Source: Lysobacteraceae bacterium
GTDB taxonomy: Bacteria; Pseudomonadota; Gammaproteobacteria; Xanthomonadales; Rhodanobacteraceae
NCBI GenBank assembly: GCA_028866435.1
Contig: JAGWIC010000002.1
Location: 1 to 64,000, forward strand
Direction: 5' to 3'
DNA length: 64,000 nt
The notes under the pieces were generated by a model. The model was not told the DNA's origin, ran no database searches, and saw nothing but the letters and a program-made list of their open reading frames with translations. Shown here piece by piece: positions 1-64,000 of this stretch. Positions within the stretch are counted from its first letter, which is position 1. Each line of letters opens with the position of its first letter. A program made the translations under genes and the position numbers.

Positions 1-810
1 CTTGCGCGGCGCGCCGCTGATCGCCGCCGCCAGCTTCGCCGCCTTCGCCGGCGGCAGCTCCTCGCGCAGGATCGCGAACACGCGCCGGCCCTCGGCCAGC
101 TTCGCATCGGCCTCCTCGCCGCGGCCGGCGACCAGCAGCACGCATTCGCCGCGCTGCTGGTCGGGGTCGGCCGCGACCCGCGCCGCCAGTTCCGCCAGCG
201 GCTCGCCGATCACCGTCTCGAACAGCTTGGTCAGCTCGCGGGCCAGCACCGCCTCGCGATCGCCGCCGAAGACCTCGCGCATGTCGGCGAGGCTCTCGGC
301 GACCCGATGGGAGGACTCGTAGAAAATCAGTGTGCGCGCGTCGCCGGCCAGCTCCTGCAGGCGACTCCGCCGCGCCGCCGCCTTCGGCGGCAGGAAGCCC
401 TCGAACACGAAACGGTCGCTCGGCAAGCCAGCCACCGACAGCGCCGCGATGGCGGCGCAGGCACCAGGCACCGGGATGCAGCGAACGCCGGCCGCACGCG
501 CCGCGCGCACCAGGCGGAAACCCGGGTCGCTGATCAGCGGCGTGCCGGCATCGGAAATCAGCGCCACCGAATCCCCCGCTTGCAGCCGGCGCACGATCAT
601 CGCCACCGCATCGCGCTCGTTGTGCTCATGCAGGGCGATCAGGGGAGTGGCAATATGGTGGTGCAGCAGCAGCGGCCGGCTGTGGCGGGTGTCCTCGGCC
701 GCGATCACCGCGACGGCACGCAAGGTGTCGATCGCCCGCGCCGAAAGGTCGTCCCGGTGGCCGATCGGGGTGGCGACCACCCACAGGCAAGCTGGCTGAA
801 CTGATGACAT
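1..810 (-). CDS. rsmI: 16S rRNA (cytidine-1402-2'-O)-methyltransferase RsmI, C-terminus cut by window edge
   Basis: The reverse strand is open from the ATG at 810 to the window edge (270 codons), which is why it is absent from the ORF track. The translation begins MSSVQPACLWVVATPIGHRD and contains AAEDTRHS, SDAGTPLISDPG and PVPGACAA, the hallmark motifs of the SAM-dependent tetrapyrrole-methylase fold in RsmI. In the family this enzyme 2'-O-methylates C1402 of 16S rRNA near the decoding centre. The last residues visible (SGAPRK) belong to the expected C-terminal region, so only a short end is missing. It is divergent from lpoA, the same pairing as yraL/yraM in Escherichia coli. Confidence 0.95.
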   Translation of the reverse strand, partial: MSSVQPACLWVVATPIGHRDDLSARAIDTLRAVAVIAAEDTRHSRPLLLHHHIATPLIALHEHNERDAVAMIVRRLQAGDSVALISDAGTPLISDPGFRLVRAARAAGVRCIPVPGACAAIAALSVAGLPSDRFVFEGFLPPKAAARRSRLQELAGDARTLIFYESSHRVAESLADMREVFGGDREAVLARELTKLFETVIGEPLAELAARVAADPDQQRGECVLLVAGRGEEADAKLAEGRRVFAILREELPPAKAAKLAAAISGAPRK

Positions 811-842
811 CGGGGACTCCGTGGGCCGGCAAGACGATCGGC

Positions 843-848
843 TATGAT
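843..848 (+). promoter_or_regulatory. -10-like box for lpoA
   Basis: TATGAT lies in the short rsmI-lpoA divergent gap, 36 bases before the lpoA ATG. No good -35 hexamer is visible. This is a prediction from sequence only. Confidence 0.4.
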
Positions 849-884
849 CGCGCATTGACGACCACGACGAACAAGGGATCGCCC

Positions 885-2852
885 ATGCGCTTGCAGCGCC
901 TCATTCGCGCCATTGCGATTGGACTGGTTTTTTCACTCGCGCTGACCGCCTGCGTGCCGGCCAACGTGCAGCGGTCGCCGGAGGAGATCAGCGCCGCACG
1001 GGGTGCTGCCGTCCTGGCGCAACAAGGCCATTTCGATCAGGCCGCCCAGGCCTACCTCGGTCTCGCCGGGCAGTACCGCGACCAGGCCGACCATTACCGC
1101 CTGCTGGCGGTGGAAGCGTGGCGGCAGGATGGCCAGCTGGAACGCGGGGCCGGCACGCTGGCCACGATAAACCGCAAGCAGCTGGTCGGCGACGAGCCGC
1201 TGCGGCTTGACCTGTTGCGGGCCGAACAGGCGCTGGACCAGCACGACGCATCCACGGCGCTGCGCCTGACCACCCAGCCCAATGTCACCGTGCCGAAGCC
1301 GCTGCAGGCGCGCCTGCTCGAGCTGCGTGCCCGCGCCATGGTCGCCACTGGCGACCTGTGGGGCGGCGCGCGCACCCGCGTGCAGATGGACAGCCTGCTG
1401 AGCGGCTTCGACCAGGCCCAGAACCGCCGGCAGGCGGTGGGCCTGCTGGTCAAGCTGGGGGTGGCCCCGCTCAAGCAGCGTGCCAGCGCGATGCGCGCGG
1501 GCGATCGCATGCTGCCATGGATCAATGAAGCGCTGAGCCAGCTCGGCGTCACCGTGGCACAGGCCCAGCCGGACCTGCAGCAACCGGTCGGCACCCTGCT
1601 CCCCGGCGCGAATGCCACTGTCCGCGAAGGCTACAAGTCACCGGCGCAGGTCGCCTTGCTGCTGCCCGCCGATGGCAATTTCGCGGCAGCCAGCACGCCG
1701 ATCCGCGAGGGCTTCTTCGCCGCCTATCTGGACGCCGGTCGCAACCATGCGCCACGGCCGACCGTTCGCGTATACGACAGCAAGGGTACCGCCGAGGGCG
1801 CCATCGCCGCCTACCAGCAGGCCGTCAGCGACGGCGCCGGCCTGGTGGTGGGCCCGCTGACCCGCGGCGAAGTCGCCGCCGTGCTCGGCCAGCCGCAGCT
1901 GCCCGTGCCCGTGCTGGCGCTGAATCACCCGGACAACCACCAGCTGCCGGCCGCCAATACCGACGAATTCGGCCTGCTGCCGGAAACCGAGGGCGCCCAG
2001 GCCGCCGACCACATGGTCGAACGCGGTATCCGCAAGGCGTACGTCATCATTTCCGGCGACGACTTCGCCCAGCGTGCCGCCAATGCATTCAAGGCCGAGT
2101 TGGTTGCCCGCGGCGGCGACGTTCTGGGCAGCGCCAGCCTGCCAGCCACGGGGACCAGCTATGCCGCGCCGATCGGCGCCCTGCACATGCCGTCGGCCAG
2201 CACACCGGCCGCCCTCGCGGCGCCGGCCGCGGCATCGAGCGCCGCCGCGCCCGCCGCCATTCCCGTCGCGGACGCGGGCGCTGCCGCCGACAGCGGCATC
2301 TTCATCAGCATGCGGCCGGTCGAGGCGCGGCTGCTGCTGCCGCAGTTGCGGGTTGCCCGGATCGACCTTCCGGTATTCGCCACCTCGCACGTCTACGAGG
2401 GCAGCGACAATGCCTCCGCCAACAGCGACCTCGATGGCGTCGAGTTCTGCGACGCGCCGTGGCTGTTCGATGCGCAACCGGGCCTGCCCAGGCGCGATGA
2501 CATCGCGGCGCTTCTCCCCGCCGCGCGTGGCGGCGGTGCGCGGCTGTTCGCGTTCGGCATGGATGCCTGGAGCCTGGTGCCCTATCTCGACTGGCTGCGC
2601 TCCCACCCGGGCAGCTACGTACCGGGCGCCAGCGGGCAACTGACCGCCGACCGCTTCGGCCACGTGCGTCGCGCGCTGATCTGGGCGAAATTCCAGAATG
2701 GGCTGGCACGCCCGTTGAGCGGCAGCCTGCAGCTGCAGGACGTGCCGTCCGCCGCACCGCCGGACATCGGCGCCCCCGCACCGGCGAGCTCCGCGCCTGC
2801 CGCGCCCGGAAGCAACAAACCGGCCGACACCAGCCTGCCCGTCGGCCACTGA
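885..2852 (+). CDS. lpoA: Penicillin-binding protein activator LpoA (outer-membrane lipoprotein)
   Basis: The 655-residue product starts at the ATG at 885 rather than 804, because that start gives a clean lipoprotein signal peptide ending in LTAC with the lipidated Cys near residue 23, preceded by an AAGGGA-like ribosome site. After an alanine-rich helical N-terminal half (TPR-like in the family) comes a periplasmic-binding-protein-like C-terminal domain containing VALLLPADGNFA and VVGPLTRGEVAAV. In the family LpoA stimulates class A PBPs from the outer membrane. A long Ala/Pro-rich insert splits the C-terminal domain around residue 450, and the tail is Pro/Ala-rich. The stop overlaps the yraN start by one base, so the two are probably translated together. 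Confidence 0.93.
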   Translation: MRLQRLIRAIAIGLVFSLALTACVPANVQRSPEEISAARGAAVLAQQGHFDQAAQAYLGLAGQYRDQADHYRLLAVEAWRQDGQLERGAGTLATINRKQLVGDEPLRLDLLRAEQALDQHDASTALRLTTQPNVTVPKPLQARLLELRARAMVATGDLWGGARTRVQMDSLLSGFDQAQNRRQAVGLLVKLGVAPLKQRASAMRAGDRMLPWINEALSQLGVTVAQAQPDLQQPVGTLLPGANATVREGYKSPAQVALLLPADGNFAAASTPIREGFFAAYLDAGRNHAPRPTVRVYDSKGTAEGAIAAYQQAVSDGAGLVVGPLTRGEVAAVLGQPQLPVPVLALNHPDNHQLPAANTDEFGLLPETEGAQAADHMVERGIRKAYVIISGDDFAQRAANAFKAELVARGGDVLGSASLPATGTSYAAPIGALHMPSASTPAALAAPAAASSAAAPAAIPVADAGAAADSGIFISMRPVEARLLLPQLRVARIDLPVFATSHVYEGSDNASANSDLDGVEFCDAPWLFDAQPGLPRRDDIAALLPAARGGGARLFAFGMDAWSLVPYLDWLRSHPGSYVPGASGQLTADRFGHVRRALIWAKFQNGLARPLSGSLQLQDVPSAAPPDIGAPAPASSAPAAPGSNKPADTSLPVGH

Positions 2853-3205
2853 TGCGCGCGGCCGGCGACGTCTTCGAGCAACGCGCCTGCGCCGAGCTCG
2901 AACGCGCCGGCCTGAAACTTCTCGCGCGCAACTACAACACGCGCTTCGGCGAACTCGACCTGGTGATGCTCGACCGCGACACCGTCGTCTTCGTCGAAGT
3001 GCGGCATCGACGCAACGCCAGCCACGGCGATGCCGCCGCTTCGATCACCGCCGGCAAGCAGGCCAAGCTGATCAAGGCTGCCGCGCTGTGGCGAACGACC
3101 CACGCCCAATGGGCGCAATTCAACTGCCGATTCGATGTCGTCACCTACGACGGCCACCCTGACCATGCCCGCATGGAATGGCTGCGCAGCGCGTTTGAGG
3201 CATAG
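2852..3205 (+). CDS. yraN: YraN family protein (UPF0102, endonuclease-like fold)
   Basis: This 117-residue protein has the UPF0102 signature: an N-terminal GDVFEQRACAELERAG helix, then ARNYNTRFGELDLVM and VVFVEVRHRR. The spaced acidic residues and E-V-R resemble the metal-binding core of Holliday-junction-resolvase-like nucleases, but no activity is firmly established for the family. It overlaps the lpoA stop by one base (TGATG) and is usually found next to rsmI and lpoA, so the context is typical. A five-base-pair hairpin (GCCGG-AAAA-CCGGC) follows the stop immediately and may help end the transcript. Confidence 0.92.
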   Translation: MRAAGDVFEQRACAELERAGLKLLARNYNTRFGELDLVMLDRDTVVFVEVRHRRNASHGDAAASITAGKQAKLIKAAALWRTTHAQWAQFNCRFDVVTYDGHPDHARMEWLRSAFEA

Positions 3206-3319
3206 GCCGGAAAACCGGCGTGCCGCCCCACCGCCCACCTGCCGCCCAAGGTCGGCATCCCGGGCTCGTCCCGTGATCGCCGGCTCCTGCCCGGATCGTG
3301 CCATCCAGGGCAACAGCGC

Positions 3320-3325
3320 TAGACT
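3320..3325 (+). promoter_or_regulatory. -10-like box, leaderless arrangement, GlcD-type gene
   Basis: TAGACT ends six bases before the ATG at 3332. Transcription would be expected to begin at or next to the A of the start codon, leaving no Shine-Dalgarno sequence. The same geometry recurs before dusB, uup, the 25935 gene and mrcA. Confidence 0.45.
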
Positions 3326-3331
3326 CGGCGG

Positions 3332-4747
3332 ATGACGCTTCCCCCCACCCTGCTGGACAGCCTTCGGGCCATCTTCCCCGCCGAGGCGCTGGCCATCGGC
3401 GAGGCGGAGCGCATCGCCTATTCCTACGACAACTCGCGCCTGCAGGCGCTGCCGGATGCGGTGGTGTTTCCGGTGGAACACGCGCAGGTCGAAGCGCTGG
3501 TGCAGGCATGCCGCGCGCACAGGGTGCCGGTGATCGGACGCGGGCGCGGCAGCAATACCACCGGCGCCAGCGTGCCGGTGGACGGCGGCGTGGTGGTCAG
3601 CTTCGAGCGGATGAACCGGATCGTGCGCATCGACCCGGACAACCGCCTCGCCGTGGTCGAGCCGGGCGTGCTCAACGGCGATCTGCAGAAGGCTCTTGAA
3701 CCCCACGGCTTCTTCTGGCCGCCCGACCCCAGCTCGGCGCCATGGTGCACGATCGGTGGCAACCTGGCCTGCAACTCGGCCGGGCCGCGCACGGTGAAAT
3801 ACGGCAGCCCGCGCGAGAACACCCTCGGCCTGCGCGCCGTCGCCGGCAGCAGCCAGGGCTTCCGCTGCGGCACCCATACCAGCAAGGGCGCCACCGGCTA
3901 CGACCTGACCCGCTTGCTGATCGGCTCCGAGGGCACCCTGGCGCTGATCACCGAGGCCACCTTGAAGCTCACGCCGAAGCCGTCGGCGGTGCGCACCCTG
4001 CGCGCGAGCTACCGCGACGTCGGCAGCGCCGCCCGCGCGGTAGCGCGCATCATGGCGCAGCCGGTGACGCCGTGTGCGCTGGAGTTCATCGACGACGTGG
4101 CGCTGAAGCTGGCGCACGACCACGGCGGCGACAGCGTGCCGCTGGCCGGCGCGATGCTGGTGATCGAGGTCGACGGCGAGCCGGCCACGCTGGGCAGTGC
4201 GGTCGATGCGGTGGCCGCGGCCGCCCGCGGCGACGGGCTGGAAGAGCTGCGGGTGGCGCGGGATGCCGCGGAAACCCGCGCGTTGTGGTCGGCGCGCAAG
4301 GCACTATCGCCGGCGCAGCGAACGATCTCCCCGCACAAGATCAACGAGGACGTGGTGGTGCCGGTCAGCCACCTGCCCGCGCTGGTCGACGGCATCAAGC
4401 GGCTGGCGGCGGAACACGATGTGCTGATCGTCACCTTCGGCCACGCCGGCAATGGCAACCTGCATGTGAACCTGCTGCCGCGCGACGACGCCGAACGCGC
4501 GCGCGCTCATGCCTGCCTGGCCGAGGTGTTCGCGCTGGTGATCTCGCTCGAAGGCACGCTCTCCGGCGAGCACGGCATCGGCATGGCCAAGCGCGAGTTC
4601 ATGCCGCTGGCGCTGGAAGCTTCCACGTTGGCGCTGATGCGCAACATCAAGACCGCGTTCGATCCCGACGGCATCCTCAATCCGGGCAAGCTGCTGCCGG
4701 ATGCCACCGATGCGATCGCCGCAACGCAAACCGGCCCGGGCTTCTGA
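3332..4747 (+). CDS. FAD-binding 2-hydroxyacid oxidoreductase (GlcD / D-lactate dehydrogenase type)
   Basis: The 471-residue product has an N-terminal FAD-binding-4 domain (roughly residues 38-180) with VIGRGRGSNTTGASVPV and GGNLACNSAGPRTVKYG, and a FAD-oxidase C domain (about 215-460) with FGHAGNGNLHVN, SGEHGIGMAKR and the closing DPDGILNPGKLLP. These are diagnostic of the VAO-family flavoenzymes that oxidise glycolate, D-lactate or D-2-hydroxyglutarate. The sequence does not settle the substrate. No glcE or glcF iron-sulfur partner is adjacent, which favours a stand-alone dehydrogenase over a GlcDEF complex (inference). The stop overlaps the start of the next gene by one base. Confidence 0.9.
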   Translation: MTLPPTLLDSLRAIFPAEALAIGEAERIAYSYDNSRLQALPDAVVFPVEHAQVEALVQACRAHRVPVIGRGRGSNTTGASVPVDGGVVVSFERMNRIVRIDPDNRLAVVEPGVLNGDLQKALEPHGFFWPPDPSSAPWCTIGGNLACNSAGPRTVKYGSPRENTLGLRAVAGSSQGFRCGTHTSKGATGYDLTRLLIGSEGTLALITEATLKLTPKPSAVRTLRASYRDVGSAARAVARIMAQPVTPCALEFIDDVALKLAHDHGGDSVPLAGAMLVIEVDGEPATLGSAVDAVAAAARGDGLEELRVARDAAETRALWSARKALSPAQRTISPHKINEDVVVPVSHLPALVDGIKRLAAEHDVLIVTFGHAGNGNLHVNLLPRDDAERARAHACLAEVFALVISLEGTLSGEHGIGMAKREFMPLALEASTLALMRNIKTAFDPDGILNPGKLLPDATDAIAATQTGPGF

Positions 4748-5349
4748 TGGGCGACCGCCTGCACGCGACGCTGGCGGAAATCCGCGCCTGCCGCCTCTGC
4801 GAGGCGCATCTGCCGCTGGGCCCGCGCCCGGTGCTGCAGGCGTCGGCGACGTCGCGCCTGCTGATCGTCAGCCAGGCGCCGGGGCGCAAGGTGCATGACA
4901 GCGGCATCCCGTTCAACGATGTCAGTGGCCAGCGCCTGCGCGAGTGGCTGGGCCTCGACCGCGGCACCTTCTACGACGCCGGCCGCGTGGCGATCGTGCC
5001 GATGGGCTTCTGTTTCCCCGGCACCGGCCGCGGTGGCGACCTGCCGCCACGGCCGGAGTGCGCGCCGACCTGGCAGCCGCGCCTGCTGCCGCTGCTGGCG
5101 CAGGTGCGGCTGACGTTGCTGATCGGGCAGTACGCACAGGCGGGCCTGCTCGGCGCGGCGCGGGCCGCCACGCTGACCGATACCGTGCGCGCGTGGCGCA
5201 CGCACCTGGCCCACGGGCTGCTGCCGCTGCCGCATCCCAGCCCGCGCAACCAGCTGTGGCCGAAGCGCAATCCCTGGTTCGAACAGGAGCTGCTGCCGGT
5301 ACTGCGCGAACGCGTGCGCGCGCTGCTGGGCGACGGCAGCGGGGCCTGA
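4747..5349 (+). CDS. Uracil-DNA glycosylase superfamily protein
   Basis: This 200-residue protein starts at the ATG overlapping the preceding stop (TGATGG); the ORF track shows it only as the end of a longer spurious frame beginning at 3742. It carries a paired cysteine motif, CRLCEAH, near residue 15, then VSQAPGRKVHDSGIPFND, PMGFCFPG, LLIGQYAQ and LPLPHPSPRN. The order G-x-APG, then G-Q-Y-A, then H-P-S-P-R-N matches the uracil-DNA-glycosylase fold. Related small proteins are annotated as UDG-like, but repair activity on uracil has not generally been shown for this subgroup. Overlap with the flavoenzyme implies shared translation rather than shared function. Confidence 0.8.
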   Translation: MGDRLHATLAEIRACRLCEAHLPLGPRPVLQASATSRLLIVSQAPGRKVHDSGIPFNDVSGQRLREWLGLDRGTFYDAGRVAIVPMGFCFPGTGRGGDLPPRPECAPTWQPRLLPLLAQVRLTLLIGQYAQAGLLGAARAATLTDTVRAWRTHLAHGLLPLPHPSPRNQLWPKRNPWFEQELLPVLRERVRALLGDGSGA

Positions 5350-5422
5350 AGCGGCGCTGCGGCGCGCCTTGCCGCTCGCACGCCGACTCATCTAACCTGC
5401 CGGCACGTCATGGCCACGGGGC

Positions 5423-5448
5423 GTTCCCCCGGCCTTAGCCTGGGGAAC
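5423..5448. promoter_or_regulatory. Perfect 7-bp inverted repeat upstream of nupG
   Basis: GTTCCCC (5423-5429) and GGGGAAC (5442-5448) flank a 12-base centre, 23 bases before the nupG ATG. A -10-like TAACCT lies upstream at about 5393. The repeat would sit in the mRNA leader and could be an operator or an RNA hairpin. Its role is not known. Confidence 0.35.
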
Positions 5449-5471
5449 ACCAACATGCGGGATATCGATCG

Positions 5472-6743
5472 ATGAGCATCAAGCTCCGCCTCGTGGCGAT
5501 GAACTTCATGCAGTTTTTCGTGTGGGGCGCGTGGCTGATCACCATCGGCGCGTACTGGTTCCAGTACCGGCACTGGTCGGGCGCGCAGTTCGGCGCGATC
5601 TTCTCGACCATGGGCATCGCCTCGCTGTTCATGCCGTCGCTGATGGGCGTGATCGCGGACAAGTGGCTCAACGCGGAAAAGCTCTACGGGCTGCTGCACA
5701 TCTGCGGCGCGGCGGTGCTGTTCATCGTGCCCGGCATCGACAACCCGACCACCTTGTTCTGGGTGATGCTGCTCAACATGATGTGCTACATGCCGACGAT
5801 CTCGCTGGCGATCGCGGTGGCCTACAACGCGTTGAAGGCCGATGGCGCGGACGTGGTGCTGGTGTTCCCGCCGATCCGCGTGTGGGGCACGGTGGGCTTC
5901 ATCGCCGCGATGTGGACGGTGAGCCTGCTGCACCTGGAAACCTCCGGCGGCCAGTTCTACGTGGCCTCCGCCGCGGCGCTGCTGCTCGGCCTGTATGCGT
6001 TCACCCTGCCGAAGTGCCCGCCGCGCCTGCGCGGCCAGGCGCACACGTCGTGGCTGGACACGCTGGGGCTGACCTCGTTCGCGCTGTTCAGGAACGCCAA
6101 GATGGCGATCTTCTTCGTGTTCGCGATGCTGCTGGGCGCGGCGCTGCAGCTGACCAACGCCTATGGCGACACCTTCCTGCACGACTTCGCCCATGTCGAC
6201 GCCTACCAGGGCCTGCTCGCGGTGCGCTACCCGGCGATCATCATGTCGATCTCGCAGGTTTCCGAAACGCTGTTCATCCTGGCCATCCCGTTCTTCTTCA
6301 AGCGCTTCGGCATCAAGACCGTGATGCTGATCAGCATGCTGGCCTGGGTGCTGCGCTTCGGCCTGTTCGCCTACGGCGACCCGGGGCCGGGGCTGTGGAT
6401 GATCGTGATGTCGTGCATCGTGTACGGCATGGCGTTCGACTTCTTCAACATCTCCGGCTCGCTGTTCGTCGAGGAGCAGAGCGACCCGGCGATCCGCGCC
6501 AGCGCGCAGGGCCTGTTCATGCTGATGACCAACGGCATCGGCGCGATCCTGGGCAGCTCGATCAGCGGCGTGATCATCGACGCCTGGTTCACCCGTGCCG
6601 ACGGCAGCAAGGACTGGCACGGCATCTGGACCACGTTTGCATCGTATTCGCTGGTGGTGGCCGTGCTGTTCGTGATCTTCTTCAAGCACAAGCACGTGCG
6701 TGGCAGCACGACAGCCGCGGCGGACAGCCTGCACCGGGTGTGA
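5472..6743 (+). CDS. nupG: Nucleoside:H+ symporter family MFS transporter (NupG-like)
   Basis: The product is 423 residues with about twelve hydrophobic segments, the usual length for NupG and XapB. It opens with MNFMQFFVWGAWLITIGAYW and has YNALKADGADVVLVFPPIRVWGTVGF in the first half, both strong family matches. NupG-type proteins import nucleosides across the inner membrane with protons. No nucleoside-catabolic genes are adjacent, so the gene stands alone. A GCCGCC-GAA-GGCGGC hairpin follows the stop but has no T tract. The upstream inverted repeat at 5423-5448 is the only regulatory hint. Confidence 0.88.
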   Translation: MSIKLRLVAMNFMQFFVWGAWLITIGAYWFQYRHWSGAQFGAIFSTMGIASLFMPSLMGVIADKWLNAEKLYGLLHICGAAVLFIVPGIDNPTTLFWVMLLNMMCYMPTISLAIAVAYNALKADGADVVLVFPPIRVWGTVGFIAAMWTVSLLHLETSGGQFYVASAAALLLGLYAFTLPKCPPRLRGQAHTSWLDTLGLTSFALFRNAKMAIFFVFAMLLGAALQLTNAYGDTFLHDFAHVDAYQGLLAVRYPAIIMSISQVSETLFILAIPFFFKRFGIKTVMLISMLAWVLRFGLFAYGDPGPGLWMIVMSCIVYGMAFDFFNISGSLFVEEQSDPAIRASAQGLFMLMTNGIGAILGSSISGVIIDAWFTRADGSKDWHGIWTTFASYSLVVAVLFVIFFKHKHVRGSTTAAADSLHRV

Positions 6744-6797
6744 AGCCGCCGAAGGCGGCGACGGGCCGGCGTGCCCTTGCCGCGCAGGCACTGCGGC

Positions 6798-6803
6798 TAC
6801 AAT
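6798..6803 (+). promoter_or_regulatory. -10-like box, leaderless arrangement, dusB
   Basis: TACAAT is followed by exactly six bases and the dusB ATG at 6810. A loose TTGCCG lies at 6777-6782 as a possible -35, but with a short 15-base spacer. Confidence 0.5.
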
Positions 6804-6809
6804 GCGCGG

Positions 6810-7928
6810 ATGCGTATCGGCCCTTACCTGATCGACCCGCCCGTGGTGCTCGCCCCGATGGCCGGCGTCACCGACAAGCCGTTCCGCCTGCTGTGCAAGC
6901 GGCTCGGCGCCGGCCTGGCCGTGTCCGAGATGACCCACGCCGACCCGCGGCTGTGGCATACGCGCAAGTCGCTGCGCCGGATGGATCACGACGGCGAACC
7001 CGAACCGGTCAGCGTGCAGATCGCCGGCTACGACCCGGCCATGCTGGCGGAGGCGGCGCGCTTCAACGTCGCCAATGGCGCGCAGATCATCGACATCAAC
7101 ATGGGCTGCCCGGCCAAGAAGGTGTGCAACGTGTGGTCCGGCTCGGCGCTGTTGCAGGACGAACCGCTGGTCGCGCGCATCGTCAAGGCGGTGGTCGACG
7201 CGGTCGCGGTGCCGGTGACGCTGAAGATCCGCACCGGATGGGACCGGCAGCACCGCAATGCGCTCAACATCGCCCGCATCGCCGCCGACAACGGCATCGC
7301 CGCGCTGGCGGTTCATGGCCGCACGCGCGCCGACAAGTACGAAGGCGCCGCCGAGTACGCGACCATCGCCGCGGTGAAGGCGGCCGTGCGCATCCCGGTG
7401 CTGGCCAATGGCGACATCACCACACCGCAGCAGGCACGCCACGTGCTGGAGGTGACCGGCGCGGACGCAGTGATGATCGGCCGCGGCGCCCAGGGAAGGC
7501 CGTGGATCTTTCGCGAGATCAGCCATTTCCTCGGCACCGGCACACTGCTGCCCGAGCCGGCGCCGGTCGAGGTGGCGCAGATCCTGCTGGGCCACCTCGA
7601 GCAGCTGTACGCCTTTTACGGCGAACAGGCCGGCGTGCGCATCGCGCGCAAGCACCTCGGCTGGTATGCCAGGGACCGCCGCGAAAACGCCGCCTTCCGC
7701 CTGGTGGTCAACCGGGCGGAAAGCGCCGAAGAGCAATGGCGTCTTACCCGCCGCTATTTCGACACGCTGCAGGACCAGGCCTGCGCGACGCCCCGCCTCC
7801 CGGACGCCGGCGCGGACACCCCGCGGCGTGGCCGGCTGCCGACTGCCGCCGGCCACGCCCGCACACAAGCGCTCGCGGCGCGAGCTACCATGCCCCATCA
7901 GCAAATGGCCGCCATCCTCCATGAATAG
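6810..7928 (+). CDS. dusB: tRNA-dihydrouridine synthase DusB, with extended C-terminus
   Basis: The start at 6810 is preferred over the ORF-track start at 6771, because the conserved sequence begins MRIGPYLIDPPVVLAPMAGV and the promoter box lies only six bases upstream. This FMN-dependent TIM-barrel enzyme reduces uridines in tRNA. It shows MAGVTDKPFR, the catalytic loop INMGCPAKKVCNVWSGSALL (active-site Cys near residue 106), LKIRTGW, VHGRTRADKYEG and VMIGRGAQGRPWIF. The product is 372 residues, about 45-50 more than typical DusB. The extra tail is Pro/Arg/Ala-rich, looks unconserved, and runs into the start of the next gene (8-base overlap). A fis gene, common after dusB in enterics, is absent. 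Confidence 0.93.
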   Translation: MRIGPYLIDPPVVLAPMAGVTDKPFRLLCKRLGAGLAVSEMTHADPRLWHTRKSLRRMDHDGEPEPVSVQIAGYDPAMLAEAARFNVANGAQIIDINMGCPAKKVCNVWSGSALLQDEPLVARIVKAVVDAVAVPVTLKIRTGWDRQHRNALNIARIAADNGIAALAVHGRTRADKYEGAAEYATIAAVKAAVRIPVLANGDITTPQQARHVLEVTGADAVMIGRGAQGRPWIFREISHFLGTGTLLPEPAPVEVAQILLGHLEQLYAFYGEQAGVRIARKHLGWYARDRRENAAFRLVVNRAESAEEQWRLTRRYFDTLQDQACATPRLPDAGADTPRRGRLPTAAGHARTQALAARATMPHQQMAAILHE

Positions 7929-9273
7929 ACGCCAGGCTCCCGGTAGCGCGCAGGAAGTGGTCGACGAACTCGAACGGGCGCAGGCGCACTGGACGGGCAT
8001 CGACACCCTGCTGCGACGACTGATCACCCGTTTGACCTATGCCGCCGAAGGACATGCGGCGGCGCTGGACCGCACCCTGGGCAGGATCCGCTCGCGGATG
8101 AGGGAGTCGTCCGACGAGGAACTGATCGAGCAATTGCTGCACGAGCTGACCGAGGCCGTGCGCTGCCTCGACGACGCCCCCGTCGCCAGCAAGGCCCCCG
8201 CCACGCCAGCGCCAGAGGCGCCGACGGCGACGGCCGACGACGCCCGTGCGGTGCTGCTGGCGGTACTGGACCGGCTGCAGCCGGATGAGGTTCTGCTCGC
8301 CCAGCTCGGCACGCTGCGCGCCGACATCGCCGCGGCCGCCGAGCCCGCGGCGCTGGCACGGCAGGCCGAAGCGTTGGCGGTCGCCGTCAACCGGCACGTC
8401 CGGCAACTGGCCGAACAGCGGGACGCGGCGGAGACTCTGCTCAACCATGTGACCGAGCAGCTGCTGGAACTGACCCGCTACCTGAGCACGGAAAACGTCG
8501 AGCAGCGCGAAGGCAGCGGCTCCCGCCAGCAGCTCGACCAGCATCTGATCAAGGAGATCGACGCGCTTGGCACGCAGATGCAACAAGCCAGCGACCTGCG
8601 CACCCTGCAGGCGGAGGTCGAGTCCCGCATTGGCGCCATCAGCGCCCATATGAAGGCGTTTCGCGAGCGCGAGGAGGCGCGCGAACGCGACTGGCAGGCG
8701 CGCGCCGAGCTGATGAACAAACGGATCCGCGAGTTGGAGAGCGCCGCCCACACCATGGAGGCAAGCCTGAGCCAGACGCAGCAACAGGCGTCGACCGACC
8801 TGCTGACCGGCATCGCCAACCGCATGGTCTACGAACAACACATCGCGCTGGTCTGCGACCGTGTCCGCGACGAGGCGGCCGAATCCTGCCTGCTGGTGCT
8901 GGACATCGACCATTTCAAGCAGATCAACGACCGCTTCGGCCACGCCGCGGGCGATCGCGCGCTGCGCATCGTGAGCGACCAGCTGAAGGCGCGATTGCGT
9001 GCCGACGACCTGATCGCCCGCTATGGCGGCGAGGAATTCACGGTGGTGCTGTCCGCCACCAACGGCGAAGCCGGGCTGCGCGTGGCCGAGACGTTGCGCA
9101 CATGCATCGAGACCCTGAGCTTCCGCGGCCAGCAGCAACCGGTGAGCATCACCCTGTCATGCGGAGTCACCCAGTTGCGCCCGGATGACGACCCGCAACG
9201 CGCGTTCGAACGGGCCGACCGGGCGCTGTACCAGGCCAAGCGCAGCGGCCGCAACCGTTGCGCGATGCTGTGA
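7921..9273 (+). CDS. GGDEF diguanylate cyclase with N-terminal helical region
   Basis: This 450-residue protein begins inside the 3' end of dusB. The first 280 residues are alanine-, leucine- and glutamate-rich and predicted helical, with coiled-coil character near residues 200-285, and have no obvious membrane segment. The C-terminal GGDEF domain (about 290-445) contains STDLLTGIANR, LDIDHFKQINDRFGH and an intact GGEEF active site. An RxxD motif (RADD) precedes it by five residues, which in the family is the inhibitory c-di-GMP site. It should be an active, feedback-inhibited cytoplasmic cyclase. The input sensed by the helical region is unknown. A TACCAT box inside the dusB tail at about 7886 may be its own promoter. 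Confidence 0.88.
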   Translation: MNRRQAPGSAQEVVDELERAQAHWTGIDTLLRRLITRLTYAAEGHAAALDRTLGRIRSRMRESSDEELIEQLLHELTEAVRCLDDAPVASKAPATPAPEAPTATADDARAVLLAVLDRLQPDEVLLAQLGTLRADIAAAAEPAALARQAEALAVAVNRHVRQLAEQRDAAETLLNHVTEQLLELTRYLSTENVEQREGSGSRQQLDQHLIKEIDALGTQMQQASDLRTLQAEVESRIGAISAHMKAFREREEARERDWQARAELMNKRIRELESAAHTMEASLSQTQQQASTDLLTGIANRMVYEQHIALVCDRVRDEAAESCLLVLDIDHFKQINDRFGHAAGDRALRIVSDQLKARLRADDLIARYGGEEFTVVLSATNGEAGLRVAETLRTCIETLSFRGQQQPVSITLSCGVTQLRPDDDPQRAFERADRALYQAKRSGRNRCAML

Positions 9274-9412
9274 GCGCACGGTGCGCGGCCTTCCAGACGG
9301 CTGAACGCCAACCGCCACGCAGCCAGGCCGTTCGCTGCAAACCCCGGCGAGCCGTTGTATGATTCGGCCCCTCAATCAATCTCTTTATCCGAAAAGAAGG
9401 ATATATACGCCG

Positions 9413-10609
9413 ATGAGCAGCCACCTCTTCACCTCCGAATCGGTCTCCGAGGGCCATCCGGACAAGGTCGCCGACCAGATCTCCGACGCCGTGCTGGACG
9501 CTATCCTCGCACAGGATCCGCGTGCTCGCGTGGCCTGCGAGACAATGGTCAAGACCGGCGTGGCGATTGTCGCGGGCGAAGTCACCACCAGCGCCTGGAT
9601 CGACCTGGAGGCGCTCACCCGCAAGGTCATCGTCGACATCGGCTACAACTCCAGCGAAGTCGGCTTCGACGGTGAGACCTGCGGCGTGCTGAACCTGATC
9701 GGCAAGCAGTCGCCGGACATCAACCAGGGCGTGGACCGCAAGAACCCCGAAGACCAGGGCGCCGGCGACCAGGGCCTGATGTTCGGCTACGCCACCAACG
9801 AGACCAAGGATTTCATGCCGGCGGCGATCTACTACTCGCACCGCCTGGTCGAACAGCAGGCCAAGGTGCGCAAGGCGAAGAAGTCGCCGCTGCCATGGCT
9901 GCGCCCGGACGCCAAGAGCCAGGTCACCCTGCGCTACGAGGACGACAAGGCGGTGGCGATCGATGCCGTGGTGCTGTCGACCCAGCACGATGCGGACATC
10001 AAGCAGAAAGACCTGGTTGAGGCGGTGCGCGAGTACATCCTCAAGCCGGTGCTGCCGGCCAAGCTGCTGCACAAGGGCACCAAGTTCCACATCAACCCGA
10101 CCGGCAAGTTCGTCATCGGCGGACCGGTGGGCGACTGCGGCCTGACCGGCCGCAAGATCATCGTCGACACCTACGGCGGCTGGGCCCGCCATGGCGGCGG
10201 CGCGTTCTCCGGCAAGGACCCGTCCAAGGTCGATCGCTCCGCCGCCTACGCCGCACGCTACGTGGCCAAGAACATCGTCGCCGCCGGCATCGCCGACCGT
10301 TGCGAGGTGCAGGTCAGCTACGCGATCGGTGTGGCCCACCCCACCTCGATCTCGGTGACCACGTTCGGTACCGGCAAGATCGGCGACGACAAGATCGAGA
10401 AGCTGATCCGCAAGCACTTCGACCTGCGCCCGTACGGCATCATCAAGATGCTCGACCTGATCCACCCGATGTACCAGCAGACCGCCAGCTACGGCCACTT
10501 CGGCCGCACGCCCCACCAGATGAAGGCGGCCGACGGCAGCACGTTCACCGCGTTCTCGTGGGAGCAGACCGATCGCGCCGAAGTGCTGCGCAAGGATGCC
10601 AAGCTGTAA
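9413..10609 (+). CDS. metK: S-adenosylmethionine synthetase
   Basis: The product is 398 residues, starting [20 protein letters not shown] at 9413. An AGAAGGA ribosome site lies about twelve bases upstream, and the longer ORF-track start at 9359 is not conserved. Substrate and metal motifs are intact: [40 protein letters not shown] and [19 protein letters not shown]. The enzyme makes SAM from methionine and ATP in the cytoplasm, feeding the methyl cycle completed by ahcY and metF about 10 kb downstream. A TATGAT box lies at 9357-9362. A small hairpin (TATCC/GGATA) could mask the ribosome site, but I recognise no SAM riboswitch here. A strong terminator follows. Confidence 0.97.
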
Positions 10610-10641
10610 CTACGCATCCGTGCGCGGATGCCGCGCAGCAG

Positions 10642-10676
10642 ACGTAAACGGGCCGCCTCGAGCGGCCCGTTTACGT
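10642..10676. terminator. Bidirectional rho-independent terminator between metK and methyltransferase
   Basis: A perfect 15-bp stem, ACGTAAACGGGCCGC paired with its complement, surrounds a five-base loop. T-rich and A-rich flanks lie on both sides. It sits between the convergent metK and the reverse-strand methyltransferase, so it can end transcripts from both. Confidence 0.85.
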
Positions 10677-10703
10677 TTCAGGCCAAGCTGCGGCGCTCAG
10701 TGG

Positions 10704-11327
10704 TCAGGCATCCTGGCGGGACCGCACCGGCGGTTTGCGCGCCACCAGATCGATCAGCGCCGACATGCCCTTGTGCCCGGCGCCTTCGTGGATCTCGGCG
10801 TCGTACGCCAGCAACTGCTCGATCTGCATGGCGCCAAATGCCCCGCGCAGCAGCGCTTCGGTGTACAGGTTCTCCACCGCCGATGGACCGCCCGTGCCGT
10901 AGTCGAGCTGTTCGGGACGGTAGCCTTCCAGCAACAGCAGGCCACCGGGCTTGAGCGCCGACTGCATGCCGGCAAACAGCCGCGCGCGCAACGCCGGGTC
11001 GGCGAACTGGATGAAGATCGCGGCAATCACGTCGAAACGATCGACACCGAAATCCCAGTGCGCCAGGTCGGCCAACTCCTGCCGCAGGGTCACCCCACGC
11101 TCGGCCGCCCACTGCTGGCCCTTGGCCAGCCCCACCGGCGAGGCATCCACCGCCAGCACGTCGAGCCCCTGCTCGGCCAGCCAGACGCCGTTGCGGCCCT
11201 CGCCATCGGCCACCGCCAGCGCAAGGCCATGGCTGGGCAACCGCCCGCGCTGGGCGGCCAGAAACGCGTTGGGTGCGGTGCCAAACAGGAAGCCGTCCGT
11301 GCGGTAACGCTCATCCCAAAGATTCAT
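10704..11327 (-). CDS. Class I SAM-dependent methyltransferase (TehB-like)
   Basis: The start at 11327 is chosen because a GAGG ribosome site precedes it, and the conserved sequence begins MNLWDERYRTDGFLFGTAPN; the track start at 11339 adds four residues. The 207-residue protein has the Rossmann methyltransferase motif I as ALAVADGEGRNGVWLAEQG (approximating D/E-x-G-x-G-x-N), motif II LDVLAVDASPVGL and motif post-III GGLLLLEGYRPEQLDYGTGG. The family resembles TehB and thiol/tellurite methyltransferases, but the substrate cannot be read from the sequence. It is convergent with metK, across a shared terminator, which may be coincidental. The gene upstream on the same strand is the D,D-carboxypeptidase. 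Confidence 0.8.
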   Translation of the reverse strand: MNLWDERYRTDGFLFGTAPNAFLAAQRGRLPSHGLALAVADGEGRNGVWLAEQGLDVLAVDASPVGLAKGQQWAAERGVTLRQELADLAHWDFGVDRFDVIAAIFIQFADPALRARLFAGMQSALKPGGLLLLEGYRPEQLDYGTGGPSAVENLYTEALLRGAFGAMQIEQLLAYDAEIHEGAGHKGMSALIDLVARKPPVRSRQDA

Positions 11328-11406
11328 CGCCTGCCTCATGCTGCAGCATGCGCCGACCTTGCGGCGCGAACACGGGCCACCTCGGCTGGTGCGCCCGCAA
11401 GCGGTT

Positions 11407-12513
11407 TCAGCGGGTCGACGCGACCGCCAACAGGGGCTTCCTGACCGTGCGGCGGGCCAGTTTCACCCGCGTGTGCCGCGACCGATGGGCGAGCTGGCGC
11501 CTCGCCGGACAATGGCCGTGCCGATGCCTGCTGCACGAAGTACGGGCGACGACCCGCTTGCCGCGACGATGGTGATGCGCAGACCGCGGCACCGCTTCAG
11601 CCGCCTCGGCGGTGCCGATCGGCGACAAGGCTGCCAGCACGCGGTGCGCCATCCTGCCGCGGCTGTAGCCACCGCCGGCTTCGGCCACCAGGATCGCCGG
11701 GGTATCGCGGTGATCAAAACCGTCATCAAGCAGGCGCGCCATCAGATGGTCCCGCGCGGCCGCGGTGCGGCCGCCCAGCACCACGGCAAACAGGCGATGG
11801 CCATGGCGGACCGCGGTCGAGGCGAGGTTGAAGCCGGAGGCGTCGGTGAAGCCGGTCTTGAGGCCATCCATGCCCGGATAATGATCCATCAGGTGATTGT
11901 GGCCACGCACCAGCCGGCCGCGGAAGGTGAACTCCCGCGTTGAGAAATAGTGGGAGTACTGGGGAAAGTCGCGGTACAGCGCCATCGCCAGCTTCACCAG
12001 ATCCCGCGCGGTGGTGGTGTTGCGCGGATCGGGCAGGCCCGAAGCGTTGTCGAAATGGGTGCGGCTCATGCCGAGCAGGGCGGCCTGGGCGTTCATCATG
12101 TCGGTGAAGTGGCCCTCGGTGCCGCCCAGCCCCTCCGCCAGCACGGTCGCCGCATCGTTGGCCGACTTGGTGACGATGGCCAGGATGCAGTCGGACACGG
12201 AGATCGTCCCGCCCGGACGCAGGCCGAGCTTGGTCGGCGCCTTGGCAGCGGCCCAGGGCGAGACCGCGAGCGGCTGGTCGATCTTCAGCGTGCCGTCCTT
12301 CAGGCCCTGGAAGGCGAGGTAGAGCGTCATCATCTTGGTCAGCGACGCCGGATAGTTCTGCGCATCGGCATTGACTTCGTTCAATACCTTGCCGCTGGAA
12401 CCGTCGACCACGATCGACGCGTAGCCCGCGTGCGCCACCCCGGCGAAAAAACCCAGACCGCAAAGCAACACCGCCCACATCCTTTTAAGCTGGTCTAGCA
12501 GCGATCGTTGCAT
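11407..12513 (-). CDS. D-alanyl-D-alanine carboxypeptidase (peptidase S11)
   Basis: The 368-residue product starts at the ATG at 12513; the track start at 12531 is a TTG. A signal peptide (LLCGLGFFAGVAHA, cleavage near residue 29) exports it. The penicillin-binding triad is complete: SLTK (Ser57-Lys60), SAN (117-119) and KTG (219-221). Such enzymes trim the terminal D-Ala from peptidoglycan stem peptides. After about residue 305 the sequence becomes a His/Arg-rich, low-complexity tail of some 60 residues. That may be a wall- or membrane-binding tail, or the result of a frame change; the reading frame alone does not prove either. Its ATG overlaps the stop of a 19-codon upstream ORF (TGATG), which suggests translational coupling. 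Confidence 0.88.
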   Translation of the reverse strand: MQRSLLDQLKRMWAVLLCGLGFFAGVAHAGYASIVVDGSSGKVLNEVNADAQNYPASLTKMMTLYLAFQGLKDGTLKIDQPLAVSPWAAAKAPTKLGLRPGGTISVSDCILAIVTKSANDAATVLAEGLGGTEGHFTDMMNAQAALLGMSRTHFDNASGLPDPRNTTTARDLVKLAMALYRDFPQYSHYFSTREFTFRGRLVRGHNHLMDHYPGMDGLKTGFTDASGFNLASTAVRHGHRLFAVVLGGRTAAARDHLMARLLDDGFDHRDTPAILVAEAGGGYSRGRMAHRVLAALSPIGTAEAAEAVPRSAHHHRRGKRVVARTSCSRHRHGHCPARRQLAHRSRHTRVKLARRTVRKPLLAVASTR

Positions 12514-12572
12514 CACGAACCGGATTGCCAATGCCTATTCCTCACGACGGGGGCTGCCACAACGCAAAACAT
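12513..12572 (-). CDS. Putative 19-residue leader peptide upstream of the D,D-carboxypeptidase
   Basis: Reading MFCVVAAPVVRNRHWQSGS then TGA, this short frame ends exactly on the carboxypeptidase start (TGATG, one base shared). A -10-like TATGGT ends seven bases before its ATG, so a transcript beginning there would carry this ORF as a leaderless first cistron. The main gene has no convincing ribosome site of its own, so ribosomes finishing the leader may restart on it. No family is recognised; the call rests on geometry alone. Confidence 0.4.
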   Translation of the reverse strand: MFCVVAAPVVRNRHWQSGS

Positions 12573-12579
12573 GGGCGCG

Positions 12580-12585
12580 ACCATA
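12580..12585 (-). promoter_or_regulatory. -10-like box for leader ORF and D,D-carboxypeptidase
   Basis: TATGGT on the reverse strand is seven bases before the leader ATG at 12572. This spacing matches the leaderless pattern of other genes in the window. Confidence 0.4.
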
Positions 12586-12751
12586 GTGCATGGGCGCAAC
12601 AATATCCATAGATATTCCCTTATCAGCTCATCCCAAACCCATGTTTTACCGAAAGTTAACGAACTAGCCAGCGCCACGGCAAGCGCGGCCGCCGCGGTGG
12701 CGGCCATATCTTGAATGGCCAGGCACGCAGGGGTTTGGAGCGGCCAGCGGC

Positions 12752-12757
12752 TACAAT
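12752..12757 (+). promoter_or_regulatory. -10-like box, leaderless arrangement, uup
   Basis: TACAAT is followed by six bases (GGGCGG) and the uup ATG at 12764. The surrounding GGCTACAATG is nearly identical to the dusB promoter. Confidence 0.5.
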
Positions 12758-12763
12758 GGGCGG

Positions 12764-14647
12764 ATGTCTCTTATCCAACTGCAAAGCGTCGACTTCAGCA
12801 TCGGCGGCCCGCTCCTGCTCGAACATGTCGACCTGTCGATCGAATCGAACGAACGGGTCTGTATCGTCGGCCGCAACGGCGAAGGCAAATCCACCCTGAT
12901 GAAGCTGATCGCCGGTGAGCTGCAGGCCGACGACGGCGAAGTCCGCGTGCAGAGCGGCGTGGTCATCGCGCGCATGGCGCAGGAGGTGCCCCAGGGCACC
13001 GCCGGCAGCGTATTCGACGTGGTGTCCGAGGGGCTGGGCGACCTCGGCCGCCTGCTGGCGCGCTACCACCACCTGCTGCACGAACTGCATACGCAGGCCG
13101 ACTTCGATGCGCTCGGCAACGTGCAGCACGAGATCGAGGCCCAGCACGGCTGGGATCTGGACCGGCGCGTCGGCGAGGTCATCACCAAGCTGGAGCTGCC
13201 GGCCGACACCGATTTCAATGCCCTCTCCGGCGGCATGAAGCGGCGCGTGCTGCTGGCGCAGGCGCTGGTGCGCAAGCCCGACGTGCTGCTGCTGGACGAA
13301 CCGACCAACCACCTCGACATCGAAGCCATCGGCTGGCTCGAAAACTTCCTCAGGCAGTTCGCCGGCAGCCTGATCTTCATCACCCATGACCGCAGCTTCC
13401 TGCGCGCGCTGGCCACCCGCATCGTCGAGATCGATCGTGGCGCCCTGACCGACTGGCCCGGCGACTACGACAACTACCTGCGCCGGCGCGAGGAGCGCCT
13501 GCACGCCGAGTCGCAGGCCAACGCTCTGTTCGACAAGAAGCTGGCGCAGGAAGAGGTGTGGATACGCCAGGGCATCAAGGCCCGGCGCACCCGCAACGAG
13601 GGCCGCGTGCGCGCGTTGAAGGCGCTGCGCAACGAGCGCGCCGAGCGGCGCAACCTCAACGGCAACGTCAAGATGACCGCCGCCAACGCGCAGGCCTCGG
13701 GCAAGAAGGTGATCGACCTGGAGCACGTGCACCAGGCCTACGGCGGCCGCGTGCTGATCGACGACCTCACCACCACGGTGATGCGCGGCGACCGCATCGG
13801 CATCATCGGCCCCAACGGCGCGGGCAAGAGCACCCTGCTGAAGATCATGCTGGGCGAACTCATCCCCCAGCGCGGCAGCGCCACGCTGGGTACCGGCATC
13901 CAGGTGGCCTACTTCGACCAGCACCGTCTGCAGCTCAACGACACCCAGAACGCGCTGGACAACGTGGCCGAGGGCCGCGAGTTCATCGAGCTCAACGGTC
14001 AGCGCAAGCACATCATCGGCTACCTGCAGGATTTCCTGTTCTCGCCCGAGCGCGCCCGCGCGCCGATCACCCGGCTCTCCGGCGGCGAGCGCAACCGGCT
14101 GCTGCTGGCCAAGCTGTTTGCGCAGCCATCCAACCTGCTGGTGATGGACGAGCCCACCAACGACCTCGACGTCGAGACGCTGGAACTGCTGGAAGAGCTG
14201 CTGACCGACTACCAGGGCACCCTGCTGCTGGTCTCGCACGACCGCGCCTTCCTCGACAACGTCGTCTCCAGCACCCTGGTGCTGGAGGGCAACGGCCGCA
14301 TCGGCGAATACGTGGGCGGCTACAGCGACTGGCTGCGGCAGCGTCCGGCCGCCGCAGCCGCGGTTGCCGCGGCGGCGGCCAAGCCGGGCCTCACCCGCAG
14401 CGAGCCGGCGCCCGTGGTCGCCGCGGCGAAGCGCAAGCTGAGCTTCAAGGACCAGCGCGAGCTGGAGCAACTGCCGCTGCGCATCGAGCAGCTCGAGGCC
14501 GCCATCGCGGCCCATGGCGAAGCGATGGCCGAGCCGGCGTTCTTCAAGCAGGACAGCGCCGCGATCACCAGGGCCAACGAGGCGGTCGCGAAGCAGCAGG
14601 CCGAACTGGAGGCCGCCTACGCGCGCTGGTCCGAGCTGGACGGCTGA
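12764..14647 (+). CDS. uup: ABC-F ATPase Uup
   Basis: The 627-residue protein has two soluble ATP-binding cassettes and no membrane domain. Walker A motifs are GRNGEGKST (near residue 36) and GPNGAGKST (near 350), signatures LSGGMKRR and LSGGERNR, and Walker B VLLLDEPTNHLD and LLVMDEPTNDLD. The interdomain linker carries EEVWIRQGIKARRTRNEGRV, typical of Uup, and a C-terminal coiled-coil region (about 560-627) fits the Uup DNA-binding domain. In the family it is linked to transposon excision control and ribosome-associated functions. It appears monocistronic with a leaderless-type promoter. Its stop codon lies directly against the truncated vapC on the other strand. Confidence 0.93.
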   Translation: MSLIQLQSVDFSIGGPLLLEHVDLSIESNERVCIVGRNGEGKSTLMKLIAGELQADDGEVRVQSGVVIARMAQEVPQGTAGSVFDVVSEGLGDLGRLLARYHHLLHELHTQADFDALGNVQHEIEAQHGWDLDRRVGEVITKLELPADTDFNALSGGMKRRVLLAQALVRKPDVLLLDEPTNHLDIEAIGWLENFLRQFAGSLIFITHDRSFLRALATRIVEIDRGALTDWPGDYDNYLRRREERLHAESQANALFDKKLAQEEVWIRQGIKARRTRNEGRVRALKALRNERAERRNLNGNVKMTAANAQASGKKVIDLEHVHQAYGGRVLIDDLTTTVMRGDRIGIIGPNGAGKSTLLKIMLGELIPQRGSATLGTGIQVAYFDQHRLQLNDTQNALDNVAEGREFIELNGQRKHIIGYLQDFLFSPERARAPITRLSGGERNRLLLAKLFAQPSNLLVMDEPTNDLDVETLELLEELLTDYQGTLLLVSHDRAFLDNVVSSTLVLEGNGRIGEYVGGYSDWLRQRPAAAAAVAAAAAKPGLTRSEPAPVVAAAKRKLSFKDQRELEQLPLRIEQLEAAIAAHGEAMAEPAFFKQDSAAITRANEAVAKQQAELEAAYARWSELDG

Positions 14648-14786
14648 CCGGCTGCGCCGCCGCGTGATGCGGATGGACCGGATCGAGCAGGGCCAGCAGC
14701 ACATTGACATCCAGCAGCCAGGTCGTCTCCGGCGCGGGCCCGGGCGCGCGCGCCTCGCGCACGCCCGTCCTGGCCTTGCGGCTCAC
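14648..14786 (-). pseudogene. Truncated VapC-type PIN-domain toxin
   Basis: A GTG at 14786 overlaps the antitoxin stop by four bases (GTGA), the usual vapB-vapC junction. The frame then reads TTWLLDVNVLLALLDPVHPHHAAA, a clear PIN-domain start including the first metal-binding Asp. Similarity is lost where the frame meets the end of uup on the other strand, and the remaining residues look random. A functional VapC needs about 130 residues with three or four acidic residues; only the first is left. This is a 3'-deleted toxin stump. Confidence 0.7.
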
Positions 14787-15022
14787 GGCGCCCACGGCGC
14801 TTCGTCACGCAGCGCGTTGATCTGCTCCAGGGTCGACGGCCGGGCGTCCTGGCGCACCGGCATCAGGCGAATCCCGTTGCGGAATTGCGGCGCCGCGGCG
14901 GCCGGCGCCAAGCCCTTGCGCGCCAGTTCCGACACCACCTCGCCCAGGGTGCGGCCCTGCTGCGCCGCCAGGGCGCGCGCAGCGGCGAGTACGTCTTCGT
15001 CCAGTTGCAGGGTGGTACGCAT
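14783..15022 (-). CDS. VapB-type antitoxin (ribbon-helix-helix)
   Basis: The start at 15022 gives MRTTLQLDEDVLAAARALAA, a classic ribbon-helix-helix N-terminus; the track start at 15073 is upstream of the conserved part. The 79-residue protein has the DNA-binding strand and two helices in the first 50 residues. The C-terminal part (FRNGIRLMPVRQDARPSTLEQINALRDE) is the usual toxin-binding tail. The cognate vapC downstream is truncated, so this is an orphan antitoxin. It may still repress its own promoter, and the family can bind other VapC toxins. Confidence 0.8.
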   Translation of the reverse strand: MRTTLQLDEDVLAAARALAAQQGRTLGEVVSELARKGLAPAAAAPQFRNGIRLMPVRQDARPSTLEQINALRDEAPWAP

Positions 15023-15221
15023 GTTCGATGCTCCGATCGGCAAGGCGATGCCGTCATCGACATCAAGCATCACGCATCACCGGTCAAGCCGGCACCTGCG
15101 GCCCGTCCCGAGCCAAGGGCAGCCACAGGCTGGCCAAGGCGCCCCTGGCATCGTCGCGCGCGTGCAGGCTGACGCCGGGCCATCGCCCTTCGCCTCGGGG
15201 CAGCGGCTCGCTGCGCGTCTA

Positions 15222-15842
15222 TCAATGCGCCGCGCGCGTACGGCCCAGCCCGGCTTGCATGATGCGGTCGGTCCAGGCGATGCCGATGGCCGAGGCGATG
15301 AACACCACGTGGATGATGGTCTGCCACATCACGCCCTGCGGGGTCAGCGTGGAGCAGCGCTGTGCCGCGCCCTCAAGCGCCTGGACCATGCCGGCCAGCA
15401 TCTCGGGGGTGCAGTAGGGCTGGCCACCGAGCGAACCGGCCTCGATGAACGTCTTCAGCAGGTGGATCGAGGAAATGCCGATGATTGCCATCGCCAGCTT
15501 CACCTTCAGCACCGAGGCATTGACGTGGCTGAGCCACTCCGGCTGATCCGGGTGATCCTCCAGCCCCAGCCGCGAGACGAAGGTCTCGTAGCCGCCGACG
15601 GTCACCATGATCAACAGGTTCGAGATCATCACCACGTCGATCAGGCCGAGCACGATCAGCATGATCTCCTGCTCGCCCAGCCGCGGCGCCTCGTGGATCA
15701 GGTGCCAGAGCTCCTTGCCGAACAGGAATACGTAGACGCACTGCGCCACGATGAGGCCGAGGTAGAGAGGCAGCTGCAGCCAGCGCGAGCCGAAGATGAA
15801 GTAGGCGAGCGGATTGGGTCTCAGGGGTTTGCGATCTGGCAT
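15222..15842 (-). CDS. yqhA: YqhA/TIGR00645 family inner-membrane protein (UPF0114)
   Basis: This 206-residue protein has about four transmembrane segments: LYLGLIVAQCVYVFLFG, IMLIVLGLIDVVMISNLLIMV, LKVKLAMAIIGISSIHLLKTF and the C-terminal IIHVVFIASAIGIAWTDRIM. The VGGYETFVSRL motif after the second segment is characteristic of UPF0114. The function of the family is unknown. It lies downstream of ppc on the same strand with a 76-base gap, so co-transcription is possible. The roughly 200 bases between it and vapB hold nothing I recognise. Confidence 0.88.
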   Translation of the reverse strand: MPDRKPLRPNPLAYFIFGSRWLQLPLYLGLIVAQCVYVFLFGKELWHLIHEAPRLGEQEIMLIVLGLIDVVMISNLLIMVTVGGYETFVSRLGLEDHPDQPEWLSHVNASVLKVKLAMAIIGISSIHLLKTFIEAGSLGGQPYCTPEMLAGMVQALEGAAQRCSTLTPQGVMWQTIIHVVFIASAIGIAWTDRIMQAGLGRTRAAH

Positions 15843-15918
15843 GGCGGCAAGTCTGCGATGGAAGGCCGCAGCCTACCGAGCCGGCATCGACATGCCAAGC
15901 CGCAGGGTCGACGGCGCG

Positions 15919-18624
15919 TCAGCCGGTGTTCTGCAAACCCTGCGACACGCCATTGACGCAGGCCACCAGCGCCTGCAGCAAGGCATCGTCGCTGCAGTCG
16001 CTGGCGCGCCAGCGTTGCAGCAGGTCGACCTGCAACAGGCTCATCGGGTCGACGTACGGGTTGCGCAGCCCGATCGACGCGGCCAGGCGCGGGCTCTCCT
16101 GCAGCAGCGATCGATGGTTCTGCAGTCGCAGCAGCCATTGCCGCGTGCGCTGGAACTCGTCGCGAATCATCCCGAACATCTCTTCGTGCAGCTCGCCCGA
16201 CAGTCGCGAGAACGCCTCGGCGATATCCAGGTCCGACTTGGCCAGTATCATTTCGACGTCGTCCAGCATGTTCTGGAAGAACGGCCAGTCGCTGGCCATC
16301 TCGATCATCGCGGCCTCGCCGAACTGCTGCACGCCCTGCTCCAGCGCGCCGCCCAGGCCATACCAGCCGGGCAGGATCGTGCGGCACTGGGTCCATGCGA
16401 AGACCCAGGGGATGGCGCGCAGATCCTGTACGCCGCGCATGCTGCGACGGCTGGCGGGACGCGAGCCCAGCGTCATCCGCTCGATCACGTCGATCGGCGT
16501 GGCGCGGCGGAAATAGCTGACGAAATGCGGATGGTCGACGAAGGCGCGGTAGGTGGCCCGGCTGCGGGCCGACAGCCATTCCATCTGCGCCCGCCAGCGC
16601 TCCTCGCGCGGCTCTTCGTCGCGTGGCCGCAGCGAGGCGCCGAGCACGGCACCGATGGTCTGCTCCAGGTTGCGCAGCGCCAGCGCGCGGATGCCGTACT
16701 TGCGGTGGATCACCTCGCCCTGCTCGGTGACGCGAAGCACGCCGGCCACCGAGCCGCGCGGCGAGGACATCAGTGCGGGCGCGATGCGCGCGCCGCCGCG
16801 GCTGGCGGAACCGCCGCGGCCGTGGAAGAAGGCCAGCTCGATGCCCGCCTCGCGGGCGACCTCGAGCAGTTCGACCTGGGCGCGCTGCAGCCCCCAGCGC
16901 GAGGCCAGCGTGCCGCCGTCCTTGCCGCTGTCGGAATAGCCGAGCATCACCCATTGCTGGTTGCCGCGCCCGGCCAGGTGCTGGCGATACACCGGGTCGT
17001 CGAGCAAGGCGCGCAAGGTGGCCGGTGCGTTGCTCAAGTCGTCGACGGTCTCGAACAACGGCGCGATGTCGAGCGGCACGTGGTTGCCTTCGATCAAGCC
17101 GCCATAGCGCGCCAGCGCCAGTACCGCCAGCACGTCGGCGGCGGAACGCGCCATGCTGATGATGTACAGGCCGACCGACTCCCGGCCGTAGCGGCGGCGC
17201 GAGTCGCCGAGGGTGGCGAACACGTCGTACAGGGATTTCACCACGGCGGCGTGGCCGATCGAAAACCGCTCCGCGCCACTGGCGTAGGCACGCAGCCGCG
17301 CCACGCGCGCGGCGGGCGCGAGCTCCGACCATGCCGGGTCGTCGAGCAGCGCCGCCAGCGCCTCGTCGTGTACCTGGGAGTCCTGGCGCACGTCCAGCCG
17401 CGCCAGGTGCAGGCCGAACGTGCGCACGCGGCGGATCAGCCGCTGCACGGCATAGGCACCGGCATGCATGCCACGATGCTCGACCAGGCTGTCGACCATC
17501 AGCTGCAGATCGGCGAGCAGGTCGACCGCCGAGCTGTAGCCCTCCGCGTGATGGTCATCGAGGCTGGCCTCCAGCCGCGCGCCGATCAGGGTGAGCAGGC
17601 AGCGATACGGCATGTCCGCGTGGCGCGGACGGATCCGGGCCGCCGCCTGCGGGAAGCGCTCGCGATACGCGTCGAGGCGCTGCTGCAGCTGTGGCGAGGT
17701 CTTCGCACGCCCTTCGGTCTGGCTGAGCAGCCGCGCCAACGCCGACACGTCGGCAAGGTAGCGCTCGATCACCTGCGCACGCTGGGTCGCCAGGCTGGCG
17801 GCGATGGTGTCGGCGCCGACATTCGGGTTGCCGTCCATGTCGCCGCCCACCCAGGTGGCGAAACCGAGCAGCCGGGGCAGCTTGGCCGCCACGCCGTAGA
17901 CCGACTGCAATGCCTCGGCCAGCGATTCATACAGCGCCGGCACGATGCGATAGAGCGGGTTGGCGAGATAGAAACCGACGTGGTGGTGCTCGTCCTGCAC
18001 CGTCGGGCGCACCGGCGAGGCCTCGGCCGTCTGCCAGCCGGAGGACAGCGCCATGAAGATGCGGTCGTCGTCCTCCTTGCGCTCCTGCGGCGTGCGGGTC
18101 GGATCGAAGCTGTCGACCAGGGCCTGCACGATGGCCTGCTCCTTCTCCAGCAGCGAGCGACGCACGGCCTCGGTCGGGTGCGCGGTGAACACCGGCTCGA
18201 TCCAGAGTTTTTCCAGCCAGCCCAGCAATTCGTCGGCACCCACGCCCTGCGCCTTCAACCGCCCCAGCACATCCAGCAGGGACTCCGGCTGCGGCGCCTT
18301 GCCCTCGCGCTGGTAGTCGCGGCGACGACGGATGCGGTGCACCCGCTCGGCCGTGTTGACGGCCTGGAAATAGGTGGCGAACGCCCGCGCCAGCGCCTCG
18401 GCGTGGGCGGCGTCGAGTCCGGCCAGCGATTCGGCCAGTTCCGCCACCGAGGCGCCCTCGCGGCGGCGCCGGATGGCGGCGGTACGCACCTGCTCGACCC
18501 GGTTGAAGAACGCCTCGCCGTCCTGTTCCGCCAGCATGCGCCCGACCATGGCGCCGAGCCGCCCCACGTTCTCACGCAACGGCTCGTCATGGGGCAGGAA
18601 TTCGGGTTCGCGGTTGGTGTCCAT
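15919..18624 (-). CDS. ppc: Phosphoenolpyruvate carboxylase
   Basis: The start at 18624 ([16 protein letters not shown]) is chosen over the ORF-track start at 18876, because the extra 84 residues would overlap the ahcY promoter and riboswitch and are unconserved. The 901-residue enzyme carboxylates phosphoenolpyruvate to oxaloacetate, an anaplerotic step. Visible catalytic motifs are [13 protein letters not shown] (catalytic His), [29 protein letters not shown] and [13 protein letters not shown]. The length fits bacterial PPC (about 880-930). It is divergent from ahcY, with the two start regions about 280 bases apart. Confidence 0.97.
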
Positions 18625-18701
18625 CACTCGGGTCCAGGTCAAGGTAAGCGCCCAGCCTACCAATTCCTGCGGCAGTAGAGGCGTCCAAACGAATATCCCG
18701 C

Positions 18702-18707
18702 TACAAT
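18702..18707 (+). promoter_or_regulatory. -10-like box of the ahcY transcript
   Basis: TACAAT, in the context CGCTACAATGAGCGG, lies 15 bases before the first helix of the SAH riboswitch. This is the position expected for the transcript start. No strong -35 is evident. Confidence 0.5.
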
Positions 18708-18721
18708 GAGCGGCTTGTAGT

Positions 18722-18823
18722 GCCCGCCGAGGGGCGCTGCGACCGTTGGTGAACACGGAGCGATCCGATGACTGATCACCACAACGGCCAGGCTCGGCGC
18801 GGCACGTTCCACAACGGCGCTCT
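18722..18823 (+). ncRNA. S-adenosylhomocysteine (SAH) riboswitch
   Basis: The conserved core GCCGAGGGGCGCTGCGACC (18726-18744) matches the SAH-aptamer consensus. The 3' half, CCAGGCTCGGCG (18788-18799), closes a seven-pair P1 helix with CGCCGAG, and AACGGCGCTC (18813-18822) provides the pseudoknot strand pairing with GGGCGC. All parts are in the order known from SAH riboswitches upstream of ahcY in Proteobacteria. SAH binding turns expression on there, so the hydrolase is made when its toxic substrate builds up. The ATG at 18768 used by the ORF track lies inside the aptamer and is not the gene start. Confidence 0.9.
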
Positions 18824-18902
18824 GCAAGCGAGTCCCTTCGCGAGGAACCGGTCATCCAGGGCCGGGCTCTTCGCAAGGGCCTCCAACCAACCGGAGATAC
18901 CC

Positions 18903-20345
<1,443 letters not shown>

Positions 20346-20380
20346 GTACCCGTTACCGGCGGCAACCGGGAGCACACAGG

Positions 20381-20407
20381 GCGCGCAGCTCCGGCTGCGC
20401 GCTTTTT
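20381..20407 (+). terminator. Rho-independent terminator after ahcY
   Basis: An eight-base-pair GC-rich stem (GCGCGCAG / CTGCGCGC) with a six-base loop is followed by TTTTT. It lies 36 bases after the ahcY stop. Confidence 0.8.
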
Positions 20408-20408
20408 G

Positions 20409-20752
20409 TTACCGCCGGCAGCCAGCCGGCCATCCCCGCCCAGGCCGGGGGCGACTACTTTTGCCAGTCGGGCCGCGTTGGCCGTGGAGCGCGGGCGACC
20501 GAAGCGCAAGTGGCTGCGGCTTCGTTCACTTGGCTTCCACGGCCCACGCTCCTAGGATGACGCACCGGGTGAACCGAAAGGGGGCCAGGGTGCCCGCACC
20601 TAATCCGGTGCAGTGGACATGGGGAAGCTTGAGCCGCAACCTGCGCCGGCAACCATGAGGGCCGGGGACACGCCCGGCGCGGCGTCTGTTCTGGCATTCA
20701 GCGGGCGACGAGTCCAGCTTGCCAATCTCCCTCGCAGAAAGGATGCGCGACG
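20409..20752 (+). other. Non-coding stretch with several possible hairpins before the FemAB-like gene
   Basis: No credible gene is present; the 65-codon frame at 20461 resembles no protein I know. GGCCGTGG and CCACGGCC, with GAAGCGCAAGTG near CACTTGGCTTC inside them, could form a long interrupted hairpin (about 20478-20543). GCACCGG (20562-20568) and CCGGTGC (20605-20611) could close a second helix. The arrangement could be an mRNA leader, an interspersed repeat or chance in GC-rich DNA. No known riboswitch consensus fits. Confidence 0.3.
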
Positions 20753-21811
20753 ATGACAGCGGCAACGACCACCCGCCTGCTTCCTCCGGAAGACTACCCG
20801 CACTGGGCCGCCGCGGTTGCGGCCTCGCCCGACGGCAGCGTCTATTCACTGCCCGACTACCTCGACTCACTCTGCATCGCCACGGGCGGGAGCTTCCGCG
20901 TGCTTGTCGCCGAGCACGACGGTCGCATCGCAGGTGGCGTCGCCCTGTTCGAGCGCGACAGCCGCTGGGGCACGTTCGTCTCGCCGCGACGGCTGCTTTA
21001 CTACAACGGACTGGTACTGGTGCCCCACACATCGAGCAGCCCGGGGCGCGTCGCCTCCTGGCGGCTGCGGACCCTGGACGCGCTGGAACGCGCGCTGGCG
21101 CAACTGCCGCACGGGCGCCTGCGATTCAAGAACCGCTCGACCTGTACCGACCTGCGGACATTCCAATCGCGCGGCTGGTCGGTGCAACCGACCTATACCT
21201 ACGTGGTGCATATCGACGACTTGCCCACCGCATGGGCACGCGTCGACAAGAACCAGCGCCGCCTGATCGCACGCTGCACCGAGCAAGGCTTGCGCCTTTC
21301 CAATGACGACGACTTCGACGCCTTCCATCGGCTGCACCTGCAGACCCATGAGCGCAAAGGCGCGCCGCTGTACCTGCCGCGGGAAAATTTTCTGCGCTTC
21401 GTCGAGACCCTGCGCGCCAGGAATCTGTGCCGTCTCTACCACGCGCGGCTGCCGAACGGACGGGTGGCGGCCACCCAGCTGGTGCTCACCGGACCTCATC
21501 CCGTCAGTCACACCGTATGCGCCGGCGCCGATGCCGAGTTGTTGAGCCTCGGTGCCGCCTCGTTCCTGCGCTGGAGGGTGCTGGAGGATCTGGCCGCGGC
21601 GGGATACCGCGCCAACGACCTGACCGACGCCGAACTCAACTCCGTCACCACATTCAAGTCTCAGCTCGGCGGGGAGCTGTCGCTGTGCCTGGAAGTATCG
21701 CGGCCCGACCACTGGCGCTTCCGCCTTGGCCAGCTGGCGGCGTCGCTGCCCCATCGGGCCCGCCACGGTGTGCGACGCGCACTGCAACGCTCCGCCGCGG
21801 GTTCGGCGTGA
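20753..21811 (+). CDS. FemAB/GNAT-superfamily acyl- or aminoacyltransferase-like protein
   Basis: This 352-residue protein starts after an AGAAAGGA ribosome site. The central region (about 160-320) resembles the FemAB-like/BioF2-type acetyltransferase fold: RVDKNQRRLIARCTEQGLRL, then LHLQTHERKG, GRVAATQLVL and LGAASFLRWRVLEDLAAAGY. Known FemAB proteins transfer amino acids from aminoacyl-tRNA to peptidoglycan, while related proteins are found in exopolysaccharide and exosortase gene clusters. The substrate here is unknown. Its stop overlaps the GTG start of the TPP enzyme (GTGA), so the two are translationally coupled. It is the first gene of a three-gene operon placed between ahcY and metF. 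Confidence 0.7.
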   Translation: MTAATTTRLLPPEDYPHWAAAVAASPDGSVYSLPDYLDSLCIATGGSFRVLVAEHDGRIAGGVALFERDSRWGTFVSPRRLLYYNGLVLVPHTSSSPGRVASWRLRTLDALERALAQLPHGRLRFKNRSTCTDLRTFQSRGWSVQPTYTYVVHIDDLPTAWARVDKNQRRLIARCTEQGLRLSNDDDFDAFHRLHLQTHERKGAPLYLPRENFLRFVETLRARNLCRLYHARLPNGRVAATQLVLTGPHPVSHTVCAGADAELLSLGAASFLRWRVLEDLAAAGYRANDLTDAELNSVTTFKSQLGGELSLCLEVSRPDHWRFRLGQLAASLPHRARHGVRRALQRSAAGSA

Positions 21812-23523
21812 GCGCGCAGCCGCTATCGGGCGCCCAGCTGATTTGCACTGCACTCCGGCGTGCCGGCATCGAGTGCGTGTTCGGCCTGCCGGGCACGCAG
21901 ACGGTGGCGCTGTACGAGGCGCTGCGCACTTCGTCGTTGCGCAGCATCGTGGCCACCCATGAACTGTCGGCGGCGATGATGGCCAACGGCTATTATCGTT
22001 CGTCCGGGCGGGTTGCCGCGCTGCTGACGATTCCCGGCCCCGGTTTCACCTGGGCACTGACCGGCCTGGCCGAAGCGGCGCTGGATTCGGCCGCGCTGCT
22101 GCACCTCACCACCCAACCGGCGCACGCGCCGGGGCAGCAGTTCCAGCTGCAGGCACTGGATCAGGCCGCCATCGCCGCGGCGCTGACCAAGGCCCAGCAC
22201 CGGATAGACCACGCCGACGAAGTGACCCCGGTGCTGACCATCGCGCACGCCGAGGCCTGCACCGGCGAACCCGGCCCCGTGCTGGTGCAGGTCGCCCGGG
22301 AGGCGTTGCGCGCGTCCGCGCCGCTGTCGGCCGCCATGACGGGCCCACCGGCACCGGCCGAAGCCGAAGTGGCCGCGCTCGACGCGACGGTGGCTGCGCT
22401 GAGCCAGGCCAGTCGCTGCGTACTGCTGCTGGGCCAGGGCTGCGCCGGCGCCGGCGCCGGCGAACCGGCCAGGCGACTGGCCGAAACCCTGTCCGCCGCG
22501 GTCGTCACCACCACCTCGGGACGCGGCGTGGTGGCCGAAGACCACCCCTTGTCGCTGGGCTTCGAGCTGGGCGGCAACGAATGCGCCACGCTGAACGCGC
22601 TGATCGAGGCCAGCGACCTGGTGCTGGCCGTCGGCTGCAAGTTCTCGCACAACGGCAGTCGCGGCTTCGAACTGCGGATAGCGCAGGACAAACTCATCCA
22701 CGTCGACGCCTGTGCCGACGTGCTGGGTGCAAACTACCCCGCGCGACACCTGATCCGCGCCGACGCCCCCACCTTCCTTGCCTCCCTGCTGCAGCGACTT
22801 GGCCCAGTCCCCCGCCCCGGCGGCTTCGGCGAGGGGGAAATCGCGCAATGGCGCGCACGCTGCCGCGCCGAGAGCCTGCACCACCGGGTCGAACCTCGCA
22901 TCCACGGCGTACCCTCGGGGCGGCCGCAGGCGTTCTTCGATGCGCTGCGCCACACCTTGCCCCGCGACGCCTGCCTGGTCACGGATTCGGGCCAGCACCA
23001 GGGGCTGGCACGGCGACACTTCCGCGTACTCTGCCCGCGTGGCTTGATCGTGCCGACCAATTTACAGTCGATGGGTTTCGGTATCAGTGCCGCGATCGGC
23101 GCCCGCCTCGCCAACCCGGATCGCCCGGTGGTGGCGCTGATCGGCGATGGCGGACTGGCCATGTCCGGGCTGGAGCTGCTGACGGCGGTGCGCGAGCGCC
23201 TGCGGTTGACCGTGATCGTGTTCGTCGACGGCGCCTACGGGTTGATCCGCATGCAGCAATTGGCCACCTCGGGGCATGTGTACGACACCAGGTTCAACGG
23301 CCCGGATCTTGCCGCCTTTGCGGCATCCATCGGCGCAACCCACATGCGTCTCGACGGCGCGCCGGAGACAACCCTGGCCACGGCAATCGCAGCACCGGGC
23401 GTGACCCTGGTCGAGGTGCGCGTCGGCGACACCCTGCCGATGCACTGGTTGCGTACCCGGAGCGTCGCACGCGGCGTGCTGGGATCGCGGCTGTTCGCCT
23501 GGCTGCGCCGTCAACGCGGTTGA
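21808..23523 (+). CDS. Thiamine-pyrophosphate enzyme, acetolactate-synthase-like
   Basis: The GTG at 21808 overlaps the preceding stop by four bases; the ORF-track frame begins further upstream at 21427. The 571-residue protein has the three domains of the AHAS/POX family: an N-terminal PYR domain with FGLPGTQTVALYEAL and the catalytic Glu (THELSA, residue 52), a central FAD/Rossmann-like domain, and a C-terminal PP domain with QSMGFGISAAIGA and the cofactor motif GDGGLAMSGLELLTAVRE through FVDGAYG. Cofactor residues look intact, so it should be active on a 2-oxo acid. Absence of an AHAS small subunit and partners in a FemAB/ATP-grasp operon argue against branched-chain amino-acid synthesis. 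The product is unknown. Confidence 0.8.
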   Translation: MSAQPLSGAQLICTALRRAGIECVFGLPGTQTVALYEALRTSSLRSIVATHELSAAMMANGYYRSSGRVAALLTIPGPGFTWALTGLAEAALDSAALLHLTTQPAHAPGQQFQLQALDQAAIAAALTKAQHRIDHADEVTPVLTIAHAEACTGEPGPVLVQVAREALRASAPLSAAMTGPPAPAEAEVAALDATVAALSQASRCVLLLGQGCAGAGAGEPARRLAETLSAAVVTTTSGRGVVAEDHPLSLGFELGGNECATLNALIEASDLVLAVGCKFSHNGSRGFELRIAQDKLIHVDACADVLGANYPARHLIRADAPTFLASLLQRLGPVPRPGGFGEGEIAQWRARCRAESLHHRVEPRIHGVPSGRPQAFFDALRHTLPRDACLVTDSGQHQGLARRHFRVLCPRGLIVPTNLQSMGFGISAAIGARLANPDRPVVALIGDGGLAMSGLELLTAVRERLRLTVIVFVDGAYGLIRMQQLATSGHVYDTRFNGPDLAAFAASIGATHMRLDGAPETTLATAIAAPGVTLVEVRVGDTLPMHWLRTRSVARGVLGSRLFAWLRRQRG

Positions 23524-23618
23524 CGCCGACAGCGGCCGCCATTGGCCTCCACCAGTGCTAGCATGACCCGACGTGCGCGGCATCGACGATGTACACGTCT
23601 GCCTTGGGGGGGAGTGCT

Positions 23619-24815
23619 ATGAGGACACAGGCGCAGCAGCGAACGCCGGCGATCGTGGTGGGTCGTGGCGCAACGGCACTGGGCATCCTGCGCTGTCTGG
23701 TGCTGGCAGGCATCCCCGCCTATGTGGCCTGCCCGCCGGGCGATCAGGTGAGCCGTTCACGCTGGTTCCGGCCAACCCCCGGTGCCGTGCCCTGGGACGG
23801 CAGCCTGGGACCGCGGGGCTGGGACGCGCTGCGCGACATGCCGCTGCCCGAGGCGGTGCTGATCGCCGGCGCCGACGATGCCGCGCTGTGGCTGGCGGAT
23901 CTGCCCGGCCATGACGTGGGCCGGCGCTTTCGCAGCAGCACCTGCTCTCGCCAGACCCAGGAAATCCTGCAGGACAAGTCGCGCTTCGCCGCCTTGCTGC
24001 GCGAGCTGGATATTCCTCATCCGCCCACCTTCAGCATCGAGTCGATCGCCGACATCGAGGCGATTCCCTTCGACCGGCTCGACCGGATTTTCATCAAACC
24101 GGTCAACTCGCAGAAGTTCAGCGACGTGCTGGGCGTCAAGGGCGTCTGGGTCAACGGCAGGGAGGAGTTGCTTGCGCAGTGGCAACGTCTGCACGCGCAA
24201 GGCTTCCAGCTGATGGCGCAGGAGTACGTTCCCGGCTCGGCGGCCGACCACTACTTCGTCGACGGATTCCGCGATGCCGGCGGCAAGCTGACCGGGTTGT
24301 TCGCGCGGCGGCGCTGGCGCATCCACCCCGCCGACTTCGGCAACAGTTCCTATTGCGAGAGCATCCCGCTGGCCGACGTGCGCGCACCGGTGGAAAACCT
24401 GGCCAGGCTGCTCGAAAAGGTCGATTACCGGGGCATCTTCAGTGCCGAGTTCAAGCGCGACCGCCGCGATGGCCAGTTCCGCATCCTCGAAGTGAACACG
24501 CGCGCCTGGACCTATGTCGAGTTCGCCGCGCGCTGCGGGGTCAATGTCTGCGAGATGGCATGGCAGGATGCGCTTGGACTGCCGGTGACGGTCGCGCCGG
24601 CAAACTATCCCGTCGGTGCCGGTTGCGCGGACCTGTATCGGGACATCCATTCGGTGCGGTCGCAGGACGCGGCGGCCCGCGGCCCGCTATCGAAGATCCT
24701 GCTGCAGTGGGCACGCGCCCACCTGCACTCCTTTCGCCTCGATGATCCCATCCCCGGGCTGTCATACGCATGGCAGGTGATGACCCCGCGGCTGAGGCGA
24801 GGCTCGGGCAACTAG
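23619..24815 (+). CDS. ATP-grasp domain protein (predicted carboxylate-amine ligase)
   Basis: The start at 23619 follows a very strong GGGGGGAG ribosome site; the track start at 23589 adds ten residues. The 398-residue protein has an N-terminal Rossmann-like pre-grasp domain (IVVGRGATALGILRCLVLAG), then ATP-grasp features: RIFIKPVNSQKF with the ATP-binding Lys, LMAQEYVPGSAADHYFVDGF, and the metal-binding end GQFRILEVNTRAWTY. It resembles stand-alone ATP-dependent carboligases found in polysaccharide and natural-product loci. Such enzymes activate a carboxylate as an acyl phosphate and join it to a nucleophile. A TAGCAT box at about 23558 may give it a separate promoter. Confidence 0.75.
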   Translation: MRTQAQQRTPAIVVGRGATALGILRCLVLAGIPAYVACPPGDQVSRSRWFRPTPGAVPWDGSLGPRGWDALRDMPLPEAVLIAGADDAALWLADLPGHDVGRRFRSSTCSRQTQEILQDKSRFAALLRELDIPHPPTFSIESIADIEAIPFDRLDRIFIKPVNSQKFSDVLGVKGVWVNGREELLAQWQRLHAQGFQLMAQEYVPGSAADHYFVDGFRDAGGKLTGLFARRRWRIHPADFGNSSYCESIPLADVRAPVENLARLLEKVDYRGIFSAEFKRDRRDGQFRILEVNTRAWTYVEFAARCGVNVCEMAWQDALGLPVTVAPANYPVGAGCADLYRDIHSVRSQDAAARGPLSKILLQWARAHLHSFRLDDPIPGLSYAWQVMTPRLRRGSGN

Positions 24816-25049
24816 CCCCGGCAGCCGTTTCAGCCGACCCGGGAAGCGGGGTCGGGCGGCCCACGGGCGCCGCCGAACGCCTGCATCCGCCGCAGCCAAA
24901 CCGACCCATGCCGTATCGACGACTGCCGGCAACGGCCCGCGGCGGCGCGTGTCTGGCGCGGATCGCTTGCGGTTTGCATGGCATTCGCGCCCGGCGAGGA
25001 AAATCGGTGTCGACGGTTATTTATATCGCTCCATCGCGACGCAAAGATA

Positions 25050-25055
25050 TATAAT
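25050..25055 (+). promoter_or_regulatory. -10 box of metF
   Basis: A perfect TATAAT lies 29 bases before the metF ATG, in an AT-rich island (TTATTTATAT...GATATATAA) that is unusual for this GC-rich window. It shows that metF has its own promoter rather than relying on ahcY. Confidence 0.65.
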
Positions 25056-25084
25056 CGCCGCCAACGCTATCAGGACCCCAGGCA

Positions 25085-25909
25085 ATGTCGGCCATCAGCT
25101 TCGAATTCTTTCCGCCCAAGACGGACGAACAGCGCGCGCAGTTGGACCGCGCCGCGGGGGCGCTGAAGGCCTACCAGCCGGACTATGCCTCGGTCACTTT
25201 CGGCGCCGGCGGCTCCACCCTCAGCTACACCAGTGAGGCCGTCGCCCGCCTGCATCGTCAGCACGGCTTCAACGTGGCGCCGCACCTGTCCTGCATGGGC
25301 GGCACCCGCGCCGAGATCGCCGAATTGCTCGATGGCTATCGTGCCGCCGGCTACCGCCGCCTGGTGGCGCTGCGCGGCGACATGCCCTCGGGCATGGCCA
25401 CGGCCGGCGACTTTCGCTATGCCGCCGAACTGGTGGATTTCATCCGCAGCCACAGCGGCGACCACTTCCACATCGAAGTGGCGGCCTACCCGGAAACCCA
25501 CCCGCAGGCGGAGGACGCGCTGCGCGACCTGCATCACTTCAAGGCCAAGGTCGACGCCGGCGCGAACGGCGCCATCACCCAGTATTTCTTCAACCCGGAC
25601 GCCTATTTTCGCTTCGTCGACGATGTCCGCAAGCTCGGCGTGAGCGTGCCGATCGTGCCCGGCATCATGCCGATCTCGAACTACAGCCAGCTGAAGCGTT
25701 TCTCCGACATGTGCGGCGCGGAGATCCCGCGCTGGATCGCCAAGCGCATGCACGCGCACGGCGACGATGCCGACGCCGTGCGCGCGCTGGGTGCCGAAGT
25801 GGTGGCGCAAATGTGCCGGCGCCTGCTCGACGGCGGCGCTCCGGGCCTGCACTTCTACACGCTCAACCGGGCCAGAGCAACGCAACTGGTACTGCAGCAA
25901 CTTCGCTGA
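25085..25909 (+). CDS. metF: 5,10-methylenetetrahydrofolate reductase
   Basis: This 274-residue TIM-barrel flavoprotein reduces methylene-THF to methyl-THF, the methyl donor for methionine synthesis. It begins MSAISFEFFPPKTDEQRAQL and contains YASVTFGAGGST, ALRGDMP, EVAAYPETHPQA and GAITQYFFNPD, all core MetF motifs. The length is slightly short of E. coli MetF (296), as in related genomes. It has a TATAAT promoter of its own. In many Proteobacteria metF directly follows ahcY; here a three-gene operon lies between them. Confidence 0.95.
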   Translation: MSAISFEFFPPKTDEQRAQLDRAAGALKAYQPDYASVTFGAGGSTLSYTSEAVARLHRQHGFNVAPHLSCMGGTRAEIAELLDGYRAAGYRRLVALRGDMPSGMATAGDFRYAAELVDFIRSHSGDHFHIEVAAYPETHPQAEDALRDLHHFKAKVDAGANGAITQYFFNPDAYFRFVDDVRKLGVSVPIVPGIMPISNYSQLKRFSDMCGAEIPRWIAKRMHAHGDDADAVRALGAEVVAQMCRRLLDGGAPGLHFYTLNRARATQLVLQQLR

Positions 25910-25922
25910 GACCGACCCCGGC

Positions 25923-25928
25923 TATGCT
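25923..25928 (+). promoter_or_regulatory. -10-like box, leaderless arrangement, DUF4124-like gene
   Basis: TATGCT is followed by six bases and the ATG at 25935. The box lies only 14 bases beyond the metF stop. Confidence 0.4.
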
Positions 25929-25934
25929 GCGGCC

Positions 25935-26549
25935 ATGTGCCCACAGTCTGCCCGGTTCCGGCTGATCTCCTGTTGCCTGATGCTGTCCGGCCTGGCCGTC
26001 CTGCCCGGCCGGGCCATGGCCCAGACGACCATCAACCGCTGCATCGGCGCCAACGGCGGCATCGTGTTTTCGGACCAGCCCTGCGCCGCGCCGCCGGCCA
26101 GCAAGGCCGGCGACGGCACGCCGGCAACGGCGGATTCCGCTCCCGGCAGCACGGCGCCGATGCTGTGCGCCGCCGACGTCGTGCAGTTGCGTCGACGCAT
26201 CAGCGCGGCCTTCGCCCGCCACGACGCCAACCGGCTGGCCGGCCTGATGCTCTGGGACGGTGACAGCGAAGGCTCGGCCATCGCCGACATGCGCTCGCTG
26301 GACGAGCTGGTGAAGGGTTCGTTGCTCGATATCCGCGCGCCCGGCGCCCCAGCCACTGGCCGCGACCCGGCTCCCGCGCAGTCGCTGGGTGGCATCGCAC
26401 TGGATCCCTTCGGCACCGGCGCCGGCACCGTGCCGGCCACGGGCGGCAACCAGCTGGTGCTGCAAACCACCGGCGCCGGCGGTCCGCAGGAGCGGCCATT
26501 CGACCTCGTCCGCCGCGCCGGCTGCCTCTGGCTGCGCAGCGCGGATTGA
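25935..26549 (+). CDS. Secreted DUF4124-like hypothetical protein
   Basis: The 204-residue product starts at 25935; the track start at 25767 lies within metF. A signal peptide (LISCCLMLSGLAVLPGRAMAQ) precedes INRCIGANGGIVFSDQPCAA, the core of DUF4124, which is a small periplasmic domain with a conserved cysteine pair. A middle helical segment (LCAADVVQLRRRISAAFARHDANRLAGL) and a C-terminal strand-rich part follow, with two further cysteines. The function is unknown. It lies between metF and ilvE with apparent separate promoters for each, so no functional link can be drawn. Confidence 0.7.
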   Translation: MCPQSARFRLISCCLMLSGLAVLPGRAMAQTTINRCIGANGGIVFSDQPCAAPPASKAGDGTPATADSAPGSTAPMLCAADVVQLRRRISAAFARHDANRLAGLMLWDGDSEGSAIADMRSLDELVKGSLLDIRAPGAPATGRDPAPAQSLGGIALDPFGTGAGTVPATGGNQLVLQTTGAGGPQERPFDLVRRAGCLWLRSAD

Positions 26550-26591
26550 GCCGCAGCGGTTATCATGGCTACCCCCTTCAGGAGCATCGAC

Positions 26592-27509
26592 ATGGCCCAG
26601 CAATACCCCGATTGGATCTGGCAGAACGGCGACATCAAGCCCTGGGCCGAAGCCACCACGCATGTGATGTCGCACGCGCTGCACTATGGCTCGTCGGTGT
26701 TCGAGGGCATCCGCAGCTATGCCACGCCCGATGGCGCGGCGATCTTCCGCCTCACCGACCATCTCAACCGGCTTTACCAGTCGGCCAAGATCTACGACAT
26801 GGCGCTGCCGTATTCCGCCGAGGAACTGGCCGCCGCCTGCCGCGCGGTGATCAAGAAGAACGGGCTTGGCGCCGCCTATCTGCGTCCGGTCGCCTATCGT
26901 GGCCTTGGCGGCTTCGGGCTGTCGGCCGAAACCCCGATCGACGTGGCGGTGGCGGCGTGGCCGATGGGTCCCTACCTCGGGCCGGAAGCGCTGAAAAATG
27001 GCATCGAGGCCTGCGTGTCCAGCTGGCAGCGCTTCGCGCCGAACACCATTCCGGCCGGCGCCAAGGCTGGCGGCAACTACCTCTCCGGCCAGCTGATCGC
27101 CCGCGAGGCACGTCGACTGGGCTTCGGCGAGGGCATAGCGCTGGCATCGACCGGCCTGCTCAGCGAAGGCGCGGGCGAAAACCTGTTCCTGGTATTCGAC
27201 GGCGTGCTGCACACCACGCCGGCCAGCGCGTCGATCCTCGCCGGCATCACCCGCGACACGCTCAAGACCCTGGCCCGTGAAGACGGCATCGAGGTGGTCG
27301 AACGCGATATTCCGCGCGAATACCTGTATCTGGCCGACGAGCTGCTGATGTGCGGCACGGCGGCGGAAATCACGCCGATCCGCTCGGTCGACGGCAAGCC
27401 CGTGGGCGCGGGCAAGGCCGGCCGCGTGACCCTGCGCCTGCAGGAATTGTTCTTCGGCCTGTTCGACGGCCGCACCAACGACAAGTGGGGCTGGCTGGAA
27501 GCCGTCTGA
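26592..27509 (+). CDS. ilvE: Branched-chain amino-acid aminotransferase
   Basis: The start at 26592 is set by an AGGAG ribosome site eight bases upstream; the track start at 26565 adds nine unconserved residues. This 305-residue PLP fold-IV enzyme shows HALHYGSSVFEGIRSY, YLRPVAYRG, the PLP-lysine motif GAKAGGNYLSGQL, EGAGENLFLV and MCGTAAEITPI. It interconverts leucine, isoleucine and valine with their 2-oxo acids using glutamate. A TTATCAT box about 30 bases upstream suggests a separate promoter. Transcription ends toward the histidine kinase on the other strand, across a large inverted repeat. Confidence 0.95.
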   Translation: MAQQYPDWIWQNGDIKPWAEATTHVMSHALHYGSSVFEGIRSYATPDGAAIFRLTDHLNRLYQSAKIYDMALPYSAEELAAACRAVIKKNGLGAAYLRPVAYRGLGGFGLSAETPIDVAVAAWPMGPYLGPEALKNGIEACVSSWQRFAPNTIPAGAKAGGNYLSGQLIAREARRLGFGEGIALASTGLLSEGAGENLFLVFDGVLHTTPASASILAGITRDTLKTLAREDGIEVVERDIPREYLYLADELLMCGTAAEITPIRSVDGKPVGAGKAGRVTLRLQELFFGLFDGRTNDKWGWLEAV

Positions 27510-27522
27510 TTCATCCGCTCCA

Positions 27523-27597
27523 GTGGGAGCCCGCTCGCGGGCGATGCGCTTGCTTTTGAGGCACAACGAACCGCATCGCCCGCGAGTGGGCTCCTGC
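27523..27597. repeat. REP-like inverted repeat / bidirectional terminator between ilvE and histidine kinase
   Basis: Two 26-base arms, GTGGGAGCCCGCTCGCGGGC... and its near-perfect complement, flank a 23-base loop. Only two or three positions fail strict pairing. The motif GGAGCCCGCTCGCGGGCGATG is of the kind dispersed in many copies in Pseudomonas and Xanthomonadales genomes (REP/BIME elements). Its place between convergent genes suits a terminator role too. Confidence 0.75.
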
Positions 27598-27607
27598 AAC
27601 GCCGCTT

Positions 27608-28885
27608 TCAGCTGAACACGATACTGGCCACGGCGCCATTGCCGTCGGTGCGCGGACGCATCGAGACGTCCCAGCCATAGAGTTCGCACAGGCGGCGCAC
27701 GATGGCCAGGCCCAGCCCGGCACCGCTGCCGCCGGCGCCCTCGCCGCGCACCCCGCGCTGGAACAGCCGCTCGGCGTCTTCCGGCTTGATGCCGGGGCCG
27801 GTATCGATGACTTCGACGCCACCGCCACCCACCTCGACCCGCACGCTGCCTTCCAGGGTGTACTTGATCGCGTTGCCGATCAGGTTGGTCAGCGCCACCG
27901 CCAGCACCGACGCCGGCGCGTTGACGTTGACCGGCTCTTTCACCGCCAACTCGATCGTCAGCGGCTTGCCGCGCATCTGCGGCCGCTGGCTCTCGATGAC
28001 GTCGGCGGCCACCTTGCCCACCTCGGTGGTCTCGCCGCGCGTCGGCCCACGGCGTTCGGCGCGCGACAGCAGCAGCAACGCCTCGATCAGCTCGGTCGCC
28101 TGGCGCGAGGCACGCTCGATCCGCTTCAACCGCTCGCGGAGCTTTTCGGTGAGATCCGGCGAGCCCTGCAGCAGCTCGGTGGTGCTGGCGATCACCGCCA
28201 ACGGCGTGCGCAGCTCGTGGCTGACGTCGGAATTGAACTCGCGATCGCGCTCGACCATGGACGTCAGCCGATTGGAATATTCATCCAGCGCCACCGCCAG
28301 TTCGCCGACTTCGTCGTCGGCAAAATGCGGCGCCAGCGGCTCGGCCTTGCCGGCCTTGCGGAAATCGCGCAGGCGATTGGCCAGGTCACTGACGGGCTTG
28401 AGCACCTTGCGCGACAGCCACAAACCGATGGCCAGCGACAGCAGGCTGAACAGCAGTACCGCGCCGACCAGCGACAGGATCAGCTGCTGCTTGCCCAGAT
28501 CCTCGCGACTGATGTCGTAGCGGGTGAAGCCGATGATGCCATCCTTGCGCTGCACGGCAAGTTTGTAATGCCGCTTGCGTCCCTGACTGTCGAGTTCGTA
28601 GATGTCATGCACGCCGGTCCTGAGGTTCTGCCAGGCCAGCGGCATCTTGTAGAGCGTGCGATCGCTCTTGAACCATGCCTCGATCAGCTCCGACACCGGG
28701 GGCTGTTTGGCAATGATCTTGTCGACTGCCTGATCAACATCGTTCTGCAGGCTTTGATTGATCAGCTGGTTCTCCACCTTGGCGCGCACGTAAAGCGAGG
28801 CCACGGCAAACAACGCGCTGAGGCCGAAGCCAAACAGCGCGAAGGAGACGATCAATCGGAAGCGAAGCTTACGCCTGGACTGCAT
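27608..28885 (-). CDS. HAMP-domain sensor histidine kinase
   Basis: The start at 28885 (MQSRRKLRFRLIVSFALFG) is used; the track start at 28909 adds eight residues. The 425-residue protein has a first membrane segment (about 10-32), a 110-residue periplasmic region, a second segment (LILSLVGAVLLFSLLSLAIGLWL), a HAMP linker, the HisKA motif SHELRTPLAVI, the N box NLIGNAIKYT, and G boxes DTGPGIKPED and GAGLGLAIV. All catalytic boxes are intact. It overlaps the response-regulator gene by 17 bases, so they form one operon. The periplasmic sensor has no domain I can name, and the signal is unknown. Confidence 0.9.
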   Translation of the reverse strand: MQSRRKLRFRLIVSFALFGFGLSALFAVASLYVRAKVENQLINQSLQNDVDQAVDKIIAKQPPVSELIEAWFKSDRTLYKMPLAWQNLRTGVHDIYELDSQGRKRHYKLAVQRKDGIIGFTRYDISREDLGKQQLILSLVGAVLLFSLLSLAIGLWLSRKVLKPVSDLANRLRDFRKAGKAEPLAPHFADDEVGELAVALDEYSNRLTSMVERDREFNSDVSHELRTPLAVIASTTELLQGSPDLTEKLRERLKRIERASRQATELIEALLLLSRAERRGPTRGETTEVGKVAADVIESQRPQMRGKPLTIELAVKEPVNVNAPASVLAVALTNLIGNAIKYTLEGSVRVEVGGGGVEVIDTGPGIKPEDAERLFQRGVRGEGAGGSGAGLGLAIVRRLCELYGWDVSMRPRTDGNGAVASIVFS

Positions 28886-29555
28886 CCGGCTCGACCATCC
28901 GATAGCCAATGCCGTGCCGTGTATGGATCAGCGGCTTCTCGAACGGCTTGTCGATCGCCGCGCGCAGGCCGTGGATATGCACGCGCAACGAATCGCTGTC
29001 GGGCAGTTCCTCACCCCACACGCGCTGTTCCAGGTCCTGCCGGGTCACCACCGACGGGCTGGCCTCCATCAGCGCCTGCAGCAGCTTCAGGCCGATTGGG
29101 TTGAGCTGGATCGACTTGCCCTCGCGGTTGACCGTCAGCGTGTCGAGGTTGAAGGTGAGGTCGGCCACCTTGAGCACCCGGCTCTGCGGACCCTTGCCGC
29201 GACGGGCCAGCACTTCCAGCCGCGCCGCCAGCTCCTGCAGCGCGAACGGCTTGGTCATGTAGTCGTCGGCCCCCGACTCGAAGCCGGTGAGCTTCTGCTC
29301 TAGCGCATCGCGCGCGGTCAGCATCAGGATCGGGGTCTGCTTGTGCGCCTCGTGGCGCAGTTTGCGCGCCACCTCCAGACCGTCCATGCCCGGCAGGGTC
29401 AGGTCCAGCACGATCACGTCGAAATCATGCACCACGGCCAGGTGCAGGCCGGTCACGCCGTCGCCCGCAAAGTCGACCACGTGGCCGCGGTCCTCCAGGT
29501 AATCGCCGATATTGGTCGCGATATCGCTGTTGTCTTCAATCACCAGTACACGCAT
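28869..29555 (-). CDS. OmpR-family response regulator
   Basis: The start at 29555 (MRVLVIEDNSDIA) is the conserved one; the ORF-track start at 29759 adds 68 spurious residues. The 228-residue protein has a receiver domain with the acidic pair (EDN), phosphoacceptor Asp in VIVLDLTLPGMDG, LMLTARD, and Lys in DDYMTKPF, followed by a winged-helix domain (RVWGEELPDSDSLRVHIHGLR, HTRHGIGYRMV). It is the partner of the downstream kinase. Target genes cannot be inferred from the window. Confidence 0.92.
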   Translation of the reverse strand: MRVLVIEDNSDIATNIGDYLEDRGHVVDFAGDGVTGLHLAVVHDFDVIVLDLTLPGMDGLEVARKLRHEAHKQTPILMLTARDALEQKLTGFESGADDYMTKPFALQELAARLEVLARRGKGPQSRVLKVADLTFNLDTLTVNREGKSIQLNPIGLKLLQALMEASPSVVTRQDLEQRVWGEELPDSDSLRVHIHGLRAAIDKPFEKPLIHTRHGIGYRMVEPDAVQA

Positions 29556-29864
29556 GTCCACTCCTGCACCACCGGCGCACAGGCCGACTGGGGTTGCCAG
29601 CTTAACAAGCTTGCGCAAACGAAGCGCGCCGCTTGCCCGACAAATCTGCACGGCACCGCCAAGAAAAAGGCCCAGATGCACGACTCGCCGTCGCCACACC
29701 TGGGCCCAAGCTACCGCCCCGACACCACTATCCGCCGTCACCGGATTCGCATGACGCAAATAAACAGTCCCGTCGTTATAGAGGGTCGCGGGTTACGATG
29801 CAGTTAACCCGCCCGTCTCAGGGCATCTGATCTGCCATGCCGCGCGCACCCACCGTCATGACAG
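29556..29864. other. Intergenic region upstream of the two-component operon, with small dyad
   Basis: This 309-base gap contains no convincing gene; the short plus-strand frames lack ribosome sites. GCGGGTTA (29788-29795) and TAACCCGC (29805-29812) form an eight-base dyad close to the end of the M56 gene and could be an operator or weak terminator. The promoter of the response regulator must lie here, but I cannot place it confidently. Confidence 0.4.
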
Positions 29865-31559
29865 TTATCCCTCGGCGCTCAAACGTCGCACCGGTGCGCC
29901 GACTTCGTCCGGCAGGCGACAAATATGCGTACCGGTGACGATCTGGCAACCGGCCCGTGCATGGATCAGGCGGCTGGCGGCATCACCTGATTTCGCGTCC
30001 AGGGTGAAATCGATGGTCTGCCGATAGCGGCGCGAAGCCGCTGCCGCACCCGGCAAGCCATATCGCCACCCCCGCATCGCGTCGAGCGCGGCCTGCTCGA
30101 AGACTCCCGCAGGCGCTGCGCGGACCAGCCGCAAGTCCGTGACGCCGCCATTGCTGGTCAGACTGAACTCGACCACCACTTGTCCCTCGATGCCGCGCTG
30201 CAGCGCCACCTGCGGATACACCGGCTGACGTACGCGAATCGGCGCCGGAGGCGTCTCGGCAAGCACCGGCTGGGCTGCGGCAGGGGCCACTGTGAGGGAA
30301 ATCGGGGCAAGCCGGTGCGGCGGCAAATCATGCACCTGCCACGCCACGGGGGCTCGCGGCACGACCCGCAACCCGGGTCGGTGCGAGGGCGCCGTCGGCA
30401 CCTTCGAGGACCGCCGCGGCAAGCGGATACTGCCGAACGACGACGGCGCTGGATCGAGTACGAGAGGAACGGCGGAGCCGATCGCCAATGGCGTTTTCAT
30501 CCCGGTCACCAGCAACTGCAGTTGCTTCACCGATGCATCCACGCCGCGCTGCAAACGTCCCTGCGCCCACTGCAACTGCAGTACCAGGATCACCAGGGCC
30601 GCGCTCAACAGCGCTGCCAACAAGGGGCCTGACCGACGCAGCCCGACGACCTGTTCTCCCGGCAACAGCATCATTTGCTGCGCGCGATCCAGCAGTGCGC
30701 CACCACTGGCCGCGAGCAACAGAGATTCACGCCGCAGGCGCTGGTCGCCGAGTTCGGCCAATACCGCGACGAACTCCCGCCGGCTGCCCCCGCTCACGGT
30801 CAAGGCGAGGCGGTCGCAGCATATCTCGCGTTCATTACGGACCTCGCGGGAGACCCAGCGCACCACCGGGTGGTAGAAAAGCAGGGTTTCCACGGCGACC
30901 TGGAACAGGTTGGCCAGTGGATCCCAGCGGCGCAGGTGCGCCAGCTCGTGGGCCAGAATCAATGCCACCTGCGTGGCGGGAAACCCGGTGGCGACCGCCA
31001 GCGGCAACACGACCACCGGGCGGATCCAGCCAATCAGCACCGGCGTCGAAACGGCACGGCTGCACATGATCTTGACGTGGCGGCGCAATCCAAAGCGCTG
31101 CGCCAGGTCGGTGGCCACACGTTGCCACGCCGGCGCCGGGTCGGCCATGCGCACGAGCGCCTTGAGCCCCAGCCAATCGCACCACGCGCGCCCGGAGAGC
31201 AGGGCCACGCCAAGCAACCAGGCCAACACCAGCCATGGCAGCACCGTGTCGAACCCGGCCAGCGCCGTACCTGCCCCTTGGGCCCCGAACTCGACGGACG
31301 TCGCAACTGCGATGGCGTGGCCGGCATCTGTCGACGCCAGCGAAACCGGCTGGAGCAGGATCTTCCATACCGTCAACAGCGGGCACAATATGAAGGCGAA
31401 CAACGTCGCCATGCCCAGCTGATACCGTGGTGTCCCCCGCGGCAGCAGCGGCCGCAGGCCGGCATAGACGAGGCCGAGCAGGGCACCCTGCCAAAGAAAA
31501 TGGACCAGCGCCCAGCCCAGCATCCGGCTCGCCGCAAACCATGTCGGGAACAGGCTCAT
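29865..31559 (-). CDS. BlaR1-like M56 membrane metallopeptidase with TonB C-terminal domain
   Basis: The start at 31559 overlaps the blaI stop. The 564-residue protein begins with membrane segments (ALVHFLWQGALLGLVYAGL, LGMATLFAFILCPLLTVW, LPWLVLAWLLGVALLSG), then the zinc-protease domain with HELAHLRRWDPLANLF and the downstream E-R-E-I-C-C-D motif, and a further membrane segment (LLAALLSAALVILVLQLQWA). The C-terminal part is not the penicillin-binding sensor of BlaR1. Instead it has a Pro-rich spacer and a TonB-type domain (PVYPQVALQRGIEGQVVVEF ... ALDAMRGWRY). In the family M56 peptidases cleave the BlaI-type repressor after a signal. The ligand here is unlikely to be recognised as in BlaR1. 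Confidence 0.88.
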   Translation of the reverse strand: MSLFPTWFAASRMLGWALVHFLWQGALLGLVYAGLRPLLPRGTPRYQLGMATLFAFILCPLLTVWKILLQPVSLASTDAGHAIAVATSVEFGAQGAGTALAGFDTVLPWLVLAWLLGVALLSGRAWCDWLGLKALVRMADPAPAWQRVATDLAQRFGLRRHVKIMCSRAVSTPVLIGWIRPVVVLPLAVATGFPATQVALILAHELAHLRRWDPLANLFQVAVETLLFYHPVVRWVSREVRNEREICCDRLALTVSGGSRREFVAVLAELGDQRLRRESLLLAASGGALLDRAQQMMLLPGEQVVGLRRSGPLLAALLSAALVILVLQLQWAQGRLQRGVDASVKQLQLLVTGMKTPLAIGSAVPLVLDPAPSSFGSIRLPRRSSKVPTAPSHRPGLRVVPRAPVAWQVHDLPPHRLAPISLTVAPAAAQPVLAETPPAPIRVRQPVYPQVALQRGIEGQVVVEFSLTSNGGVTDLRLVRAAPAGVFEQAALDAMRGWRYGLPGAAAASRRYRQTIDFTLDAKSGDAASRLIHARAGCQIVTGTHICRLPDEVGAPVRRLSAEG

Positions 31560-31954
31560 CACGGCGCCTCCTTGTCCAGCTTGTTCAGCAGATCGCGGAT
31601 TTCCCGCAACTCCTCCGGACTGGTGCGCTGGCTGCCCAGCGCGTGCAGCACGAGCTGCGAAGGCGACCCGTCGAACACCCGCTGGACGATATCCACGAGG
31701 AAGCGCTTCTGCGTGCGCTCCTTGCTGACAGCGGCGCGGTAGACGTGTGCCCGCTGCGAATCGTCGCGCACCACCAATCCCTTGCTGTGCATCACCTGGA
31801 GCAACTTCAATGCCGTCGTGTACCCCACGCCGCCAGCGGGATGAAGCACCTCGTACACTTCCCGCACCGTGCAACCGTCCCGCGACCAGAGGACGTGAAG
31901 AATCTCCAGTTCGCCCTCGGTGGGCTTGGGCAAGATTGCAGGAAAATTCTTCAC
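31559..31954 (-). CDS. BlaI/MecI/CopY-family transcriptional repressor
   Basis: This 131-residue winged-helix protein starts MKNFPAILPKPTEGELEILH and contains TVREVYEVLHPAGGVGYTTALKLLQVMHSKGLV, the family DNA-binding region, followed by a dimerisation helix bundle. Its stop overlaps the M56 start by one base, the typical blaI-blaR arrangement. In such pairs the repressor controls its own operon and is removed by the peptidase. A dyad at 31979-32002, 25-48 bases upstream, is a candidate operator. No beta-lactamase gene is adjacent, so the regulated targets are uncertain. Confidence 0.92.
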   Translation of the reverse strand: MKNFPAILPKPTEGELEILHVLWSRDGCTVREVYEVLHPAGGVGYTTALKLLQVMHSKGLVVRDDSQRAHVYRAAVSKERTQKRFLVDIVQRVFDGSPSQLVLHALGSQRTSPEELREIRDLLNKLDKEAP

Positions 31955-31978
31955 CTCAAGCCACCCCTGCGATTGGCC

Positions 31979-32002
31979 AGGCTACCGAAGCAACGGTTGC
32001 CT
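31979..32002. promoter_or_regulatory. Candidate operator dyad upstream of blaI
   Basis: AGGCTACCG and CGGTTGCCT form nine-base arms with one mismatch around a six-base centre, immediately upstream of the blaI start. Autoregulation by BlaI is plausible by position, but the sequence is not the classic TACA/TGTA operator. Confidence 0.35.
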
Positions 32003-32048
32003 GGACGGTGCCTATCAATACTTCCAGCCTTCACGGGCAAGCCGAAAT

Positions 32049-32543
32049 TCAGTTGCCGCCGCCCCTGGCCTCTTGTACCTGCTGCATCTTGTTCATCATT
32101 TGCTGGGTGTCGCGCCGCGACTGCATGATCTGGCCGTAGGTGCGGCAGGTCGTGCGTGGAATATGGGAGCCGACCGGTGCAACGTGTTCGCATACGAGGC
32201 GATCATTGTCGCGATTGTTGAGCGTCGCGTTGATGGCCTCCTGGTCATTGAACAACTGGACCTTTTCGTCCGGATTCATCTGATCCACTGTTGCGTGCTT
32301 GTCGAACATCGACTGCATGTCCGCAAACCGCGCATCGATCTCGCTACGCTCCTTTGCCGTGGTGTGCTCGAACCGCTGCCCGGGTTCCATCTGTTGGTGC
32401 ACGGCCTGCATCACCGCTGCAAAATCATCCTTGTTCTGCGCCTTGACGATCACGTCGACCTTGCTTCCGGCAAGTACAGCGCCGCTGCACAACATCATCA
32501 TCGATGCGGCAAACGCCCAGGTCATCCGACAATTCAATTTCAT
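32049..32543 (-). CDS. Small secreted hypothetical protein with cysteine pair
   Basis: The start at 32543 gives a signal peptide (MKLNCRMTWAFAASMMMLCSGAVLAG); the track start at 32573 is ten residues longer. The mature protein of about 140 residues is hydrophilic and helical, with a C-terminal block LVCEHVAPVGSHIPRTTCRT whose two Cys probably form a disulfide in the periplasm. Similar C-x(15)-C blocks recur in small secreted proteins of Xanthomonadales (from memory, not checked). No function is known. A near-consensus promoter with an overlapping inverted repeat lies upstream, and blaI follows 94 bases downstream on the same strand. Confidence 0.65.
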   Translation of the reverse strand: MKLNCRMTWAFAASMMMLCSGAVLAGSKVDVIVKAQNKDDFAAVMQAVHQQMEPGQRFEHTTAKERSEIDARFADMQSMFDKHATVDQMNPDEKVQLFNDQEAINATLNNRDNDRLVCEHVAPVGSHIPRTTCRTYGQIMQSRRDTQQMMNKMQQVQEARGGGN

Positions 32544-32606
32544 ACGCCGCCCCCTGACCATGCCGCGCCCCACCCCGGGTCGCCAGTCGCATGATCAATA
32601 CAAATG

Positions 32607-32636
32607 ATGGTAGAAGACCTAACCCGGCACTGTCAA
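32607..32636 (-). promoter_or_regulatory. Sigma-70-type promoter of the small secreted protein gene
   Basis: On the reverse strand, TTGACA (32636-32631) and TACCAT (32612-32607) are separated by 18 bases, the best -35/-10 pair in the window. The predicted start gives a leader of about 55 bases. Confidence 0.65.
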
Positions 32637-32663
32637 CGAAGATGTTCGTACTATGCTCTTCGT
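32636..32663. promoter_or_regulatory. Inverted repeat abutting the -35 box
   Basis: ACGAAGA (32636-32642) and TCTTCGT (32657-32663) are perfect seven-base arms 14 bases apart, directly upstream of and touching the TTGACA box. The position suits an activator or repressor site. The regulator is unknown. Confidence 0.4.
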
Positions 32664-32690
32664 AGCATCGGCGCCCTACCTTGCCTGCGC

Positions 32691-33572
32691 CTATCGGCAC
32701 CGCAGCCGGGACTGCAGCAGCTCCACGATCGCCCCGGCCACGTCGACGCCGGTGGCCGCCTCGATGCCCTCCAGGCCTGGCGAAGCGTTGACCTCAAGCA
32801 GCAGGGGTCCACGCCTGGAGCGCAGCAGGTCGACACCGGCGATGCCAAGACCCAGCGCTGCGGCGGCGCGCACGGCGATGCGACGCTCTTCCGCGCTCAG
32901 CGCCACGGCGACGGCAGTACCGCCACGGTGCAGGTTGGCGCGAAATTCACCGGGACTCGCTTCGCGCTGCATCGCCGCCACGACCTGCTTGCCCACGACG
33001 AGGCATCTGAGATCGCAACCCTTGGCCTCGGCGATGAATTCCTGCACCAGGAAATTGGCGTACAGGCCGCGAAACGCCTCGATCACGCTCTGCGAGGCGC
33101 TGCGCTTCTCCGCCAGCACCACGCCGGCACCCTGGGTTCCCTCATTGAGCTTGATCACGTGCGGCGGCTCACCCAGCAGTGCCAGCACATCGGCACTGTC
33201 GTCCGGGTTGTCGCCGAACACGGTCACCGGCATGTCGATACCGCGGGAGGCCAGAATCTGCAGGGAGCGCAGCTTGTCCCGAGCCCGCAACACGGCATCG
33301 GAGGAGTTGGGGGTGTAGACCCCCATCATCTCCAGCTGCCGCAACACTGCCGTACCGTAGAAGGTGCTGGACGTACCGATGCGCGGAATCACCGCATCGA
33401 TGTCGCGCACCTCCTTGCCGTTGTAGCGGATCGCCACGGCGCCCGGCGCGATCCGCACGTAGCAGCGCAGAGGGTCGAGCACGCGCACCACGTGGCCGCG
33501 TACGCGCGCGGCCTCGACCAGCCGTTTGGTGGAGTACAGCCGGGTGTTGCGCGACAGGATCGCGATCTTCAT
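32691..33572 (-). CDS. rimK: RimK-family ATP-grasp alpha-L-glutamate ligase
   Basis: The 293-residue protein starts [20 protein letters not shown] and has the family motifs [40 protein letters not shown] (ATP-binding loop), [19 protein letters not shown] and [13 protein letters not shown]. RimK adds glutamate residues to the C-terminus of ribosomal protein S6, and some homologues act on other carboxylates. It lies ten bases downstream of a RimB-like protease gene, so the two probably form an operon. The pairing resembles the rimABK system of Pseudomonas, without an obvious rimA. Confidence 0.93.
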
Positions 33573-33582
33573 GCAGGGGCCG

Positions 33583-34050
33583 TCATCTGGGTTCGCCGGC
33601 CGTCGGCGACGGTCGCGACTGGGTGTAGGAAAGGGCCGGATCGAGCCGGAATCGCCCGCTCAACGCCGTGCGCCCGAGCAGCATCGGGAACAGCATGTGA
33701 CGACGATTGGTGAGATTGATATCGACGCTGAAGCATTGTCCGGCCAGCACCACTTCGCTGCGAATGAACCAGCGCTCGGTACGCCGGCCGCCGGTGTCGG
33801 TTACCGCACGCCGATCCAGTGCGGGCGCTTCGCAGTTCACGTTCCAGGGCTGGCGCCGGCCGTCGTGGATGCTGAAGCGCAACCAGGTCGCGCCCTCGCG
33901 TTCGAATGATTCGAGCGTGTCGACATGCAGGGAACTGCTGCGGGCGCCCGTATCGAGCTTGGCCTTGAGCTGGGCGATGCCCAGCTGCGGCAAGGCCAGA
34001 CGCTCCCGCCAACCCAGCGTCACGAGGGGCACGGTGATCGGATCCGCCAT
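33583..34050 (-). CDS. RimB-like retropepsin-fold protease (putative zinc protease family)
   Basis: This 155-residue protein contains [20 protein letters not shown], the D-T-G-A active-site motif of the RimB/Zn_protease family of small retropepsin-like enzymes, then [22 protein letters not shown] and [16 protein letters not shown]. In Pseudomonas, RimB trims the poly-glutamate added by RimK. Here it is encoded just upstream of rimK on the same strand, consistent with that role. It starts at 34050, 39 bases downstream of tRNA-Gly on the same strand; read-through from the tRNA promoter is possible. Confidence 0.85.
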
Positions 34051-34088
34051 GGGAGCTCGCGACAGTTCGGGGATCGATGGACCGGTAA

Positions 34089-34162
34089 TGGAGCGGGTGA
34101 AGGGAATCGAACCCTCGTCAGTAGCTTGGGAAGCTACAGCTCTACCATTGAGCTACACCCGC
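34089..34162 (-). tRNA. tRNA-Gly (anticodon CCC)
   Basis: The reverse strand folds into a full cloverleaf: acceptor GCGGGTG/CACCCGC, D-arm AGCTCAATGGTAGAGCT, anticodon stem GTAGC/GCTAC with loop TTCCCAA, T-arm GAGGGTTCGATTCCCTT, and an encoded CCA. The anticodon CCC reads GGG glycine codons. It closely resembles E. coli glyU. Confidence 0.96.
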
Positions 34163-34411
34163 GCCGGCCGGCGGATGGTAACCCGGGACGGTGGCGGTTG
34201 GAACTCCCCCGCGCCGCGCCGGCACGTGGATGACGCGATCCGGGCCAGGCCCACCGGCGCTGAATCGAGCATGGCGGCAAGCTGAACCGAAGGCGCCACC
34301 GACACGCGGCACTAAGGCTTCGCTAACTTCCGCCGTGCGCATAATCGGCCCGTCATCACGGCCACGCGGCAAGCGATGACGCCAACGCGATGGGCTCACA
34401 AGGGGACGGCG

Positions 34412-36571
34412 ATGCATGCACTTTCCAGGTTCCTTCCTCCACTCCGCCGATATCGGCGCATGCTCGCCCTCGCGCTGCTGTGCACCTGCCTCGGCGCGCT
34501 GCATGCCCAGGCCACGGCCAACGACGACTACACCAATCCGCCCAGCCGGGTGGCTCGGCTGTCCTATGTGGCCGGCGATCTGGGCATCCTCCCTGCCGGC
34601 GCGCAGAACTGGAGCGATGCCGACGTAAACCGCCCATTGACCACCGGCGACCGCCTGTCCAGCAGCGGCGACGGCCTGGCGGAACTGGAATTCGGCGGCG
34701 CCACCCTGCGCCTGGACCACCGCACCGACGTGAGCCTGCTCGACCTGAACGAGCAGATCGCGCAGATCGAGCTGAGCCAGGGCACGCTGAGCCTCAGCGT
34801 GTTTCGCCTCGCCCCCGGCCAGAGCTACGAGATCGACACGCCGACCGTGGCCCTGGTGATCGACCAGCCCGGCAGGTTCCGCGTCGACATCGGCGCCAAT
34901 GGCGGCAGCACCCGCGTCACCGCCTTCGATGGTGATGCCACCGTCTATGGCAGCAACAACGCGCAACGCCCGGTCCATGCCGGACGCAGCTACCGCTTCG
35001 TCGATTCCGGCCTGTCCGTCGTGGCGATCGACGATATCGCCGGCGGCGACGGCTTCGACGCCTGGGTCAGCCGGCGCGATGGTCGCTATGCCCGGTCGGA
35101 CGGCAGCCAGTACCTGCCCGACGGCATGGTCGGTACGCCGGACCTTCGTGAATACGGGGCCTGGCAAGTCACCGGCGATTTCGGTCCCGTGTGGTATCCG
35201 GATGATGTCGGCCCCGACTGGGCACCCTACCGCGATGGCCATTGGGCCTATATCGCCCCCTGGGGCTGGACCTGGATCGATGCGATGCCATGGGGCTATG
35301 CGCCCTACCATTACGGCCGTTGGGTCCATACCGGACGGGGCTGGGGCTGGATTCCCGGGCCGCGCGACATCCTTCCGGTCTACGCGCCGGCGCTGGTCGT
35401 CTTTGTCGGCAGCGTGTCGGTAGGCATCGGCCCGGTGGGCTGGTTTCCGCTCGGCCCGGGGGAGATCTACAACCCCTGGTACCGCTGCAACCGCGGCTAC
35501 TACACGCGGATCAACGAGAGCAATATCCGGCGCGACCGGCGGCACGACGAGCGCTCCATCGCCCGCAGGATCGACGCTCACTATGCCCACGATCGCGACA
35601 ACCAGCCACTGCGCGGCGATCGCTACGTCAACCGCGATGCGCCACGCGGGCTCACCGCCATGCCGGGGCGCGATTTCGCCGCGGGCCAGGCGGTGCAACG
35701 CCACCTGCTGCGCGACGACCGGCAACTGGCGTCGGCACCGGTCAATGTCCGTGGCGTCGCGCTGCGGCCGTTGCCGGGCAACCCGGAGGCCGGGCGCAGC
35801 GCGCATGTGCGCAACCTGCCGTTGAATGGCTTCCGCCGCGAGGTCGTGGCGCGCCACGCACCACCGCCGAGCCGTATCGAAACAAGCCGCGGCGTGGCTG
35901 GCCCGGCCCGCGCGATCCTGCCGGAATCACAAATGCGGGTACTCGCCCCTGCGCGAGGGAACGGCAGCCGGCCCGACAACGGCCGGGCGCCGGCAGGCGC
36001 GCGGGTGAACCCGCCGGGCGGCTTCCGCGGAACGGGGGATGCTCCGTTCGCGCAACGCCGCGTCGAGGGCCAGGCCGAACCGCCACGCCCCTATGCGCCG
36101 CCTTCGGCCCGCTACGCCCATCCTGTCGACAGCAACGGCCCGGCGCCACGCTTCGACCGGCAACCGCGCCCCGGGGTGAGCTACATCGCGCCCGCCAACC
36201 GCTACCGTGCGACCACCATCCCGCCGGGCCAGGGCCTGCCACCCGCGCCGCGCATCGAGCCTGCGGCCGGCCTCGGCCGCATCGCCCCGGCCCAGGTGGA
36301 CCGACAGCCCAACTACACCATGCCGCGGCCCGACAGCTACCGCCCCAATGACGCTGCGCCGCGCATCCGCGCCGAACCGATGCAGCGCAACCCGGTGGTC
36401 ATGCAGGAGCCGCGACCATGGCCTGGCGCCAATCAGCCGCCGCGGCAGCTGATGCCGCCGCCGCGCGCCGTTCCACCCGTGCGCGTCGAGGCACCGCGGC
36501 CGCCACCGCGCGAGGCGCCGGCAGCACGGCGGGAGGAGCCGCGCCGGCACGACGACGGGCATCCTCGCTGA
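34412..36571 (+). CDS. FecR/DUF6600-type secreted proline- and arginine-rich protein
   Basis: The start at 34412 follows AAGGGGAC; the track start at 34376 adds twelve residues. The 719-residue product has a signal peptide ([17 protein letters not shown]), a FecR-like domain (about 45-190: [45 protein letters not shown]), then a Trp/Tyr/Gly-rich DUF6600-like region ([37 protein letters not shown]) and a 350-residue low-complexity Pro/Arg/Ala tail. Proteins of this layout are common in soil bacteria and of unknown function; FecR-like domains suggest an envelope location. It stands alone, with a CATAAT box about 70 bases upstream. Confidence 0.82.
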
Positions 36572-36653
36572 CGCCGGATCGACTCGCTACACTTCAGGGA
36601 TTTGCGTGCCGCGCCGGCTCCCCGCGCGCACGTCGAAAACCCCGGAGTCGAGC

Positions 36654-37358
36654 ATGACCGACAGCAACCCGCCCCCCTCGCCGGCCTACCTGCGGCGGAT
36701 TCGCAGCTTCGTGCTGCGCGAGGGCCGCATGACCGCGGCGCAGCAGCGCGCGTTCGATACCCTGTGGCCGCGCTTCGGGCTCGACTACCGCGGCGAGGCA
36801 CGCGACTTCGGCGCCGTGTTCGGGCGCACGGCGCCATGGGTGCTGGAGATCGGCTTCGGCAACGGCGAGGCGCTGGCCTGGGCCAGCGAGCACGACCTCG
36901 CGCGCGACTTCATCGGTGTCGAGGTGCATGGCCCCGGCGTCGGCAGGTTGATGAACGCGCTGGCCGCCCGCGACGCCCGCAACGTACGGATCTACAAGCA
37001 CGACGCGGTGGAGGTGCTGGAGAACGAGATCGCACCCGGCTCGCTGGCCGAGGTGCGGATATGGTTCCCCGACCCGTGGCACAAGACGCGGCACAACAAG
37101 CGGCGCCTGATCCAACCCGAGTTCGTCGCCCTGCTTGCCACACGCATGGCGGCACAGGGCCTGCTGCACCTGGCCACCGACTGGCAGCCCTATGCCGAAC
37201 ACATGATCGAGGTGATGGAAGCCGCGCCGGCCTGGCGCAACCAGGTCGGCCCGGGCCGCTGCGCGGAAAAGCCCGCGTGGCGCATCGAAACCCACTTCGA
37301 GCGGCGTGGGCTGAAGCTCGGTCACGGCGTGTCGGACCTGCTCTACCGCAAAGCCTGA
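36654..37358 (+). CDS. trmB: tRNA (guanine-N7)-methyltransferase TrmB
   Basis: The start at 36654 ([20 protein letters not shown]) follows CCGGAG; the ORF-track start at 36606 is not conserved. The 234-residue enzyme methylates G46 in the variable loop of tRNAs. Diagnostic motifs are [31 protein letters not shown] (SAM site), [20 protein letters not shown] and the closing [20 protein letters not shown] -10-like box lies about 60 bases upstream, so it probably has its own promoter. The neighbours on both sides appear unrelated. Confidence 0.95.
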
Positions 37359-37496
37359 GCCACCTGCGATTCACCAGCCATAGGGCCGGGCCGCTTATAC
37401 TGTGGCGATCCAGCCAGGGACGAAATGACGCAGCGTGATGCTCCCACTGCTCCACCTTCTCGAGCGTAACCGGCCGCCCCGCCAGGGTATCGGCTG

Positions 37497-39338
37497 ATGG
37501 GACTTTCGCTCACTCCCGAAATGATCCTGGTGCTGGGCCTGGTCGGCTTCACCATGCTGATGCTGGTGCTGGAGTGGATCCGCGCCGACATGGTGGCGCT
37601 GCTGGTGGTGGTGGCCATCGGGCTGACCGGGCTGATTCCCTCCGACCGCGTGTTCAACGGCTTTGCCGGCAACGCGGTCATCGCGATCATCGCGATCATG
37701 ATCATGGGCGAGGGACTCGACCGCGCCGGCGTGCTCAGCCTCACCGCCCGCTTCGTGATGCGCATGGCCAGCGGCGTCGAGTCGCGGCTGGGTCTGGTGA
37801 TCAACATGGTCGCCAGCCTGTTCAGCGCGGTGATCCCCAGCCAGGCGCTGGCCGCGCTGATGATCCCGGTCAGCAGCCGCCTGTCCGCCCGCACCGGCGT
37901 GCCGCTGTCGCGGCTGCTGCTGCCGATGGCGTTCTGCATCCTCACCGCCACCAACACCACCCTGATCGCCAACTCGCCGCTGATCGTGCTGAACGACCTC
38001 ATCGCCAGCGCCAACGTCAACCTGCCGCCCGGCGCGCACACGATTCCCAAGTTCGGCCTGTTCAGCGTCACCCCGATCGGCCTGGCGCTGGCGGTGGTGG
38101 GCGTGGCCTATTTCTATTTCTTCGGCCGCAAGCTGCTGCCCGGCCACGAGGACGAGCGCCTCAAGGTCACGCCCGGGCGCACCGAGAGCTACTTCGCCGA
38201 GACCTACGGCATCGGCGGCGACACCGCCGAGCTCACCGTCACCGCGGAGAGCCCGCTGGTCGGCATGAGCATCGGCGAGGCCGAATCGCTGCACGATGCG
38301 CCGCTGATCCTGGCGATCAAGAGTGGCAACGACTCGCGCATGGCGCCGCCGGCCGATCATGTGATCTGGGTCGGCTCGGTGCTGGGCGTGCTTGGCCCGC
38401 ACGAGCAGTTGAACCAGTTCGCCAACAATCAGTTGTGCCGGCTGTCCACCCGCATGCGCCAGCTGGGCGAGCTGTTCAATCCGAGCCGGGCTGGCATTTC
38501 CGAGGTGGTGATACCGCCCAGCTCGCGCTTCATCAAGCAGACCCTGGGCGAGCTGCGCCTGCGCAAGCGCTTCGGCATTTCGGTGCTGGCGGTGACCCGT
38601 GGCGATCACGTGTATCGCGACGACGTGCGCGCGGTCAGCCTGCGCGCGGGCGACACCGTGGTGCTGCACAGCAACTGGCGCGACCTGGCGCTGGCTGCCG
38701 AGGACAAGGACCTGGTCGTCGTCACCGATATCCCGAAGGAGGAACAGCGCCCCGGCAAGATCTGGCAGGCGGTGGGCTTCTTCGTCCTGGCCAAATGCCT
38801 GGCGCTGTTCACCAACCTCGATCTTTCGGTGGCGATGATGACCGGTGCGATCGGCATGCTGCTGTCCGGCGTGCTGAATATGGACGAGGCCTACAAGGCG
38901 ATCAACTGGAAGACGATCTTCGTCACCGCCTGCCTGATTCCGCTGGGCTGGTCGATGGATGCGACCGGCACCGCCGCCTGGGTGGCGCAGGAAGTGCTGG
39001 CGCACCTCGGCGGCGCCTCGCCGTGGGTGCTGCAACTGTGTCTGGCCGTGCTGACCCTGCTGTTTTCGCAGGTGATGTCCAATGTCGGCGCCACCGTGAT
39101 GATGGTGCCCATCGCGATCAGCGTGGCCGTCGCCACCGGCGGCAATCCTTCGGCGTATGCGCTGATCGTGGCGGTGTCGTCGTCCAACACCTTCCTGCTC
39201 AGCTCCGGCCACCCCGCATTGATGATGGTGACCGGCCCCGGCGGCTATCGCAGCAAGGATTTCCTCCGCGTCGGCACGCCGCTCACCCTGGTGATGCTGG
39301 TGGTCACCCTGGTCGCGATCAACCTGCTGTTCCGTTGA
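37497..39338 (+). CDS. SLC13-family permease with two TrkA-C domains
   Basis: The 613-residue protein has an N-terminal block of membrane segments (MILVLGLVGFTMLMLVLEWI, AVIAIIAIMIMGEGL, with SQALAALMIPV and TATNTTLIANSPLIVL), a cytoplasmic middle (about 225-420) with two TrkA-C/RCK-C-like repeats (ESPLVGMSIGEAESLHDAPLI and SSRFIKQTLGELRLRKRFGI), and a second membrane block. This is the layout of the ArsB/CitT superfamily SLC13 transporters, which move dicarboxylates or sulfate with sodium. The TrkA-C domains suggest ligand control. The substrate cannot be assigned. A TATACT box at about 37395 may be its promoter. Confidence 0.85.
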   Translation: MGLSLTPEMILVLGLVGFTMLMLVLEWIRADMVALLVVVAIGLTGLIPSDRVFNGFAGNAVIAIIAIMIMGEGLDRAGVLSLTARFVMRMASGVESRLGLVINMVASLFSAVIPSQALAALMIPVSSRLSARTGVPLSRLLLPMAFCILTATNTTLIANSPLIVLNDLIASANVNLPPGAHTIPKFGLFSVTPIGLALAVVGVAYFYFFGRKLLPGHEDERLKVTPGRTESYFAETYGIGGDTAELTVTAESPLVGMSIGEAESLHDAPLILAIKSGNDSRMAPPADHVIWVGSVLGVLGPHEQLNQFANNQLCRLSTRMRQLGELFNPSRAGISEVVIPPSSRFIKQTLGELRLRKRFGISVLAVTRGDHVYRDDVRAVSLRAGDTVVLHSNWRDLALAAEDKDLVVVTDIPKEEQRPGKIWQAVGFFVLAKCLALFTNLDLSVAMMTGAIGMLLSGVLNMDEAYKAINWKTIFVTACLIPLGWSMDATGTAAWVAQEVLAHLGGASPWVLQLCLAVLTLLFSQVMSNVGATVMMVPIAISVAVATGGNPSAYALIVAVSSSNTFLLSSGHPALMMVTGPGGYRSKDFLRVGTPLTLVMLVVTLVAINLLFR

Positions 39339-39427
39339 CCGCCACCAGCAGGTCGCCCGGCCCGGCCTTCAAGCAGCCGTGCCGGCATCCGCGACCTGCC
39401 CGCCGCCGAGGCCCGGGAGCGGCCGGC

Positions 39428-39793
39428 TCAGGCGTCCGCCGCCAGGCAAACCATGCCGTCACGAATCTGCAGCGCCACTTCCCGCAGGTGCTCCCCCCGG
39501 CACGGCCCGCCGATGCACAGGCCATCGAGCTGGTTGAAGGTGGCGCCGTGGACCGCGCAGATCAGGTTGTCGTTCGTCAGCAGGAATTGGCCCGGCGCAT
39601 AATCCAGCCGCCGACCGGCGTGCGGACAGATATTGAGGTACGCGCGCAGCTGCCCCGCTCGCCGCAGCAGGATCAGGCTTTCCGGCCCGTCGGCCAGCAC
39701 CACGTCGACGGCGCAGGCACTACCCTCGGCGACCGACTCGACCCGGCACAGCGCTTGTCCGGCGCGGGGCGGGACGGGAGAAAATGTATCCAT
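39428..39793 (-). CDS. Rieske [2Fe-2S] domain protein (ferredoxin-like)
   Basis: The start at 39793 (MDTFSPVPPRAGQ) is preferred; the track start at 39871 overlaps the promoter region of the divergent gene. The 121-residue protein is a single Rieske domain with both cluster ligands, CPHAGRRLDY and CAVHGATF, the C-x-H ... C-x2-H pattern. No oxygenase catalytic domain is attached, so it is either a small ferredoxin component or a stand-alone electron carrier. Related proteins are annotated as NirD-like or biphenyl-dioxygenase-type ferredoxins. There is no oxygenase nearby, and its redox partner is unknown. Confidence 0.88.
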   Translation of the reverse strand: MDTFSPVPPRAGQALCRVESVAEGSACAVDVVLADGPESLILLRRAGQLRAYLNICPHAGRRLDYAPGQFLLTNDNLICAVHGATFNQLDGLCIGGPCRGEHLREVALQIRDGMVCLAADA

Positions 39794-39870
39794 CAGCACT
39801 TGCCTCGCGGGCCGGGAAGCCCCATCGTTACGTCCGTAAGTCGTTGATTTTACCATACGGATTTTTAACA

Positions 39871-40143
39871 ATGCATTTTTCCATGCCCACCATGCGCCGC
39901 CCGCGCCATCCCCTGGCGCGCTTCCTGTCGCTGCTGATCGGTATCGCCGTGATGGGTGTGCTGCTGGTGTTCGGACTGGTCGTGGCCGGCGTACTGCTGG
40001 TGGGTGGCGGCTTGCTGCTGGTCCTGCGCCAGTGGAAGCTGTCGCGCGGCGCGACCAGGCCCGCCCGCACCGATCCCCACCAGCCGGCGGTGCTGGAAGG
40101 CGAGTTCGTGGTGATTCGCCAGCATCGTCCGATCACCCATTAG
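39871..40143 (+). CDS. Small membrane hypothetical protein
   Basis: Starting at 39871 (MHFSMPTMRRPRHPLARF), this 90-residue protein has a basic N-terminus and a long hydrophobic stretch (FLSLLIGIAVMGVLLVFGLVVAGVLLVGGGLLLVLRQW) that probably forms two tight membrane segments. A short hydrophilic C-terminus ends the protein. The upstream TACCAT-ACGG-ATTTTTAAC region is AT-rich and may hold divergent promoters for this gene and the Rieske gene. No family is recognised; similar short proteins occur in Xanthomonadales (from memory). Confidence 0.6.
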   Translation: MHFSMPTMRRPRHPLARFLSLLIGIAVMGVLLVFGLVVAGVLLVGGGLLLVLRQWKLSRGATRPARTDPHQPAVLEGEFVVIRQHRPITH

Positions 40144-40301
40144 GAAAAGCCGGTTTTCAACCGACGGATATCGGGTCGTCCCGCGCCTATCGCCCATTTG
40201 TCGGAACGACAGCGCACCGGATCCCGCCGCGTTTGGCCGGGGACCATGCACGAAGGGATGCCGTTGGCTGATAATGGCCGCTTCCCCCACGACCCACCCT
40301 C

Positions 40302-41219
40302 ATGCCCGACAACCCCGCCGGCACCGCGACGCCCCCGCCGCGCCGCCTCACCGATCCGCGTCTGCTGATTCCACTGGCGCTGCTGGCGCTGTACCTGATC
40401 TGGGGCTCGACCTATCTGGGTATCCGCTACGCGCTGGAAAGCTACCCGCCGTTCCTGCTCGCCGGCGTGCGCTTTCTGGTGGTCGGGTCGCTGTTCTATG
40501 CCTTCCTGCGCTGGCGGGGCGTGGTGGCGCCCACGGCGCTGCAATGGCGCAATGCGGCTTTCTCCGGCGTCCTGCTGCTCGGCTTCGGCAACGGCCTGGT
40601 GTGCTATGCCGAACAGCGGGTGAACTCGGGCATTGCCGCAGTCGCGGTGGCGAGCATGCCGCTGTTCGCGGCGCTGTTCGCCGGCCTTTACGGCCAGTGG
40701 TCGACCCGCCGTGAAACCGTGGGCTTGGCGATCGGCTTCGCCGGCGTGGTGGTGCTGAACATGGGCAGTGGCCTGTCAGGCTCGCGCCTGGGCGCGGCGG
40801 CCCTGCTTGCCGCCGCCATGTGCTGGGCCTTCGGCTCGGTGTGGAGCAAGCGCCAGGACATGCCCGGCGGCTCGATGAACACCGCCGCGCAGATGCTGTG
40901 CGGCAGCGCCGCCCTGCTGCTGATGGGCTACGGCAGCGGCGAGCACCTCCCAACCCATCCGGCCCTGCGCGCCACCCTGGCACTGGCCTACCTCGCCGTC
41001 TTCGGCTCGTTGATCGCCTTCAGCGCCTACCTCTATGTACTCAAGCATGCGCGCCCCGCCGTGGCGACCAGCTATGCCTACGTCAACCCGCCGATCGCCG
41101 TGCTGGTCGGCGTGCTGCTTGCCGGCGAGCACGTCGGTCCCTACGACCTGACCGGCATGGCCGTGATCCTGCTCGGCGTGGGCGTGATCACGCTGGCCAG
41201 GCAGAAGCGGCCGGCCTAG
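40302..41219 (+). CDS. EamA-family (DMT) exporter, YedA-like
   Basis: The 305-residue product has ten predicted membrane segments in two EamA repeats. The first starts LLALYLIWGSTYLGIRYALES and the second LGAAALLAAAMCWAFGSVWSK, and the closing part YLYVLKHARPAVATSYAYVNPPIAVLVG is typical of YedA/RhaT-like exporters. These proteins export small metabolites or amino-acid-like compounds. A GATAAT box lies about 30 bases before the ATG. It stands alone, and the substrate cannot be inferred. Confidence 0.88.
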   Translation: MPDNPAGTATPPPRRLTDPRLLIPLALLALYLIWGSTYLGIRYALESYPPFLLAGVRFLVVGSLFYAFLRWRGVVAPTALQWRNAAFSGVLLLGFGNGLVCYAEQRVNSGIAAVAVASMPLFAALFAGLYGQWSTRRETVGLAIGFAGVVVLNMGSGLSGSRLGAAALLAAAMCWAFGSVWSKRQDMPGGSMNTAAQMLCGSAALLLMGYGSGEHLPTHPALRATLALAYLAVFGSLIAFSAYLYVLKHARPAVATSYAYVNPPIAVLVGVLLAGEHVGPYDLTGMAVILLGVGVITLARQKRPA

Positions 41220-41258
41220 GGCACGCCGCCGCCGGCACCGGCAGCCGCCCCGTTTTGC

Positions 41259-41264
41259 TAGTCT
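41259..41264 (+). promoter_or_regulatory. -10-like box, near-leaderless arrangement, FAH-family gene
   Basis: TAGTCT ends seven bases before the ATG at 41272, close to the six-base spacing seen at other genes of the window. Confidence 0.35.
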
Positions 41265-41271
41265 TGACGGC

Positions 41272-41958
41272 ATGACCTATGCCCTCTTGCCCCCTGCGAT
41301 ACCGAGCCTGCCGATCGTCGGCAGCGACCAGCGTTTCGCGATTCGCCGCGTGTTCTGCATCGGCCGCAACTACGCCGAGCATGCCCGCGAAATGGGGGCG
41401 ACGGTAGACCGGTCCGCCCCGATGTTCTTCTGCAAGCCGGCCGACGCGGTGGTCGGCGATGGCGCCGAGGTGCCCTACCCCTCGGCCACTCACGACCTGC
41501 ACCATGAGGTGGAAATGGTGGTGGCACTGGGCGGTGGCGGCCGCGACATCGTCCCCGAACAGGCCCTCAGCCTGGCCTGGGGCTATGGCGTCGGGCTGGA
41601 CCTGACCCGGCGCGACCTGCAGGCGCAGGCCAAGGCGAAGGGCCATCCCTGGGACGTGGCCAAGGCGTTCGACCACTCCGCGCCGGTCTCCGCCCTGCTG
41701 CCGGCCCAGGTGGCGGTGCCGGGTGCCGACACCGTGCTGCAACTGCACGTCAACGGCGGGCTGCGCCAGCAGACCACGCTGGGGCAGATGGTGCACGACG
41801 TGCCACACATCATCGCGGCGTTGTCGGGCCTGTTCGAGCTGAAGGCCGGCGACCTGATCTTCACCGGCACGCCTGCCGGCGTTGCCGCGCTCGAGCGGGG
41901 CGACCGGTTCCTGGCCGAGCTGGTCGGCATGGCGCGGCTGGAGGGGCGGATCGTCTAG
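41272..41958 (+). CDS. Fumarylacetoacetate hydrolase-family protein
   Basis: This 228-residue protein contains [45 protein letters not shown] (metal ligands), [33 protein letters not shown] and [18 protein letters not shown]. These are the core features of the YcgM-type FAH family, which includes fumarylpyruvate hydrolase, acylpyruvase and oxaloacetate decarboxylase activities. The exact reaction is not determined by sequence. No aromatic-degradation genes are near, so a housekeeping acylpyruvase or oxaloacetate role is more likely (inference). Confidence 0.87.
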
Positions 41959-42100
41959 CGGCGCAACGGCTGCCGGGATACCGGCACCGCCGGCCGCCCC
42001 CGGGCGTCAAGCCACACGAACGAATCGACCAGCGCACCTGCAACCGATTTCGCATTACAGTTGGCCTGCCATACGGCTCAACTCAAGGGAGAACACCAAC

Positions 42101-42511
42101 ATGAGCATGCTCAGCGAATTCAAGGCCTTCGCCATGCGCGGCAGCGTCATCGACCTGGCCGTCGGTGTCGTGATCGGCGGGGCCTTCGGCAAGATCGTCA
42201 CTTCGCTGGTGAACGACATCATCATGCCGCCGATCGGATTGATCACCGGCGGCGCCGATTTCGGCGATTTGAAGTGGGTCCTCAAGGCAGCGGACAACAG
42301 CAACCCCGCACACAAGGTTCCGGCGGTGGCGATCCAGTACGGCACCTTCGTCAACACGGCGATCCAGTTCCTGATCATCGCCTTCGCGATCTTCATGGTG
42401 GTCAAGGTGATCAACAAGATGAGCCGCAAGAAGGAGGAGGCGCCGGCCGCGCCGCCCGCCGATGTCGCCCTGCTGACCGAGATCCGCGATCTGCTCAAGA
42501 CCAAACAGTAG
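42101..42511 (+). CDS. mscL: Large-conductance mechanosensitive channel MscL
   Basis: The start at 42101 ([22 protein letters not shown]) follows AAGGGA; the ORF-track frame at 41882 is much too long. The 136-residue protein is of normal length. It has the N-terminal amphipathic helix, TM1 with [24 protein letters not shown], a periplasmic loop, TM2 ([18 protein letters not shown]) and a charged C-terminal bundle. MscL opens under membrane tension to release osmolytes after osmotic downshock. A 12-bp perfect inverted repeat follows the gene. Confidence 0.97.
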
Positions 42512-42523
42512 CCGTGGTGGTCG

Positions 42524-42562
42524 CGCTCCGGTCAGCGCGGCACAGCGCAACTGACCGGAGCG
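42524..42562. terminator. 12-bp perfect inverted repeat between mscL and the RND pump gene
   Basis: CGCTCCGGTCAG (42524-42535) and CTGACCGGAGCG (42551-42562) pair perfectly around a 15-base loop. It lies between convergent genes but lacks a T tract on either side, so its terminator role is tentative. Confidence 0.5.
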
Positions 42563-42664
42563 TCATCCCGTATCGGCACGACCTGGGGACCGCCGGCACG
42601 GCTGCGCGATGTCGCCGCTGGCCGGGCCATGCCGCACCGTCGGCCTGCGCGATGCACGCGCGGA

Positions 42665-45600
42665 TCACCGCGCCGGCAGCGCCCTGCGCGAACGCCCGAA
42701 GCGCTGCTGCAGGCGATCCATGTAGAGGTAGATCACCGGCGTGAGGTAAAGCGTCAGCACCTGCGACACCAGCAGGCCGCCGACCACCGCCAGCCCCAGC
42801 GGCCGCCGTGACGAGGCACCCGCACCGATTCCCATCGCCACCGGCAAGGTACCGGCAAAGGCCGCCATGGTGGTCATCATGATCGGGCGAAAACGCACGT
42901 GGCAGGCTTCGATGATCGCCTGCGCCGGCGCCATGCCCTCTACCCGCTGTCGTTCCAGTGCGAAGTCGATCAGCATGATCGCGTTCTTCTTCACGATGCC
43001 GATCAGCATCACGATACCGACGAAGGAAAACAGGTCCAGCGGCGCCCGGAACAGCATGAGCGTGAGCAAGGCGCCCACACCCGCCGCCGGCAGCCCGGAC
43101 AGGATGGTCAGCGGGTGGATGAAGCTCTCGTACAGGATGCCCAGCACCAGGTAGATCACGAACACCGCCAGCACCAGCAGCAGGCCCATGCCCTGCATGG
43201 ACTGCTGGAACGCCTGCGCGGTGCCCTGCACGCTGCCGCTGATCGAGGCCGGCAAGTTCAGCTTTCTCATCGCGCCGTCGATGCTGCCCACCGCCTGGCT
43301 CAGGCTGACGCCGGGAGCGAGGTTGAACGAGATCGTCACCGCCGGCAGCTGGCCCTGGTGATTCACCGTCAGCGGCTGCGCGATGCGCTGGAAACTGGCG
43401 ACGGTGCTGAGCGGCACCAGCGCTCCGCTGTTCGAGGTGACGTACAGCTGCGACAGGATCGCCGGATCGTTCTGCAGGGGGTAATCCACCTGCAGGATCA
43501 CCCAGTACTGCGTGGCGGCGCCGTAGATGGTGGAAACCTGGCGTTCGCCAAACGCCGTCCCGAGGGCGCTCTGCACCTGGCGCATGGTAAGCCCCAGGGG
43601 CGCGAGCCTGTCGCGATTGACCCGGACCGAGATGGCCGGGCCATTGAGGTCGAGATCGCTGGTCACGTCCTGGAAGCCGGGCAGCCGGGAGAACGCCTGC
43701 TGCACCCTGCCCGCCGCGCCATACAGCGCCTGCAGGTCGACCGACTGCAGGGTGTACTGGTACTCCGCCTTGGATTGCCGTCCACCCACCTGGATCGCCG
43801 GCGGGTTCTGGATATAGGCGCGGATACCCGGCACCTTGGCGAACTGCCTGCGCAGCTCCTGCATGATCCCGTCCGGGTCGAGCGGGCGCTCATCGGCAGG
43901 CTTCAGCCGCATGAAGATCGAGCCGTTGTTGGTGGTCGTGCGCGGGCCGCCGCTGCCGACCGAGGAGATGAAGGCGGCGACGTTCGGGTCCTTCGCCACG
44001 ATCGCCGCCAGTCGCTGCTGGCGCGCCTTCATCGCGGTGATCGAGATGTCGTCCGGCCCTTCGGTGTTGACGTACAACTGCCCGGTATCGCCGGCCGGGA
44101 TGAAATCCTTGTTGACCGCCACGAACAACAGCGCGGTGGCCAGCAGGCTCGCGAAGAACACCCCCAGCACGCTGCGCGGGTGCGCCAGCGACCACGCCAG
44201 CGAACGGTTGTAGCCGTCGCGCATGTGGTTGAAGCCGCGGTCGAACCACAGCACCACACGGGACTTCCGCTGCTGGTCGGCATGCCGGATGAAGCGGCTG
44301 CACAACATCGGGGTCAGCGTGATCGAGACAAAACCCGAGATCAGGATCGCCGTGCTGATGGTCACCGCGAACTCGTGGAACAACCGCCCCACGATGCCGC
44401 CCATGAACATCACCGGCAGGAACACGGCCACCAGCGACACCGTCATCGAGAAGATCGTGAAGCCGATCTCCGAGGCCCCCTTGAGCGAGGCCTGGTACGG
44501 CTCCATGCCGGACTCGACATGGCGCACGATGTTCTCCAGCATCACGATCGCATCGTCCACCACGAAACCGACCACCAGGGTCAGCGCCAGCAGCGACAGG
44601 TTGTCCAGACTGTAGCCAAGCACATACATCGCGCCGAACGTGCCGATCACCGACACCGGCAGCGCCAGCGCCGGAATCAGCGTGGCCGACGCGTTGCCCA
44701 GGAACAGGTAGATCACCAGGATCACCAGCACGCCGGCGAGCAGCAGGGTGTACTGCACGTCGTCCACCGAGGCGCGGATCGACTGGGAGCGGTCGTACAG
44801 CACACCGAGCTTGATCGACGGCGGCAGCGTCGCCTCGAACTGCGGCAACACCGCGCGGATGCGATCGACCGTGGTCACCGTGTTGGAACCGGGCTGGCGC
44901 TCGATCGCCAGCACGATCGCGCGCTTGCCGTTGAACCAGCTGGCGACCTGGTCGTTCTGCACACCGTCGCTGGCGTGCCCCAGGGCGGACAGGCGCACGG
45001 GTGCGCCGTTGCGATAGGCCACGACCACGTCGTTGTAGGGCGCGGCGCGCTGCAACTGGCCGTTGGAGCTGACCTGCAGCAATTGCCGGCGGCCATTGAG
45101 CGAGCCGGTGGCGAGGTTGACATTGGCGTCGCTGATCGCCTGCTGCACGGTGTCGATGCCGATGCCGTTGGCCGCCAGCTTGTTCGGGTCGACGCTGATG
45201 CGCACCGCGTACTTCTGCGAACCGAACACGCCCACCTGGGCCACGCCGTCGATCATCGACAGGCGCTGGGCAAGCTCGGTTTCGGCGTACTCGTCGACGG
45301 TCGACAACGGCAGGGTATCCGAGCGCAGGGTCAGGTAGAGGATCGCCTTGTCCGCCGGGTTCATCTTGCGGAAGGTGGGCGGCGTCGGCATCGTCGTCGG
45401 CAACAGCCGCAGCGCCGCCGAGATCGCCGACTGCACGTCCTGCGCGGCGGCATCGATGTTGCGATCGAGCTGGAAGGTCAGGGTGATCGAGGTCGACCCC
45501 AGCGCGCTGGTGGAGGTCATCGACGAGATGCCGGCAATCGTCGACAGCTGGTTTTCCAGCGGCGTGGCCACGGCACTGGCCATGGTCTCCGGCGAGGCGC

Positions 45601-45757
45601 CGGGCAGGCTGGCGCTGATCGAGATGGTGGGGAAATCCACGTTCGGCAGTTCGTTCACCGGAAGCTTCGGGTAGGCGACCACGCCGAACACCAGCAAGGC
45701 GACCATCAGCAAGACGGTCATCACCGGCCGGCGGATGCACAGGGCGGGCAGGTTCAT
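42665..45757 (-). CDS. RND efflux pump inner-membrane transporter (MdtB/MdtC-like)
   Basis: The 1030-residue protein opens [20 protein letters not shown] and contains the HAE1-family features [25 protein letters not shown], the proton-relay Asp pair in TM4 ([19 protein letters not shown]), a second periplasmic domain and the closing [22 protein letters not shown]. The MdtB/MdtC/MuxB subgroup is suggested by its length and N-terminus. It exports drugs or bile-salt-like compounds with an adaptor and an outer-membrane channel. Only the adaptor is encoded here, ten bases upstream, so a channel from elsewhere must be shared. Confidence 0.93.
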
Positions 45758-45766
45758 GGCCGGCGC

Positions 45767-46888
45767 TCAGCCATGGTCGGCGAGGATGTGCACGTGCGTC
45801 CCGTCGACGAGCAGCAGTTGGCCTTCGGTAACCACCTGCTCGCCACCGCTCAAGCCCTTGCTGATCACCACCCGGCCGCCGCTGCTGACGCCGGCGGTGA
45901 CCATCCGTTGCCGCACCGTGCCGGCGGCGTCGACCACGAAGACGAAACTGCCGGTGGGCGAATTCTGCAAGGCGACGACCGGCACCGTCACCACCTGGCG
46001 CAGCCGCGCGGTCGGCAGCGTGACCTCGACGAACTGGCCTGGCGTCAGTTGACCATCCGCATTCGGATAGACCGCCTTCAGCTGGATCGTGCCGGTGCTG
46101 GTATCGACCGTGTTGTTGATGAAATCCAGGGTGGCGCGCAGTGCCGTGCTGCCGCCCGCCAGCCGGGCGAGTACCGGTAGCGGGCCGCGCGCATACGCGG
46201 CCTTCAGCCCGGCCAGCTCGGATTCTGGAATCGCGAACGTGATGTAGATCGGACGCACCTGGTTGAGCACCACCAGATTGGTGCTGTTGGCGCTGACCTG
46301 GGCGCCGGGGTACGCCAGCGGCGCACCGGCGATGCTGTCCACCGGCGCCTGGATGTCGGCGTAGCCGAGCTGGGTCCTGGCCAGTTCGACCGCGGCCTGG
46401 TCGGATTTGACGGCGGCGGCGTAGAGGCCGGCATTCGCCCTGGCCGCGTCGTAATCGGACTTCGCCACGTAGCCCTGGCGCAGCAGCGGCGCATAGCGCC
46501 GCAGCAGCGCCTGCGCATTGACCAACTGTGCCCGATCCTTGGCCAGGCTGCCCAGCGCCTCGTCCAGTTGCGACTGCAACAGGCTGGGGTCGATGCGGAT
46601 AATGGTCTGCCCCTGCCGCACCCGGCCGCCGGGCTTGAACGACAACGCCGCCAGCTGGCCACTCACCCGCGATTGCACGGTGACGGTGGAGTAGGCCTGG
46701 GCACTGCCGATCACCTTCAGCGACAAGTCGAAGTCGCCACGCTGCGCCACCGCCACCTTCACCGGAACCGTCCGCACCGGCGCAAGCGGATGCGTCCTGC
46801 GCAGCGGCAGCAAGTGGACGGCGGCGGCGATGGCTGCCAGCAGCACGGCGAGTACGGCAAATTTTTTCCACGAATGCTGCTGGGGCAT
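45767..46888 (-). CDS. RND efflux periplasmic adaptor (membrane fusion protein)
   Basis: The start at 46888 (MPQQHSWKKFAVLAVLLAAI) follows GGAG five bases upstream; the track start at 46924 adds twelve residues. The 373-residue protein has an N-terminal membrane anchor, a barrel-sandwich/lipoyl part (VTVQSRVSGQLAALSFKPGGRVRQGQ), an alpha-helical hairpin (about 105-185), and the ADIQAPVDSIAG and TLDFINNTVDTSTGTIQLKA motifs of MdtA-type adaptors. It links the pump to an outer-membrane channel. The gene lies between marR and the pump on the same strand. Confidence 0.92.
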   Translation of the reverse strand: MPQQHSWKKFAVLAVLLAAIAAAVHLLPLRRTHPLAPVRTVPVKVAVAQRGDFDLSLKVIGSAQAYSTVTVQSRVSGQLAALSFKPGGRVRQGQTIIRIDPSLLQSQLDEALGSLAKDRAQLVNAQALLRRYAPLLRQGYVAKSDYDAARANAGLYAAAVKSDQAAVELARTQLGYADIQAPVDSIAGAPLAYPGAQVSANSTNLVVLNQVRPIYITFAIPESELAGLKAAYARGPLPVLARLAGGSTALRATLDFINNTVDTSTGTIQLKAVYPNADGQLTPGQFVEVTLPTARLRQVVTVPVVALQNSPTGSFVFVVDAAGTVRQRMVTAGVSSGGRVVISKGLSGGEQVVTEGQLLLVDGTHVHILADHG

Positions 46889-47002
46889 GGTTGCTCCGGT
46901 GGGCCGCTGCCGCGGCGGCCGCATCGGAAGCCGGCACGACCATGGACTCCAGCCGCGCCACGCGAGGGTCCGGGTGGCCGTGAGGTTAACCGATCAGTTG
47001 GC

Positions 47003-47017
47003 TGTCATGACATATGT
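47003..47017. promoter_or_regulatory. Overlapping palindromes in the marR-adaptor gap
   Basis: TGTCATGACA (47003-47012) and ACATATGT (47010-47017) are both perfect palindromes and overlap by three bases, about 115 bases upstream of the adaptor start. MarR-type proteins bind such dyads, so this is a candidate operator for the pump genes. Confidence 0.4.
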
Positions 47018-47072
47018 TGCGCCCTCGGGCGGCCGGACCCCAGCCGTACCGATGGCACATGACAATGCCGGC

Positions 47073-47537
47073 TCACCCGGCGCGCGTCGACGCGGTGTCG
47101 GCGGCGTCCAGCGCCTGCAGATTTTCCTTGATCCGGCCGATCACGGACAGCGCCTGTTGCAGTTCGTCGTAGCCGATGCCGCGGCTGGCGTCGCGCCGCA
47201 GGTCGCGCGCGATCAGCTCCATGTCGTCGACGATCACCTGCGCCTGCTCGGTGGTGTACAGGCGCCAGGCCCGGCGGTCCCTGGGGTCGGCACGGCGCTC
47301 GACGAAACCGGCCGCCTGCAGGCGGTCGACGACCCGACCCACCGCGATCGGCTCCATCTCCAGCAACTCGGCCAGCTCGGTCTGCCGCAGGCCTTCGCGG
47401 TGATGCAGCATCTTGGTGGCGCGCCACTGGGCGCGGGTCAAACCGAACTTCACCGCGCGCCGGTCGAAATGCTTGCGGATCAGCAAGGTCACGTCGTTGA
47501 GCAGATAGCCGAAGGAGATATCCTCTGTTTTTGCCAT
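47073..47537 (-). CDS. MarR-family transcriptional regulator
   Basis: The start at 47537 (MAKTEDISFGYLLNDVTLLI) is used; the ORF-track frame begins far upstream on a non-coding extension. The 154-residue protein has the winged-helix signature: LTRAQWRATKMLHHREGLRQTELAELLEMEPIAVGRVVDRLQAAGFVERR with the DPRDRRAWRLY wing. It lies directly upstream of the RND adaptor and pump on the same strand, so it probably represses them and releases on ligand binding. It is divergent from the macrodomain gene, 66 bases away. Confidence 0.92.
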   Translation of the reverse strand: MAKTEDISFGYLLNDVTLLIRKHFDRRAVKFGLTRAQWRATKMLHHREGLRQTELAELLEMEPIAVGRVVDRLQAAGFVERRADPRDRRAWRLYTTEQAQVIVDDMELIARDLRRDASRGIGYDELQQALSVIGRIKENLQALDAADTASTRAG

Positions 47538-47603
47538 GTCCGGTTGCCACCCCACCCCGCCAAAAGCCTGCCTGAAGCATAAGCCGCGATCCCCGGCGAA
47601 GCC

Positions 47604-48125
47604 ATGCCCCTGAACGTCATCACCGCCGACATCACCACGCTGAAGGTGGATGCGATCGTCAACGCCGCCAACCCGAGCCTGCTCGGCGGCGGCGGCGTGG
47701 ATGGAGCGATCCACCGTGCGGCCGGCACCGCCTTGCTGCTGGCCTGCCGCGGCTTGCCCGAGTCCGCCCCGGGAATTCGCTGCGCGACCGGCGAGGCCCG
47801 CGTCACGCCCGGATTCGCCCTGCCCGCGCGTTACGTGATCCACACGGTGGGGCCGATCTGGCAGGGCGGCGGACGCAACGAGCCGTTGCTGCTGGCACGG
47901 TGTTACCGGCATTCGATGCAATGCCTGCGCGAACTGGCGCTTGCCTCGATCGCCTTCCCGGCGATCAGCTGCGGCGTCTATGGCTACCCGGCCGCCGCCG
48001 CCGCGCGCGTCGCCGTGGCCACGCTGCGTGGCCTGCTGCCCGAGCACGGCAACGTGGAGGTGACCCTGTGCTGTTTCAGCGAGGACATGCGCTCGATCGT
48101 GCAGCAGGCGGTCGACGACCACTGA
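47604..48125 (+). CDS. Macrodomain protein, O-acetyl-ADP-ribose deacetylase (YmdB-like)
   Basis: This 173-residue single macrodomain begins MPLNVITADITTLKVDAIVNAANPSLLGGGGVDGAIHRAAG, the ADP-ribose-binding signature, followed by GEARVTPGFALPARYVIHTVGPIW and FPAISCGVYGYP. The family removes acetyl or ADP-ribose groups from small molecules and proteins; E. coli YmdB also modulates RNase III. It is divergent from marR and ends three bases before the reverse-strand batD, so read-through would be antisense to that operon. Confidence 0.92.
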   Translation: MPLNVITADITTLKVDAIVNAANPSLLGGGGVDGAIHRAAGTALLLACRGLPESAPGIRCATGEARVTPGFALPARYVIHTVGPIWQGGGRNEPLLLARCYRHSMQCLRELALASIAFPAISCGVYGYPAAAAARVAVATLRGLLPEHGNVEVTLCCFSEDMRSIVQQAVDDH

Positions 48126-48128
48126 CGG

Positions 48129-49817
48129 TCAATGCAGCTTGAACGGGTACAGCGGCGGCAGATCCGGAGCCGGATCGCCCGACGCCGGTGCGCGCCAGGA
48201 AAACCCGCGCTTGAATACGTCGGCCAGGTCGGTCGCCGCAGCGTGCGGCGCGGCGGCGTAGTGTCGCTGCTGCAACGTGTCGATGGCGGCGCGCTGGCGG
48301 GCGTCGTCCAGCGCCTGGACCAGCTCGCCCAGATGCTGGATCGAGGGCCGCTCGGCACGGGCCCAGGCCAGCAGGCAGCGGATCTGCGCCGGCACATCGT
48401 CACCGCGCGCCGCCGCGAAGAACGCCAGCTGAAGCTGCCGCGCCGTGGCGGCCGGCGCCGCCGGCGCGTGCGGCGCGTCGGCGCCCGGGCGACGTCGACG
48501 CCAAAGCCACCAGGCCAGCGCGCTGAGCAACCACAACCCCATGCTGGACAAGGCGATCCAGCGCCATGGCGGAGTGGCGGTGGCGGGCGGCGGCGTGTTC
48601 GACGCCGGCGGCGCAGCGGATGCGGGTGCCGCGGCGGATACCGCGGCCGCCGGCGCGCCGCCGGTCGCCGGCAACACCGTCAGGCTGTGCGCGGGTATCT
48701 GCGCCACTTCCACCTGTTGGGTGAGCACGTTCCACCATTTCAGGGTGGTGGCCGGAATGGTCAGGGTTCCGGCACGCTCGGGCACGATCGCGAAGGCCTG
48801 TTGCCGGCGTCCGACCAGCCAGCGGCCATCCACCCGGTTGCTGGTGACCGGCTGGTCCGGATACACCCTGGCGCCATCCAGTGCCGGCATGCTGAGCGCC
48901 GGCAACGTATCGAAGGACAGCCCGGTGGCTTGCAGATCCATGGTCAGGTTCAACGGCTGTCCCACGCGCACCTTGTCCTGCGCCGCCGGCCAACCGTCCA
49001 GGGTCAGGCTCAGCGCACGCGCCGGCAGCCACGCGTCGCCGCCCCAGCTCGCCGGCGCCGCCTGCACCTCCAGCGACAGTGGCGGAGCGGTCGCGGACAC
49101 CGTGCTGCCGGCGCCGAAAAAGCTGTTCGGATCGTTCGGGTCTATCGCCTGTCCCTGGAAACTGGCCGCCGGTATCTCGAGTTGCCCGGCGCGCTGCGGG
49201 ATCAGCGCAAAGCGCCGCTCGATGACATGGTAGGTGCGCCCGCCGCGCACGCTGTCGTAACTGAGGTCGTTGCCGATCTGGTTGAGCTCGACGCCGGCGA
49301 CCGGCGGCGTGCTGATCGCGCCGCTGGTGACATTGCTGGCGTAGAACAGGCGCACCACGTAACTCAGTTGCTGACCGACCCAGGCCTGCTGCGGTTGCAA
49401 CTCGGCCTCCATGAACAGGTCCTTCCGGCCCGCCGCCGCCGCGGCGGGGTCCGGCGGGGCCACCACCAGCTGCAGTGGCTGGGTCATGCCGCCGGCCAGG
49501 CTGAGCGCGGGGATCTGCAGCGTGCCTTCGTGCCTGGGCCGCAACACCACGCCAAAGGTGAGGCTGGACGTGGTGCGACCATTGACGACGCTGAGACTGC
49601 TGTTTTGCGAACTGCCCAATATGTCGAAATCCTGCTGCAGCGCCTGCAGATCGGGCATCTGCACGCCGCTGCTGCTCCCCGAGACCTGCAGGCTCAGGGT
49701 CACCGTGTCGCCCAGTTGCACGCTGCTGCGATCGAGCGTGGCGGTGACCGCGGTGGCATGCACCAGGCCGGGGAGCAGCAGGGCCAGCCAGCATGCGGCG
49801 ATGACGCGTCGGAACAT
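48129..49817 (-). CDS. batD: BatD-family protein
   Basis: The ATG at 49817 overlaps the upstream stop (TGATG); the track start is a GTG one codon earlier. The 562-residue protein has a signal peptide (VIAACWLALLLPGLVHA), repeated beta-rich segments (VQLGDTVTLSLQVSGSSSGVQMPDL ... FDILGSSQNSSLSVVNGRT) typical of BatD, and a C-terminal membrane anchor (WRWIALSSMGLWLLSALAWWLW) with a short cytoplasmic tail. Bat proteins form a cell-envelope complex with VWA partners and are linked to stress tolerance in some bacteria. It is the last gene of the moxR operon. Confidence 0.88.
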   Translation of the reverse strand: MFRRVIAACWLALLLPGLVHATAVTATLDRSSVQLGDTVTLSLQVSGSSSGVQMPDLQALQQDFDILGSSQNSSLSVVNGRTTSSLTFGVVLRPRHEGTLQIPALSLAGGMTQPLQLVVAPPDPAAAAAGRKDLFMEAELQPQQAWVGQQLSYVVRLFYASNVTSGAISTPPVAGVELNQIGNDLSYDSVRGGRTYHVIERRFALIPQRAGQLEIPAASFQGQAIDPNDPNSFFGAGSTVSATAPPLSLEVQAAPASWGGDAWLPARALSLTLDGWPAAQDKVRVGQPLNLTMDLQATGLSFDTLPALSMPALDGARVYPDQPVTSNRVDGRWLVGRRQQAFAIVPERAGTLTIPATTLKWWNVLTQQVEVAQIPAHSLTVLPATGGAPAAAVSAAAPASAAPPASNTPPPATATPPWRWIALSSMGLWLLSALAWWLWRRRRPGADAPHAPAAPAATARQLQLAFFAAARGDDVPAQIRCLLAWARAERPSIQHLGELVQALDDARQRAAIDTLQQRHYAAAPHAAATDLADVFKRGFSWRAPASGDPAPDLPPLYPFKLH

Positions 49818-51730
49818 CACGGCTGTCCATCCTCGCTCGGAACGCCACCATGGCGTTGTTGATATTCAAGTTCGAATTTTCGCCGCAGCAGCGCGCCGGG
49901 ATCATCCGGTACCCGTTGCAGCGCATGTTGCAGATCCGCCGGCAACTTTGACGCGGGATCTTCTCTGGACGGCGCGCCGAGCTCGTGCGGTGCGGCCTTT
50001 CCGGCGGGAACTCCGGGCTTGCCGGCCAGGGCCTTGTCCATCTGCCGCTTCAACGCCTGCTGCGCCTGCTCGGTCTGCGCCTGCTGCGCCGCTTGCTGCT
50101 GCGCGCTCTGCGGCCTGGGCTGATCGGCGCCCGCGCTGTTGCCGGTCTTGTCCTTGCCCGACTTGTCCTGGCCGGACTGATCCTGTGGCTGGCCATTCTG
50201 GTTCTTCGGCCCCGAGGGCTTGGCGCCCTCCTGGCCGGGCTTTTGCGGCGGCGTCTCCGGCTTGCCACTGTTGCCCTGATCGCCGGCGGACGAATCGCCC
50301 CGGCCCTTGTTCTGGTCCTGCTGGCCTTTCTGCTTTTGCTGGCCCGACGAAGGTTTCTGCTGCTTTTTCTGCTGCTTCAGCCAGTCCTCGACGGCCTGCC
50401 GGTTGGCCTTCGCGTCGGCATTGGCCGGGTCCGACTTCAGCGCCTCGTCGTAGGCCTTGATCGCCTCCCGGTAATGCTGCGTCTTGGCCAGGGCATTGCC
50501 ACGGTTATAGGCAGCGTCCGTCCCGGCCACATGCTGCAGCACCTGCGCCGCCGCGGCGTAGTCGCCGGCGCGGTAAGCCGCCGCCGCACGCCACGCCGGA
50601 TCGCGGGCAAGCTGCTGCGCCTGTTTGGGGTGACCGTCGCGCAGGGCCTGCGCGGCCTGCTGGTCGGGGCGCTGCCACAGGTTCTGCCAGGTACCCGCCC
50701 GCGCCGTGTTCGGCAGCAACGGCAGCAGCACCAGCGGCAGCAACAGCAGCCAGCCGCGCCTGAATCCCAGCGCCACGATCAACAGCAGCGGCAGCAACAA
50801 CCAGGGGCCGCGATCCTGCCAGGCATCACCGACCTGGCCGGAAGCGAGCGTGGCCGACGCGGTGCTCAATTCGGCGTGCAGCGCGTGGATGTCCTGCTGG
50901 TTGGCCGTCATCGCGGCGTAGCGACCGCCGCCGGCGGCCGCCAGCTCGGCGAGCGCGGCATCGTCGCGGCCCGCCAGCACCATGTGGCCATTCGCATCGT
51001 GCAGGAAACCGCCGGCGGGCAAGGGTATCGGCCCGCCCTGTTCGGTACCTGCGCCCAGCACCGATACCCTCACGCCTGCCGCCCTGGCCGCGCGGGCGGC
51101 GGCATCGGCGGCGGCATCCGCCTGATCCGTGATCAGCACCAGCGAGCCGCCACCGGCGCCGGCATCCCTGATCAGCTTGACGCCCAGCGCGATGGCTGCC
51201 GCCGCGTCGTTGCCGTCGACCGGCATGGTATCCGGCGCCATCGCATCGAACAGGTCGTCGAGACTGTGCGCGTCGGAGGTCAGCGGTGCCACCACGAACG
51301 CCTCACCGGCGTAGCCGATCAGCGCGTTCATGCCGTCGCGGTTGCTGGCCAGCAGGTCGTGCGCCTTGTAGCGGGCGCGATCGAGCCGGCTCGGCAGCAT
51401 GTCGCGGGCGAGCATGTGTTGCGACAACGACATCGCCACCACCTGCACGGCGCGGCTGGCGTACAGCGGTTGCCGGACCCGGCTCCAGGTGGGCCCGGCC
51501 AGCGCCAGCGCGGCCAGCGTCCATCCGAGCAGGAACAGCCACGCCGGCAGGCGGCGCCGGCCCGCGGGTCCGTGCAGCAGGTGCGGTAGCAATTCGGGAT
51601 CGACCAGCCGGGACAGCTCCAGTTGCGCGCCACCACGGCGCAGGCCCAGCCACGCCAACCAGGGCAGCAGGATCAGGGCAAGCAACCATGCCGGCCGCAG
51701 GAAGTGGAATTGATGCAGCATCTCGTTCAT
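49817..51730 (-). CDS. batB: BatB/BatC fusion: VWA domain plus TPR protein
   Basis: The 637-residue protein joins two functions. Residues 1-335 are BatB-like, with membrane segments at both ends and a VWA domain. Residues 335-637 are BatC-like, with TPR repeats (AYRAGDYAAAAQVLQHVAGTDAAYNRGNALAKTQHYREAIKAYDEAL) followed by a Gln/Lys/Pro-rich disordered tail. The VWA metal site is altered: where active BatB has D-x-S-x-S, this reads AMSLSQHM, lacking the Asp and the second Ser. The later LITDQAD part of the site is present. It overlaps batA by four bases (ATGA). A non-metal-binding, structural VWA is likely. Confidence 0.88.
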   Translation of the reverse strand: MNEMLHQFHFLRPAWLLALILLPWLAWLGLRRGGAQLELSRLVDPELLPHLLHGPAGRRRLPAWLFLLGWTLAALALAGPTWSRVRQPLYASRAVQVVAMSLSQHMLARDMLPSRLDRARYKAHDLLASNRDGMNALIGYAGEAFVVAPLTSDAHSLDDLFDAMAPDTMPVDGNDAAAAIALGVKLIRDAGAGGGSLVLITDQADAAADAAARAARAAGVRVSVLGAGTEQGGPIPLPAGGFLHDANGHMVLAGRDDAALAELAAAGGGRYAAMTANQQDIHALHAELSTASATLASGQVGDAWQDRGPWLLLPLLLIVALGFRRGWLLLLPLVLLPLLPNTARAGTWQNLWQRPDQQAAQALRDGHPKQAQQLARDPAWRAAAAYRAGDYAAAAQVLQHVAGTDAAYNRGNALAKTQHYREAIKAYDEALKSDPANADAKANRQAVEDWLKQQKKQQKPSSGQQKQKGQQDQNKGRGDSSAGDQGNSGKPETPPQKPGQEGAKPSGPKNQNGQPQDQSGQDKSGKDKTGNSAGADQPRPQSAQQQAAQQAQTEQAQQALKRQMDKALAGKPGVPAGKAAPHELGAPSREDPASKLPADLQHALQRVPDDPGALLRRKFELEYQQRHGGVPSEDGQP

Positions 51731-52713
51731 GCGGATGGCTCGACGACACGCGCGAAGCGACGCGGGGCGATCGCCAGCAGCAACAGCATCAGCGCCGCCA
51801 GCAGCGGCCAGCGGAACAGCTCATGGCGCGGACGCAGGCTCGGCCCCCGCTGCGGCATCGGCTCGAGTGCGCTGATGGCGCGATAGGCATCGGCCAGCTG
51901 GCGGCTGTCGGTGGCCCGGAAGAACTGCCCGCCGGTCTCGGTCGCGATCGTGGTCAGCATCCTGGCATCGAGGTCGGCCGAAGGATTGACCACCTGGCTG
52001 CCGAAGAACCCGTCCACCCGCATCCGCGTGGCGCCGATACCGATCGTGTAGATGCGCACACCGGCGGCCTTGGCCGCGCGCGCCGCCTCGAGCGGGGTGA
52101 TGCTGCCGGCGTTGTTGACGCCATCGGTGAGCAGCACCAGCACGCGCGCCTGCTCGGGCAGCGCGGACAAGCGCTTGACCGCCACCGCGATGGCGTCGCC
52201 GATCGCCGTCTCCGTCCCCGCCAGGCCCACCGCGGCACCTTGCAGTTGCGCCCGCACCGCCGACAAGTCGTAGGTGAGCGGCGTGACCAGGAAGGCCTGG
52301 CTGCCGAACAGGATCAAGCCCATTTCGTCGCCGCGGCGGCGGGCGATGAAATCGCCGGCGATGGCCTCCACCGCGCCGAAGCGGCTGACCGGCTTTCCCG
52401 CCAGCTGCATGTCTTCGGTGTGCATGCTGCCCGAAAGATCCACCGCCAGCATCACCGCGCGTCCGCTGCGCTGCTGCGCCTGCGGCGGTCCTATCCATTG
52501 CGGTCGCGCGGCGGCGATCAGCAGGCAGATCCAGGCCAGCACCAGCAACCCGCGCGCCATGCCGCCGGCGCGGACATCCGCCACCTGGGACAGGCGCACG
52601 CCCGGCTGTGGCAGGTGCAAGGCCTGCCCGGGCGAGGCCGGCCGCAGCCAGCGCCGCAGCAGCCATGGCAGCGGCAGCAGCACGATCATCCAGGGCCAGG
52701 CGAAGTCAGCCAT
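51727..52713 (-). CDS. batA: BatA-family VWA membrane protein
   Basis: This 328-residue protein has two N-terminal membrane segments, a VWA domain with a complete metal site (MLAVDLSGSMHTEDM, then GTETAIGDAI and VLLTDGVNNAG) and a C-terminal membrane segment (LFRWPLLAALMLLLLAIAP). It is the canonical VWA member of the Bat complex and contrasts with the degenerate BatB site. The gene overlaps DUF4381 by eight bases upstream and batB by four bases downstream, so the whole operon is tightly coupled. Confidence 0.92.
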   Translation of the reverse strand: MADFAWPWMIVLLPLPWLLRRWLRPASPGQALHLPQPGVRLSQVADVRAGGMARGLLVLAWICLLIAAARPQWIGPPQAQQRSGRAVMLAVDLSGSMHTEDMQLAGKPVSRFGAVEAIAGDFIARRRGDEMGLILFGSQAFLVTPLTYDLSAVRAQLQGAAVGLAGTETAIGDAIAVAVKRLSALPEQARVLVLLTDGVNNAGSITPLEAARAAKAAGVRIYTIGIGATRMRVDGFFGSQVVNPSADLDARMLTTIATETGGQFFRATDSRQLADAYRAISALEPMPQRGPSLRPRHELFRWPLLAALMLLLLAIAPRRFARVVEPSA

Positions 52714-53227
52714 CGGATGGCTCCCGCGCAGCGGGCTTCCATCGACGCGGATTGACCGCCAGCTTCAGCCATGCGCGCATCGCGTCCACCGTGGCCGCTT
52801 CGTCGCCCGAGCACGGCGGCTGGTAGATCAGCCGATCCAGCGCCAGCAACTGCTGCAGGCCGGTGGCGTCGATCGGCACCCGCGCCAGGGTCAACCGCCA
52901 GGCTTCGCCGCGCTGCTGCCCCGCCAGCGGCTCATGCTGCCGCGCCACCCGGCGCAGCAACTGATGCAGGGCGTTGAAGCGGGCGGCGGAATCCGTGGCA
53001 TGGCGGTGCAGAATCTGCTCGAACTCAAGCACGACCCGCCGCTGCCCCGCCCGCGTCCTGCGCCGGTGCTGCCACCACCAGAGACCGGCGCACACGACGA
53101 TCAACAGCATCCCGGCCAGTACCCACCAGCCGGGTGCCGGTGGCCACCACGGGGGCGGCGCCGGCAGATGGATATCGCGCAGGCTCGGCCCCGGGCTGGC
53201 GGGAACTGGCGTGGCCGGCAGCGTCAT
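52706..53227 (-). CDS. DUF4381 membrane protein
   Basis: The 173-residue protein has a Pro-rich N-terminus (LRDIHLPAPPPWWPPAPGWW), one membrane segment (VLAGMLLIVVCAGLWWW) and a helical cytoplasmic domain. This is the DUF4381 layout, always found between the DUF58 and batA genes in moxR operons. Its function is not known. It overlaps the DUF58 stop by four bases and batA by eight. Confidence 0.88.
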   Translation of the reverse strand: MTLPATPVPASPGPSLRDIHLPAPPPWWPPAPGWWVLAGMLLIVVCAGLWWWQHRRRTRAGQRRVVLEFEQILHRHATDSAARFNALHQLLRRVARQHEPLAGQQRGEAWRLTLARVPIDATGLQQLLALDRLIYQPPCSGDEAATVDAMRAWLKLAVNPRRWKPAAREPSDG

Positions 53228-54162
53228 CGGGCGCCGCTCCTGGCCGCCGCCAGCACGCCGGTCACGGCATCGAGCGGGTCGGTCGCGCCATCGATGGTGT
53301 TGCAGCGCAGCCCCAGCGACGCGGCAAGCCCGCCGAGCCGGGCAGGACCGGCACCCATGGCGCGTTGAAAATCCTCTCGCTGACGCGCCGTGTGCAGCAA
53401 CACCTCACGCCGCTCGCCCTCGTGTTCCAGCGGATAACGACCTGGCGGTGGCGGTACCAGTTCCAGCGGGTCGGCGACCACCAGCACGCTCACAGCCGCG
53501 CGCGAAACCAGGTCCAGCATGCGTTGCCGTGCGGAGGCGTCGCAGCTGCAGCCATCGCTGACCAGCAGCACGCGCGTGGCGCCATGCTGCACGCGCGACG
53601 CCCGCGCCAAGGCATCGCCCAGCGACTCCGGCCGGCCCGGCGCCGGCGACGCGTCCCACGCGGCCATGGCGCCGCAGACCGCCAGGGCGCCACGCGACCC
53701 CGGCTGCGGGCGCAACACATGTTGAACCGGACCGAATGCCATCACCCCGACCCGCTCGCCGGCACGCACCGCATACCATGCCGCCGCGGCCGCGACGCGC
53801 GCCGCCTGCACCGACTTGAAGCGGCTGCGGGTACCGAAGCGCATGCTGGCATGGGTATCGAGCATGATCAGCAGCGAGCCCTCGCGGTCCTCCTGGAACA
53901 GCTTGGTGTGCAACTTTCCGCTGCGGGCGGTGAGCCGCCAGTCGAGCCGGCGCACGTCGTCGCCCGCCTGATAGACACGGGATTCCGCGTAATCCATGCC
54001 ACGGCCGTAAAGGCGGCTCGATTGCTGACCGCTGCGGCCGGCGCGACTGTGCACGGGCGCCATCCGGCTGCGGCCGATCCTGGCGCGCAACGCGATCAGC
54101 TCGGCCAGCGAGACGCGGGTGCGGCCCTCGCCTGTGCGATCCATCGGTACGACGGCGCTCAC
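53224..54162 (-). CDS. DUF58 domain protein
   Basis: The 312-residue cytoplasmic protein contains the DUF58 core, SRLYGRGMDYAESRVYQAGDDVRRLDWRLTARSGKLHTK, followed by a VWA-like fold (LLIMLDTHASMRFG, VLLVSDG). DUF58 proteins accompany MoxR ATPases and are thought to bind their substrates. It starts four bases before the moxR stop (ATGA-type overlap) and leads into DUF4381. Confidence 0.92.
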   Translation of the reverse strand: MSAVVPMDRTGEGRTRVSLAELIALRARIGRSRMAPVHSRAGRSGQQSSRLYGRGMDYAESRVYQAGDDVRRLDWRLTARSGKLHTKLFQEDREGSLLIMLDTHASMRFGTRSRFKSVQAARVAAAAAWYAVRAGERVGVMAFGPVQHVLRPQPGSRGALAVCGAMAAWDASPAPGRPESLGDALARASRVQHGATRVLLVSDGCSCDASARQRMLDLVSRAAVSVLVVADPLELVPPPPGRYPLEHEGERREVLLHTARQREDFQRAMGAGPARLGGLAASLGLRCNTIDGATDPLDAVTGVLAAARSGAR

Positions 54163-55154
54163 GGCAGCGGCACGAGATCCAGCAGGCGATCGATGACCCT
54201 GTCCGGTCGCACGCCCTCGGCCTCCGCTTCGTAGCTGAGCAGTATCCGGTGCCGCAGCACTTCATGCGCGATGGTGTGGACGTCCTGGGGCAGCACGTAG
54301 TTGCGGCCGGCCAGCCAGGCAACCGCACGCGAGCAGCGATCCAGCGCAATCGTGGCGCGGGGGCTGCCGCCCCAGGCGATCCAGCGCTTGAGCTCGCTGC
54401 CGTAGCGCCCCGCATCGCGGCTGGCCAGCACCAGCTGGGTGATGTATTCCTCCAGTGCCGGCGCCATGTAGACGGCCATGGCGGCATCGCGGGCCTGGAA
54501 CACCGCGGACTGGCTCAACGAGGGTGCGGCCGGCGCCGCCGGGCGATGGCGCCGTGCCGCCTGCTCCCTTGCCAGCTTCAGGATCGCCAGCTCGGCGGCG
54601 GCGTCGGGATAGCCGATCGTCACATGCATCAGGAAGCGATCCAGCTGCGCCTCAGGCAGGGTGAACGTGCCCTCCTGCTCGATCGGATTCTGCGTCGCCA
54701 TGACCATGAACAGCTCGGGCAACTTCCACGTGCTGCGACCCACCGTTATCTGCTGCTCGCCCATCGCCTCCAGCAGCGCCGACTGCACCTTGGCGGGAGC
54801 GCGGTTGATCTCGTCGGCGAGGATGATGTTGTGGAACAGGGGACCGCGCTCGAACTCGAAGCTGCCCGATTGCGGGCGGAAGACGTCGGTACCGGTGAGG
54901 TCGGCGGGCAGCAGGTCGGGCGTGAATTGTACGCGGTGGAAATCCGCCTCGATCCGCGACGCCAGCGCCTTGACCGCGGTGGTCTTGGCCAGGCCGGGCG
55001 CGCCCTCGACCAGCAGGTGGCCATCGGCAAGCAACGCCACCAGCAGGCAGTCGATCAGATGGGGCTGGCCGATGATGCAACGCTGCAGGTCCTCCCGCAG
55101 CCTCCCGAATGACAGTTGCAGTTCGGTGGCGGGCTGGCTTTCAGGCATGTCCAT
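54159..55154 (-). CDS. MoxR-family AAA+ ATPase
   Basis: This 331-residue ATPase heads a six-gene operon (moxR, DUF58, DUF4381, batA, batB/C, batD). Motifs: Walker A VEGAPGLAKTT, Walker B IILADEINRAPAKVQSALLEAMGE, MATQNPIEQEGTFTLPEAQLDRF, and the lid domain. MoxR ATPases act as chaperones that assemble or activate VWA-containing proteins. The two VWA Bat proteins in the same operon are the likely clients. Transcription begins in the roughly 130-base gap before the pilQ terminator. Confidence 0.94.
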   Translation of the reverse strand: MDMPESQPATELQLSFGRLREDLQRCIIGQPHLIDCLLVALLADGHLLVEGAPGLAKTTAVKALASRIEADFHRVQFTPDLLPADLTGTDVFRPQSGSFEFERGPLFHNIILADEINRAPAKVQSALLEAMGEQQITVGRSTWKLPELFMVMATQNPIEQEGTFTLPEAQLDRFLMHVTIGYPDAAAELAILKLAREQAARRHRPAAPAAPSLSQSAVFQARDAAMAVYMAPALEEYITQLVLASRDAGRYGSELKRWIAWGGSPRATIALDRCSRAVAWLAGRNYVLPQDVHTIAHEVLRHRILLSYEAEAEGVRPDRVIDRLLDLVPLP

Positions 55155-55280
55155 GGTCGATTCCGTCTCTACGTGACGCCGTTGGATTTCGACGCGCCTG
55201 CCATCGCCTGCGGTCGTACCGGCGTGCTACTGACCATGGCGGGAAAAAAAAGTTTAGTCGGCCCGAAGGCGACCCGGCTG

Positions 55281-55311
55281 AAAAAAAAGAGGCGGCCTGG
55301 GCCGCCTCTTT
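55281..55311 (-). terminator. Rho-independent terminator of the pilMNOPQ operon
   Basis: On the reverse strand, a ten-base-pair stem (AAGAGGCGGC / GCCGCCTCTT) with a four-base loop is followed by a run of eight T. It lies 27 bases after the pilQ stop. Confidence 0.9.
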
Positions 55312-55337
55312 CCATGCCTGTCGCGCCAGCGCGTCGT

Positions 55338-57608
55338 CTACTGCAGGGTCTGGCTGAGGATGCGCGGGGTCACGAAGATCAGCAGCTCCGCCTTGGTCTC
55401 GGTCCGGTTCGTGTTGCGGAACAGGAAGCCGATACCCGGGATGTCGCCCAGTCCGGGCACCTTGGTCACCGTGTTCGACTTGTTGACCTCGTAGATGCCA
55501 CCCAGCACCACCGTCTGGCCATTGTCCACCAAGGCGGAGGTATTCACCTCGCGGGTATCGATGGTCGGCACCTGGCCGCTGCCGGGAACGGTCACGTAGC
55601 CGGCCAGCGCATCCTTCTTCACGTTGATCGCGAGATAGACGCGGTTGTCGGCGGTGATGGTCGGTGTGACCTTCAGTTCGAGCACGGCATCCTTGAAGGC
55701 GACCGTGGCGGTGCCGCTGCCGGCCGCACCCGTGCCCGAGTTCTGGTAGGTGACGTAGCCGATCTCCTGGCCTTGACGGATCACCGCCTGCTGCTGGTTG
55801 GCGGTGATGACACGCGGACTGGAGATGACCTCGCTGCGACCTTCGGTCTGGCCGGCCGAAAGCTCCAGGTCCAGGGCGTAATTGGCACCGAGGATCGCGA
55901 GACCGACGCTGCTGGCGCCGGCACTGGTGGCCGGGAGGTTTACGTTGAAGCCACCGGGCAGGGTGACGGAACCCGGGTAGGGGCGACTGCCCGCAGGATT
56001 CCCGTTGTCGTTCCAGGTCTGCACGGCGTTGTTGTAGGTGACGTCGTTGTTGTGGATGCCGGTGGCGTAGCTCAGCGCCCCGCTGCCGGTCGGCCCGGCG
56101 GTGATGATGTTGCCCTTGTTGGTCTGGCTGCCGGAAACGCCCCACTTCACGCCCAGCTCGCGGGTGAAGTCGTCGGTCGCGACCACGATGCGCGACTCGA
56201 TCAGCACCTGCTGCACCGGCTTGTCCAGCACCGCAATCAGCGCGCGCAACTGCTTGATCTTCTCGGGCGTGTCGTTGAGCAGCAAGGTATTGGTGCGTTC
56301 ATCGTAGGAAACGCTGCCACGGGTCGAGAGGAAGCCGCGCTGGGTGTTTGCGCTGCCACCGCCGCCGCCGCCCTGTTTGGCGCCGCTGGTCAGCAGCGTC
56401 GCAATATCCTTCGCCTTGCCGTAGCTGATCGGAATATAGGCGGTGACCAGCTCGGCGGTATCCTGTGCCTTGAGCTTGGCCTCTGCCACGTCCTGTTCGT
56501 ATTTGGCCAGCTCCTGCTGCGGCGCGACCCAGATCACGTTGCCGTTGCGGCGCTTGTCCAGGCCCTTCGCACGGAGGATCACGTCCAGCGCCTGATCCCA
56601 TGGCACGTTGACCAGGCGCAGCGTGATGCTGCCGCCGACGCTGTCCGAAGCGACCAGGTTCAGGCCGGAAATGTCGGCAATCAGCTGCAGCGCCGAGCGT
56701 ACCGGAATGTCCTGGAAGTTGAAGGTCACGCGCTTGCCGCTGTAGCTGGGCGCCTTGTCGGGCGCCACCAGGCCATCCGTCTTGGCCGCTGCCTTCTTCG
56801 GCGCGACCTCGACGACGTACTGGTTGGCGGACTGGTAGGACGAAGTCTCCACATCGCCGCGGACCGCGATTTCCATGCGCGCCCCGCCGCCCAGGCCGGC
56901 GCGGGTGACGATCGACTGCACCGGTGTGGCGAAGTCCGTGGTATCCAGGCGCTGGGCGAGATTGGCCGGGAGGTTGGCATGGTCGATGGTGACCAGCACC
57001 TTGTCTCCCTGATGGGTCATCTCGGCGTTGGCGCCGCTCCCGCTGAAGCTGACCAGCACACGGCCCTCGCCGTTCGGGCCACGCCGAAAATCGATGTTGG
57101 AGATCGTCGGACCCGCCGAGGAGGAGGGCAAGGCCTTCGTGGGGTCGATCGAGGCGGCCGTGGTCACCGACTGGTCGGCCTGGCCGTTGTTGACCACAAG
57201 CAGGAGGCTGTGGCCTTCAATCCGGGAGCGATAGCTCGATTCACGCATCAGCTCGACCACCACGCGGGTACGCCCGCCGGCCGACACCGCCGACACGCCG
57301 GAAGTCGAGCCCTTGCCGATGGCGAGGTGGCGCGGCGCCGCATTGACCGTGTTGGCAAAGTCCACCGCGATGCGCGGCGGATTGCCGGTGGTGAAGATGC
57401 TCGGCTGCGGCACCGGGCTGTCACCGAAGTCCATCTTCAACTCGACGTTGCCACCGGGCAAGGCCTCATAGCTGATGTTCTTCAGCGTGGTGGTGGCTGC
57501 CATGGCCACGCCCGCCCAAGTCGTGCCTGCGAGCAGGATGCCCATCAAGATGTAACGGCTTGCATGGCGCATGACACGGCCCCGAAGGAGTTGAATTTGG
57601 TTGGTCAT
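55338..57608 (-). CDS. pilQ: Type IV pilus secretin PilQ
   Basis: The 756-residue protein has a signal peptide (ILMGILLAGTTWAGVAMAAT), two AMIN domains (about 40-250) that bind peptidoglycan, a secretin/STN N0 domain with VTFNFQDIPVRSALQLIADISGLNLV, an N1 domain (LVTAYIPISYGKAKDIATLL) with a glycine-rich insert, and the secretin barrel with VSYDERTNTLLLNDTPEKI, QVLIESRIVVA and VPGLGDIPGIGFLFRN. It forms the outer-membrane pore for the pilus. It is the last gene of pilMNOPQ, with a terminator directly after. Confidence 0.96.
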   Translation of the reverse strand: MTNQIQLLRGRVMRHASRYILMGILLAGTTWAGVAMAATTTLKNISYEALPGGNVELKMDFGDSPVPQPSIFTTGNPPRIAVDFANTVNAAPRHLAIGKGSTSGVSAVSAGGRTRVVVELMRESSYRSRIEGHSLLLVVNNGQADQSVTTAASIDPTKALPSSSAGPTISNIDFRRGPNGEGRVLVSFSGSGANAEMTHQGDKVLVTIDHANLPANLAQRLDTTDFATPVQSIVTRAGLGGGARMEIAVRGDVETSSYQSANQYVVEVAPKKAAAKTDGLVAPDKAPSYSGKRVTFNFQDIPVRSALQLIADISGLNLVASDSVGGSITLRLVNVPWDQALDVILRAKGLDKRRNGNVIWVAPQQELAKYEQDVAEAKLKAQDTAELVTAYIPISYGKAKDIATLLTSGAKQGGGGGGSANTQRGFLSTRGSVSYDERTNTLLLNDTPEKIKQLRALIAVLDKPVQQVLIESRIVVATDDFTRELGVKWGVSGSQTNKGNIITAGPTGSGALSYATGIHNNDVTYNNAVQTWNDNGNPAGSRPYPGSVTLPGGFNVNLPATSAGASSVGLAILGANYALDLELSAGQTEGRSEVISSPRVITANQQQAVIRQGQEIGYVTYQNSGTGAAGSGTATVAFKDAVLELKVTPTITADNRVYLAINVKKDALAGYVTVPGSGQVPTIDTREVNTSALVDNGQTVVLGGIYEVNKSNTVTKVPGLGDIPGIGFLFRNTNRTETKAELLIFVTPRILSQTLQ

Positions 57609-57627
57609 TGCATCTGCCCCTGTCTAC

Positions 57628-58170
57628 CTATTGCTCGCCGAGCGCGATGCTGGCGGGACGTTCCATCCAGCCACCATTGCCGTTGGGAACCAGCTCGACC
57701 AGGTCGACATGGTCTTCGCTGATAGCGGTGATGCGCCCGTAGTTCTGACCCATGTACTCGTTGACATGGACACGATGAATCACCCCACCCGGATCCTTGA
57801 TCAGGACTTCCATGTTCGCGCCGACGCCCACGGTGCCAACCATCTTGAGGCTGTCGAGCGCAAACATTTCCAGCGGCTCACGGGCGCGATTGGCATCGGG
57901 CCGCGGACCGCTGGCGGTAGTGTTGGTCTGCAGTTCAGCCGTGCTCGGGCTGAAGGGGTCGCGCAGGTTCTGGTCGTCGTACTTGAATGTCTCGAAGGTC
58001 TTGATCACCGGCAAGGGCTGGATCGGCGCGCCTTTCTTGGCCTTCTCCTGGGCGACCCAATTGCGAAGATCCGACATGCCGCGTGTGCAACCGGCGAGCA
58101 TCAGCGCCGTTGCGATCATCAGCAGCAGTCGCGCGGCATGCGCGGGCTTGGAGGCGGTGAACGTGCTCAT
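57628..58170 (-). CDS. pilP: Type IV pilus lipoprotein PilP
   Basis: The 180-residue lipoprotein has a signal ending LMLAGC (lipid-linked Cys) and the PilP beta-domain (DPFSPSTAE, PLEMFALDSLKMVGTV, VHRVHVNEYMGQNYGRI). It links the PilN/PilO inner-membrane complex to the PilQ secretin. It overlaps pilO by four bases upstream and ends 19 bases before pilQ. Confidence 0.95.
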   Translation of the reverse strand: MSTFTASKPAHAARLLLMIATALMLAGCTRGMSDLRNWVAQEKAKKGAPIQPLPVIKTFETFKYDDQNLRDPFSPSTAELQTNTTASGPRPDANRAREPLEMFALDSLKMVGTVGVGANMEVLIKDPGGVIHRVHVNEYMGQNYGRITAISEDHVDLVELVPNGNGGWMERPASIALGEQ

Positions 58171-58823
58171 CGTTTTGCCCCCGCCGTCTTCTTTTTCATC
58201 TGCGCAGCGCTTTCCTCGTCATCAAGATAACGGTATGTCTTGACCGTGCCTTGCAGCACGAGCTGTCCGCCGGACGCCTCGCCGGCCTTGCCGGGCGTCT
58301 TCGGCGTCAGCGAGACATCATGCAGGGTGAGGATGACCACCCGCGGGAGGGACGCCACGCCGCTGATGAAGGCGCCGAACTGGTGATAGGTGCCGGTCAT
58401 CCGCAAGGTGATCGGCTTCTCCGCATAAAAGTCTTTCGGCGTTTCCGGCCCCGGCTGGAACAAGTCGGTCTCGATTCCGGCCGCCTGCGCGGTTTGCGAG
58501 ATATCGACCAGCAGCTCGGGCATCTCGGTCTTGCTGGGCAGCTGGCGCAGCAGCTGGCGCAGCATGTCCTGCATCTCATCGAGTTGCTGCTGCAAGGCCT
58601 CGAGATTGACCGATTTGGCCTGCTTCTGCGCAAACTCCTTCTTGAGCGCGTCTTCCTTGCGGGCCAGGGAGCCCAGCGTGTCCTGCTGGCCGCTGATGAA
58701 GAAGTACCATCCGGCAAGCAGGACGAAGGCGCACAGCAGCCCCGTGAAAAACATCTTCACCGGCTGCGGCCAGCCGCCGACATTGTTCCGGTCAAGGTTT
58801 TGCAGATCGCTGAGGAAACTCAT
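58167..58823 (-). CDS. pilO: Type IV pilus inner-membrane protein PilO
   Basis: The start at 58823 overlaps the pilN stop (ATGA); the track frame starting at 59459 lies inside pilN. The 218-residue protein has one membrane segment (MFFTGLLCAFVLLAGWYFFI), a coiled coil (about 50-100), and a ferredoxin-like periplasmic domain (DLFQPGPETPKDFYAEKPITLRMTGTYHQFGAFI). It pairs with PilN in the alignment complex. Confidence 0.95.
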   Translation of the reverse strand: MSFLSDLQNLDRNNVGGWPQPVKMFFTGLLCAFVLLAGWYFFISGQQDTLGSLARKEDALKKEFAQKQAKSVNLEALQQQLDEMQDMLRQLLRQLPSKTEMPELLVDISQTAQAAGIETDLFQPGPETPKDFYAEKPITLRMTGTYHQFGAFISGVASLPRVVILTLHDVSLTPKTPGKAGEASGGQLVLQGTVKTYRYLDDEESAAQMKKKTAGAKR

Positions 58824-59571
58824 GACTTGGCCCCTCCCTTGGCCGCTGGCGCATTCGCTGCGGCAGCGCCGGACCCGGCCGGTGCCGCTGGCGCGGCCTT
58901 GTTCGGAGACGTGGTTTTCGTCGGCTTGGCCACCGTCCCCGGATGCGCCGGAGCCGCGGCGGCGGGAGACGCGCTGGAACCGGTGCCAGCCGGCTCCACC
59001 GGGGTCTTCTGCGCGTCGGCATCCTCCGCCTTCGGCCGACTCAAGGTCACGTTCAGGCCAAATGAGTAGGGCATGCGCGTGGAGTTGTGGGTATTTTCGG
59101 TCTTGGTCAGGTCGGCATGCCCCATCCAGGGCGAAGCCTCGATGTTGCGCATGTATTCGGCCACGCTCGCGTTGGATTGCGCCACCCCGTCGAGCGTCAT
59201 CGCCTGCCCGGTCTGCTTCATGGCGGTCAGGCGCGCGCTGGACGGGATGGTTTTGACCAGCTCGTCGAACAGGTGGACCATTTGCGAGCGGTCCGCCTGC
59301 AGTTGCTCGATGATCTGCTTCCTGGCGAGCAGGTGCTCGCGCACCTGTTCCAGATCCTTGATCTTGGCGATGCGGACATCGAGCTGCTTGATCTCGGTCT
59401 GCAGGTAGGTATTGCGGTCGTTCTGGTTGGCGATGCGCTGGTCCATCCAGAAGCTCCACAGCAACAGCAGGGCAACCGCCGCCACGAACGCTGCGGCCAG
59501 CTGCATGTAGAACTCGCGCTCTCGCTGTTTGCGCCGCTCGGCGCGCCAGGGGAGTAGGTTGACGTGTGCCA

Positions 59572-59572
<1 letters not shown>
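58820..59572 (-). CDS. pilN: Type IV pilus inner-membrane protein PilN
   Basis: This 250-residue protein begins MAHVNLLPWRAERRKQRERE, the conserved cytoplasmic segment that binds PilM, followed by a membrane segment (AAAFVAAVALLLLWSFWM), a coiled coil and a periplasmic domain. The C-terminal 70 residues are an Ala/Pro/Lys-rich tail not found in most PilN proteins. It overlaps pilM by one base and pilO by four. Confidence 0.94.
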
Positions 59573-60690
<1,118 letters not shown>

Positions 60691-60837
60691 TTAAATCGAA
60701 AATTTAGCGTAATGGCAACGGTCTACGACAACTTTCTCAAGTAATTGGCGTGATGTCTACCACAATTGCAGCACGGAACCGCCTGGCGCAACCCTTGCTT
60801 GTGCCGGCCGGACCCGGGCAACAGATGCTGCGCCATC

Positions 60838-60875
60838 TATACTGCCCCATGTTTTGACTCAGGTCTCGCTATCCT
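60838..60875 (+). promoter_or_regulatory. Two -10-like boxes of mrcA, the second in leaderless position
   Basis: TATCCT (60870-60875) is followed by six bases and the mrcA ATG at 60882. A second box, TATACT (60838-60843), lies five bases before an ATG that opens the two-codon frame ATG-TTT-TGA. Either box could be used. Confidence 0.4.
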
Positions 60876-60881
60876 CACACC

Positions 60882-63410
60882 ATGCAAATTTTCAAGCGTT
60901 TGTTGCGCTGGGCACTCATCCTGGCCTTTTCCGGCTTCCTTCTGGCCGTGGTTGCGACGGGTGTGGCGTATTGGCTGATCGCGCCAAGACTGCCCTCGGT
61001 GGCGGTGCTGAAGGACTACCACATGCAGGTGCCGTTGCGCGTATTGAGCGCCGACGGCAAGTTGATCGCCAGTTTTGGCGAGACCCGACGCATCCCCGTC
61101 GCCATCGCCGACGTGCCGGACCGCCTGAAGCACGCCGTGCTGTCGGCCGAGGACGACGACTTCTACCACCATCCGGGGGTGGACTGGCATGGCATCGTCC
61201 GCGCGGTCTGGCACGTCATCATCACCGGCGGCGACAAGGGGCCCGGTGGCTCGACGATCACCCAGCAGGTCGCCCGCAACTTTTTCCTCAGCCCGGAAAA
61301 GCTCTACTCGCGCAAGTTGACCGAGATATTCATCGCCCTGCGCATCGAGCACGAGCTCACCAAGGACCAGATTCTCGAGCTGTACCTGAACAAGATGTTC
61401 CTCGGGCATCGTTCCTACGGGGTGGCGGCGGCGGCGGAGTATTACTACGGCAAGACGCTGGACCAGCTGACCGTGGCCGAATGCGCGATGATCGCCTCGA
61501 CCTTCCAGTTGCCTTCGGCGGTCAACCCGATCAACAACCCCAAACGCGGCATCGCGCGGCGCAACTGGGTGCTTGGCGAAATGCTGCGGCACCGCTACAT
61601 CACGAAGGCGGTTTACGAACAGGCCATCGCCGAACCGAACCACGCCTATGCGCATGAACAACCGATCCAGGTCGAGGCACCCTACCTGGCCGAAATGGTG
61701 CGCCGCCAGGTGCTCGATCGCCTCGGCAACGATGCCCTGACCGAGGGTTATGTGGTCAAGACCACGGTGCAAAGCCGCCTGCAGCAAAGCGCCGTCGAAG
61801 CGGTGCACGACGGCTTGATAGCCTATGACCACCGCCACGGCTGGCGCGGCCCCGAGGCGCACCAGGACCTGGCCGCCAATGCCGGCACCGGCGACTACGA
61901 CCGGGCATTGGCCAATTACAACAGCGTGTCGGGCCTGCAACCGGGCCTGGTGACCGCCAGCAACGCCACCCAGGCGACGGTCTATCTGCAGGACCATCAG
62001 GCCATCACCCTGGACCTGCCGGCCATGAGCTGGGCGCGCCCGCACATCAATGACGACCGCGTCGGCGCCGCTCCCACCCGCGTCGATGGCGTGCTCAAGC
62101 GCGGCGACATCATTCGCGTAAGCCAGGACGGCCAGGGCCGGTGGGCGCTCGCCCAGATACCCAAGGCGCAGGCCGGGCTTGTCTCGCTCAACCCGGAGGA
62201 CGGCGCGATCGTGGCGCTGGTCGGCGGATTCAACTTCGGCCGCAGCAAGTTCAATCGTGCCGTCATGGCGGCGCGCCAGCCGGGTTCGAGCTTCAAGCCC
62301 TACCTGTACTCGGCCGCCTTTGAACGCGGCTTTACCCCGGCCTCGATCATCAACGACGCGCCGCTGGCCCTGCCCGACCCATCCCGTCCCAACGGGATCT
62401 GGACGCCATCCAACGACGACGACAAGTTCGCCGGCCCCATGCGCCTGCGCGAAGCCCTGGTGCAGTCGAAGAACCTGGTGTCGGTGCGCCTGCTGGATGC
62501 GGTGGGCATTAATTACGTACGCCAATACGCCACCCGCTTCGGCTTCTCGCTGGACGCCATCCCCGACAATCTGACGATGGCGCTGGGAACGGCCTCGGTG
62601 TCGCCGATGAGCATGGCGCGCGGCTACGCGGTATTCGCCAACGGCGGCTATCTGGTCACGCCGTACTTCATCAGTGAGATCGACGATCGCAACGGCAAGC
62701 CCGTCTACCTGGCCAATCCCGCGCGGGCGTGCCGCAACTGCCAGGAACGGCTGCTCGATACCAGCCCGCCCGGCCCGCCGCCGGCGATGAACAAGACCCC
62801 CGCCAACAGCGTGGCCACCGCCGGCACCGCGCCGGCCCCGGCCCGGCCAAGCAGCGTGGATGGCGTGGGTGAGGCGGTATTGCCGGCCGACGTGCACGGC
62901 CAGTCGGCGCAGCCGCCCGTACTCGCTCCGCGCGTCATCGGGCCGCGCAACGACTACCTCATCACCTCGCTGATGAAGGACGTGATCCTGCGTGGCACCG
63001 GTGCCGCCGCCCGCGCGCTGAACCGCCCCGACCTCGCCGGCAAGACCGGCTCCACCAACGATCATCGAGACGCATGGTTTGCCGGGTTCAACGGCGACCT
63101 GTCCACCGCGGTGTGGGTGGGCTTCGACGACTACAGCTCGCTCGGCCGCGGCGAGTTCGGCGCCAGGGCGGCGCTGCCGATCTGGATGAGCTACATGGGG
63201 GCCGCGCTCAAGGGCACGCCGCCGAGTTCGTTGCCGATGCCGCCGGGAATCGGTACGGTATGGATCAACCGCGACAGCGGCCTGCCCACCTCGGCGGACG
63301 ACCCGAACGGGATGAACGAGATATTCAAGGTGGAAGACATCGACCGGCTGCGCAGCGAGGCAGCCCAAAAGAAGGAGCAGGATCAGCAGCACGCCTACGA
63401 CATCTTCTGA
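60882..63410 (+). CDS. mrcA: Bifunctional penicillin-binding protein 1A
   Basis: The 842-residue class A PBP has an N-terminal membrane anchor (about 8-32), a GT51 glycosyltransferase domain with catalytic Glu in AEDDDFYHHPGVDW and GGSTITQQVARNFF, an OB-like insert, and a transpeptidase domain with SxxK as PGSSFKP, the SKN motif and KTGSTND. It polymerises and crosslinks peptidoglycan and in the family is stimulated by LpoA, encoded at the other end of the window. Between the SKN and KTG motifs there is a Pro/Ala-rich insert that begins with a C-x2-C pair (ACRNCQ). It is divergent from pilM. Confidence 0.96.
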   Translation: MQIFKRLLRWALILAFSGFLLAVVATGVAYWLIAPRLPSVAVLKDYHMQVPLRVLSADGKLIASFGETRRIPVAIADVPDRLKHAVLSAEDDDFYHHPGVDWHGIVRAVWHVIITGGDKGPGGSTITQQVARNFFLSPEKLYSRKLTEIFIALRIEHELTKDQILELYLNKMFLGHRSYGVAAAAEYYYGKTLDQLTVAECAMIASTFQLPSAVNPINNPKRGIARRNWVLGEMLRHRYITKAVYEQAIAEPNHAYAHEQPIQVEAPYLAEMVRRQVLDRLGNDALTEGYVVKTTVQSRLQQSAVEAVHDGLIAYDHRHGWRGPEAHQDLAANAGTGDYDRALANYNSVSGLQPGLVTASNATQATVYLQDHQAITLDLPAMSWARPHINDDRVGAAPTRVDGVLKRGDIIRVSQDGQGRWALAQIPKAQAGLVSLNPEDGAIVALVGGFNFGRSKFNRAVMAARQPGSSFKPYLYSAAFERGFTPASIINDAPLALPDPSRPNGIWTPSNDDDKFAGPMRLREALVQSKNLVSVRLLDAVGINYVRQYATRFGFSLDAIPDNLTMALGTASVSPMSMARGYAVFANGGYLVTPYFISEIDDRNGKPVYLANPARACRNCQERLLDTSPPGPPPAMNKTPANSVATAGTAPAPARPSSVDGVGEAVLPADVHGQSAQPPVLAPRVIGPRNDYLITSLMKDVILRGTGAAARALNRPDLAGKTGSTNDHRDAWFAGFNGDLSTAVWVGFDDYSSLGRGEFGARAALPIWMSYMGAALKGTPPSSLPMPPGIGTVWINRDSGLPTSADDPNGMNEIFKVEDIDRLRSEAAQKKEQDQQHAYDIF

Positions 63411-63476
63411 ACGAAAGGGGCGTCCAGGTAACCGGGGCCACCCCTGTTGCCGCCCACCATCGAGGAGGAACGCACC

Positions 63477-64000
63477 ATGTCCCGAGGCGAACACCACCGC
63501 ATCCATGCGCACGACCGCCTGCAACGCAACAGGCTGCTGATTGCCCAGGAGGCCGCCCGCCTGATGAGCGAGCAGGGCATCCGTGACTTTCATCATGCCA
63601 AGCTCAAGGCGGCGGAGCGGCTCGGCATCCTCGATGCACAGGCGCTGCCGCGCAACCTGGAAATCGAACGGGCGCTGCGCGAGCATCAACGACTGTTTCA
63701 AGCCGATAGCCAGCCGCAGCTGCTGCTACGGCGTCGCACGGCAGCGGTCGAGGCGATGCGGTTTCTCGCGCAGTTCGAGCCGCGGCTGGTCGGTGCCGTG
63801 CTGGAAGGCACGGCCGACGCCCACTCCGCGGTTTGCCTGCACGTGTTCAGCGATGATGCCGATGCCGTCGAACGCTACCTGAGCGAACACGGGGTGCCGG
63901 TCGAAGGCCAGGTCCGGCGCCTGCGCTACAGTCGCAGCGAGCAACCCGAATACCCGGTGCTTCTCTTTGCCGCGGACGAGCTCCCGTTCGACCTTACCGT
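63477..64000 (+). CDS. Conserved hypothetical protein (nucleotidyltransferase-like), C-terminus cut by window edge
   Basis: The frame opens at 63477 after a strong GAGGAGGAA ribosome site and stays open to the window end (174 codons visible); the track misses it because it has no stop. The N-terminal part is helical (RNRLLIAQEAARLMSEQGIRDFHHAKLKAAERLG). It is followed by FEPRLVGAVLEGTADAHSAVCLHVFSDDADAV, which resembles a nucleotidyltransferase-type core, but the catalytic pattern is not certain. Similar proteins follow mrcA in related genomes (from memory). No function is known. Confidence 0.6.
   Translation, partial: MSRGEHHRIHAHDRLQRNRLLIAQEAARLMSEQGIRDFHHAKLKAAERLGILDAQALPRNLEIERALREHQRLFQADSQPQLLLRRRTAAVEAMRFLAQFEPRLVGAVLEGTADAHSAVCLHVFSDDADAVERYLSEHGVPVEGQVRRLRYSRSEQPEYPVLLFAADELPFDLT

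Follow-up and report, generated by a model that had tools for sequence, protein, structure and literature searches.

Double-GNAT transferases of the FemABX type include FemX, Sba18, Sbb17 and Orf11 of the streptothricin-type antibiotics, and DhpH-C, none of which, to our knowledge, is coupled to a TPP enzyme. GNAT-fold proteins are also able to use donors other than tRNA. In acetolactate synthase, a TPP enzyme, the Arg of an RFDDR motif binds the second 2-oxo acid. The Lys of the FK motif is catalytic in FemX (Lys305) and in DhpH-C (Phe328-Lys329; PMC12945691). The locus described here, within a 64,000-nucleotide stretch of DNA that was analyzed as a whole (the window), places a FemAB-like gene and a TPP enzyme gene together with an ATP-grasp gene between ahcY and metF, and its features are as follows.

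20381..20407, + strand: intrinsic terminator of ahcY, GCGCGCAGC-TCCG-GCTGCGCGC-TTTTT, from sequence and fold (z = -2.5)
20753..21811, + strand: FemAB-like double-GNAT transferase, 352 aa (PF13480, E 8e-15), FK motif at residues 301-302
21808..23523, + strand: TPP-dependent 2-oxo-acid enzyme, 571 aa, GTG start, all three TPP domains
23556..23564, + strand: extended -10 element TGCTAGCAT ahead of the ATP-grasp gene, from its conserved position
23606..23614, + strand: GGGGGGGAG, strong ribosome-binding site of the ATP-grasp gene, from the sequence
23619..24815, + strand: ATP-grasp carboxylate-amine ligase-like enzyme, 398 aa, best start 23619
25020..25055, + strand: conserved metF promoter-like block, ATCGCTCCATCGCGA...AGATATATAAT, from sequence comparison

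The three genes sit between the ahcY terminator and the conserved metF promoter-like block. The original prediction held that all three are intact, that FemAB and TPP are translationally coupled, and that the ATP-grasp gene follows with a strong ribosome site, and each of these points is confirmed. The FemAB stop and the TPP start overlap by four bases (GTGA, 21808-21811), and the ATP-grasp start lies 95 bases beyond the TPP stop with its ribosome-binding site directly ahead of it. For all three genes dN/dS is ~0.09-0.41 among genus members, and this purifying selection means that the genes are not decaying. Elsewhere in the window (32691-34050, - strand) lie a RimK-like ATP-grasp gene and its small partner, both named from sequence only; this ATP-grasp gene is unrelated to that of the trio.

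The proposed search for co-occurrence of the three families in other genomes revealed a true association, seen in seven genomes that represent four genera and two families, and we conclude that the trio is a genuine, rare, and modular association of known enzyme families. FemAB orthologues are found in six of 234 family genomes (the window, G003, G005, G028, and G818 and G854 of two other genera), with one further case, G326, in another family among 369 genomes of the class and no other case of the set in a draw of 399 phylum genomes. FemAB and TPP share a four-base overlap, GTGA or ATGA, in 7/7 of these genomes, and in 7/7 the ATP-grasp gene adjoins them, in tandem in the window's genus and divergently in G326, G818, and G854. 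ATP-grasp orthologues (57-76%) are present in 45 of the 234 family genomes, 39 of them without FemAB, and they are mostly solitary, with unrelated surroundings in most other genera. If the two genes were independent, the probability of finding ATP-grasp in 6/6 FemAB genomes would be ~4e-5, an arithmetic that ignores relatedness, and adjacency in two gene orders adds to the evidence for non-independence.

The trio is not fixed, however, since ATP-grasp occurs far more often without FemAB (45 versus 6 of 234), FemAB stands alone in two Thiocapsa species, and two relatives have an NRPS-like gene in place of FemAB as the partner of TPP. In Thiocapsa imhoffii and T. marina there is a FemAB orthologue (47-51%) with no TPP or ATP-grasp gene within 8 kb, and the only ATP-grasp elsewhere in the T. 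marina genome is a 27% match. As judged by sequence, the lone FemAB gene follows a B12-binding radical-SAM-like gene in both species (L002:6056-9047 and L003:6061-9035), with a small reverse-strand gene between them.

Catalytic residues are kept in all three proteins. The FemAB model is a confident double GNAT (pLDDT 87.5) whose top solved folds are Sba18 (TM 0.66/0.81) and FemX (0.69/0.61), with Sbb17 also matched; Sba18 and Sbb17 are aminoacyl-tRNA-dependent transferases that were solved with streptothrisamine. Its F301-K302 pair lies in an FK...G motif that aligns with the FK of 6snr and of Sba18, K302 is invariant in 21/21 homologues, and by alignment it is the counterpart of FemX Lys305 and DhpH-C Lys329. 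The FemAB protein is predicted to be aminoacyl-tRNA-dependent. In the TPP enzyme the catalytic Glu52 and the GDG446-448 cofactor motif are invariant, and the nearest solved enzymes are AHAS I (6lpi, the best match) and BbmA/CsmA. It scores below all curated cut-offs, including that of acetolactate synthase (TIGR00118, 282.8 versus 538.35 bits), and the stretch aligned with RFDDR reads KFSHN, so that on these scores and motifs it is not a standard acetolactate synthase. The ATP-grasp model (pLDDT 92.9) has a biotin-carboxylase/Ddl/CPS-type fold, with fold matches at E 1e-15. Its Lys120, Lys160, and Arg295 are invariant, Glu277 and Glu291 are kept in at least 90% of cases, and the ExNxR of residues 291-295 is retained, and we predict that it is carboxylate-amine ligase-like.

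What these enzymes might act upon is suggested by where they are encoded. Outside the window's genus the full set sits among surface-polysaccharide genes. In G326 the neighbors are a NusG-like protein, an undecaprenyl-phosphate sugar transferase, a GT4 glycosyltransferase, a second FemAB-like protein, a flippase, a heparinase-like protein, a polysaccharide deacetylase, and two amidotransferases of the AsnB type that are relatives of the XrtA amidotransferase. Those in G818 are an O-acyltransferase, a sulfotransferase, and a polysaccharide deacetylase, and those in G854 a TIGR04325 methyltransferase, a GINT1_N-GT2 glycosyltransferase fusion, and a sulfatase-fold protein. The ATP-grasp genes of G829 and G830 are flanked by relatives of the deacetylase (53-57%), the sulfotransferase (58%), the acyltransferase (65%), the glycosyltransferase (34-50%), and the sulfatase-fold protein (49%), and the commonest neighbors at ~35 distant ATP-grasp loci are GT4 glycosyltransferases (14 ORFs) and polysaccharide deacetylases (6). 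The neighborhoods examined in the window and its genus contain no glycan genes flanking the trio.

We tentatively propose that the trio acts in tailoring, by making a small (amino)acyl group and attaching it through an amide bond, most likely to an amino sugar within a surface glycan, a reading that we regard as quite possible, if short of probable, and favor over the alternatives considered below. The TPP enzyme would make a 2-hydroxy or 2-oxo (acetolactate-like) acid, or would decarboxylate a 2-oxo acid. The ATP-grasp enzyme would convert the carboxylate to an acyl phosphate and then join it to an amine, and FemAB would take an amino acid from aminoacyl-tRNA and place it on the amine of the molecule to be decorated. 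This acceptor would most likely be an amino sugar, either in a surface polysaccharide or in its lipid- or nucleotide-linked precursor, and in loci with the full cluster its amine would be freed by the polysaccharide deacetylase. The acceptor may be the same in the window's genus. The original prediction, in which the three enzymes make, ligate, and transfer a small acyl or aminoacyl group, for example to a surface polymer, remains the best fit because of the polysaccharide genes that surround the set outside that genus. Weighing against glycan decoration are the lack of glycan genes beside the trio in that genus, the many solitary ATP-grasp orthologues of the family, and the wider donor range of GNAT-fold proteins.

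The TPP gene also occurs with a different partner. G815 and G829, of the same genus as G818, have a TPP orthologue (60-65%) near the ATP-grasp gene, and no FemAB orthologue in these genomes passes E 1e-20. The gene 5' of TPP instead encodes an NRPS-like A-PCP-TE protein (PF00501, PF00550, PF00975), which in G829 is coupled to TPP by an ATGA overlap. These partners of the TPP orthologue, present in place of FemAB, are:

L164:8011-10821, - strand: NRPS-like A-PCP-TE gene
L165:1645-4566, - strand: NRPS-like A-PCP-TE gene

The Asp of the adenylation A4 motif (FDxSxxEIF) normally binds the alpha-amino group, and the corresponding region here, TTTHAIYELFEPL, appears to be without the usual Asp; by these motifs, the substrate might be a hydroxy- or keto-acid. 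The exchange of partners itself suggests that the role of FemAB is the loading or transfer of an (amino)acyl group. An IS30-like transposase gene, a putative assignment, lies within the polysaccharide cluster of G829 (L165:7087-8055).

These pairs bear on the strongest alternative, that the module makes a soluble peptide-like molecule in which an unusual hydroxy- or keto-acid from the TPP enzyme is extended with amino acids by ATP-grasp and FemAB, as in non-NRPS natural products. Pairing with an A-PCP-TE protein would suit such a product, as would the fact that ATP-grasp enzymes are common peptide ligases, but the trio is not accompanied by any gene for transport, regulation, or resistance and the NRPS-like/TPP pair of G829 itself adjoins glycan genes, and we consider a soluble product credible but unlikely. 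Glycan decoration can also be drawn more narrowly: a branched hydroxy or keto acid from the TPP enzyme may be joined to an amino sugar, as a pseudo-peptide, by ATP-grasp and a tRNA-dependent FemAB, the latter being replaceable by A-PCP-TE, such that loading by tRNA and by carrier protein would be interchangeable. Taken in all its parts, this version is rather unlikely.

A second alternative is that only FemAB and TPP form a functional pair and that ATP-grasp is an independent accessory gene, often a neighbor by chance, for which its distribution among the 45 sampled genomes of the genus has to be considered. All three genes lie beside metF in 4/45 (the window, G003, G005, and G028), although ahcY is not upstream in G005 and G028, where the trio and metF are kept. 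TPP orthologues that are 74-82% identical occur in exactly G003, G005, and G028, and other TPP relatives in the genus search are at most ~41% identical. Six members (G010, G027, G034, G061, G062, and G066) have ATP-grasp alone, without FemAB or TPP, in the same interval by ahcY and/or metF, and in G903, of another genus, ahcY, ATP-grasp, and metF stand in a row, likewise without FemAB or TPP. The remaining members with both flanks in the fetched locus have neither ATP-grasp nor the FemAB-TPP pair, with gaps down to 210 bases, and in several relatives ahcY and metF are a short-gap pair separated by 210-361 bases. The trio is thus patchy across the genus, and trees did not separate gain from loss of the FemAB-TPP pair within it.

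The ATP-grasp gene appears, in addition, to have its own promoter. Each of the four genus members with the trio has the TGCTAGCAT element ~60 bases 5' of the ATP-grasp start, and variants of it (TGgTAGCAT, TGCTAGgAT, TGCTAatcT, and TGCTAGgcT) are found in a similar place in 5/6 of the genomes with ATP-grasp only. One-mismatch matches to TGCTAGcAT are not rare by chance in the 64-kb window, and the promoter reading, which we consider probable, therefore rests on conserved position. It follows that FemAB-TPP and ATP-grasp are probably two transcription units. The three-gene operon originally suggested stands as to adjacency and the FemAB/TPP overlap, and probably not as a single transcription unit; one fixed operon is rejected, given that ATP-grasp usually occurs without FemAB and TPP and has this element of its own. 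The same element and the many solitary ATP-grasp genes, in the family and in the six genus members, are what would be expected of a chance neighbor. Against this, ATP-grasp is present in every family genome with FemAB and in G326, and is adjacent in all seven in two orders, and we judge a functional pair without ATP-grasp to be improbable.

An insertion into the ahcY-metF interval, as had been suggested, finds support in the empty and ATP-grasp-only intervals of relatives and gains nothing from composition: GC and GC3 fall inside the range of the neighboring genes or near it, which gives no support to an insert of foreign composition. A role in anti-phage defense (zero PADLOC matches) and plasmid-borne copies (plasmid matches of only 24-28%) were also considered and rejected. 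In G027 a gene for a TraG/VirD4-like type IV secretion coupling protein lies between ahcY and the ATP-grasp gene (L057:3303-8062) and, going by this similarity, points to the integration of a conjugative element there.

The flanking genes appear to be controlled separately from the trio. The ahcY terminator is a perfect 9-bp GC stem followed by T5, and the claim that the trio lies after a terminator is borne out by this sequence and its fold; a consensus terminator scanner missed it, probably because its search for the stem extended into the T run. The block upstream of metF (ATCGCTtCATCGCGA...AGATATAtaCT, ending 29 bases before the metF start in the window) is kept in almost every one of 29 genus members, independent of the gene further upstream, and ends in TATAAT/TATACT. 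Its general form is ATCGCT(T/C)CATCGCGA...AGATATAtA(C/A)T, with an inner inverted repeat TCGC...GCGA. From its sequence this block probably serves as a promoter and includes a site for a regulator. The proposal that metF has its own promoter accordingly holds for this conserved block, while a sigma-70 scan found no full promoter upstream of metF. A SAH riboswitch (RF01057, 56.7 bits; window 18723-18829, + strand) lies just 5' of the likely ahcY start, overlapping the first start of the longest ahcY ORF, and six related loci also have one in front of ahcY. That the trio serves the methyl cycle, as its location and this riboswitch might suggest, is highly improbable, given the terminator and the separate promoter-like blocks that insulate it and the absence of ahcY and metF near the same genes in other genera.

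Were glycan decoration correct, the trio would add a tRNA-dependent and thiamine-dependent route to bacterial surface-glycan chemistry, and the occurrence of either FemAB or an NRPS-like module beside the same TPP gene would be a natural comparison of two ways of loading an (amino)acyl group. An ATP-grasp subfamily that is present in about one fifth of the sampled family genomes also gains a testable function.

While the enzyme families are known, their combination is apparently undescribed, and the earlier view that no described system has this exact trio agrees with our search of open-licence papers, in which no description was found. The XrtA/PEP-CTERM exopolysaccharide cluster (L060), seen in G009, resembles the locus in that distant FemAB (TIGR03019) and ATP-grasp homologues, each 24% identical, occur together in one cluster. 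It differs in that the stretch read contains no TPP enzyme, there is no exosortase near the trio, and the window FemAB scores 42.7 bits against a TIGR03019 cut-off of 260.35. The FemABX transferases share the double GNAT and the FK...G catalytic Lys, yet the window FemAB is only 14-19% identical to them and, unlike them, is coupled to a TPP enzyme. The AHAS large subunits provide the best solved match (6lpi) and share the three TPP domains and the catalytic Glu, but the TPP enzyme reaches only about half the AHAS cut-off score and has KFSHN for RFDDR. Lastly, the PRK12767/carbamoyl-phosphate-synthase-like ATP-grasp proteins (2pn1) have the same fold and ATP/Mg residues, whereas the ATP-grasp of the trio, at 38.9 bits against a cut-off of 218, forms its own subfamily.
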